Origin: Singulisphaera sp. GP187
GTDB lineage: Bacteria > Planctomycetota > Phycisphaerae > Phycisphaerales > SM1A02
DNA: 37,921 bases
NCBI GenBank assembly: GCA_945871445.1
Contig: CAMBWI010000020.1
Span: 1 to 37,921 of the forward strand
Direction of reading: 5' to 3'
Part shown: positions 1 through 37,921 of the stretch, piece by piece
How the letters are laid out: each line of letters starts with the position of its first letter
Numbering within the stretch: the stretch's first letter is position 1
Translations under genes and position numbers: made by a program
Notes under the pieces: model-generated
The model's database searches: none
What the model was told of the DNA's origin: nothing
What the model saw: the letters and a program-made list of their open reading frames with translations, nothing else

Positions 1-1339
1 CATCAAGGCGGTTGTAAAGAATTCGCAGATGATTTGTGTCATCTTCACTTGTGTCTGCCACGAGCAGATCGATATCTCCATCGTGATCGAAATCAACGAG
101 CGCCAACACTGTGGCATCCACAGCCATAGATTCGCCAAACGACCGCTCCGTCCATTGATCGTTTGGGCCTTGTTCATACCAAGTGGAAACCCGAGGTGCG
201 AATTTAGTGGTTTTATTATTTACTCCTGAACTTGTATCCGTTATCAATTCGCGCGTTGTTACAACCGCATCGACACGGCCATCATTGTTGATGTCCCCCC
301 ACTTCATTTGCACAGCATCTTGAATGAGCGCCAAAGGATGATCTGGAAGTGCCCGCCAAGTTTTCGATGAGCCGGAGTGAACGGCAGAATCAACGGCAGG
401 AGCAACCGCATCCGCGTCAGGCACGACCGCGATTAATGGCATGAGCGATCTGCATCTGCGATTCTCTTTATCGTGTGAATACCACAGAAGATCCGTCTGA
501 CCATCTGCGTTGAGATCCACCGTCGACTGCAAACCATTGGGCCTTTGTGCGTCAGGCCAATTCGCAATCTGCATCAATGCCGACGGAGCAAAGAGCGGAC
601 CGGATGGAAGCGATTGGCTATCGAGTCCAATCACACTCTCGGCGGAAGTTGGCAGCATGACTTCACCGAGCGAACCCATCCGCGTGTACTTGAATTCGGC
701 AAGCGACGAACGAGGATTGTTTGCAAGCCGATCAAAAAGTGCAAGCATCTCGTTGGATTTTTCCGTTTGTCCAAGTCGGGCAAATGCGCGTTGCAAGCCA
801 AGTACAGCGCTGCGCAGAAATGGATCGAGTTGTTCTGATCGCTCATACCACGGGAGCGCTTGATCAACCTGACCGAGTAATTCAAGGCATTGCGCGGTGT
901 AATACGCTGCATGAGCATCTGTGGGATTGGATTGTGCGCACGCAAGAAAATGTGGCAGTGCGTCGCTTGGACGACCCATAAATAGTTGCGCAAGACCTGT
1001 GCAGTAACTCGCGCGCTCGCCGACGAGCGGATTCTTTAGGAGCGGCGCAAAGAGTGCAATTGCACGGTCCTGTGCATCATCGCTGGTTTGATTGAGTATT
1101 GAGATTGCCAGATCAAGTTGACCCAGTGGATTGTCAGGTGAAAGCGAAACGGCTTCTTCAAATGCTTTTTGCGCCTTTGTGAATTCAAACTGCCCCATCA
1201 AACCCGCGCCGATATTGAGCGTGTCAACATATTGCGCCGTCATCTGTGGCAAAGCTGGCTGCGAATCGTGACAGCGAGAAAGCGAAAAGAAAAACGCGCA
1301 ACAACAAAGTGCGCACGGCATCAAACTTCGACGGCTCAC
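1..1339 (-). CDS. Secreted TPR and FG-GAP/VCBS repeat protein, 3' end outside the window
   Basis: The open frame runs off the left edge of the window. The start is read as GTG at 1339, which overlaps the stop of the upstream hydrolase (GTGA) and has a GGAAGG-like ribosome site just upstream; an in-frame ATG lies at 1321. The N-terminus is MSRRSL followed by a Cys- and Phe-rich hydrophobic core, which looks like a secretion signal. Residues of about 40-200 read as tetratricopeptide-like helices (for example FEEAVSLSPDNPLGQLDLA and ALPWYERSEQLDP). The later part has FG-GAP-like calcium-loop segments: VDLNADGQTDLLW, GDINNDGRVDAVV and VDFDHDGDIDLLVAD. Such TPR plus FG-GAP proteins are common in planctomycetes and are thought to act outside the cytoplasm in binding or adhesion; the exact role here is unknown. 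Confidence 0.85.
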   Translation of the reverse strand, partial: MSRRSLMPCALCCCAFFFSLSRCHDSQPALPQMTAQYVDTLNIGAGLMGQFEFTKAQKAFEEAVSLSPDNPLGQLDLAISILNQTSDDAQDRAIALFAPLLKNPLVGERASYCTGLAQLFMGRPSDALPHFLACAQSNPTDAHAAYYTAQCLELLGQVDQALPWYERSEQLDPFLRSAVLGLQRAFARLGQTEKSNEMLALFDRLANNPRSSLAEFKYTRMGSLGEVMLPTSAESVIGLDSQSLPSGPLFAPSALMQIANWPDAQRPNGLQSTVDLNADGQTDLLWYSHDKENRRCRSLMPLIAVVPDADAVAPAVDSAVHSGSSKTWRALPDHPLALIQDAVQMKWGDINNDGRVDAVVTTRELITDTSSGVNNKTTKFAPRVSTWYEQGPNDQWTERSFGESMAVDATVLALVDFDHDGDIDLLVADTSEDDTNHLRILYNRLD

Positions 1340-2367
1340 CCGCCCTTCCCCCCAGATTGATTGCCGGTTTGATTGGGAGCCTGCGGATTCTTCGCTGCAC
1401 GGCGACCCTCTTGAATGCGTCGATTATTCCCATCAATATCAATGACTGTATTGCCCGCTCGCGGAAAAATCGGCGCATTGAGATATGTGTATGCCTCAGT
1501 TCGAAGATGCGCACGCATGTCATGACCTCGTCTGCGCTCGCGCTCTGCGCGGAGTGCATCAATATCAATTGGTGCGACAACAACTTTTTCACCAGGCCCA
1601 GGATCTGCCTGCGCAAGAATGCGACCATCAAAATCGACGACCATCGAACCACCAGGCCACGAAAACGGTGGATATCCCGTCATCTGCGCACCTTGATTGG
1701 CGGCGACGACAAACATTGTGTTTTCCGCAGCGCGTGCGCGATTGAAAAGCGTCCACCAATCCATCGGTGGCGTTGCACCCCACGGATCCATATACGCACT
1801 CACACGGATGGCAACTTCTGCGCCATTGAATGCGAGTTGACGAATCGCTTCTGGAAAGAGCCAGTCGTAGCAAATTGCGCAGCCGATATTTCCGATTTCT
1901 GTTTGCGCAACTGGGAACATGGTCGCTGGATCTGCACTGACATCATGCGGCGATGCGTGCACTTCCCACGGAATCCAAGGATTTACTTTGCGATAAATGC
2001 TGCGAACGCCGCCGGGCCCGCAAAGCAGAGTCGTGTTGTAGACAATGTCATCGCGATCTGCGGGCGCTTCCAAGAAAGTTCCTGTTTGAATAAACACGCC
2101 GAGCTTCTGGCAGAGTTTGAGATAGCGATCAACATGCTCGTTCATCAGTGGAAGCGCGAGATGTTTGCGAAGTTCTGGAACGGTCAAATAGACCGGCGCT
2201 GCATGCGCGAATTCTGGGAAAGCGAAAAGTCGCACATCAAAGAAGGGTTCATATCCTGCGACGGTCTGTTCGACCATTTCGCACATTCGGTCAACGCGCG
2301 AAGTAATTTCACTGCGATCTTTGGGACAATCGAATGCGGTTTGGATTGCTGCTGCGTGGTATCTCAT
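1336..2367 (-). CDS. Carbon-nitrogen hydrolase (nitrilase superfamily)
   Basis: This 343-residue protein carries the nitrilase-superfamily catalytic triad: Glu52 in FPEFA, Lys127 in YRKVNPW and Cys166 in GCAICYDWLFPE. Family members hydrolyse non-peptide C-N bonds in nitriles, amides, carbamoyl compounds or formamide, usually in the cytoplasm. The substrate cannot be read from the sequence. The C-terminal 40 residues (after about 300) are polar, with several Asn, Gln and Gly, and are probably a flexible tail. The gene follows a ferredoxin and a repeat block on the same strand and overlaps the start of the secreted TPR/FG-GAP gene by 4 nt, so those two are probably translationally coupled. Family assignment is sure; function is general only. 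Confidence 0.9.
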   Translation of the reverse strand: MRYHAAAIQTAFDCPKDRSEITSRVDRMCEMVEQTVAGYEPFFDVRLFAFPEFAHAAPVYLTVPELRKHLALPLMNEHVDRYLKLCQKLGVFIQTGTFLEAPADRDDIVYNTTLLCGPGGVRSIYRKVNPWIPWEVHASPHDVSADPATMFPVAQTEIGNIGCAICYDWLFPEAIRQLAFNGAEVAIRVSAYMDPWGATPPMDWWTLFNRARAAENTMFVVAANQGAQMTGYPPFSWPGGSMVVDFDGRILAQADPGPGEKVVVAPIDIDALRAERERRRGHDMRAHLRTEAYTYLNAPIFPRAGNTVIDIDGNNRRIQEGRRAAKNPQAPNQTGNQSGGKGG

Positions 2368-2375
2368 ATTGGAAG

Positions 2376-2550
2376 CTCGTGTTTTCCAGTCGTCATGTAC
2401 TCATCAATGGTCTTCGGATGCGTGCCAGCAGGCGCTCAAACTCGTGTTTTCCAGTCGTCATGTACTCATCAACGGTCTTCGGCTGTGCGCCAGCAGGCGC
2501 GCTCTATCTAAACTCGATGCGGGTCTTCGGCTGTGCGCCAGCAGGCGCTC
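2376..2550. repeat. 65-bp-period direct repeats with an internal small inverted repeat
   Basis: Two copies of a 60-bp core (2376-2435 and 2441-2500) match at about 56 of 60 positions with a period of 65 bp. A partial third copy of the 3' part (GGTCTTCGG to GCGCTC) lies at 2522-2550. Copies 2 and 3 contain a perfect inverted repeat, GCGCC-AGCA-GGCGC, at 2487-2500 and 2535-2548; copy 1 has a one-base change in it. The block fills the gap between the ferredoxin stop and the hydrolase start. No gene is called in it. Its role is unknown: it could be a minisatellite, a repeat element dispersed elsewhere in the genome, or an RNA-processing structure. Confidence 0.85.
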
Positions 2551-2554
2551 CATA

Positions 2555-2953
2555 TCAGTGCGGGATTTCCTTCACCGCATTTCGGTTCCATGCTGGAACT
2601 CGAACGACGATCGGGCCTTTCCCCTTGATTTCGCATTGGCACGCAAGGCGACTGTTGCGCTGAATGCCGGGCGCTTCCTCAACGCGGTCTTCCTCTGCTT
2701 CAGTCGACTCGGTCAACTGATCCATTCCTTTCTCAACATACACATGACACGTCGAGCACGCGCAGACCGCACCACACGCATGTTCGATATTGATGCCATG
2801 ATCAATCGCAATTTCAAGCAGAGATTCACCCTCACCGCCCATCAAATCCCATTCCGTTCGATCTGTACCAGTCAAACCAGCAGAATCTTCCAAAACAAAT
2901 TTCACAGGAACAATGGGTGGGCCGTGTTCGTGTCCGTCGCGCTTGAGATGCAT
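2555..2953 (-). CDS. Adrenodoxin-type 2Fe-2S ferredoxin
   Basis: The cluster motif CGAVCACSTC gives the C-x5-C-x2-C spacing of adrenodoxin/IscFdx-type ferredoxins, followed by the conserved HVYV, and the fourth ligand lies in LACQC near the C-terminus. These small cytoplasmic proteins carry single electrons. The start used here (ATG 2953, MHLKRDGHEHG, 132 residues) is a choice: the frame stays open to 3049, but that would overlap the divergent rlmN start and add 32 residues with no ferredoxin similarity. No clear ribosome site supports either start. The N-terminal segment before the ferredoxin fold (about 30 residues, His-rich) is unusual for the family. The partner is not evident; the neighbouring radical SAM enzyme needs an electron donor, but a link is only a guess. 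Confidence 0.88.
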   Translation of the reverse strand: MHLKRDGHEHGPPIVPVKFVLEDSAGLTGTDRTEWDLMGGEGESLLEIAIDHGINIEHACGAVCACSTCHVYVEKGMDQLTESTEAEEDRVEEAPGIQRNSRLACQCEIKGKGPIVVRVPAWNRNAVKEIPH

Positions 2954-3009
2954 GAAGCCAAGTGTAGGCACTTCCACGATGGTCGAACAGTTAGGATGAT
3001 CAATCCGCA

Positions 3010-4116
3010 ATGACCTTGAACGCCATGCCAAAAATTTTGCCAGATCCACTTGCGCTGACGAGTCGAGAATTTATCGACGCTTCTGCCGCAATTGGAAAAT
3101 CAAAGCATGAATCGCTCAGCGCATACCGCGCATATCACCGCCAAGGTGTGCGTGCGACTTGGATGGCAGAAGATCCGCCCGCAACTCTGCAACACACAGT
3201 TGATGAACGCACAATGAAATTCCTGCTTCCAGTCGGCGGCGATCTGGAAACTGAAAGCGTGATCATTCCAATGCCACATCGCGGAGGCCGATTTAGTCGG
3301 ACTCTTTGCATCAGCAGTCAGGTCGGTTGTGCGATGGGTTGTCAATTCTGCGAAACGGGTCAGATGGGATTGATGCGAAGTCTTTCTGTGCGAGAGATCG
3401 TTCAGCAATTACACGTCGCGCGTTTTTCAGTCCCTCATCCATTCGAAGATGAAACGCGTGCGGCATCAGGTGGATTTGATATCGCCAACATTGTCTTTAT
3501 GGGAATGGGCGAGCCAATGGATAATCTTGCAGCAGTTCTGCAAGCGATTCGAATTTTCTGTGATATGAACGGACCAGCGATTGGATGTTCGCGTGTCACT
3601 GTTTCGACAGTTGGTCGCACTGATGGCATCAAAGCACTTGGCGAATTCATCCAAGAGCATGGGCTGCGCCGTGTCGGACTTGCGATCAGTCTGAATGCTC
3701 CCAATGATGAAATTCGAAGTTCAATTATGCCGATCAACCGTGCAGAACCGATGGCGCTCTTGCGCAAAGCGATGACAGATTTTCCAAAGAGGCCGACAAG
3801 CGCGCTCTGCGTTGAATATGTTCTCATCCCAGGAGTGAACGACAAGCTGGAACACGCCGACGCCGTCTGCGAATTTCTGCGGGAAATCCGCTGTTCTTTG
3901 AATGTGATTCCATACAACCCTCGTCGCAACAGTCCGTGGCCTGCGCCCGACGACGCGACGGTTGATGCATTTGTCGATCGCGCGATCGCCAATGGGCAGT
4001 TTACGAAGCGTCGAAGAACCAAGGGCAGAACCGCAATGGCCGCGTGCGGTCAACTTGGAAACGAACGAGTGCGGCAGCGAAAGTTTGTGAACTTGGTGGT
4101 TGACCCCCCTGCATAG
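3010..4116 (+). CDS. rlmN: RlmN/Cfr-family radical SAM methyltransferase (23S rRNA A2503)
   Basis: The protein has 368 residues, the usual RlmN length. The radical SAM motif is Cys107-x3-Cys111-x2-Cys114 in GCAMGCQFCETG; GMGEPMDN is the SAM-binding GGE-like motif, and Cys346 in MAACGQLGNE is the conserved C-terminal Cys used in the methyl-transfer mechanism. RlmN uses SAM and a 4Fe-4S cluster to add a methyl group to C2 of A2503 in 23S rRNA and of A37 in some tRNAs. The motif here is CETGQMGL rather than the usual CATGxxGF, so it belongs to a divergent branch; Cfr-like C8 activity cannot be excluded from sequence. Start ATG 3010 has only a weak AGGAT site 12 nt upstream, and ATG 3025 is an alternative. 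Confidence 0.9.
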   Translation: MTLNAMPKILPDPLALTSREFIDASAAIGKSKHESLSAYRAYHRQGVRATWMAEDPPATLQHTVDERTMKFLLPVGGDLETESVIIPMPHRGGRFSRTLCISSQVGCAMGCQFCETGQMGLMRSLSVREIVQQLHVARFSVPHPFEDETRAASGGFDIANIVFMGMGEPMDNLAAVLQAIRIFCDMNGPAIGCSRVTVSTVGRTDGIKALGEFIQEHGLRRVGLAISLNAPNDEIRSSIMPINRAEPMALLRKAMTDFPKRPTSALCVEYVLIPGVNDKLEHADAVCEFLREIRCSLNVIPYNPRRNSPWPAPDDATVDAFVDRAIANGQFTKRRRTKGRTAMAACGQLGNERVRQRKFVNLVVDPPA

Positions 4117-4149
4117 AGAGAATGAATCCCATACTCTTCCAACGATTCG

Positions 4150-5448
4150 TCACACCAAAAGCGTCGCTGGATTCTCGATGTTGTGCTTCACTGTTTGCAG
4201 ATACTCCGACGCCATCGCGCCATCGATCACACGGTGATCAAGGCTGAGCGTCGCTTGCATTTCGTGACCCACAACAAGTTGATGATTTCGCACGACTGGT
4301 TGTTCGACTGCGGCACCGCACGCAAGAATCGCACTGTTTGGCGGATTGATGATCGCCGTGAAATTGTCGACGCCAAACATTCCAAGATTTGAAATTGTGA
4401 ATGTCGCACCAGTCATATCTTCTGGGCCAAGTCCGCGCGTCCGCGCCTTTTCTGCAAGAGCCCTTGTTTCCGTGGATATTTCGCGTAAACCCTTGCGCTG
4501 AGCTTGAGTCAACACGGCAACAACCAAACCTCCGCCGCGTTCCATTGGAAGTGAAATCGCAACGCCGATATTCACATCGCCGTGCAAGATAATCCGATCA
4601 CCCGCCCACGATGCATTGAAGAATGGATGCGCGGTCATCGCCAATGCGCATGCTCGAACTATGAAATCGTTCACGCTCAATTTAATTCCTTGCGGTTCGA
4701 GTTGCACATTCAACATCGTCCGAAGTTCGAGCAGAGGATCCATATTGAATCGCATCGTCACTTGATAATGTGGAATGTTCGATTTGCTCTCGACAAGCCG
4801 ACGAGCGATTGCTTGACGCATTCCACTCAGCATGACCTCGCTTGCACCTGCTCCGATTGGAACAACTGCTGTGGATGATTGCGATGGAGATGCGACATGG
4901 ACAAGAGCCATTGGTCGTGCGCCACCAGATTTCAGACGCTCTGCTTCTTTGAGTACATCTTGCTTGACCACTCGACCGCCTGGGCCGCTGCCAACAATCG
5001 ATGAGACGGAAATGCCCATTTCATCAGCCATTCTGCGCGCAAGAGGAGAAACTCGCTGACGAATTGCATCGAACTGAACACTTGGCGGTGAAACAGATGC
5101 ACTCTGCGCTGGGACTGCAGTTTGCGCAGGCGCATTGTTGCTTGGAACTGACATCGCAGCAACTGCAACAGGCGCAGCAGCAACCGTCGCCGCCGAGCCG
5201 GCTTCATCGCCTTCAACTGTGATGATTGCGATTGGAGTTCCAACTGGAACTTGCTTGCCAGCTTCGACCATGATCTTGCTGATCACGCCATCGTCGTACA
5301 CCGGCATTTCCATTGTGGCTTTGTCAGTCTCGATATCTGCGACCACATCCCCCGAAGAGACCACATCGCCTTCTTTGACATTCCAACGAACAATGGTCCC
5401 GGCTTCCATCGTGTCAGAGAGTCTTGGCATGGTCAATTGGACTGGCAT
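4150..5448 (-). CDS. pdhC: Pyruvate dehydrogenase E2, dihydrolipoamide acetyltransferase
   Basis: The 432-residue protein transfers the acetyl group from lipoyl-lysine to CoA and forms the core of the pyruvate dehydrogenase complex. Order of domains: one lipoyl domain (residues 1-80, Lys43 in ETDKATMEM), an Ala/Pro-rich linker, a peripheral subunit-binding domain (VSPLARRMADEMGI to GRVVKQDV), and the catalytic domain ending in LSLDHRVIDGAMAS, which holds the HxxxDG active-site motif. The start at ATG 5448 is chosen because AAGGA lies 8 nt upstream and the lipoyl fold begins there; the frame stays open upstream into the E1beta gene. It is the last gene of the E1alpha-E1beta-E2 operon. No E3 gene is nearby. 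A closely related 2-oxo acid complex is less likely, as E1 is of the two-subunit PDH type. Confidence 0.93.
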   Translation of the reverse strand: MPVQLTMPRLSDTMEAGTIVRWNVKEGDVVSSGDVVADIETDKATMEMPVYDDGVISKIMVEAGKQVPVGTPIAIITVEGDEAGSAATVAAAPVAVAAMSVPSNNAPAQTAVPAQSASVSPPSVQFDAIRQRVSPLARRMADEMGISVSSIVGSGPGGRVVKQDVLKEAERLKSGGARPMALVHVASPSQSSTAVVPIGAGASEVMLSGMRQAIARRLVESKSNIPHYQVTMRFNMDPLLELRTMLNVQLEPQGIKLSVNDFIVRACALAMTAHPFFNASWAGDRIILHGDVNIGVAISLPMERGGGLVVAVLTQAQRKGLREISTETRALAEKARTRGLGPEDMTGATFTISNLGMFGVDNFTAIINPPNSAILACGAAVEQPVVRNHQLVVGHEMQATLSLDHRVIDGAMASEYLQTVKHNIENPATLLV

Positions 5449-5470
5449 AGTCATCATCCTTGAGAGCGAC

Positions 5471-6466
5471 TTAACTTCGATAGAGACAAGAACGCACCGC
5501 TTCGGCGATCCGTCGCGCGTTTGGAAGGTACTCCTGTTCGAGATTGTGTGCGTATGGCGCAGGGACATCCGCCGAGTGCACACGGTGAACATAATTGTCT
5601 AAATCATCAAAGCATTCTCGGTGAACAAGTGCGGCAACTTCCGATCCTGGCGATCCGAAACTCCACGACTGATCGACCACGACGCACGCTCCAGTTCGCT
5701 TGACACTGCGGATGATTGATGCCGCATCGAGCGGACGAATAGTTCGCATATCAAGGATTTCGCTGGAAATTCCCTCTTTTTCAAGCTCAAGAGCAACCTC
5801 GAGGCAGATGTTGACCATTCGGCCAAAGGCAACGATCGTGCAATCTGTTCCTGGGCGTGCAATACGTGCTTGTCCAAATGGAATCAGATATTCCTCTTCA
5901 GGAACTTCACCGCGCATCGAAAGCAATCGTTCGCTCTCGAGAAAGAAAACTGGATCATCATCGCGGATTGCGGTCTTCATCAATCCCTTTGCGTCATATG
6001 GATTGGATGGGATCACCATCTTCATTCCAGGGACATTCGAGAAGAGACCTTCGATACTCCACGAATGAGTCGAACCAAGTTGTCCACCCGCGCCATCGTT
6101 GCCGCGGAAAACGATCGGACAACCGAATTGTCCGCCAGACATGTACAACATCTTTGGAGCGTTATTGAGAATTGGATCAGCCGCAACCAAACTGAAAGAC
6201 CACGACATAAATTCGACGATCGGGCGAAGTCCCATCATCGCGGCACCGATTGCCATCCCAGCAAATCCAGATTCGCTAATGGGAGTATCGATCACGCGTC
6301 GTGGTCCGAACTCGTCAAGCATTCCGCGACTGACCTTGTAAGCGCCGTTGTACTGCGCAACTTCTTCACCAATCAACATGACGCGCATATCTTTGCGCAT
6401 TTCTTCGGACATCGCTTCTCGGACTGCATCGCGAAACTCGATCTCTCGCATCGTTGCGATACTCAT
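5471..6466 (-). CDS. pdhB: Pyruvate dehydrogenase E1 component, beta subunit
   Basis: This 331-residue protein is the beta half of the thiamine-diphosphate-dependent E1 enzyme that decarboxylates pyruvate and acetylates the E2 lipoyl group. Visible family features are IGEEVAQYNGAYKVS near residue 32, DTPISESGFAGMAIGAAMMG (residues 60-79), the potassium/TPP-binding RGNDGAGGQLGSTHS region, and the C-terminal transketolase-C domain ending DVPAPYAHNLEQEYLP. The ATG at 6466 overlaps the TGA of the alpha gene (ATGA), which points to translational coupling and balanced amounts of the two subunits. The stop is 22 nt before the E2 start. Confidence 0.94.
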   Translation of the reverse strand: MSIATMREIEFRDAVREAMSEEMRKDMRVMLIGEEVAQYNGAYKVSRGMLDEFGPRRVIDTPISESGFAGMAIGAAMMGLRPIVEFMSWSFSLVAADPILNNAPKMLYMSGGQFGCPIVFRGNDGAGGQLGSTHSWSIEGLFSNVPGMKMVIPSNPYDAKGLMKTAIRDDDPVFFLESERLLSMRGEVPEEEYLIPFGQARIARPGTDCTIVAFGRMVNICLEVALELEKEGISSEILDMRTIRPLDAASIIRSVKRTGACVVVDQSWSFGSPGSEVAALVHRECFDDLDNYVHRVHSADVPAPYAHNLEQEYLPNARRIAEAVRSCLYRS

Positions 6467-7671
6467 AGAAGGTCTGCTTTTCGATCAATTGTTGTATCGA
6501 TCGCATTAAATTTGCACTCGTTTTCCGCACCGCCGAGCATTTCTGGATCACTCGATCCGGTGTATGGACCCCATCGCTCTCGATAAACATCGCGATACAG
6601 ATCGCTCGTCGGAGGGAATGGCGATTGTTCCGCCCATTCGATCGCAGACTTCACAGTTGCCCGAACTTCCCGCTGAATTTCCTTGTGCTCATCTTCCGTC
6701 AAACCACGCAATTCCAATTGCGCCTTCAACACGCCAATCGGATCGCCTTGCTCGTAGCGCTCTTCTTCTTCGCGCGTTCGATACTTGCGCGGATCGGACA
6801 TCGAGTGACCCTTGAATCGATAACAACGCATATCGACAAAAATCGGACGTGACGTTGCACGAACCTTGTCGACAAGTTCTTTCATTGCGCCATACGTTTC
6901 GATTACATCCATCCCGTCAATCTCCACGCCTTCCATTCCATACGCCTCAGCCTTTGCACTGATTTCGTGCCCCATCGTTGTGCCACGAGTAATCGAAGTG
7001 CCCATGGAATATCCATTGTTCTCACAGATGATGATCACCGGTAAATCAAAGAGACCCGCGAGATTCATCGCCTCGTGAACGCTTCCTTGATTGAGCGCGC
7101 CATCTCCCAAGAAAGCAAGTGTCACTCGATTTGACTTTCCACCATTCTTGTCAGCATTGATGACTTCGTCTTCATACTTCGTCGCAAATGCTAAGCCAAC
7201 ACCAAGCGGAATCTGCGCACCAACGATGCCGTGACCGCCAAAGAGATTATTGTCGCGGTCGAACATATGCATCGATCCGCCCTTGCCCTTCGCGCAACCG
7301 CCGACACGACCAAACATTTCAGCCATGCAGTGATTTGGGCTCATTCCACGCGCAAGCGCATGACCATGATCTCGATAGGCCGTCACGATTGGATCTCTTG
7401 CTTCGGCCGCAGCAATCGTCCCAACGGCGACAGCTTCTTGACCGATATAAACATGGCAGAATCCACCGATTTTTTTATCTTGATATGCCTGCATACATCG
7501 CAATTCGAACTCGCGAATGAGCATCATTTCTCGCAGCCACTTTTTCGCCGTCGCCATCGGAACTTCTGGGCGATTGGTCTTTGGTCGAAGTTGACCCTCA
7601 GCGTTGGATGATGCACTTTGCGGCATTGATTGGATTGGCGTTGATGTGGACGAAAGACTTGCGTGTGACAT
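6463..7671 (-). CDS. pdhA: Pyruvate dehydrogenase E1 component, alpha subunit
   Basis: The 402-residue protein holds the thiamine-diphosphate motif GDGALNQGSVHEAMN followed by ENNGYSMGTS, and the phosphorylation-loop-like TRG and YRFKGHSMSDP segments typical of PDH E1alpha. With the beta subunit it carries out the first, oxidative decarboxylation step from pyruvate to acetyl-CoA. The first 40 residues are rich in Ser, Thr, Gln and Pro and are longer than usual; they are probably disordered. The start at ATG 7671 fits a promoter at 7701-7729; a TTG at 7683, four codons upstream and closer to a GGAG, is an alternative. First gene of the pdhABC operon. Confidence 0.92.
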   Translation of the reverse strand: MSHASLSSTSTPIQSMPQSASSNAEGQLRPKTNRPEVPMATAKKWLREMMLIREFELRCMQAYQDKKIGGFCHVYIGQEAVAVGTIAAAEARDPIVTAYRDHGHALARGMSPNHCMAEMFGRVGGCAKGKGGSMHMFDRDNNLFGGHGIVGAQIPLGVGLAFATKYEDEVINADKNGGKSNRVTLAFLGDGALNQGSVHEAMNLAGLFDLPVIIICENNGYSMGTSITRGTTMGHEISAKAEAYGMEGVEIDGMDVIETYGAMKELVDKVRATSRPIFVDMRCYRFKGHSMSDPRKYRTREEEERYEQGDPIGVLKAQLELRGLTEDEHKEIQREVRATVKSAIEWAEQSPFPPTSDLYRDVYRERWGPYTGSSDPEMLGGAENECKFNAIDTTIDRKADLL

Positions 7672-7700
7672 TAAAGAATACAACTCACTCCAAGCCCCTA

Positions 7701-7729
7701 GTTATAGGGTGCAGAGGCTATTGAAGCAA
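7701..7729 (-). promoter_or_regulatory. Candidate sigma-70 promoter of the pyruvate dehydrogenase operon
   Basis: On the minus strand TTGCTT (7724-7729) and TATAAC (7701-7706) are 17 bp apart, a good match to sigma-70 -35 and -10 boxes. A transcript starting near 7694 would have a leader of roughly 20 nt before ATG 7671. It lies in the 79-bp gap after the S41 protease gene. Confidence 0.6.
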
Positions 7730-7750
7730 CCGTTTGCGGAAAAATGTGGC

Positions 7751-10102
7751 TTATTGCCGCGAAGGCTTCGAAGAATCACCCTTTTCAACCTGAACAAGGT
7801 GGCGTTTCTCCAAATCCCCAGCAAGTCGAGCTTGCAGAATAATGACGGCAGTTTCCAACTGAGGATCAATACCCGTGGTAATCAAGTCCCCGACGATTGG
7901 GCGCAAATCCATTCCAACTTGATTCACTTCGCCCTCATCAAGGAGATCTAGTGCCAAGCGCATGCCTGTGCTCTTTTCCAATTGAGGTGGCGTGACCTGA
8001 ACGATTAAGTCTGGGTTGACTCCCCAATCTTTACTCGACACTCGGCGATGAACAAGGCGACCCTTCTCTTCACCATCGCTTGGCGGGAGAACGTAGTACT
8101 GGATCGTTACTTTCACAGCAGCTTCATTTGGACCGTCTGCCAGAGGCTGAACCGTCTGAACACTTCCCTTACCGAAACTTCGCTCTCCTAAAACGACTGC
8201 TGCACCGTGCGCTTGCAAACTGCCTGAGACGATCTCGCTTGCGCTTGCGCTGTTGCCATTGACAAGGACAACCAACGGAAGTCCCTTGAGCGACGCACGA
8301 ACTTTCTCTGCCATAAAATTGTTCACCATATTTCCATCTCGATCTTGTACCGAGACGAGTGAACCATTCTGCACAAAGAGGTTCACGAATCCAATAGCGC
8401 TCTTGAGCAATCCTCCAGGATTATTACGCAGATCCAAGATCAGCCCATTCAGCTTGCGTTCTTTTCGCATCTGACGAATCGCATCCATAAAATCATCAAA
8501 TGTGTCTTCATAGAAGCCAGTCAAACGAACATAGCCAATTCCACCGATTGGATCGATCCACCAATCCCATTTTGGCAAACCCTTCGAGTCCAATTGCGAC
8601 TTCCACCAACCGCTGACAGATCGTATTTTAATACTCTCACGCTTGAGGGAAAATTCCAAAGGATCAGTGACATCATTTCGCTGCACAGTCAATTTGACGA
8701 TTTTGCCGACTGGGCCAGTGATGTTGTCCACTGCACGAGTGGTCGACCAACCAACTGTGGATTGATCGTCGACGGCAATGATCTTGTCTCCAGGACGAAT
8801 ACCTGCACGCGACGCAGGCGAACCTTCGAGCGGATTGACAATCATCAATTCACGTTTGTCGTTATGACGAATGAGAATCCCAACTCCAACGAAGTTGCCT
8901 TCGATGCTCTGGCGAAAGCGTCGCAAATTGTCTGGCCAGATGATTTCTGAATAGTCGTCTTCGTATTCTTTGGAGAGTTGAGTAGTTGCGCCTTCACCAA
9001 ACTCGCGAAGTATGACCTCATTAGGAATTTCAACAGTCACTTTATTCGCATCAAGCACTTCAGTGATCACCGCTTGATAATCGGCAGCGCCGAGCTTCTT
9101 TTGAGTTGTCGCAAGATCTTTCAGCCGAGAATCCAGCGTTGCGCGCATCGCTTGGACTTTGACTGGATCTGTGAGTCCCGGAAAGTTTTCAGCAAGTTGC
9201 GGAGTATCAAGCAACACTTCCACAGAATGAAGTCCACCTTCGAGCAAAGGATTCCAACCCGCATTTGTTATATGTTCGCTGGCTGCTTGACGAAGTCCCA
9301 TCAACAGGAGCTTGGGAGTAATCCCCTTCATTCTCTCCTTCCAATCATCTTTAAAAAGCTCGTTGTATTCCGGTTCCTCTTCGTTTGCATCTGGAAGCGG
9401 AATCTCTTTTCCTTCAGCTTTCAAAGTGGCTTCGATGCGCTTGATTTGTAATTTTCGCAGGCGATAGAATTCTCGTGGTGCGAATTCCGCAAGTAATGTC
9501 AAGCGACGATTGAGAGCATCCAACTCTGTATCAAGGCGTTTGTATTCGTCTGTGTCAGCGCCATCATGCAAAGCCTTTTGGCGAAAAAGTATTTCCTGCG
9601 CCAATAGAACATCGCCTTCAATCTGTGCAGTCTGAACAGCAGAGGTTGCGGCTCTTTCAACGGCTTGACCATCTTCAGAACTCAGCCAATTCCTCCAATC
9701 TTCAGGTGACATCAGAAACTTCATGTTGAACGCGTGAACCATTGCAAGATTTATTTCATTTGCGGCCATTGCGATTGCAAGGTCGGACTGTCGCTTCGCC
9801 AAGTCCTTCAGTCGAGTCGCTTCGTTTTCAACAAGATGCTTGTCTCGTTGTTGAATGGATTGATTGAGCGCAACTGACGCAGCGCTTTCCCCTTTTGGAA
9901 CTGATTCGAGCAACGCATTCACTCGGTTCATATCGTCTTCCATTGCCGCTTCCCAGACCTGCGTGCTCCAATCCGAAAGGACAGTTGGAATTGGTTCTAT
10001 GGTTTGTTGCTGCGGAGCAGCTGCGACAAATAGAATTGAAATCCCCGTCATGACAGTGGCCAGTCCAAACTTTCGACATGTCATCCATTTCAAATCGGGC
10101 AT
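7751..10102 (-). CDS. S41-family C-terminal processing protease with PDZ domain
   Basis: The 783-residue protein starts with a short polar segment and a hydrophobic stretch (KFGLATVMTGISILFVAAA), a signal sequence or membrane anchor, so it probably works in the periplasm or cell envelope. Residues of about 50-370 are a long helical region without a clear domain. A PDZ domain follows (GVGILIRHNDKRELMIVNP to GIRPGDKIIAVDD), then the S41 protease domain with Ser620 in NGNSASASEI and Lys645 in GERSFGKGSVQ, the expected 25 residues apart. Such proteases cleave proteins from their C-terminal tails. Start at ATG 10102 has AGGA 9 nt upstream; the frame continues to 10210 but that would put the signal sequence inside. 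The extra long N-terminal region resembles Tsp/Prc more than CtpA, without being clearly the same. Confidence 0.92.
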   Translation of the reverse strand: MPDLKWMTCRKFGLATVMTGISILFVAAAPQQQTIEPIPTVLSDWSTQVWEAAMEDDMNRVNALLESVPKGESAASVALNQSIQQRDKHLVENEATRLKDLAKRQSDLAIAMAANEINLAMVHAFNMKFLMSPEDWRNWLSSEDGQAVERAATSAVQTAQIEGDVLLAQEILFRQKALHDGADTDEYKRLDTELDALNRRLTLLAEFAPREFYRLRKLQIKRIEATLKAEGKEIPLPDANEEEPEYNELFKDDWKERMKGITPKLLLMGLRQAASEHITNAGWNPLLEGGLHSVEVLLDTPQLAENFPGLTDPVKVQAMRATLDSRLKDLATTQKKLGAADYQAVITEVLDANKVTVEIPNEVILREFGEGATTQLSKEYEDDYSEIIWPDNLRRFRQSIEGNFVGVGILIRHNDKRELMIVNPLEGSPASRAGIRPGDKIIAVDDQSTVGWSTTRAVDNITGPVGKIVKLTVQRNDVTDPLEFSLKRESIKIRSVSGWWKSQLDSKGLPKWDWWIDPIGGIGYVRLTGFYEDTFDDFMDAIRQMRKERKLNGLILDLRNNPGGLLKSAIGFVNLFVQNGSLVSVQDRDGNMVNNFMAEKVRASLKGLPLVVLVNGNSASASEIVSGSLQAHGAAVVLGERSFGKGSVQTVQPLADGPNEAAVKVTIQYYVLPPSDGEEKGRLVHRRVSSKDWGVNPDLIVQVTPPQLEKSTGMRLALDLLDEGEVNQVGMDLRPIVGDLITTGIDPQLETAVIILQARLAGDLEKRHLVQVEKGDSSKPSRQ

Positions 10103-10145
10103 TGCATAGGTTCCTAAAAGGAGGTGGGCTTCTAAATGTGCACTA

Positions 10146-10174
10146 GTTATAGTCGTATTCCCACTTGAAAGTTC
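10146..10174 (-). promoter_or_regulatory. Possible promoter of the S41 protease gene
   Basis: TATAAC on the minus strand (10146-10151) is a good -10 box, but the -35 position 17 bp upstream reads GAACTT, which is weak. It would give a leader of about 37 nt to ATG 10102. Confidence 0.3.
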
Positions 10175-10235
10175 AGCAGGAAATTTCATTGTTTTTGGAT
10201 AATCTCTCATTGGTCCGAATCAATGAATTCCATCA

Positions 10236-11174
10236 ATGCCTGCCAAGCCTTCCATCGCATATCCCTGCACAGAATGTGGCTATGACCTGCGCGCCACGCG
10301 TGGTGAAGTCTGCCCAGAATGCGGCTGCAAAATCAACAGAAAACTGAATACGCGCAGTTCAATCGAGCAAAGTAACGAGCAAACTGCGATGGATGCTCTC
10401 GCCGATGTTCGCAAAGGAGTTGACTGGACACTCGTTGCATGGCTTGGATGTATTGCGCTGCCAATTGCAGGCCAATTGGCTTGGGTCGTCCTTGCACTGG
10501 TCAGCGGTTGGCGAATGATCGCGTTGGGGCGATTGACTCGTACAGAATTTCTCGTTCAATTCAATAAACACAAATGGGGCATGTGGCTTCCACAATCTAT
10601 GAAATTCGAATTGGGAATCGCAATCCTTGGTGGATTGTTCACTCTGGTCGCCTCGATGAACACTATGCCCGCTGCTCTCTTTGCTTTGCTTGTCCTGATC
10701 CGCTTGGTGTGGCTCGGACTTGTGAGTTGGAATAATTTTTCAGTCGGAATGCTCGCGCTCAAAGCGTCAGAAATGCTTGAAGGAGAAGCGCCCCATTCAG
10801 CGATTCGATTCTTGCCACTGGCAAACTTTGGTGCGCCAATTCTCTCTATTCCATTTTTTCTATTGTCAGTGATTGCTGAAGTTGTGAAGATTCCAGGTTG
10901 GATCAACACTCTTGCAAATCTGCTCTTGGTCATTGCCTGCATTCTGGGAATTGCCAGCGTCATCTTGATCCACACTCTGCTCGAACAAACAATCGATGCG
11001 GTCGGCGAAGACCGAAGAAAGCGTGCGATCAAACGCAAGCGAAAAGTTGAGGTCGCAGAATCGCCAGACACCGCACATTTGAAGCAAAGGATTTTTCCGG
11101 ATCCACCGCCAATGGCAGGCGAAGGCGATGTCATTCCATTTGAAGATGATTCTTCTGGTGCAAATCGTTCTTAA
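10236..11174 (+). CDS. Zinc-ribbon membrane protein of unknown function
   Basis: The N-terminus holds a four-Cys zinc ribbon (CTECGYDL ... CPECGCKI, residues 11-31). After a linker there are about six hydrophobic segments between residues 65 and 250 (for example LVAWLGCIALPIAGQLAWVVLAL and LANLLLVIACILGIASVILI). The C-terminus is basic then acidic (RRKRAIKRKRKVEV ... EGDVIPFEDD) and probably cytoplasmic. Membrane proteins with a leading CxxCGYDLR ribbon are frequent in planctomycetes, but their role is not known. No recognised enzyme motif is present. It stands alone on the plus strand between two minus-strand transcription units and ends only 18 bp from the trpE stop. Confidence 0.8.
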   Translation: MPAKPSIAYPCTECGYDLRATRGEVCPECGCKINRKLNTRSSIEQSNEQTAMDALADVRKGVDWTLVAWLGCIALPIAGQLAWVVLALVSGWRMIALGRLTRTEFLVQFNKHKWGMWLPQSMKFELGIAILGGLFTLVASMNTMPAALFALLVLIRLVWLGLVSWNNFSVGMLALKASEMLEGEAPHSAIRFLPLANFGAPILSIPFFLLSVIAEVVKIPGWINTLANLLLVIACILGIASVILIHTLLEQTIDAVGEDRRKRAIKRKRKVEVAESPDTAHLKQRIFPDPPPMAGEGDVIPFEDDSSGANRS

Positions 11175-11190
11175 TCGCCGTGTGTGGCGA
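11175..11190. terminator. Weak hairpin between convergent genes
   Basis: TCGCC and GGCGA form a 5-bp stem around a GTGTGT loop in the 18-bp gap between the zinc-ribbon gene and trpE. There is no T-run on either side, so a terminator role is uncertain. Confidence 0.25.
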
Positions 11191-11192
11191 AA

Positions 11193-12728
11193 TCAGAGCG
11201 CACCGAAAGCACTTTCCGCAAGATCAAGAGCACGAGCCAAACCTGCAGCTTTATTTGCAGTTTCTTCATATTCCATCGCTGGATCGCTCTCCATCACAAC
11301 ACCTGCGCCAGCCTGAAGGTGATATTCCCACTTGTGATTCTCTTTGGCAATCTGCCCACTTGGCGAAACTGGAACGACAATTGTTCGAAGTGCAATTGCC
11401 ATATCAAGATCACCGTTCCATCCCATCGCCCCAAGTCCGCCTGCGTATGGACCTCGACGCAGTGGTTCGAGTTCGTCAATGATTTGAATCGCGCGAACCT
11501 TTGGCGCACCACTGACTGTGCCGACGGGCAGTGTTGCGCTGAGTGCATCCCAAGCATCGCATTCGCTACGAAGCGTGCCAGTGATCGTCGACGAGATATG
11601 CATGACATGTGAAAAACGCTCGATCTCCATACAGCGATCAACATGAACTGAACCAGATTTACAAACGCGACCAAGATCATTGCGCCCCAAATCGACCAAC
11701 ATTGTGTGCTCGGCCCGTTCCTTTTCATCTGCGAGCAATTCCTTCTCGAGCGCTTGATCTTCTGCGAATGTCGCACCACGCCGCCGAGTCCCAGCGAGCG
11801 GTCGATTGACCACTTGCGATCCACGAGTTCTGCAAAGAATCTCTGGACTCGCTGCAACAAGAATGCATCCACGCGCTTGAAGATAGACCTGATATGGACT
11901 TGGATTGACGACTCGCAGAGCGCGATAGACATCGAAAGGATCAATCGTGCTTTTGCGCACGAATCGCTGACTGAGAACAACTTGAAATGCATCGCCAGCT
12001 GCGATGTATTCCTTCGCGCGAGCGACAGATGATTCGAATTTCGCTCGTCCAGTCAAACTTGTTCCTGCATCTCGCGGCCGAGCAGCGGTATCAAGATCAA
12101 TTCTTCCCGTTGGCATTTCCAAATTCGTTCGAGTCAAACGATGCTCAATTTGATCGAGCGCATTCGCACCCGCAGATGCGATCGATTTGTCGGTACGTTC
12201 ACCAGGAAGAATTGCACAAACGATGTACAGCGTCTTGGTCGCATGATCAAACACCACAACATCTCGGTAAAGCGCCATGTGCATATCAGGCAAATTGCGA
12301 TCATCTTTCGGGGCTCGATCAAATGGCAATTTTTCAGGCTCGAGCCAACGAACCGCGTCGAATCCAACTGAGCCAACCCATCCACCACAAAAAGATTCTG
12401 GAAGCGGTCCGCGCGCATCAATACCTGACCAACTCTGCATTTCTCTCAGGACTGCCAGAGGATTGGCGTGATGCTGCGTTCGTTCAGTTTGTTTTCCATC
12501 TGCAGAACTCTGAGTGATCGTGACTTGTTGACCCTTGGCAAGAATCTCAATCGCTGGTTGCGCGCCAAGCATGGAATATCGCCCAACTGCACCACCTTGC
12601 TCGACCGATTCCAAGAGAAAACTTGTCGCAGTACGTTCGTCGGGGGCAACAAGTCTTCGATACGCCAACACTGGCGTCAATTGATCGCTGAGGATTCGAC
12701 GAGAAAAGAGAACGACTGGTGATTTCAC
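11193..12728 (-). CDS. trpE: Anthranilate synthase component I
   Basis: The 511-residue protein converts chorismate to anthranilate, the first step of tryptophan synthesis, with ammonia from a separate TrpG. The feedback-site motif LLES is seen near the N-terminus (SFLLESVEQGGAVGRYSMLG), and the chorismate-binding domain has NRPLAGTRRRG, DLGRNDLGRVCKSG and GTVSGAPKVRAIQIIDELE. The GTG at 12728 begins where the TrpE fold begins; a strong AGGAGG sits at 12746-12751, 15 nt upstream, which is longer than ideal and leaves open an in-frame non-AUG start (ATT, codon 40 of the open frame) nearer to it. It is 44 bp after ruvC. No trpG or other trp gene is visible in the window. Isochorismate or PabB activity is less likely because of the LLES and length. 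Confidence 0.92.
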   Translation of the reverse strand: MKSPVVLFSRRILSDQLTPVLAYRRLVAPDERTATSFLLESVEQGGAVGRYSMLGAQPAIEILAKGQQVTITQSSADGKQTERTQHHANPLAVLREMQSWSGIDARGPLPESFCGGWVGSVGFDAVRWLEPEKLPFDRAPKDDRNLPDMHMALYRDVVVFDHATKTLYIVCAILPGERTDKSIASAGANALDQIEHRLTRTNLEMPTGRIDLDTAARPRDAGTSLTGRAKFESSVARAKEYIAAGDAFQVVLSQRFVRKSTIDPFDVYRALRVVNPSPYQVYLQARGCILVAASPEILCRTRGSQVVNRPLAGTRRRGATFAEDQALEKELLADEKERAEHTMLVDLGRNDLGRVCKSGSVHVDRCMEIERFSHVMHISSTITGTLRSECDAWDALSATLPVGTVSGAPKVRAIQIIDELEPLRRGPYAGGLGAMGWNGDLDMAIALRTIVVPVSPSGQIAKENHKWEYHLQAGAGVVMESDPAMEYEETANKAAGLARALDLAESAFGAL

Positions 12729-12772
12729 GATTGCAAGAATAGTCCTCCTGTCCTGCAAGTGTATTGATGCGA

Positions 12773-13291
12773 TCAGCGAACTCTGCGTGCATCTGCTAGT
12801 GCGATTGCGATCGCGTCTGCGACATCTGCTGGTGATGGCGGCTTTGCCAGCCCGCATTGCGCCGCGACGGCCAACTGCATCTGACGCTTTGTCGCCTGGC
12901 CATTGCCTGCGACTGCGCTCTTGATCGTGGCTGGAGCGATTTCGCGAAGCGGCAAACCAGCACGAGCGATTGCCAGCAGAATCACGCCACGCGCATGAGC
13001 CATAATGATTGCTGTACGGACATGCTTGGTATGCGCGAAGACTTGTTCGACTGCAACTCGGTCGGGATGCAACTCTTTTATGAGCGCCGCCAAATCCTCG
13101 TCTAAATCGCAGAGTCGGGATGCGACCGTTTTTTTGGGGGAAAGCTTCAAGATTCCCGCTTCGACAATCTTGGTCGCACCATTGAAGTGAAGTTCGATGC
13201 AGGCATATCCAGTACGCAAGAGGCCGGGATCAATGCCCATTATTCGGATGACGCTTTTGCTATCCACCCGAGTGCTTCGCGGCAAACTCAT
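12773..13291 (-). CDS. ruvC: Crossover junction endodeoxyribonuclease RuvC
   Basis: RuvC cuts Holliday junctions in recombination and repair, working with RuvAB. The 172-residue protein has the four expected acidic active-site residues: Asp21 in GIDPG, Glu82 in AVEQVF, and Asp156 and Asp159 in SPADVADAIAIA. The ATG at 13291 overlaps the ABC ATPase stop (ATGA). ruvA and ruvB are not in the window, so ruvC is separated from its usual partners. The first 15 residues (MSLPRSTRVDSKSVI) precede the fold. Confidence 0.95.
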   Translation of the reverse strand: MSLPRSTRVDSKSVIRIMGIDPGLLRTGYACIELHFNGATKIVEAGILKLSPKKTVASRLCDLDEDLAALIKELHPDRVAVEQVFAHTKHVRTAIIMAHARGVILLAIARAGLPLREIAPATIKSAVAGNGQATKRQMQLAVAAQCGLAKPPSPADVADAIAIALADARRVR

Positions 13292-14049
13292 CGTGTTGCC
13301 ACCATCTTTGCACGACCGCCAGGAATATCAGAGATCAACAATCCGTCACTCAGACGAATGATGCGCTGGGAACGATCCGCGACTCGATCGTCATGCGTCA
13401 CAAGAACAATTGTCAGCCCAGCAGCGTGCAGTTGATCGATCACAACAAGAATCGACTCGCCAGTTGCAGAATCCAGATTTCCCGTTGGTTCATCTGCCAT
13501 CAAAATTGCAGGATTCGAAACGAGCGCTCGCGCGATCGCGGTGCGTTGTTGCTGACCTCCTGAAAGTTCAGAGGGCCGATGTCTCGCGCGATCAGTCAAT
13601 CCAACAAGGTCGATCTTTTCTTGAGCTCGCGCTCTGCGCTCTTTGCGCGGCAACCCTTGATAGAAAAGTGGGACCTCGACATTTTCGATGACGGTGAGTT
13701 CTGAAATCAGATTGAATGCTTGAAAAACGAAACCAATTCTTCGGCCTCGCACCTGCGAAAGCCGTTCATCATCGAGTGATTCAACATCGATCCCATCAAG
13801 TCGATATTCACCCGAAGTTGGACGGTCAAGGCAACCTAAAATATTCATCAACGTGCTTTTTCCAGATCCAGACGCACCCATAATTGCAAGGTATTGCCCC
13901 ATCGGAATTGTCAGATCGACTCCGCGCAGCGCATCGGCCATCAACGAACCATCAGGATGGTTGTATCGACGGCAAATACCGACAAGTTCTGCTGCGATTT
14001 CACTCTTCACAGTCAAGATGCTAACGCCACATTCATTCTCGGTTTTCAC
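13288..14049 (-). CDS. LolD/MacB-type ABC transporter ATP-binding protein
   Basis: This 253-residue protein has all ABC ATPase motifs: Walker A GASGSGKST (58-66), Q-loop Gln110, signature LSGGQ (162-166), Walker B ILMADE (182-187) and switch His219. The TVIENVEVPLFYQGL segment and ADEPTGNLDSATGE place it in the LolD/MacB/FtsE group, which powers lipoprotein release, efflux or septal processes through FtsX-like permeases. No permease is encoded beside it, so its partner must lie elsewhere. It overlaps the genes on both sides by 4 nt (ATGA), so it is translated with a YdjY-like protein and RuvC. Confidence 0.92.
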   Translation of the reverse strand: MKTENECGVSILTVKSEIAAELVGICRRYNHPDGSLMADALRGVDLTIPMGQYLAIMGASGSGKSTLMNILGCLDRPTSGEYRLDGIDVESLDDERLSQVRGRRIGFVFQAFNLISELTVIENVEVPLFYQGLPRKERRARAQEKIDLVGLTDRARHRPSELSGGQQQRTAIARALVSNPAILMADEPTGNLDSATGESILVVIDQLHAAGLTIVLVTHDDRVADRSQRIIRLSDGLLISDIPGGRAKMVATR

Positions 14050-14852
14050 GGATTTTGTTTACGCCGAACAATGAGTTCAACTGGAGTTCCTTCAACTGGT
14101 ATTCGATCCGTCCACGACTCCCACATTGCTGGCGCGACATCAATGCGGTCTGGAATCACTTCCTCAAACGCAATCACCTCATCGCCAAATGTCACGAGAC
14201 CAACAACGGAACCCGTGTAGTCCGCAACATAATGTTCGCCAGGCCCAAGTGATTTCGGATTCGGACGAACATGCGAACCCGCAAAGACAAATCGATCACA
14301 AGGAAACTTGACGGGTGTGTTCGATGACGCATTGGCAGGTACACCACGCACCCACTCGCAGATTGCGCACTCGTTGGTGCGTCCATCGCCCTGCCAACGC
14401 ACGAACAATTCAATTTTAGAACCTGTTGGCGGCTGAAATTTTGCGACTGGATTTCCAGCCGCATCAGGAGGCATTTCTGACCACGAACCTGGTGTACCTG
14501 GCGTGAAACCTGCTGCAAGCAATGCTGCGTGGATCATTTTCGGCGCAACTTCGACAGCGAGCAATGATTCATGTTCGCGTGTCCCAGCTTTGCAAACGAG
14601 TTGTTCAAGAAAGCCAATGCGAGAAGCGATTTGCGATCGAATAATCACTTGGGAATTTTGAGGATCAACTTTTATATCTGGCCCGAGTTGCAGTAGCGCC
14701 TGCGGAGGAAGCGGCGAAGATTGTCCTTGTTTTATGGTTGGGAGCGGAGTGGAAGTTGGGTCTTTCGCGGATTGCGAAATCACAGGCGACGCGCAAGAAT
14801 TGCACAGAGTAATGACCGCAGCAATCCAGATTGAATTCAATGTTCGTTTCAT
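14046..14852 (-). CDS. YdjY-domain exported protein, possible lipoprotein
   Basis: The N-terminus (MKRTLNSIWIAAVITLCNSCAS) is a signal sequence ending in a Cys that may be lipid-modified, although the lipobox is not perfect. The mature part has the YdjY-type features: EQLVCKAGTREHESLLAVEVAPKMIHAALLAAGFTPG. The middle contains SKIELFVRW and the C-terminus VTFGDEVIAFEEVIPDRIDV. The family is common in planctomycetes and its function is not established. It is the first gene of the unit that continues into the ABC ATPase and ruvC (4-nt overlaps) and trpE. Confidence 0.8.
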   Translation of the reverse strand: MKRTLNSIWIAAVITLCNSCASPVISQSAKDPTSTPLPTIKQGQSSPLPPQALLQLGPDIKVDPQNSQVIIRSQIASRIGFLEQLVCKAGTREHESLLAVEVAPKMIHAALLAAGFTPGTPGSWSEMPPDAAGNPVAKFQPPTGSKIELFVRWQGDGRTNECAICEWVRGVPANASSNTPVKFPCDRFVFAGSHVRPNPKSLGPGEHYVADYTGSVVGLVTFGDEVIAFEEVIPDRIDVAPAMWESWTDRIPVEGTPVELIVRRKQNP

Positions 14853-14912
14853 TAATTTTTGCTCGCCGCAGAGTAGTAAGGAGCAGAGCGCAGCAAGAGG
14901 TCATCCCAAAAT

Positions 14913-14949
14913 AAAAAAGGCCCGGCGGAGGCAAGCCTCACGCCGAGCC
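14913..14949 (-). terminator. Strong intrinsic terminator in the leader of the ydjY-ABC-ruvC-trpE unit
   Basis: On the minus strand a 9-bp stem (14941-14949 with 14919-14927, one G-U pair) is extended by GAGGC/GCCTC (14928-14932 with 14935-14939) closed over two bases, with one bulged base. A run of six T follows (14913-14918). The nearest gene on this strand starts downstream at 14852, and the promoter is at 14975-15002, so the terminator would act inside the leader. A competing stem AGCCC/GGGCT (14957-14961 with 14946-14950) shares bases with it. Confidence 0.8.
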
Positions 14950-14968
14950 CTTCCGGGGGCTTGGTAAG
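14913..14968 (-). ncRNA. Candidate short leader transcript or small RNA
   Basis: A transcript from the promoter at 14975-15002 would start near 14968 and stop in the T-run at 14913-14918, giving an RNA of about 55 nt. It could be an attenuated leader of the downstream genes or an independent small RNA. No match to a known riboswitch or T-box was recognised, and there is no room for a standard trp leader peptide. Boundaries are estimated from the promoter and terminator. Confidence 0.4.
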
Positions 14969-14974
14969 TAGATA

Positions 14975-15002
14975 ATAATACTCTCTCTGTGCTCAAAGTC
15001 AA
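14975..15002 (-). promoter_or_regulatory. Strong sigma-70-like promoter ahead of the leader
   Basis: TTGACT (14997-15002) and TATTAT (14975-14980) on the minus strand are 16 bp apart, each one base from consensus. A start near 14968 is expected. Confidence 0.65.
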
Positions 15003-15010
15003 CTCTGAAC

Positions 15011-15016
15011 TATGAT
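15011..15016 (+). promoter_or_regulatory. Possible -10 box for the PTPS-like gene
   Basis: TATGAT matches five of six consensus bases, 24 bp before ATG 15041. No good -35 box is seen, and this site partly faces the divergent promoter at 14975-15002. Confidence 0.3.
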
Positions 15017-15040
15017 TTCGTTTCGAACACGACTTTTCAA

Positions 15041-15853
15041 ATGACCCAATTCCCCATTCCAACCACACTTTCAAGGTCCGTTCGACTCTTCATTTCTCCA
15101 GATGGCAGTGGATCAATTTCGGATACTTCCTATAATTCCTTTGCGAGTTTTCCCTCTCCAAATGGCATCGGCGCTTGGTATGAATTTGAGGTCTCAATTC
15201 ATGGCATTCCCGACGAAAAAACTGGGTATTTGGCGACTCTTGCACAACTCGATGCGGCCGTTCGAAGTTCGGTCATCCCGACTCTCAAAGCAGAACTTTT
15301 TTCACCGACCATTGATTCTCGTACAAGCCCTTCGATTCTTTTGCATGCGCTTGCAACAGGTGTTTCAAAGCACCTTCAACAGCCGATCGCATCTCTCTCG
15401 TGGAAAATCACACCGTTTCACAAATACTTATGGAACAACGAAATGCCAACCAAGACCACAATCACTTCGACATTTGAATTCGCCGCCTCGCACCGTTTGA
15501 ATGACCCGAATCGCACACCCGCTGAAAATCAAAGTTTTTTCGGAAAGTGCAACAAACTGAATGGGCATGGGCATAATTATCGCATTGCAGTGTCGATTGT
15601 TGTTTTAACTGACAGCACATTCGGCATGGCAGGTTTGGAGGAGATTGTCGATCGATTGGTCATAGAGCGCTTCGACCACATGAATCTCAACATCGATTGC
15701 CCTGAATTTCGGGCTACAAATCCATCGGTTGAACACATCGCCGCTGTGTGCTTCGACCTGTTGAAGGATCCGCTTGCAAATCACTCTGCAGAACTGAAAA
15801 GTGTTCGGCTGTGGGAAACTTCAAAAACTTCCGCGACTATTGAAGCTTCGTGA
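15041..15853 (+). CDS. 6-carboxytetrahydropterin synthase (PTPS/QueD) family protein, apparent two-domain form
   Basis: The C-terminal half (residues 140-268) is a PTPS/QueD domain: zinc ligands His151 (FEFAASHRL), His176 and His178 (NGHGHNY), catalytic Cys170 (FFGKC), His213 (RFDHMNLN) and the pterin-anchoring Glu231-His232 (PSVEHIA). QueD makes 6-carboxytetrahydropterin from dihydroneopterin triphosphate for queuosine synthesis. The N-terminal 135 residues show a similar strand pattern (WYEFEVSIHGIPDEKTGYLATLAQLDAAV) without the zinc histidines, so they look like a second, degenerate copy. No other queuosine gene is nearby. Family is clear; QueD rather than pyruvoyl-tetrahydropterin synthase is inferred from the bacterial setting. 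Confidence 0.85.
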   Translation: MTQFPIPTTLSRSVRLFISPDGSGSISDTSYNSFASFPSPNGIGAWYEFEVSIHGIPDEKTGYLATLAQLDAAVRSSVIPTLKAELFSPTIDSRTSPSILLHALATGVSKHLQQPIASLSWKITPFHKYLWNNEMPTKTTITSTFEFAASHRLNDPNRTPAENQSFFGKCNKLNGHGHNYRIAVSIVVLTDSTFGMAGLEEIVDRLVIERFDHMNLNIDCPEFRATNPSVEHIAAVCFDLLKDPLANHSAELKSVRLWETSKTSATIEAS

Positions 15854-15872
15854 ACCCGCTAGACTTCTGCGT

Positions 15873-16079
15873 ATGGCAAGACTCGTCAAATTTGAAGCGT
15901 TGAAACCAATCAAGATCGAACCACAGGAGAAAGCAATTTTCGTCTGTGCATGCGGTCTGTCCAAAAACTTTCCTCTGTGCGATGGACATCACAAAGGATG
16001 TGCAGAGGAACAACCAGATTGCACATACACATATGACGGCGATGGAAAGAATCCGAAAATTGTCAACGATCCAGCCTGA
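15873..16079 (+). CDS. CDGSH-type iron-sulfur domain protein
   Basis: This 68-residue protein has the motif CACGLSKNFPLCDGHH, which fits the C-x-C-x2-S-x3-P-x-C-D-G-x-H pattern of CDGSH (mitoNEET-like) domains that bind a 2Fe-2S cluster with three Cys and one His. The position usually occupied by Ser is His here (CDGHH). Such proteins move electrons or clusters; no specific role is known. The start at ATG 15873 has no ribosome site, but an earlier in-frame start would run into the upstream gene. It lies 19 bp after the PTPS-like gene and ends 2 bp from the convergent ACT-domain gene. Confidence 0.85.
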   Translation: MARLVKFEALKPIKIEPQEKAIFVCACGLSKNFPLCDGHHKGCAEEQPDCTYTYDGDGKNPKIVNDPA

Positions 16080-16081
16080 AG

Positions 16082-16552
16082 TCAACTGAGATCTTCTTCG
16101 CCAAGCAGTGTGAAGCGCTTGCGAAGCAGAATCTGCCCAGCCAAGTATGTGTCGTCAACAGCCAATGCAACGCAAGGTTCGCTTGCAGCACGCATAAGAA
16201 CTGGATAGACAAATCGAATATTCAATTCTGCTCCAAGCAAATGCAGGCATAATTTTGTCAGCGACTGACCTTGGCAAATCTGAACGACAATCAGATCAAG
16301 TTCGCTGAAGGTGTAATTGTTCTTACGCAGCAAATGACGCGCAGCATCTGCGTTGGAGAAAATCATACGCACAACGGCATGATCACTTGAATCCATCACA
16401 CTCAGCGCCGCAACATGGACCATCGAATCGTCTTCGAAGAGCTTCAACAGTTCAAGCAACTTGCCGACCTTGTTATCGAGAAAAACCGCAAATTGCCGCA
16501 CCGATGGAGGGGAATATCCTTGTTCTGTTGGAATTGGGATTGCGCTACTCAC
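16082..16552 (-). CDS. ACT-domain-like protein
   Basis: The 156-residue protein reads as two ACT-like units: VRQFAVFLDNKVGKLLELLKLFEDDSMVHVAALSVMD with VVRMIFSNADAARHLLRKNNYTFSE (about residues 18-88), then a second unit with LTKLCLHLLGAELNIRFVYPVLM (about 97-120) and CVALAVDDTYLAGQILLRK (126-144). ACT domains bind amino acids and regulate enzymes; here no enzyme domain is attached. The start is GTG at 16552 with a poor ribosome site. The gene is divergent from a DUF885 gene and convergent with the CDGSH gene. Ligand and target are unknown. Confidence 0.75.
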   Translation of the reverse strand: MSSAIPIPTEQGYSPPSVRQFAVFLDNKVGKLLELLKLFEDDSMVHVAALSVMDSSDHAVVRMIFSNADAARHLLRKNNYTFSELDLIVVQICQGQSLTKLCLHLLGAELNIRFVYPVLMRAASEPCVALAVDDTYLAGQILLRKRFTLLGEEDLS

Positions 16553-16667
16553 GGAGATCTTTTCGTTGAGAGAGCGAGTATAACTTCACGACATAGAGCT
16601 TGCTCATCCAAGTAGAATCCTTGCAACCTGAATTGTGCAACATTCGGACTGCCCAACCAAACATCAA

Positions 16668-18548
16668 ATGCGAAAAACAAACACAATTCTGCCAATTTTT
16701 ATAGCGCTTTCCAGCATGTTGAGCATTCCTGCCACGCTGCACAGTGAGAGTGTTTCAGCACAATCTGCAGCGGCAGAAGACTCCCAGAAAGAGACTCCAA
16801 ACTCGGTATTCGATGCACTCGCCACGGAGTATCAAACTTGGCGCGATTTTAGTTTCCCAGAATATGCCATCGCACATGGTCGACCAACAGCTCAAGATCG
16901 CATCACCGAGCCTGGAATGCGTGGAGCTTTCAATCGACACAATGACATCGGTATGTTCATCGAGAAAATTGACACCATCGACCGCGCTCAATTGAACGCA
17001 GCAAATCAACTTGACTATGACCTCCTCAGCCGTGATCTTCGCAACGATTTTGATTCGTTCCGTTTCAAGCGATGGATGATGCCCGTTGGTCAACGAGGCG
17101 GACCTCAACAAGATCTGCCACAATTCGCTGAGAACGTTCCATTTCGACAAGCCGCAGATTGGGAAAATTATGTCAAGCGCATGACGCGACTCGGATCCGC
17201 GGTGAGAGATACACAGTCGATGATGGAACAGGCTCTTGAAGAGGGAATCGTTCCTCCTGCAGCAGTTCTCGAAGGAGTTGTGGGGCAATTCGAAGCCGTT
17301 CTGCGAGAAAACCTGAATGAAATTGATGCACCGCTCGCTCTGATGCCAGCATCGATTCCGCTCGAACAACAGCAGAGTCTTCGCGAACAAGCGCGGACGG
17401 CAAAGTTGGACGCACTACTTGCACTTGGAGAAATGCTGCTTTGGCTGCAGGAAACATATATCCCCAAAGGTCTCAAGTCGATCAGTGTGAAAGACCAATA
17501 TCTCGGAGCAGAGTTTTATGATTTCGAGTTAAAACGCTTTACAACGACAAATCTGACTGCGAAGGAAATTCACAACATCGGACTTACAGAAGTTGCGCGC
17601 ATTCGCAGCGAAATGCTGGAAGTCATCGCACGCACCGATTGGTTTGCGGCTGATGCAACGCGTGCGAAACTTTCCAATGACGATCGATTCAACGCTTTTA
17701 TTGCGTTTTTGAGGGAAGATCCTCGGTTCTATCACACTTCTGCGGAGACTTTGCTTGCGGGCTATCGCGAAATCTGCAAGCGCATCGATGCGAAACTTCC
17801 CGAATACTTCAGCGTCCTTCCACGACTGCCGTACGGAGTGCGAGAGATCCCCCGCTTCATGGCGCCATCACAGACAACTGCGTACTACCAATTTGGCAGT
17901 ATGAAAGCGGGATTGCCAGGATGGTTTTATGCCAACACATATGCACTTGATCAACGACCGATATATGAAATGATTCCGCTCTCCCTGCACGAAGCCGTTC
18001 CTGGTCATCATCTGCAAATCTCCATTGCCCATGAAGTCGAAGGACTCCGCCAATTTCGCCGTGATGTTGATGCGACAGCATTCGTCGAGGGATGGGCGCT
18101 CTATGCAGAACGACTTGGTATTTCGATGGGGCTTTACGAGAATCCATACGACGACTTTGGACGATTGCTTTATGAAATGTGGCGCGCGTGTCGTTTGGTG
18201 GTTGACACTGGAATGCACGCGTTTGGCATGAGCCGCGACGATGCAATCTCATTCATGCAGCGCAACACTGCGCTTTCCAAATTGAACATCGAACGAGAGA
18301 TCGATCGGTACATCGGCTGGCCAGGTCAAGCGTGTGGATACAAGATTGGCGAATTAGAAATTCGGCGCATTCGATCGGAGTGCGAAAAGCGTTTGGGAGA
18401 ACAGTTCGATTTGCGGGTTTTTCACGATCATTTACTAAGTGCTGGTCCGCTCCCGCTGAATGTCTTACGGACTCGAATGGATGCGTGGTGCGATGAACTG
18501 CTATTGCAAAAAGGGATTGCTCAGCCGCTCGCGCCCAATGGTGGTTGA
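16668..18548 (+). CDS. DUF885 family exported protein, probable metallopeptidase
   Basis: The 626-residue protein starts with a signal sequence (MRKTNTILPIFIALSSMLSIPATLHS); ATG 16668 is chosen because it begins that signal, although the frame is open from 16635. The middle and C-terminal parts carry DUF885 hallmarks: PLSLHEAVPGHHLQ, which resembles a zinc HExxH-type site, FVEGWALYAERLG, and the end GQACGYKIGELEIRR. The family is predicted to be extracytoplasmic metal-dependent peptidases; activity has rarely been shown. Its last 48 bp overlap the convergent MBL hydrolase gene. Confidence 0.88.
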   Translation: MRKTNTILPIFIALSSMLSIPATLHSESVSAQSAAAEDSQKETPNSVFDALATEYQTWRDFSFPEYAIAHGRPTAQDRITEPGMRGAFNRHNDIGMFIEKIDTIDRAQLNAANQLDYDLLSRDLRNDFDSFRFKRWMMPVGQRGGPQQDLPQFAENVPFRQAADWENYVKRMTRLGSAVRDTQSMMEQALEEGIVPPAAVLEGVVGQFEAVLRENLNEIDAPLALMPASIPLEQQQSLREQARTAKLDALLALGEMLLWLQETYIPKGLKSISVKDQYLGAEFYDFELKRFTTTNLTAKEIHNIGLTEVARIRSEMLEVIARTDWFAADATRAKLSNDDRFNAFIAFLREDPRFYHTSAETLLAGYREICKRIDAKLPEYFSVLPRLPYGVREIPRFMAPSQTTAYYQFGSMKAGLPGWFYANTYALDQRPIYEMIPLSLHEAVPGHHLQISIAHEVEGLRQFRRDVDATAFVEGWALYAERLGISMGLYENPYDDFGRLLYEMWRACRLVVDTGMHAFGMSRDDAISFMQRNTALSKLNIEREIDRYIGWPGQACGYKIGELEIRRIRSECEKRLGEQFDLRVFHDHLLSAGPLPLNVLRTRMDAWCDELLLQKGIAQPLAPNGG

Positions 18549-19148
18549 TGGACCATGTCCAGGATGAACTGTGTATTCGTCTGGGAGTGCCATCAATTTT
18601 CGACGCAGAGAATCGTCTAAAGCTTTGGGATCGCTTGTCGGAAAATCCGACCTCCCCACCGATCCTGCAAAGAGTGTGTCACCGGCGATGACAACCTTTG
18701 CATCATCGCAAACAAAACTAACCGATCCTGGACTGTGCCCCGGCGTGTGTAAGACTTTCCAATGAGTTGGACCAAGCGTCAATGCATCTCCTTCGCTGAG
18801 GGTATGAGTCGGTGCACTCACCGAAACTGGATCCACTTCGGCGAATGCCGAAAGGTTCAATTGCGGATCGCCAAACCACGCATGCTCGAGCGAATGCGCG
18901 TGTCTTGGCACATCTCCAACAACTGCAAGAATCTTTTCGAGCCCCATGATGTGATCGAGATGTGCATGAGTAAAGAGAATCGCCTGAACTGTTATGCCAT
19001 GATTGCGAATTGCATCCAAAAGCGGCTCTGGACTATCACCCGTATCGATAATCCATCCAGGACGCATCGCATCTGACTCGATCCATACGAGCCAGCAATT
19101 CGTCTGCCATGCGCCCAAGGGAAAACCTTTGATTCGGAGCTTTGCCAC
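18501..19148 (-). CDS. Metallo-beta-lactamase-fold hydrolase, glyoxalase II-like
   Basis: The 215-residue protein has the MBL zinc motif THAHLDH, the later VLHTPGHSPGS and AGDTLFAGSVGRSDF, and HPGHG near the C-terminus. This set is typical of glyoxalase II-related hydrolases of thioesters; the substrate is not certain. GTG at 19148 (VAKLRIKGFPLGAWQTN) is the best in-frame start, since the frame upstream would cover the divergent cupin gene. A GGAAAGG is about 20 nt upstream, so the start remains open. Its 3' end overlaps the DUF885 gene. Confidence 0.87.
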   Translation of the reverse strand: MAKLRIKGFPLGAWQTNCWLVWIESDAMRPGWIIDTGDSPEPLLDAIRNHGITVQAILFTHAHLDHIMGLEKILAVVGDVPRHAHSLEHAWFGDPQLNLSAFAEVDPVSVSAPTHTLSEGDALTLGPTHWKVLHTPGHSPGSVSFVCDDAKVVIAGDTLFAGSVGRSDFPTSDPKALDDSLRRKLMALPDEYTVHPGHGPSTTIGRERLSNPFLQ

Positions 19149-19178
19149 AGCGAGAACATAGTCGCTAACCTTTCCTTC

Positions 19179-19547
19179 ATGCTGAAGCGGAGAATTGAAG
19201 AAGTTGATCCAGTTGCGATTGATCTTCCTGGAACGCAAGGAGTCTCGATGCGGCTGATGGTTGGGCGAAAAGATGGCGCACCAAATTTTTCGATGCGTCA
19301 CTACACGGTTGCTCCTGGGGGAAACACGCCGCGGCACCAACACGACTATGAACACGAGGTCATCATCACTGGTGGGCAAGCTCGCGTCGAATATGACGGT
19401 GATTTTCACTCTTGCCGCGCGGGAGACATCTTGATGATCACTCCAAATCGGATGCATCAGTTTGTGAACGACGGTACTGAAGATTTGACATTCATCTGCC
19501 TTGTCCCCGTCAGCTTTGATTGCGGAAAGCCTACGCCTGGAAGTTGA
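19179..19547 (+). CDS. Small cupin-domain protein
   Basis: The 122-residue protein is a single cupin barrel: motif 1 with HYTVAPGGNTPRHQHDYEHEVIITGGQ (metal-binding histidines in RHQHDYEHE) and motif 2 with AGDILMITPNRMHQFVND. The histidine pattern suggests a bound metal. Single-domain cupins act as dioxygenases, isomerases or sensors; no substrate can be read here. The gene is divergent from the MBL gene by 30 bp and precedes a lipoprotein gene by 10 bp, so those two are probably co-transcribed. Confidence 0.85.
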   Translation: MLKRRIEEVDPVAIDLPGTQGVSMRLMVGRKDGAPNFSMRHYTVAPGGNTPRHQHDYEHEVIITGGQARVEYDGDFHSCRAGDILMITPNRMHQFVNDGTEDLTFICLVPVSFDCGKPTPGS

Positions 19548-19557
19548 ATGATTCCTT

Positions 19558-20472
19558 ATGCAAAGAGATGACCACACCTTCTGCTTGCGCATTCGAAAAA
19601 CTTGCGATGCATTTTGTGCGCGAATTCTTCGCAGTCAAGTCATTCTTGCTGGGGTGATTGTTTCTGGAGCTTTACTTTGTGGATGCGACACCATCGGTTC
19701 TGACTTTGGATCGATGGGCGATGTGATTTCTCCACCATCCCCCACAGAAGCAGCGCAATGGGCAGTCGATACCACTGATTCAGAAAATATGCGCCGAGGA
19801 GTTGTTCTGTTAGGGACATCTTCTTTCGGGGGCGTCGATGCATACATCAAGCTCTATCGTTTTTATGTCAAGGACATGAAAGATCCATTGGTTCTCGGCG
19901 CTGCGATCGCTGCACTTTCGAGATTTGGAATTCCTGAGGATGCGGTGCTCATCGCTGAAAAGTTAAACAGTGAATCTCCTTATGTTCGTTTGTCAGCAGC
20001 AATCGGATTGCAACGCATCTACAATCCATCCGTTTCTCAAGCGATGTGGGTCAAGATGCAAGACGAAACTGAAGCGCAAGAGACACGAGTTGAATTAGCA
20101 ATCGGAGTCGGACAGTATCCAGACGATGGTTCATTTCAAGCGTTGGTGACTGTGTTGGACCACAGCGAACTGACTGTGAATTTGGCCGCACTCGAAAGCT
20201 TGCGGATCATGACTGGCAATGATCTGGGCCTCGATCGAAGCAGGTGGCTTGGTTGGTACAACACAACTCCAGTTGAAATGAGATTTCGGACTCAAAACTA
20301 TTATCTGTATCCAACTTTCCAGCGGCATTTGGGATTCTGGGACTATGTCATTTTTTGGGATATTCCCAAGTTTGAAACACCAGGATTGCCAAATGGAATT
20401 GCTGCTTCGGGATCGCGAAAGACCTATCAAGATCCTGCGTCGCCTGCTGCTACCACCCCGAGTGGGCCTTGA
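19558..20472 (+). CDS. HEAT-repeat-like lipoprotein of unknown function
   Basis: The N-terminus has about 30 polar residues, then a hydrophobic stretch (VILAGVIVSGALLCGC) ending in a Cys that fits a lipoprotein attachment site. The mature protein reads as HEAT/armadillo-like helices: DPLVLGAAIAALSRFGIPEDAVLIAEKL, SPYVRLSAAIGLQRIY, and HSELTVNLAALESLRIMTG. The C-terminal part (residues 225-280) is aromatic-rich (WLGWYNTTP, HLGFWDYVIFW). HEAT repeats bind other proteins, so an envelope scaffold role is possible. No enzyme motif is seen. Confidence 0.8.
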   Translation: MQRDDHTFCLRIRKTCDAFCARILRSQVILAGVIVSGALLCGCDTIGSDFGSMGDVISPPSPTEAAQWAVDTTDSENMRRGVVLLGTSSFGGVDAYIKLYRFYVKDMKDPLVLGAAIAALSRFGIPEDAVLIAEKLNSESPYVRLSAAIGLQRIYNPSVSQAMWVKMQDETEAQETRVELAIGVGQYPDDGSFQALVTVLDHSELTVNLAALESLRIMTGNDLGLDRSRWLGWYNTTPVEMRFRTQNYYLYPTFQRHLGFWDYVIFWDIPKFETPGLPNGIAASGSRKTYQDPASPAATTPSGP

Positions 20473-20525
20473 AAAGTTGCGGGCATTGAATGATGTGACA
20501 TGCAAGATAGAGAAGGCTTTCGACT

Positions 20526-22088
20526 TTGAACAAATCAACAGACTCTCAATCAAGCGAACTTCGTGAAGACTTGCGCTTCACAACCACGTCCGTTGGTCCA
20601 GATGATCCACCAGATGCGGTGATGGCTCTTGAAGGCGCAGAGACATCTCTTGATGGATCAATCCGAAGCGGCAAACTTGCTGGCCGAACGATGTGGTCGG
20701 CAATTTGGTTTTTAGCGATTCCAATTCTGTTGCAACAACTCGTCGCTGCGTGTGTAGGTCTCGTCGACAAGATGATCGCAGGAAGTTTGCCAGGCGCAAC
20801 TGTTGTTCCTGCGCTCGATGGAATTGGCATTGGTTCATATGTCGGATGGTTTATTGGAATTGCGATGGCTGGACTTGGTGTAGGCGCACAAGCGATCATC
20901 GCTCGCGCAATGGGTGCTGGGCGCACTCTCGAAAGTGAAGAAGCGTGCGGTCAATCGATCACACTCAGTCTGATCTGGGGAGCGCTGATCGGAATCATTC
21001 TTTGGTTCGCCGTCGTCCCTCTGGCAGAAGTGGCTGGTTTACACGGGCAAAGTGCGGATTTCTGCATCCAATATGTGCGACTGCTTGCCATCGCAATGCC
21101 TGCGACTGGAGTGATGACTGTCGGATCGATGTGCCTGCACGGCGCAGGAGAAACATGGACTCCTGCGTGGATTGCAGTTGTGGTCAATGTCATCAACGTA
21201 GTTTTTTCTTGGATCCTCTCTGGTGCGCAATACCAAGTAGGAAACTTTGTCGTGCCGAATGTTCTGGGCATCGACGGAGCAGAGTGGGGAGTGATCGGCA
21301 TCGCTGCTGGAACTGCGATCTCATATCTTGTCGGCGCACTCTTGACTGTGCGCGCTCTGCACAAAGGTACGCGCGACTTCAATCCAAAGAAACGACATCT
21401 GCGACCCTCGCGAGAAATGACATGGCGCATCGCACGCATCGGCATTCCAAACTTTGCCGAAGGCATTGCGTTGTGGGGAGTCAATCTTTTCGTGATGATC
21501 TTCATCGGGATGATCGCTCACAATCGAATTGCACAAGGTAAGCCTGGCGATGGATTGATCGGCGCTCATATGATTGCAGTGCAGTGGGAAGCATTCTCTT
21601 TTCTGCCAGGATTCGCAATGGGAATTGCAGCTGGCGCACTTGCTGGGCAATACATCGGTGCAGGAAATATCCCACAAGCCCGCAAAGCAATTACCGCTTG
21701 CACAATTATTGGCTGCGCGATTATGGGATTGCTTGGAATCGTCTTCATCTTCGCAGGTGAACCGCTGACTCGAGTGATCAGCGATCAAGAAATTCATCTC
21801 ACCGAAGTCCCACCGATATTGCTCACTTGCGGCTTGATTCAAGTCTTTTTTGCACTCGCAATGGTCATCCGAAATGGCCTCCGAGGAGTTGGAGATACGA
21901 CCGCGTGTTTAGTCATAACTGTCATCAGCAGTTACTTCATACGACTTCCATTGGCGTGGGTGCTCGGCGTCTGGTTGGATTATGGCTTGCTTGGAATTTG
22001 GATCGCACTCTCTGGAGAACTGGTTATCCGCGGGTTGCTATTTCTCTGGCGCTTCCGGTCCAAGGGGTGGGAGCACCTGCGCGTTTGA
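20526..22088 (+). CDS. MATE family efflux transporter
   Basis: The 520-residue protein has about 12 hydrophobic helices and MATE features: ILLQQLVAACVGLVDKMIAGSL, AQAIIARAMGAGR, ALAGQYIGAGNIPQARKA. MATE proteins export drugs or metabolites using a Na+ or H+ gradient. An N-terminal 55-residue polar extension precedes the first helix, longer than usual. The start is TTG at 20526 with GAGAAGG about 9-10 nt upstream, which supports it. The 3' end overlaps the convergent zinc-ribbon/Yip1 gene by 51 bp. Confidence 0.9.
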   Translation: MNKSTDSQSSELREDLRFTTTSVGPDDPPDAVMALEGAETSLDGSIRSGKLAGRTMWSAIWFLAIPILLQQLVAACVGLVDKMIAGSLPGATVVPALDGIGIGSYVGWFIGIAMAGLGVGAQAIIARAMGAGRTLESEEACGQSITLSLIWGALIGIILWFAVVPLAEVAGLHGQSADFCIQYVRLLAIAMPATGVMTVGSMCLHGAGETWTPAWIAVVVNVINVVFSWILSGAQYQVGNFVVPNVLGIDGAEWGVIGIAAGTAISYLVGALLTVRALHKGTRDFNPKKRHLRPSREMTWRIARIGIPNFAEGIALWGVNLFVMIFIGMIAHNRIAQGKPGDGLIGAHMIAVQWEAFSFLPGFAMGIAAGALAGQYIGAGNIPQARKAITACTIIGCAIMGLLGIVFIFAGEPLTRVISDQEIHLTEVPPILLTCGLIQVFFALAMVIRNGLRGVGDTTACLVITVISSYFIRLPLAWVLGVWLDYGLLGIWIALSGELVIRGLLFLWRFRSKGWEHLRV

Positions 22089-23093
22089 TTCGCCATCGAC
22101 TTGTTCGACTGCAGATGGGCTTGGCGGAATATTCGGCAGAACATTGGGCGAAACATTAGGAGTGGAAGTCGTATTCCATTTGAAACCACTTGATGACCAC
22201 GTGGAATTGTTCGACATCAAGATCGCTCCGCCTATTGTCAATGCGGCCGCTACCAAGACTGCGAGAATTGGAAGTAAGACTGCAACCGATGCACGGAATC
22301 CTGAAACATTATGCAAAGTGACAAAGGCGTAAATCATTGCGACTGCCATCCAGATAAAACTGACCCATAAAATATAAAACCCGCAGCAAGGAACTGCACT
22401 AATAATGAATGGACCAGTACAAAAAAGTGTCGCACTGAGCGTGTCAAGTAACGGTCTACGAACGTCACCGCCCATACGCAGAATTGCGTGAGAACAACTG
22501 CCCCAAAGCAGAAACAGGATTTGCCCAAGGATTGCAGATCCCAAAACAACTCCAATCAATTGTGCCACAAATATCAATACATATTCAATGCCTGACATAC
22601 CTCGCAAAGATCCCACACCAATAAGCAATAGCAAGGGTGAAGTCGAAAACACGATTCCAATCGTTGAGCACAACAGTGAAAAGAACAACGCACTTTTGAG
22701 ATTTGTACGCTCTGGAAGCGTTCGCCCAACTTGACTGGGCTGTGACATCGATTGACCCACTGTTTGCCAAAATGAACGCCAATATCCCAAACGAGAACGT
22801 TCGCTCCATGGATGAACGTCATCCATTGCCCGACTGCCATCGGTTTGCGGAGCGGGAAGCGCTCGCATCTGATCAAGATCAATAGGTTGCTTGCAAGCTG
22901 CACAAATGAAGGCGCGCGGTATGGGCAGGCCTTGCGGATCTGTTCCGCCATATGTGTGATCACAGTGCGGACAAAGGAACTGCGCTGAGAAAGGACGAAA
23001 ACGAAAATCTTCGAATCGCCATTGGCGACCACATTCGGGACACCCGCCGGGCTTCATATTCCAAAGTTCATACTCGCATCCACGACAACGCAT
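22038..23093 (-). CDS. Zinc-ribbon and Yip1-like membrane protein
   Basis: The N-terminus has a Cys-rich zinc-ribbon set: CRGCEYEL ... CPECGRQW (residues 3-24), CPHCDHTYGG and CAACKQPID, so three paired knuckles. From about residue 130 there are some five membrane segments (ALFFSLLCSTIGIVFSTSPLLLLIGVG, IEYVLIFVAQLIGVVLGSAILGQILFLLW and others) with a Yip1-like pattern. The C-terminal tail is low-complexity (TSTPNVSPNVLPNIPPSPS). The function is unknown. The ATG at 23093 overlaps the rpoN stop by one base (TGATG). Confidence 0.82.
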   Translation of the reverse strand: MRCRGCEYELWNMKPGGCPECGRQWRFEDFRFRPFSAQFLCPHCDHTYGGTDPQGLPIPRAFICAACKQPIDLDQMRALPAPQTDGSRAMDDVHPWSERSRLGYWRSFWQTVGQSMSQPSQVGRTLPERTNLKSALFFSLLCSTIGIVFSTSPLLLLIGVGSLRGMSGIEYVLIFVAQLIGVVLGSAILGQILFLLWGSCSHAILRMGGDVRRPLLDTLSATLFCTGPFIISAVPCCGFYILWVSFIWMAVAMIYAFVTLHNVSGFRASVAVLLPILAVLVAAALTIGGAILMSNNSTWSSSGFKWNTTSTPNVSPNVLPNIPPSPSAVEQVDGESNAQVLPPLGPEAPEK

Positions 23094-24613
23094 CAGTGTG
23101 TTTCGACAACTCGGCGCAATCTTGCCGATGGAATGTTCAGTTGCTCACGATATTTCACCACCGTTCGACGAGCGAGTGGTATGCCTCTCTCCTTCAATGC
23201 GAGTGAAATCGCCTGATCCGAGAGTGGCTTGGACTTCACTTCTGCGGCAATAATTTCTCCAACAATTGCCTTGACTGCAATCCAAGAAATATCGCTGCCA
23301 GATTCCGTCTCTGTGCCACCAGCGAAAAGTTTTCGCAATTCGAATGACCCGCGTGGGGTGACGATCCATTTGCCAGCAACCGTTCTGCTAATCGTGCTGA
23401 CATTCATTCGAAGTTTCTTTGCAACTTGTGTCATTGGCAGTGGCTTCAGCGCGCCTCCACCAGAATCAAGCCACTCGCGTTGATTTGCGATCACTTCGTT
23501 CACAACACGCAGAAGCGTCGCACCACGCTGCTCAATCGCATCGATAAACCAGCGCGCACGGCGAATGCCATCGTTCAACATCAATTTCGTGGCGGCATCT
23601 GTCTTCTTCGCTTTGGACAATCGCAAATATTCTTCGCTGACTTGCAGATTTGGCAGAACTCCACTTGCCAACCGAGCTGAATATGCGTCAGTAACTGCGT
23701 CATATTCGATGATGACATCTGGACGAACCAAGGGTGCGCTTTCAACCTTCAATGATCGGCCGGGCGCAGGAGTGCAATGTCGAAGGCACTCTCTGGCAAG
23801 ATCAAGCCGCTCGCTTGTCCAACCGTGACGCTGTCGAATAGCCGTGAGACGATTGGACTCTAAATCGCGAAGATCATTCTCGACAAGAATTCTTGCGTCA
23901 GCGAAACTTGTATCGCCATCAATCGCAGTCTCTCTTTTTTCGCGAGCATTCAACTGCAATACGAGCGATTCGCTCAAATTGCGAGCAGCCATCCCTGGTG
24001 GTTCAAGATGCGATTGAAGACGCTTCAGCGCTTCGGTCAAAAGTGCAGCAGTCGGAGTCTCGGTCCCAAAATCCGTGACATCCCCTGCGATTTCTTCGAT
24101 CGAGCGAATGAGAAAACCATTCTCGCCGATGTTGGATATCAACACTCGTCCTGCTGACATAATGGGAGGCGGAGCTTCGCAGAGCGCCCACTGATCCAAC
24201 AGAATTTCCTCGAAACTCTGGCCGTTTGATGGCGCACTTTCCAATGCTGCTGAACGAGAATCAAAATCCCCTTCACGACGAACGATTTCTCTCCAGGTCT
24301 CTGAAAATTCGTCGTCGCCCATGCGCTCATGCAATTCTTGCGCGCGCTCGAATCGATCCGCTCCTGCAGGCGCAGGAGTGACTAGTGCGGGTGATGGCGA
24401 AAAATCACTCGCATCGTTGCCACTCGAAGCATCGAGGCTTTGTCCTGGCTCGACTTGTTCGAGGGCAACATTGGATTCCAATTCTGCTTCGATTCGTTCT
24501 TCAATGGCGGCGAGGGGCATCTGCAGAATCTCCATCGACTGGAGAACCCGAGGCGCCAGTTTCATCTGTTGGCCAAGACGGACTTGCGCCTGCTGAGAAA
24601 GTTCAAATCGCAC
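23093..24613 (-). CDS. rpoN: RNA polymerase sigma-54 factor
   Basis: The 506-residue protein has the sigma-54 layout: Gln/Leu-rich region I (LSQQAQVRLGQQMKLAPRVLQSMEILQMP), an acidic linker, the core-binding domain, and a C-terminal RpoN box (LARRTVVKYREQL). It directs RNA polymerase to -24/-12 promoters and needs an enhancer-binding ATPase. The start GTG at 24613 places region I at the N-terminus and has AAAGG about 12 nt upstream; the frame stays open to 24697 but would overlap recR. It follows recR by 31 bp and overlaps the next gene. Confidence 0.95.
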   Translation of the reverse strand: MRFELSQQAQVRLGQQMKLAPRVLQSMEILQMPLAAIEERIEAELESNVALEQVEPGQSLDASSGNDASDFSPSPALVTPAPAGADRFERAQELHERMGDDEFSETWREIVRREGDFDSRSAALESAPSNGQSFEEILLDQWALCEAPPPIMSAGRVLISNIGENGFLIRSIEEIAGDVTDFGTETPTAALLTEALKRLQSHLEPPGMAARNLSESLVLQLNAREKRETAIDGDTSFADARILVENDLRDLESNRLTAIRQRHGWTSERLDLARECLRHCTPAPGRSLKVESAPLVRPDVIIEYDAVTDAYSARLASGVLPNLQVSEEYLRLSKAKKTDAATKLMLNDGIRRARWFIDAIEQRGATLLRVVNEVIANQREWLDSGGGALKPLPMTQVAKKLRMNVSTISRTVAGKWIVTPRGSFELRKLFAGGTETESGSDISWIAVKAIVGEIIAAEVKSKPLSDQAISLALKERGIPLARRTVVKYREQLNIPSARLRRVVETH

Positions 24614-24644
24614 GCACGAATCGTACCTTTCTTTCGTCCCTGAT

Positions 24645-25286
24645 CTACACAATCTGACGCAGCGAAATTGCGTCAGAAAGCGCAGCGCGATTCGCAAATT
24701 CTATTTGCGACCCCGACGGCAGTCCGCGTGCGAGCCTTGTGACTTTGATCGAAGTTTTCGAAAGAAGTTCTGCGATATACAGTCCAGTTGAATCACCTTC
24801 AAGATCAGGATTCAGCGCAAGAACAATCTCACGAATCTCAACTCCACACGAATTGCGCGCAGGATCAATCACACGAGCCATGAGATCGCTTGCAGTAATA
24901 CTTTCGGGACCGACACCATCAAGCGGATCGAGACGGCCCATTAATACGTGATAGACGCCTCGAAACATTCCAGTTTGTTCGAGATTGATGAGGTCCTTTG
25001 GTTGCTCGACAACCATAACGATGGATGCATCGCGCCTTGTATCTGCGCAGATATGACATGGCGAATGATCCGCTGGATTCCAGCAGATAGGACAGTGCCG
25101 AACTGTTTGCTTGACTGCCGTAATTGCCTGTGCCAATGCAAGTGCATCTTCACTTGGTGCTTTGAGAACCCAGAATGCCAGCCGCTCCGCAGTGCGTCGA
25201 CCAATTCCTGGAAGCACTGCCAATGCTTCGATCAGCCGATTGACGCTTTCCGGATATGGACCTCGGTCGCTGTTCGAGCGTGGCAT
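24645..25286 (-). CDS. recR: Recombination protein RecR
   Basis: RecR acts with RecF and RecO to load RecA at gaps in single-stranded DNA. The 213-residue protein has an N-terminal helix-hairpin-helix (LAVLPGIGRRTAERLAF), the four-Cys zinc finger (Cys65, Cys68, Cys77, Cys80), and a Toprim domain (IVMVVEQPKDLINLEQTG ... ALNPDLEGDSTGLYIAEL). It starts 2 bp after dnaX. YbaB, which often sits between dnaX and recR, is absent here. Confidence 0.95.
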   Translation of the reverse strand: MPRSNSDRGPYPESVNRLIEALAVLPGIGRRTAERLAFWVLKAPSEDALALAQAITAVKQTVRHCPICWNPADHSPCHICADTRRDASIVMVVEQPKDLINLEQTGMFRGVYHVLMGRLDPLDGVGPESITASDLMARVIDPARNSCGVEIREIVLALNPDLEGDSTGLYIAELLSKTSIKVTRLARGLPSGSQIEFANRAALSDAISLRQIV

Positions 25287-25288
25287 CG

Positions 25289-26893
25289 TCAGAGATTCCC
25301 GTTTGAAGGCGCCGTGGAATTTGACGTGTTTTTCGTGCTCGCAACTGTGCGCGGCGAGACACGATTGACTACAGCATCGAGAATTTCTGCAGCTTCACGA
25401 ACCAGCGGATGTCGACGAACTGCTTCAAGATTCAGATCAGTCCGAGGAGCAACGAACGTTTTCGCGAGCTCATTTTCTGGTTCTTTTTGTTGCGTTGGCG
25501 TTGGCGGCGTGAAAGTTTTCGAAGCAGAAACAAATTGCGGCACTGCGACTGACTTTGCCGAGGGGATCACTGACGCAGTGGCGCGCACGCGAGACAAATC
25601 AACTATTTTTTTTTTGGAATCAGAAGCAGTGCCTTCACCAGCAAGCAGCGCAACACCACTCGTGAAATGCTCCGACATACACAGTCGTGCGATCACTGCA
25701 TCAAAGAGAGCGCGAGGAATTGCAGATCCGCGAATATTTCTGACGGACGCATCGCAAAGAGCAATCAAATGCACCAACGCTGGAGGATCAAACTTGCCTG
25801 CATGCACCGCCATTCGATTTCGGGTCTCCGCAGGAAGATCGACCAATTCACTTTGCGCGCCACACACACGAAGTAAGAGTGCGTCACGCAAACGAGATGC
25901 GATCGTGTCGAGCGCATGGTCGCAGGACATCCCCTGATCCAACAAGGTTGCTGCAGTCGCCAATCCCCGTCCAGGATCTCCATCGGCAATAGCTGCCAAC
26001 AATGCCTCGAGTAATTCTTCATCTGGAAGTCCCAGAACATCACGCGCCAATGCGACTGAAACATGGCCAGATGCGGCAGAAACAAGTCGATCCAACAAAC
26101 TCAGTCCGTCACGCATAGAACCGTTGGCTAATCGCGCGACCTGCAGAATGACCGCTTCATCCGCCGACAGCTTTTCGCTTGTCAACACACTGCGCAGATG
26201 TGCCGCAATTGCAACTGTTGGGATCGAACGAAAATCAAAGCGTTGACAACGACTTTGAATAGTTGCCGGGACTTTATGAGGTTCTGTCGTGCAGAGAATG
26301 AACTTCACATGTGCTGGAGGTTCTTCCATCGTCTTCAGCAATGCGTTGAACGCAGGCTGAGTCAGCATGTGCACTTCGTCAATGATGTAGATCTTGTACG
26401 GACTGCGCGCAGGAGTCATTCCAGCGCCGGCGATCAGATCGCGTGCGTCATCAACTCCACGATTGCTTGCGCCATCGATTTCAACGACATCAAGATCTTG
26501 CCCACGCATAATTGATTCGCCAATTGCAGTCTGCTGCGTAAGCGAATCGACGGCATTCAACGCACGGGCAAAAATTCGCGCCATCGAAGTTTTACCAACC
26601 CCACGAGTCCCGCAAAAAAGATATGCATGTGCAGTCCTGCCAAGTGCAATCGCATTGCGCAAAGTATTCGCAATCGCATCTTGACCAACGACCTCTTCAA
26701 AGGAACGAGATCGATAGCGCCTTGCAAAAACTTGATAGGGTTCTGCTGCAACTTCACCGCCAAAGAGATCACGCTTTGGAGAATCGGAATCCGCCACTTC
26801 GGAATCGATAGGTGACTTCGCAGCGACATTCAGCGCGTCAGACTGAATATCCGACTCGCTCGTACGATTTTTTGCTTTGGCTTTCGGTGTCAT
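25289..26893 (-). CDS. dnaX: DNA polymerase III subunit tau/gamma
   Basis: The 534-residue product is the clamp-loader ATPase. Visible motifs: Walker A GTRGVGKT (95-102), Walker B DEVH (172-175), the arginine-finger SRC (214-216). ATG 26893 is used because the open frame upstream lies inside the SRP RNA gene. The zinc-binding Cys cluster normally following the Walker A helix is missing: in its place is AVDSLTQQTAIGESIMRG. Codons 427-430 (TCC-AAA-AAA-AAA-ATA) include an A10 run; a shift in either direction meets a stop at once, so a gamma-like form of about 430 residues is likely. The tail after it (about 104 residues) is Pro/Lys-rich, as in tau C-terminal parts. Confidence 0.94.
   Translation of the reverse strand: MTPKAKAKNRTSESDIQSDALNVAAKSPIDSEVADSDSPKRDLFGGEVAAEPYQVFARRYRSRSFEEVVGQDAIANTLRNAIALGRTAHAYLFCGTRGVGKTSMARIFARALNAVDSLTQQTAIGESIMRGQDLDVVEIDGASNRGVDDARDLIAGAGMTPARSPYKIYIIDEVHMLTQPAFNALLKTMEEPPAHVKFILCTTEPHKVPATIQSRCQRFDFRSIPTVAIAAHLRSVLTSEKLSADEAVILQVARLANGSMRDGLSLLDRLVSAASGHVSVALARDVLGLPDEELLEALLAAIADGDPGRGLATAATLLDQGMSCDHALDTIASRLRDALLLRVCGAQSELVDLPAETRNRMAVHAGKFDPPALVHLIALCDASVRNIRGSAIPRALFDAVIARLCMSEHFTSGVALLAGEGTASDSKKKIVDLSRVRATASVIPSAKSVAVPQFVSASKTFTPPTPTQQKEPENELAKTFVAPRTDLNLEAVRRHPLVREAAEILDAVVNRVSPRTVASTKNTSNSTAPSNGNL
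25606..25615 (-). other. A10 slippage site in dnaX
   Basis: Ten A residues on the coding strand fill codons 427-429 and the first base of codon 430. Read with one base missing the next codon is TAG; with one extra base the reading is AAT-AGT-TGA. In Thermus thermophilus a comparable A-run in dnaX causes RNA polymerase slippage that yields gamma. The position agrees with an E. coli-sized gamma (about 430 residues). Confidence 0.6.
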
Positions 26894-26908
26894 AACAAAG
26901 TAGGCAAT

Positions 26909-27020
26909 GGGGAGGACGACCAGGCGACCAACGGCATGGACGACGAAGCTTATGGCTGCTGCCGTCAGGCCCTGACCAGGTTCACGAGCCGCCCACCCAT
27001 CGGGCCCGGCCGTCCTCCTC
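26909..27020 (-). ncRNA. ffs: Bacterial small SRP RNA (4.5S type)
   Basis: The minus-strand RNA folds as one long hairpin: its ends pair as GGAGGACG (27011-27018) with CGTCCTCC (26910-26917 region). The apical region reads GGTCAGGGCC-TGAC-GGCAGCAGCC, the diagnostic SRP domain IV sequence, where Ffh binds. The tetraloop is UGAC (26964-26967) instead of GGAA, a known URRC-type variant. There is no Alu domain, as in 4.5S RNAs. It directs ribosomes making membrane proteins to the membrane with Ffh/FtsY. No T-run follows; dnaX begins about 15 nt later. Ends are approximate. Confidence 0.92.
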
Positions 27021-27024
27021 ATTT

Positions 27025-27053
27025 CCTACAAGTAATCTTACCACTCCTGTCTA
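27025..27053 (-). promoter_or_regulatory. Possible promoter of the SRP RNA
   Basis: TAGACA (27048-27053) and TGTAGG (27025-27030) are 17 bp apart on the minus strand and place a start near 27018-27020, the expected RNA end. The -10 match is poor. Confidence 0.35.
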
Positions 27054-27064
27054 CACTCATCATA

Positions 27065-28333
27065 GTGAAAGAGCAAACAGATTTATCCTCCGTTGTGATC
27101 CCTGCAAACGCAGCAAATGATAAGACGGTACTGCGCAAATCGTCGAACATCCGCGAAAGTCGATTTCTGCTTCTATCCGTTCGTCTGATTTTCGTCGCAT
27201 TACTTGTGGTTGTGGTCACAGTCACAGTCGCAAGTTCTCGAAACATTCAAGAATTCGGACCCACAACACTCTTTGGATTAATCATCGCCGCCGTTGGTGT
27301 GGGAATAGTTGTCCTACTGCTCGACCTCCTGACGCCCAACAAGCGATTGACTTCCGTTGCGGGCGTCTATCTAGGCATTTGCCTGGGACTTGTTGCGGCT
27401 GTTGCGTTCGGCGCATTGATTGATACGGTCGCTCGCGCATGGGATATTCTCGATGGCCCCGCACAACTCTATCTCAGCCTCACAAAGATCATCATCGGTA
27501 TTGTTCTCTGCTATCTCTCGGTCTCGATTGTGCTCACGACGAAAGATGATTTCAGGTTCATCATCCCATATGTTGAATTCAATAAGCAAGCAAGTGGAAT
27601 TTCTTCGATCCTTCTCGATAGTTCGACTCTGATTGATGGACGAATTGAAGCGCTCGCTCAAGCACATGTTTTGGACGCACCACTGGTCGTTCCAAAGTTT
27701 GTGCTTGAGGAGTTGCAGAAACTTTGTGACAGCAACGACCGGCATAAACGAGCTCGCGGTAAGCGTGGTCTGGACTTGGTCGCTCATATGCAAGAGAACA
27801 CAAAGATTGATTTGCGAATCGAAGATATTGATCTCGATGGACGAGGCGTCGATCGCATGTTGGTCGAATTGGCGATAAAGGAGCACATGCGAATTGCGAC
27901 AAGTGATACAGGCCTGCAACGAGTTGCCAATATCAGCGGTATTGTCACAATCAATGTGCACGAAATCGCCATCGCACTCCAGCCACCTATGTTTCTAGGC
28001 GAATCCATTGGTGTCGAAATCACACGGGTGGGTGAACAGGACGGACAAGGCATTGGACACCTCCCTGATGGAACGATGGTGGTGATCGATGGTGGTGCGG
28101 AAAAAATTGGAACTCATGTCAGTGGAACTGTCAGCAACATTCTGCAAACTGCTGGCGGGAAAATCGTTTTTGCGAAAATTGATCCCCCGCTTTCTGGCAG
28201 CACGGAATCCATGGCAGCGAAAGCGATCAATCAGCCACGCGACCCGCAATCAGGTGCAACTTTCCAACCCCCAAACACAGATCCAACTCGTCGATCAACT
28301 CCGCCAAGCGCTCGCAATCCTCGCAGAGGATGA
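27065..28333 (+). CDS. PIN-TRAM domain membrane protein (YacL-like)
   Basis: The 422-residue protein begins with four hydrophobic helices (for example FLLLSVRLIFVALLVVVVTVTVA and LYLGICLGLVAAVAFGALI-like segments), then a PIN domain (SILLDSSTLIDGRIEALAQ, FVLEELQKLCDS, TSDTGLQRVANISGI) with the acidic residues of a Mg2+-dependent nuclease, then a TRAM-type beta domain (GESIGVEITRVGEQDGQGIGHLPDGTMVVIDGG). This is the layout of B. subtilis YacL, a membrane-bound putative RNase. The C-terminal 50 residues are Pro/Arg/Ser-rich. Start GTG at 27065 is the first in-frame start after the SRP RNA promoter and has no clear ribosome site; GTG 27095 is an alternative. The stop overlaps the next frame. Confidence 0.87.
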   Translation: MKEQTDLSSVVIPANAANDKTVLRKSSNIRESRFLLLSVRLIFVALLVVVVTVTVASSRNIQEFGPTTLFGLIIAAVGVGIVVLLLDLLTPNKRLTSVAGVYLGICLGLVAAVAFGALIDTVARAWDILDGPAQLYLSLTKIIIGIVLCYLSVSIVLTTKDDFRFIIPYVEFNKQASGISSILLDSSTLIDGRIEALAQAHVLDAPLVVPKFVLEELQKLCDSNDRHKRARGKRGLDLVAHMQENTKIDLRIEDIDLDGRGVDRMLVELAIKEHMRIATSDTGLQRVANISGIVTINVHEIAIALQPPMFLGESIGVEITRVGEQDGQGIGHLPDGTMVVIDGGAEKIGTHVSGTVSNILQTAGGKIVFAKIDPPLSGSTESMAAKAINQPRDPQSGATFQPPNTDPTRRSTPPSARNPRRG

Positions 28334-28341
28334 TATTTTTT

Positions 28342-30090
28342 ATGCCCTCTGAACCTTCGGATACAAACCAATATTTGAAACATGGTCAACCTGAAGGCCA
28401 CGAACTTTTACTCGTTGGAGGTGCGTATACAGCATCGCGAGCCCTGAGCGATTTGATTCTTCGTGCAGGTGGAATCCAGGTCAATTTATGCGCACGACTA
28501 AATGATGCGGTCGATGTCGCGATTCGTATTTGCCCAACAATCATCTTGCTAGATCTTCGAGAGAGTGGAATTGATGGTCTTGGCATTCTCGACACATTTC
28601 AACGCAGTCCTGAAGTTGGAGCAGTCCCGATTATTCTGCTGACGACTCTAGAAACATCGGTCATTCGAGACGAAGCGTTCACTCGGGGAATTGCGGACTT
28701 TATTGTCTATCCACTCAGTGCAACTGAATTGATTGCGCGCATTCGCATTCATTCGACGGGATACCTGAATGTCCTGAAGCGCAATCGCAGTGCGACTGCG
28801 TATGAATCACTCCAAAGCGAACTGCGCACGGTCCACCGAGCACTCGAGGAAAGTCGCAGTCAATCCGAGCATCACATTCAGAAGACAGACGATGTTCAAT
28901 GGCAAAAGCGTGTCAGCGGCTTGGTCAACATCGGAATCGAACTCAATCAAATTCAGGATTTCCATTCTCTGATGGACCGAATTCTCTCAGAAGCACGATA
29001 TCTCCTTCACTCCCAGGCTGGGACGATCTTTCTTCGTGAAGGAGACACTCTTCGATTTGCGTACTTCCACAACGACGCACTTGCAGAGCGAACGAGCACA
29101 GGAGAGCCACCCCCTATAGAAAGTTTTCGAATCCCCATTACCGACCGCAGCCTTGCTGGTTGGGTGTGCTTGACAGGTCAATCGCTCTATATCCCTGACT
29201 GTTACAACATTTCACTCGAATTGCCATATCGATTTGATTCTTCATTTGATCTGCTCTTGGGATACCGAACTCAATCGATGATTGCGATGCCACTCAAGAA
29301 TCAGAGTGGCCGAATTCTTGGGGTGATCCAAGTCATCAACGCAGTATCAACAGATGGCCGCACGATAATGGGCTATTCCAACGAAGACATCCGTTTACTT
29401 GAACATTTCGCCAGTGTTGCAACCGTCGCAATTGAGCGAGCGCACATGATCGAAAAAGGGGTTGAAAGACTGATTCGAATGACTCAAATTCGAGATGTTG
29501 ATGAAAGCTATGCACACAGCCAACGCGTAGAGGGTTATGCAAGTGTGATCTTTGAGGAATGGGCTCTTCGCCGTGGATTGGTGGGAGCTGCGTTCGATCG
29601 ACAACGGGATCGTTTGATGTATGCGGCAAAACTGCATGACATCGGCAAGATGGGTGTCTCCGATTCGATCCTAAAATCACCCAAGATGTTGAGTGAGAGT
29701 GAACGCAGAGACATCGAAAAACATACGCACACTGGTGGCGCATTCTTCGCTCGAGAACCAACGGACTTTGACGAAGCGGCTAGAGAAGTTGCTCTCTATC
29801 ACCATGAGCGATGGGATGGCGACGGCTATCCCGGCTTTGAAGAGGGCGGGGTTCATCGTGGACGACGGGATGAAGAGATTCCACTTTTCGCAAGAATTGT
29901 CGGATTGGCGGATGTCTTCGACGCACTCAGTTCGAATCGTTGCTATCGAGATGCATGGAAAGAAGAGCAAGTTCTGCAACACATACAGTCGGAAAAAGGC
30001 AAGCATTTCGATCCCGAACTGGTTGATATTTTCTTTGCAAAGTACGACGCAATTTGCAGAGTGCGTCATGCGAATCAGGAACCATCATAA
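28342..30090 (+). CDS. Receiver-like, GAF and HD-GYP domain protein
   Basis: The 582-residue protein has three parts: a receiver-like domain (residues 20-140), a GAF domain (about 205-370: LMDRILSEARYLLHSQAG to SVATVAIERA), and an HD-GYP domain (375-582) with KLHDIGKMG, HHERWDGDGYPG, RIVGLADVFDALSS and GKHFDPEL. HD-GYP domains hydrolyse cyclic di-GMP. The receiver keeps the central Asp71 but lacks the usual acidic pair (it reads LLLVGGAY) and has YPLS where the conserved Lys-Pro lies, so phosphorylation is doubtful. ATG 28342 has GAGGA 11 nt upstream; ATG 28330 overlaps the previous stop and is an alternative. Confidence 0.9.
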   Translation: MPSEPSDTNQYLKHGQPEGHELLLVGGAYTASRALSDLILRAGGIQVNLCARLNDAVDVAIRICPTIILLDLRESGIDGLGILDTFQRSPEVGAVPIILLTTLETSVIRDEAFTRGIADFIVYPLSATELIARIRIHSTGYLNVLKRNRSATAYESLQSELRTVHRALEESRSQSEHHIQKTDDVQWQKRVSGLVNIGIELNQIQDFHSLMDRILSEARYLLHSQAGTIFLREGDTLRFAYFHNDALAERTSTGEPPPIESFRIPITDRSLAGWVCLTGQSLYIPDCYNISLELPYRFDSSFDLLLGYRTQSMIAMPLKNQSGRILGVIQVINAVSTDGRTIMGYSNEDIRLLEHFASVATVAIERAHMIEKGVERLIRMTQIRDVDESYAHSQRVEGYASVIFEEWALRRGLVGAAFDRQRDRLMYAAKLHDIGKMGVSDSILKSPKMLSESERRDIEKHTHTGGAFFAREPTDFDEAAREVALYHHERWDGDGYPGFEEGGVHRGRRDEEIPLFARIVGLADVFDALSSNRCYRDAWKEEQVLQHIQSEKGKHFDPELVDIFFAKYDAICRVRHANQEPS

Positions 30091-31303
30091 AGCGCCTGCG
30101 GTGATTTACTCACTTACACGCACATTCGCTCGTCAAATCTTCATCCTGTGGGTCATTGCAGCCTGTCTGAACACTTCACTTGGCTGCGCATTGCAATCAA
30201 GCAAGCCTTTACGAACGACATTGCCTGCGGAGAGTGTGCGCTTTCAATTTCGAGAGGTTGCGATGGGATGCGAGATGCGCATCGAACTCTTTGCGCAGAC
30301 ATCCTCGCAGGCACAGATACTTGCGCGTGCAGCATTCGACAGAGTGCATTCGCTTGATGAGGTCCTCAGTGACTATCGCGCATCATCGCAAGTTGGAAGG
30401 CTTCCCACGGATGCCATGAAAGCATTCGCAATCAGTCCAGATCTTTGCGAAGCGCTTGAAAAGTCGATTCGTATTTCGCGCGCGACGGAAGGTTGCTTCG
30501 ACGCGACGATTGGCGTGTCAAGCCAACTCTGGAGACAGGCGCGCAAAGATGGAATTCTTCCAAGCACTGAAGCGATTGCTCGTGCGAATGAGATGGGTGG
30601 CTGGGATGAAATCACCGTAGATCCTTGTGAAAATCATAGAGATGCAACCATCAGATTCTTACGCAGCGGAATTCGCTTGGACTTTGGAGGAATCGGCAAA
30701 GGTATCGCAGCACAAGCAGCGCTTGACACTCTGCGCTCTCTTGGCACTTCTGTTGCGATGTGTTCGCTTGCTGGCGATATCGCCTGTGGCGATGCGCCAA
30801 CAGGCAGCGACGGATGGTTGATCGACGTCGAGTCTGGAATTGAAGGAGTGCCGTCATGCAGGCTCGTTCTGCACAATCAATCTGTTTCAACAAGTGGTGA
30901 TGAGTCGCAGCATCTTGATGCAAACGGAATTCGCTATTCCCACGTGATCGATCCTCGAACTGGACACGCGGTCACGCGGCGTATTGCAGCAACGGTTATC
31001 TGTCGCGATGGAGCTATTGCAGACGCACTTGCAACTGCGCTCTGCGTGGGCGGTCCAGAATTGCTTGATCGCTCGACAGATATACAGCACGCACTTGGCG
31101 ATTTTCAAGCAAGAGTGACAGAGATCACATCCTCTGGGCGAGAGTCGACAACAATGACTCTCACGAGTGGATGGAATGCGCTTCTGGCATGGAACATCAT
31201 TCCCCGCGACCAGGTATCGCAACTGGCGCTTGCTGAAGCGGGCCAAACTGCAATGAAGGTGGCATCAGATTCATCGGATCTGAAAGGGCCGCTTCCCAAG
31301 TGA
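30068..31303 (+). CDS. apbE: FAD:protein FMN transferase, ApbE family
   Basis: The 411-residue protein starts with a signal region (FARQIFILWVIAACLNTSLGC) and is probably a lipoprotein facing the periplasm. ApbE motifs: FREVAMGCEMRIELFA, LDFGGIGKGIAAQAALD, AGDIACGD, STSGDESQHL and YSHVIDPRTGHAV. The enzyme moves FMN from FAD onto a Thr/Ser of a target protein such as NqrC or RnfG. No flavinylated target is encoded nearby. The start overlaps the HD-GYP gene by 23 bp; a GTG at 30100 is another possible start. Its 3' 107 bp overlap the convergent oxidoreductase. Confidence 0.9.
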   Translation: MRIRNHHKAPAVIYSLTRTFARQIFILWVIAACLNTSLGCALQSSKPLRTTLPAESVRFQFREVAMGCEMRIELFAQTSSQAQILARAAFDRVHSLDEVLSDYRASSQVGRLPTDAMKAFAISPDLCEALEKSIRISRATEGCFDATIGVSSQLWRQARKDGILPSTEAIARANEMGGWDEITVDPCENHRDATIRFLRSGIRLDFGGIGKGIAAQAALDTLRSLGTSVAMCSLAGDIACGDAPTGSDGWLIDVESGIEGVPSCRLVLHNQSVSTSGDESQHLDANGIRYSHVIDPRTGHAVTRRIAATVICRDGAIADALATALCVGGPELLDRSTDIQHALGDFQARVTEITSSGRESTTMTLTSGWNALLAWNIIPRDQVSQLALAEAGQTAMKVASDSSDLKGPLPK

Positions 31304-32498
31304 ATTCTGCTCCAGAATATGCAGCCATTCGACCCATAATCGCACTCATCGTGCTCTCTGCAACCTGCTTCGTTTCGTTCAGCGGAGTTCCGTCCAAGAT
31401 CGCCTTCTGCAAATCAATGTGTTCCTGCACATAGGGATTGTTGTTGGGACCATCGAAAGTCCAAGGATTTTCGCCAGTGATTTTCGCAGATCCAGATGTG
31501 AGTCGAGCAATTCCTGTGGTTCCATAGATGACTTCTTCCACTCGGCCCGAAGTGTTTTCTTGTTGCCGAGCCATACTGAGAGCGAATCGTGGCTCGGTAT
31601 CACCTTCTGCTTGTGGATATTCAAAGTCCACCGCAAAGTGATCAAAAACATTTCCAAATTCTTTCTGGTCGGTTCGTGCCTGACGACCTCCGACCGCAAT
31701 GCAGCGTGAAGGATGAGAACCCATTGCCCAATTTGCAACATCAATATTGTGTACATGTTGTTCGACAATGTGATCACCCGAAAGCCATGTGTGATAGAGC
31801 CAATTTCGAACTTGATTTTCCACATCGCTTCGAGTGGGTTGGGGAGCAACATTCCAGAGACTTCCCATATTCCAGAAGACGCGCGCTGCAACGACTCGAC
31901 CTATGGCGCCATCTTTGATTCTCTGCATCGCTTCCAAATAACACCATTCGTGCCGACGTTGCGTCCCAGCTGCGACACGCAAATTCTTTGCGTCCACTTC
32001 TGGAGATGCGGCAAGCATCGTTCGGATTCCAGTTGGATCGACTGCAACAGGCTTTTCTATGAAAGCGTTTCTCCCAGCTGCAACTGCAGCAGAAAAATGA
32101 ATCGGACGAAATCCAGGCGGCGTCGCCAAAATCACGTAATCGCACGGAACGGAAATCACCCCTTGATATGCGTCAAATCCAGTAAAACATTGGGCAGAAG
32201 CAACCTTTGCTCTTTCGCCAAACGATTGCAGTCCAGAGAGCGCCGATGCGATACGTTCTGGAAAGAGATCTCCCATTGCAACGATGCGTGCATCAGATGA
32301 TGCTTCCAAAGCATTCCCCGCCGCGCCTGTTCCTCGACCACCGCAACCGATGACACCGATTCGCAATTCGCGCTTGCCACGTGCAGCGACCAAACGCGCC
32401 GCACGAGCGTTAGTGGAAACCAACCCTCCAGCGCTTGCGATTGCGAGTGTCGTCCACGCTGTGCTTTTTACGAAGTCGCGTCGATTGATAAATGTCAT
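31197..32498 (-). CDS. Tat-exported Gfo/Idh/MocA oxidoreductase 1
   Basis: The 433-residue protein starts with a twin-arginine signal (MTFINRRDFVKSTAW). The Rossmann part has RIGVIGCGGRGTGAAG and EKPVAVDP; the C-terminal beta domain has SGDHIVEQHVHNIDVANWAMG. ATG 32498 is preceded by AAAGGA. Family members use NAD(P) to oxidise or reduce sugars and related compounds, with exported forms frequent in planctomycetes. It shares the layout of the next gene upstream, including the tail (LMPPSLQFGPLQQAP), so it is a duplicate. The last 107 bp overlap apbE. Confidence 0.92.
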   Translation of the reverse strand: MTFINRRDFVKSTAWTTLAIASAGGLVSTNARAARLVAARGKRELRIGVIGCGGRGTGAAGNALEASSDARIVAMGDLFPERIASALSGLQSFGERAKVASAQCFTGFDAYQGVISVPCDYVILATPPGFRPIHFSAAVAAGRNAFIEKPVAVDPTGIRTMLAASPEVDAKNLRVAAGTQRRHEWCYLEAMQRIKDGAIGRVVAARVFWNMGSLWNVAPQPTRSDVENQVRNWLYHTWLSGDHIVEQHVHNIDVANWAMGSHPSRCIAVGGRQARTDQKEFGNVFDHFAVDFEYPQAEGDTEPRFALSMARQQENTSGRVEEVIYGTTGIARLTSGSAKITGENPWTFDGPNNNPYVQEHIDLQKAILDGTPLNETKQVAESTMSAIMGRMAAYSGAEFTWEAALSDPMNLMPPSLQFGPLQQAPVAIPGRGE

Positions 32499-32512
32499 TG
32501 AATTCCTTTTGT

Positions 32513-33826
32513 TCAAACTGCCGTCGTTGGATTGACACCAGGATGCGGAGCCTTCTGAATTGGCATTGGATTCTCAAATGATTTTGGCGTCAGATTTTCT
32601 CCCGAAGTGGTCGCTTCTTCCCATGTGACCTGCTTGCCCGAATACGCGGACATTCGACCCATAATTGCCATCAAGCAGGAATCGGCCATGAATTCTCCTT
32701 CGTTGATCGTTCGATTCTCACGAATAGCCTTGAAGAGTGTGTCGTGTTCTACTTGATACATATCTGGTGTCGCTCCATCCTTTGGATAAGACCAAATCGT
32801 CTTGCCAGAATAATCCTTGATCCAGTGCGTTGGACCCCAACCATTCACCCACGCATATCCCTTTGTGCCGTTAATCCAATCGTCGTTGTTGTTGTAACAA
32901 TTTGCTTGCTGACGAGTGGTCAAGACACAGCGCGGGCCATTCTCATATTCATAAATGATTGAGAAATTGTCGTAAATATCCCCACGTTCTGGAACATCCT
33001 CTCGGCAAAAGCGACTTCCAATTCCCGTGCACTTTGTTGGATGCCGGCCACCCATCCCCCAATTGATCTTGTCAATGGAATGAACTGCTTGCTCGACAAG
33101 ATGATCCCCCGAAAGCCAAGCGAAGTGTTGCCAATTTCTAAGTTGGAAATCGAAATCAGACCAACTCGCTTGCCTTGGTCGCGTGCCAAGCGGTCCAGTC
33201 AAATATGTTGCGCTGATACTGACAACTTCGCCCAATCGACCACCAAGAATTTCGCCATAAATCGCACGTTCTGGGCTGGAACTTCTCCAACAAAATCCAC
33301 TGATGATTGTCAGGTTTTTCTCGCGTGCAATCCGCACACTTTCCATCACAGATCGATAACCCACCGAGTCAACACAGACAGGTTTCTCGCAAAAAATATT
33401 TTTTCCTGCTGCGACGGACTTGGCGAGTTGTTCAGGACGGAATGCAGGCGTTGAACAAAGAAGCACAACATCAACAAGCGGGAGAAGTTGATCGATCGCA
33501 TTGAGTCCGACAAATTGTCGCTCTGCAGGAACGAGCACGCGGTCCTTCGAATCTTCCTTCAATAAATTTGCGAGGCTGGAATCGATGCGATCTTGAAACG
33601 CATCAGCCATCGCCCAGATCACGACACCTTTGTCTGCAGCAAGCGCTTGGGCGGCGGCGCCAGTGCCGCGACCTCCACACCCAACAACTCCAACTTTGAT
33701 TCTGTCATCACCTGGGGTACCAGCCCAAACTGGAAAAGCGCCTGGGAAAGGACCCAGCGCTGCGCCAACTCCAACAATTGCCGCTGTTTTCATGAAGGTA
33801 CGACGAGTTTCATCGGTCTGGGACAT
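32513..33826 (-). CDS. Tat-exported Gfo/Idh/MocA oxidoreductase 2
   Basis: The 437-residue protein begins MSQTDETRRTFMKTAAIVGVGA, a twin-arginine signal; ATG 33826 is chosen because GGAG lies about 8-9 nt upstream, although the frame starts at 33841. The NAD(P)-binding motif is VGVVGCGGRGTGAAAQ, and FCEKPVCVDS holds the catalytic Lys region. The C-terminal domain has SGDHLVEQAVHSIDKINWGMGG. It is a paralogue of the gene 15 bp downstream, and the two are probably expressed together with the SUMF1-fold gene upstream. The substrate is unknown; several exported members process sugars. Confidence 0.93.
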   Translation of the reverse strand: MSQTDETRRTFMKTAAIVGVGAALGPFPGAFPVWAGTPGDDRIKVGVVGCGGRGTGAAAQALAADKGVVIWAMADAFQDRIDSSLANLLKEDSKDRVLVPAERQFVGLNAIDQLLPLVDVVLLCSTPAFRPEQLAKSVAAGKNIFCEKPVCVDSVGYRSVMESVRIAREKNLTIISGFCWRSSSPERAIYGEILGGRLGEVVSISATYLTGPLGTRPRQASWSDFDFQLRNWQHFAWLSGDHLVEQAVHSIDKINWGMGGRHPTKCTGIGSRFCREDVPERGDIYDNFSIIYEYENGPRCVLTTRQQANCYNNNDDWINGTKGYAWVNGWGPTHWIKDYSGKTIWSYPKDGATPDMYQVEHDTLFKAIRENRTINEGEFMADSCLMAIMGRMSAYSGKQVTWEEATTSGENLTPKSFENPMPIQKAPHPGVNPTTAV

Positions 33827-33896
33827 CGGATCTTTCTCCATATGTGCGAACTCAAATTTGAACCCACTACTGAAAAGTCAACAAGAGGCTACATCA

Positions 33897-34733
33897 CTAC
33901 GGATTGGGAGTTGCGGGATTTTCTGGAAGGGCTGGCGCATCTTTCGCAGCAACTGGCCCATCGCAAACCACTCGAAATCCAATCCACCCCGCGTCTGCAA
34001 GCCACCAAATGCTCTTTGGAATTTGCGGATCAGTGCGATTCCATTTTGGCGATTCAACTTGCAATTCACTGCATCCGATTTCATTCTTCGCTTCGCGATA
34101 TGAACCTCCAAGAACCACCCCACTTCCATCGGTCTGCACGCACCACTCCGCAAGGTTGCCATACAAATCATGCAAGCCCTGCGCATCGGCCTTCTTCGTT
34201 CCAACCTTGTGAGTCGTGCCATCGCTGTTCTCATCAAACCAAGCGAAATCGCTCACCGCATCAGCGGAAATCTTTCCCATTTCGCAGGCATGCTTCCATT
34301 CTGCAACAGTTGGCAATCGATAATGCTTGCCACTCTTTGCAGAGAGCCACTGGCAAAATGTATTTGCATTTTTGAAGCCAACCGAATTCGCCGGCCATCC
34401 AGCATGTCCAAATCCTCGGTCCATGGCGATGTATGGTTTCGTTGGACGAGTCACTACATCGGCGCTTGGCGAATCGCTCTTACCATCAACTTTGTCGAAG
34501 CCATAAATGCAAATATCAAGCACTTCCCACGGAATTTCCGTCTTGCTCATCCAAATACTGCCAGCACCAGAGATCGCTGCAACAGGGATCATTTCGATCG
34601 ATCTTGCAGTTCCACCAATCGATTCGGTGAATGCCTTGGGGTCAGGATCCCCCGCTCCAGAAAGAATCAATCCCAAAAGTGCAAATAGGCTTGCAACAGC
34701 AGTGCAACTGCATATTTTTTGTGTAATTTTCAT
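33897..34733 (-). CDS. SUMF1-fold (formylglycine-generating-enzyme-like) exported protein
   Basis: The 278-residue protein has a signal sequence (ITQKICSCTAVASLFALLGLILSG) and a SUMF1/FGE-sulfatase fold: MSKTEIPWEVLDICIYGF, GWPANSVGFKNANTFCQWLSAKSGKHYRLPTVAEWKHA, DLYGNLAEWC, and GGSYREAKNEIGC with WIGFRVV at the end. In true formylglycine-generating enzymes the two active-site Cys lie in GGSWCxxxxxxC; here the position reads GGSYRE and the first Cys is missing, so it probably does not activate sulfatases. ATG 34733 is used; ATG 34742 is close. No sulfatase is nearby, and the two oxidoreductases follow. Confidence 0.85.
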   Translation of the reverse strand: MKITQKICSCTAVASLFALLGLILSGAGDPDPKAFTESIGGTARSIEMIPVAAISGAGSIWMSKTEIPWEVLDICIYGFDKVDGKSDSPSADVVTRPTKPYIAMDRGFGHAGWPANSVGFKNANTFCQWLSAKSGKHYRLPTVAEWKHACEMGKISADAVSDFAWFDENSDGTTHKVGTKKADAQGLHDLYGNLAEWCVQTDGSGVVLGGSYREAKNEIGCSELQVESPKWNRTDPQIPKSIWWLADAGWIGFRVVCDGPVAAKDAPALPENPATPNP

Positions 34734-34791
34734 TGATCTCATTGGAAAGTTTACCGATCTGTGACAAGATGTAAACATAGGATCTCATTCA

Positions 34792-37395
34792 ATGCTCGCT
34801 CTTCTCACCTCCATCGTTCTGCTTGCGGCACCTCAATCACTCGAAGCGAGCGAGCCAAAGGTCGTCGAGATCCTCACGCTCCCACTCGCTGATGAAAGTT
34901 CAATCACTCTACGACTCGAATCGATGAGCGTGGTATCCCCAAGCGGCGTCTTAGCACGAAGGAGTTATGGTCGCGAAATATGGACACCACTCGATGGATC
35001 TCGTGTCAAGTTATGGAAAGCGAATTCAATCGATGGCTTGTGGAGCGGATTTCTTGCCTTCAGCCCAAGCGGTGGATTGGGATGGATCGAGTCAAACGGT
35101 CAGCGCTTGGTATTGATGGGCTTGCAGGAAAATCTTGCCTCAGAAACTCGCAAAGGTCTTCGCCCAGGACCTTGGCACTTGGAACCAGAAGGACGACCTG
35201 CCGCACCACCGATCGAAGAAATCTGCGGAGTTCACGATCATTCCGATGATGAAGGTTCCATCGCAGGCGCTGCTATTCCTGGTGTGAATATTGCGACTCT
35301 TCCTCGATTGGTCGAGATGGCTATCGATGCGGACTATGAATTCACTTCGATGTTTGCAACACCGACTGAAGCGATTGATTACATCTTGACTCTGTATGGT
35401 GCGAACAGTTTCATTCTCGAGCGTGACTGCAACACTCGTCTTCGCATGAATTACATTCGAACATTCGACAGTGCAGATGACTTGTATAATGAACCAAATC
35501 CGCTCAATCCCTTCCGAAACGAATGGAATGAAAACCAAACTTGGGTGACGCGCGATCTTGCTCAACTCCTCACTGGCCGAAGAGATTTGCCGTACGGCGG
35601 CGTTGCTTGGTTGAATGCTGCATGCACAGATTATGGCTACTCCGTTTCTGGATACATGATCGGTTCATTTGCTGACTCCACTCAGACAAACCCTGGAAAC
35701 TGGGACATTATTGTTTCCACACACGAAATCGGCCACAATATTGGAACGCTCCACACGCACGATTACGACATCGATACTTGTGCATCAGGCGGTGTGCAGC
35801 GTGGAACGATCATGAGTTACTGCCATGTGGTCTCTGGAGCAACATCGAATGTCGATCTGCGATTCCACCGTGGAACTGCTGAGGTTGTCATCGGATGGGA
35901 AATTGAAAACGCACCGTGCCTTGCAAGTGATTGCAACAATAATGGCACAAGCGATGAAGAGGAAATTGCAAACGGAACGTTGATAGATACCAACGAAGAT
36001 GGGATTCCAGATCTCTGCCAAGATTGCGATACCAACGGAGTGCTCGATCCAATTCAAATCGCCGCAGGTGCTGCAGACCTTGATCAAAACGGACGACCAG
36101 ACAGTTGCGACATTGACTGCAACGCAAATGGCGTTCCTGATCTTGCAGATATTGCCAGCGGAAAAATCGCAGACGATGACGGCAACTTCATTCCAGATTC
36201 CTGCCAAATAGATTGCGACGGAAATGGCGTAGCAGATGGTGTTGATTTGATTGTGAATGTCAGCCGCGATCTCGATCGCGATGGGGTGATCGATTCCTGT
36301 GAAGACTGCAATAACAATGGCATTGCAGATCCCACCGATCTTGCTGGAGCACTGGGGCTTTGGACTGTGCAGTTTTCTCCCCCCCTCTTGATTGAACTCG
36401 ATGGCCGCAGTGGAGTTCAGCGTCGAATGATCAACCCTGAAAGTGCAGGGATTCAGTCTTTTTCTGCGATTGAAACGGCAGACGATAACTCGATCATCCT
36501 TGCTGTAATTGTCAATGGCGAATCTGCGCTCTTTCGATTCAATCGTGCGACTGCTGATCTGTTACGCATCACGCCAAGCGCATCTGCTTTCCCCATCGCG
36601 AACAAATTACGATTGGTTCCAGGCACCAGCGGCCCGCTCGCCCTCTGTGATGTGCTCGACCCAATCAATAAACGAATCACCCGTTGGCGATTAAGCGATG
36701 GCGGATCTTTGGGAACCGTCGTTCAACTTTCGACTGACTCATTGCCACGTTCCTTTGTACGACAAGCTTCCGCATATCTCATCATCAACGCAGATGGAAC
36801 AATCATGCGTAGTGCGAATGAAGGAAGCGCGCCCGTTGCATTTGCAGCACTCCCAGTTGGCGCAGATGCAACCGATATTCTTGTTGCCTCGAATGGAAAT
36901 GTTTTGGCCAGCGACCGCGCAAGCGATTCGATTCAGAAATTTTCTTCGACCGGCGATTCGCTTGGGCGCTTTGATGTCGGACCTGTTCCAACATCATCCG
37001 TTGCGCTCATTGATCCACAATCCCTCGTGACTGCGCGACAAAATCCAAGCGTCATCTTCATACTTACAGCGGGAGCAAACGCCGCCGTCCACGGCCACCG
37101 TCTCTCTGATGGGTTTTACCTTCGTACATACCGCATCTATAGAGTGGACGCAGTCGGATCCGATGGATTTGCGCAAATTGGCTCTTCACCGCTTGATATT
37201 GATATGGATTTCGAACTCGATTCTTGCCAAATACCACTCTCCCCCGATCTGAATCAAGATGGATTTGTCAATGGATTTGATTTGACAACCCTGCTCTCTG
37301 CTTGGGGATCATCCAATCTTGCCGCTGACATCAATCGCGATGGCACCGTCGGCGGGCTCGATCTTGCGATCATTCTTTCGGCGTGGACTGGATAA
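34792..37395 (+). CDS. Secreted metzincin (M12-like) protease with calcium-binding repeats and dockerin-like tail
   Basis: This 867-residue protein has a short signal (MLALLTSIVLLAAPQSLEAS). The zinc site HEIGHNIGTLH (residues His311, Glu312, His315, His321) followed by GTIMSYC, the Met-turn, makes it a metzincin. From about residue 380 there are about four and a half 31-residue repeats starting D-C-N/D-x-N-G and ending D-S-C or D-L-C. The next 250 residues look like a beta-propeller-type region. The end (DLNQDGFVNGFDLTTLLSAWG ... DINRDGTVGGLDLAIILSAWTG) is a dockerin-like duplicated EF-hand. It is likely a secreted or surface protease. The start has AGGA 9 nt upstream. Confidence 0.92.
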   Translation: MLALLTSIVLLAAPQSLEASEPKVVEILTLPLADESSITLRLESMSVVSPSGVLARRSYGREIWTPLDGSRVKLWKANSIDGLWSGFLAFSPSGGLGWIESNGQRLVLMGLQENLASETRKGLRPGPWHLEPEGRPAAPPIEEICGVHDHSDDEGSIAGAAIPGVNIATLPRLVEMAIDADYEFTSMFATPTEAIDYILTLYGANSFILERDCNTRLRMNYIRTFDSADDLYNEPNPLNPFRNEWNENQTWVTRDLAQLLTGRRDLPYGGVAWLNAACTDYGYSVSGYMIGSFADSTQTNPGNWDIIVSTHEIGHNIGTLHTHDYDIDTCASGGVQRGTIMSYCHVVSGATSNVDLRFHRGTAEVVIGWEIENAPCLASDCNNNGTSDEEEIANGTLIDTNEDGIPDLCQDCDTNGVLDPIQIAAGAADLDQNGRPDSCDIDCNANGVPDLADIASGKIADDDGNFIPDSCQIDCDGNGVADGVDLIVNVSRDLDRDGVIDSCEDCNNNGIADPTDLAGALGLWTVQFSPPLLIELDGRSGVQRRMINPESAGIQSFSAIETADDNSIILAVIVNGESALFRFNRATADLLRITPSASAFPIANKLRLVPGTSGPLALCDVLDPINKRITRWRLSDGGSLGTVVQLSTDSLPRSFVRQASAYLIINADGTIMRSANEGSAPVAFAALPVGADATDILVASNGNVLASDRASDSIQKFSSTGDSLGRFDVGPVPTSSVALIDPQSLVTARQNPSVIFILTAGANAAVHGHRLSDGFYLRTYRIYRVDAVGSDGFAQIGSSPLDIDMDFELDSCQIPLSPDLNQDGFVNGFDLTTLLSAWGSSNLAADINRDGTVGGLDLAIILSAWTG

Positions 37396-37416
37396 GTATC
37401 AGCGTTGGCAGCGCAA

Positions 37417-37476
37417 CCAATTGAAGCTCGTCCAATTGAAGCTCGTCCAATTGAAGCTCGTCCAATTGAAGTTCGT
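37417..37476. repeat. Four tandem copies of a 15-bp unit
   Basis: CCAATTGAAGCTCGT is repeated at 37417, 37432, 37447 and 37462; the fourth copy has one change (GTTCGT). It lies in the 85-bp gap between the protease gene and the small membrane protein gene. The period of 15 keeps frame but no gene is seen in it. Confidence 0.9.
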
Positions 37477-37480
37477 CGAA

Positions 37481-37687
37481 TCAACCTCGACGTGTCCACA
37501 AAGCTGCATCGAGTATCGACCAGATGTGGATGATCCAACCGAGAAGAATCCACCAAAGAATTGCCGCGAGCACAAACTGCACAATTGCAATCAGCAATCT
37601 TCCTTGTAGCAATTGCCCCAGTCCAGGGATAAAGAAACTGCAAAGTGCAGAGATGACATTTCCAGATGAACCTTGCCCGCTACTCAT
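37481..37687 (-). CDS. Small two-helix membrane protein
   Basis: The 68-residue protein reads SALCSFFIPGLGQLLQGRLLIAIVQFVLAAILWWILLGWIIHIWSILDAALW: two hydrophobic helices with a GLGQLLQGR turn, like TM2-type or related small membrane proteins. ATG 37687 has GAGGA 6 nt upstream, which selects it over ATG 37693. It lies 29 bp after the next minus-strand gene. The function is unknown. Confidence 0.8.
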   Translation of the reverse strand: MSSGQGSSGNVISALCSFFIPGLGQLLQGRLLIAIVQFVLAAILWWILLGWIIHIWSILDAALWTRRG

Positions 37688-37716
37688 GTGCAATCCTCAA
37701 TTCCACCACAACTGCT

Positions 37717-37920
37717 TCAACCCCAATCTGATAACAGAACGGTCAAGTCTTCGCCGCTTACAACTCCGTCACCATTGATGTCTGCTGATCCAGGACCGCC
37801 CCACTGCGAAAGTAAGGTTGCTAGATCAGTTCCGTTGACAGAGCCGTCACCATTGATATCAGCGGGTCGTGGGGAAGTGCAATCAAATCCGAACATGCGC
37901 AGATCATCAACGCCAGCCTC
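37717..37920 (-). CDS. Dockerin-like C-terminus of a secreted protein, 5' part outside the window
   Basis: The visible 67 residues end with two EF-hand-like repeats: ADINGDGSVNGTDLATLLSQWG and ADINGDGVVSGEDLTVLLSDWG. This is the same tail type as the protease at 34792. The rest of the protein lies beyond the right edge, so its main role is not known. A Cys before the repeats (FDCTSPRPAD) is common in this group. Confidence 0.85.
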   Translation of the reverse strand, partial: EAGVDDLRMFGFDCTSPRPADINGDGSVNGTDLATLLSQWGGPGSADINGDGVVSGEDLTVLLSDWG

Positions 37921-37921
37921 G

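Follow-up and report, generated by a model that had tools for sequence, protein, structure and literature searches.

The dnaX locus

The window, the whole stretch of DNA analyzed here (37,921 nucleotides), carries a dnaX gene on the minus strand, located between a small SRP RNA gene and recR. The features of this locus are listed below in the direction of transcription of dnaX.

26915–27011, minus strand: small SRP RNA gene, directly upstream of dnaX (RF00169, 52.5 bits, gathering threshold 40)
25289–26893, minus strand: dnaX, full-length tau of 534 amino acids, ATG at 26893 (TIGR02397 and Pfam)
25606–25615, minus strand: candidate A10 slippage site (A in the mRNA), phase 0, AAA AAA AAA A (direct reading and relatives)
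25603–25605, minus strand: TAG stop in the frame with one A fewer in the mRNA; KKK-stop, predicted gamma-like product of 429 amino acids
25599–25601, minus strand: TGA stop in the frame with one A extra in the mRNA; KKK-N-S-stop, predicted gamma-like product of 431 amino acids
25292–25606, minus strand: tau-only C-terminal tail, 105 residues, with end motif HPLVREAAEILDAVV (tail HMM from 103 genes)
24645–25286, minus strand: recR, directly downstream of dnaX (TIGR00615, E value 1.1e-62)
23093–24697, minus strand: sigma-54 gene rpoN, after recR

The N-terminal part of the protein is an ordinary DnaX with domains I–III. It matches TIGR02397 (dnaX_nterm) with an E value of 7.9e-111 and 370.7 bits (cut-off 250), and PF13177, PF22608 and PF12169 of Pfam are above their cut-offs. 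The run of ten A's (A10) starts about 20 residues past the end of domain III, between this domain and the tau tail. The reading frame across the run is GAT TCC AAA AAA AAA ATA GTT GAT. With 426 codons between the ATG and the run, the A10 is located at codons 427–430 of a 534-codon open reading frame (ORF), where an earlier interpretation made from the letters of this DNA (the sequence-only reading) had placed it. The same reading had both shifted frames ending within three codons, with a shortened product of about 430 residues. Loss of one A indeed leads to TAG and gain of one A to AAT-AGT-TGA, and the computed products have 429 and 431 residues, respectively.

A longer ORF, starting at 27022, was considered for dnaX and rejected. 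It is too long, as its first 43 codons overlap the SRP RNA gene. The matches of its first residues (roughly 2–45) in relatives probably reflect SRP RNA and not protein.

The tau tail of the window gene is short (105 residues) compared to those of seven relatives (163–322 residues), and of the tail motifs only the one at the end is kept. Tails of 85–115 residues are also present in some members of the family. A Pfam scan of the window tail gave no match and thus no tau C-terminal domain. Weak matches to tau C-terminal families were found in four of the five relatives' tails that were scanned, which are longer.

The recR gene adjoins dnaX here (25286–25292, minus strand). Several relatives instead have a YbaB/EbfC-like frame right after dnaX, which was identified by eye (MFD..K...G..KDLPRIQ). 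The four-cysteine zinc module that is usual in domain I of DnaX is absent from the window gene (26492–26554, minus strand, residues 157–177). In the genus, family and order groups, this stretch has 0–1 cysteines in all 71 loci that match the flanking pattern (46 unmatched). It has at least three cysteines in 40 of 40 matched loci from the rest of the class (8 unmatched) and in 23 of 23 from the rest of the phylum (17 unmatched).

No terminator or promoter was found at the run, on either strand, within 25400–25800. The locus has no match to an Rfam frameshift element, the SRP RNA being its sole Rfam match.

The A10 is the only run of eight or more A's or T's in the window. The sequence-only reading was therefore correct that runs of this length are otherwise absent, but the window by itself lends this little force. 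At least as many A8 matches were present in 66 of 100 shuffled windows, and a single run of this kind is not improbable at this base composition. The weight comes from the genome and from the relatives. The genome (2,258,487 bases, or 2.26 Mb, 82% complete) has two A10 runs in all, one of them in dnaX; around the second, no frame between stops exceeds 62 codons, whichever strand is read. Across about 185 Mb from 61 family genomes, dnaX holds 29 of the 53 distinct runs of at least ten A's, and 20 of these genomes have no such run other than the one in dnaX. Several of the runs outside dnaX (24, of which 21 were examined) lie at the end of a contig or where there is no long open frame.

Conservation of the run in the class Phycisphaerae

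A sample of 177 genomes from the class (G000–G176) was assembled, 19 of them from the genus and the remainder drawn evenly from the family, order and class. A dnaX locus was found in 165 genomes; the other 12 had no match or fragments only and were not used (in G146, the gene is in two pieces). The contigs stop before the site in five cases, and 160 dnaX genes are readable.

A run of 9–12 A's is present at the same place in 116 of the 160 genes (A10 in 93, A9 in 22 and A12 in one), and two more genes have A8; the genomes are mostly drafts in many contigs, so that single run lengths may be off by one base. Another 35 genes have no run of eight or more and carry instead an in-phase −1 heptamer of the X_XXA_AAN type: A_AAA_AAA in 23, G_GGA_AAA in nine, C_CCA_AAA in two and G_GGA_AAG in one. 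The heptamer A_AAA_AAG is not found among them. Counted from the LLKTLEEP-type motif, the median position of the signal is codon 244 for the runs and 242 for the heptamers. The last seven genes (G034, G171, G135, G176, G126, G158 and G133) have neither signal, and gamma by recoding is thus not kept everywhere in the class.

The sequence-only reading had suggested aligning the gene from relatives, where recurrence of the run with its stops would speak for a slippage site and AAG lysine codons breaking up the run would speak against it. The run recurs, with near stops in both other frames (see below). At most one gene of the 160 (G034) has AAG codons in place of the run, and its AAG AAG AAG is about 25 codons beyond the usual place and may be another patch. 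The other genes without a run have a heptamer (35) or neither signal (six).

The run occurs in all three codon phases among the 116 genes, which indicates that the nucleotide run is kept and not one codon frame. Upstream of the run, lysine codons in these genes are 29% AAA and 71% AAG, while the run itself is all A. Among the 118 runs of A8–A12, 93 have exactly ten A's and only one is longer than ten.

Four dnaX genes from one genus of the order (L112, L113, L116 and L117) have G_GGA_AAA with a stop one codon on. Their −1 frame is 69–78 codons long and has no significant match to the tau tail HMM.

Stop codons around the signal and the frame of tau

The tau frame was assigned by homology to the tail HMM. 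Assignment by ORF length was also tried within the class, and was given up because it is misleading in some GC-rich genes.

In 108 of the 116 A9–A12 genes, each of the two non-tau frames reaches a stop within 14 codons (in eight genes this is not so). Sampling of other positions in these genes predicts 11.5 and 12.6 such cases in two null sets of 5000 draws each, the highest draw being 25. When the sequences are thinned at 80% identity, the count becomes 81 of 89; the statistics assume independent genes, and thinning reduces the effect of shared ancestry without eliminating it. Only two of the 35 heptamer genes have both non-tau stops within this distance. The difference is clearest for the third frame, which is out of reach of a single −1 shift. 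Its stop is at a median distance of 3 codons in the run genes (112 genes) and 58 codons in the heptamer genes (35 genes), with a p value of 2.5e-18. The medians are 3 and 46 codons after thinning to less than 80% identity (p = 3.5e-12). Among genes that encode tau in the genomic frame, those with A-runs have equal median stop distances in both shifted frames (3 and 3 codons, p = 0.34, n = 97), and those with heptamers stop soon only in the −1 frame (2 and 35 codons, n = 9).

Of the 116 A-run genes, 96 have tau in the genomic frame, 16 in the frame with one A more and three in the frame with one A less, with one gene undecided. The corresponding numbers for the 35 heptamer genes are nine, 21 and zero, with five undecided. 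The one-A-less frame, found in G118, G092 and G139, is unreachable by one −1 ribosomal shift; the assemblies of these three genomes have 2, about 120 and about 370 contigs as a set, and a miscount of the run by one base is possible. Among the 16 one-A-more genes, G102 and G108 are in single-contig assemblies and G105 is in an assembly of two contigs, so that the chance of an assembly error is lower there.

RNA structure, Shine-Dalgarno-like sequences and lysine tRNAs

The frameshift site of E. coli dnaX is accompanied by a Shine-Dalgarno-like (SD-like) sequence and a stem-loop. Downstream of the signal, the heptamer genes of the class have a median structure z score of −1.62, and 13 of 35 (37%) are below −2. 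The A-run genes have a median of −0.05, with 4% below −2 (n = 118; p of about 1e-6 between the two groups). The 60 control stretches have a median of 0.07, with none below −2. For the window gene, no stimulatory structure was found in the 63 nt downstream of the run (z of 0.21). The 111-nt stretch around the run, including upstream sequence, is borderline (z of −1.88, with 5 of 200 shuffles as stable).

The median excess of SD-like pairing upstream of the signal, relative to control, is −4.2 kcal/mol in the heptamer genes and weaker, −1.7 kcal/mol, in the A-run genes; the heptamer loci are more GC-rich (0.68 versus 0.62), which may inflate this contrast. Visual inspection of CTGCTTCTGATTCC, which precedes the window run, revealed no obvious SD-like sequence of the kind expected about 10 nt before a −1 frameshift site.

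Genes for tRNA-Lys with CTT and TTT anticodons are both present in the window genome. Both were found in A-run and heptamer genomes alike, by a pattern search that is no census (matches in 30/61 and 34/61 genomes). The lysine tRNAs are thus not supported as the factor that decides between the mechanisms.

Exchange of signals on the gene tree

A gene tree was calculated with IQ-TREE from 156 DnaX N-terminal sequences (quick search, SH-aLRT support), leaving out four short rows. On this tree, at least 11 changes between run and heptamer are needed, compared to a mean of 30.9 and a minimum of 26 in 100 label shuffles. The polarity, that is, whether tau or gamma is in the genomic frame, changes 20 times (excluding G163, which is cut by a contig end). 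These counts depend on the gene tree, in which 57 of 153 inner branches are weak. Both kinds of signal are found together in supported clades: G089 (heptamer) with G085, G101 and G097 (A10; support of 99), G119, G099 and G114 (heptamer) with G117 (A9; support of 95), and G095 (heptamer) with G103 (A8; support of 98).

We consider it probable that selection holds a two-product output of dnaX throughout the class, with at least 11 exchanges between RNA-polymerase slippage and −1 frameshifting and about 20 reversals of the genomic frame between tau and gamma.

A-runs in dnaX outside the class

Outside the class but within the phylum, 40 loci were read from the 55 genomes drawn. Four of them (G222, G199, G179 and G203) have at least nine A's in codons 200–310 after the motif, and a fifth, G192, has such a run further down.

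A scan of named genomes across bacteria was read for the best 80 of 589 matches, 78 of them readable, and 14 of these have a run of at least nine A's. Five of the 14 (L247 and L252–L255) are titled Phycisphaerae or Phycisphaerales or are identical to a sampled genome of the class. The other nine are from Planctomycetaceae, Aporhodopirellula, Gemmata, another planctomycete, Akkermansiaceae, Opitutaceae, a Bacteroidetes and two Clostridia. Both non-tau frames stop within 10 codons in all nine, with the tau frame taken from ORF length; in two of the nine, an AT-rich composition makes nearby stops easy to come by. A_AAA_AAA is present at codons 243–253 in three near relatives that lack a run (L246, L248 and L249, the last two titled Phycisphaerales). 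In-phase heptamers are also present in 10 other loci among the best 80 of 589 matches, several of them AT-rich, and a heptamer alone therefore means little outside the class.

Proposed mechanism

The A10 is most likely a programmed transcriptional slippage site that gives both tau and a gamma-like protein. RNA polymerase would add or skip A's while copying the T10 template, producing dnaX mRNAs with runs of varied length. An mRNA with ten A's, or with ten plus or minus a multiple of three, would be translated into full-length tau (534 amino acids, plus or minus a lysine). An mRNA shifted by one or two would reach TAG or TGA within three codons and yield a gamma-like subunit of about 429–431 amino acids, which would keep domains I–III and lose the tau tail. 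Both proteins would then enter the clamp loader; we infer this step, as we do slippage in the cell and its efficiency. The conserved run and the near stops in relatives support the Thermus-type slippage site that the sequence-only reading had proposed. Taken together, the close stops in both frames, the polarity and the contrast in RNA structure favor two-way RNA-polymerase slippage at the A-runs and −1 ribosomal frameshifting at the heptamers.

The short product could also be made by the ribosome, through −1 slippage on the in-phase A_AAA_AAA heptamer within the A10, in the manner of E. coli dnaX. An A_AAA_AAN heptamer is contained in a run of this length in every phase, and some −1 ribosomal slippage may add to the short product. 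This mechanism also fits the 35 relatives with a heptamer and no run, which have downstream structure and SD-like sequence as a group. Seven A's would suffice for it, however, and yet 93 of the 118 runs have ten. The stops in the +1 frame are equally close, although −1 slippage does not enter that frame. Moreover, tau is in the one-A-less frame in three A-run genes and in none of the 30 decided heptamer genes, and the A-run genes as a group lack downstream structure, as does the window gene directly downstream of its run. As the source of the short product in the window gene, ribosomal slippage is unlikely.

Phase variation at the DNA level, with the run length differing between cells and tau being switched on and off, is very improbable. 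Homopolymer tracts do mutate, and the assembled frame leads to gamma in 19 of the 116 A-run genes (16 one-A-more and three one-A-less). Such switching is hard to reconcile with ten A's being held across the class, with a single run above ten among 118, and with the heptamer genes, which offer the same two products at the same place with no long run. In addition, every cell would be expected to require dnaX. Least credible, and already strongly disfavored, is a lysine patch due to chance or to the protein, without recoding: the run does encode two or three lysines in the 40 commonest A-run peptides, but its codon phase varies, AAG makes up 71% of the lysine codons in the rest of these genes, stops flank it in both frames far above expectation, and an AAG-coded patch is present in at most one of 160 relatives.

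Two-way slippage at the run therefore remains the preferred reading, and it has wider implications. The reason why bacteria make gamma beside tau has long been debated. A product pair that is kept while the mechanism and the polarity change suggests that the pair itself is selected, and the class provides matched genes for testing both mechanisms. If signals have truly been exchanged, the class would be a natural experiment on recoding and would strongly indicate that these cells benefit from gamma. Long A-runs are accompanied by near stops in both other frames, and heptamers by a near stop in one frame together with structure. This rule may separate the two mechanisms from sequence alone, and it may also serve for genes with the long product in the genomic frame, which are overlooked by split-gene surveys.

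Comparison with known systems

The dnaX gene of Thermus thermophilus slips on a run of nine A's, and about half of its product is short (PMC1088944). It has the run on the sense strand late in the gene, tau in the genomic frame and near stops in both other frames (PMC1088944, PMC5009743), all of which are also found in the window gene. On the other hand, the window gene has A10, belongs to another phylum, has a short tau tail and is known here from its sequence. With these differences, it is very probably a case of Thermus-type programmed slippage in dnaX.

Antonov et al. (2013) described 17 split dnaX genes that need a shift to produce tau, nine of them with ten A's, and proposed transcriptional slippage (PMC3711429). 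The window gene shares exactly ten A's with those nine, and the polarity in which tau requires slippage also occurs in 16 plus 3 of the 116 A-run genes of the class. Each of the 17 genes spans two ORFs, whereas tau is encoded by a single open frame in the window gene and in 96 of the 116. Surveys that look for split genes would not detect the window gene and such relatives.

Both mechanisms were reviewed by Atkins et al. (2016), who linked the choice between them to lysine tRNAs (PMC5009743). The window genome has both tRNA-Lys genes, as reported there for Thermus, but so do several genomes with heptamers.

In E. coli, dnaX uses a −1 programmed ribosomal frameshift at A_AAA_AAG (PMC5009743, PMC3711429). 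The two products and the part of the gene are the same in the class, where 35 of 160 relatives have a −1 heptamer at this place. Unlike E. coli, however, the heptamers of the class are never A_AAA_AAG, and the window gene has a run with no structure directly downstream.

No report of dnaX slippage or frameshifting in planctomycetes was found in the titles and abstract starts of the open-licence papers listed by full-text searches. The principle of slippage is already known from Thermus dnaX and from the split genes of Antonov et al. Among open-licence papers, what appears to be new is the near-universal retention of the signal throughout a class, together with its repeated exchange with ribosomal frameshift signals.
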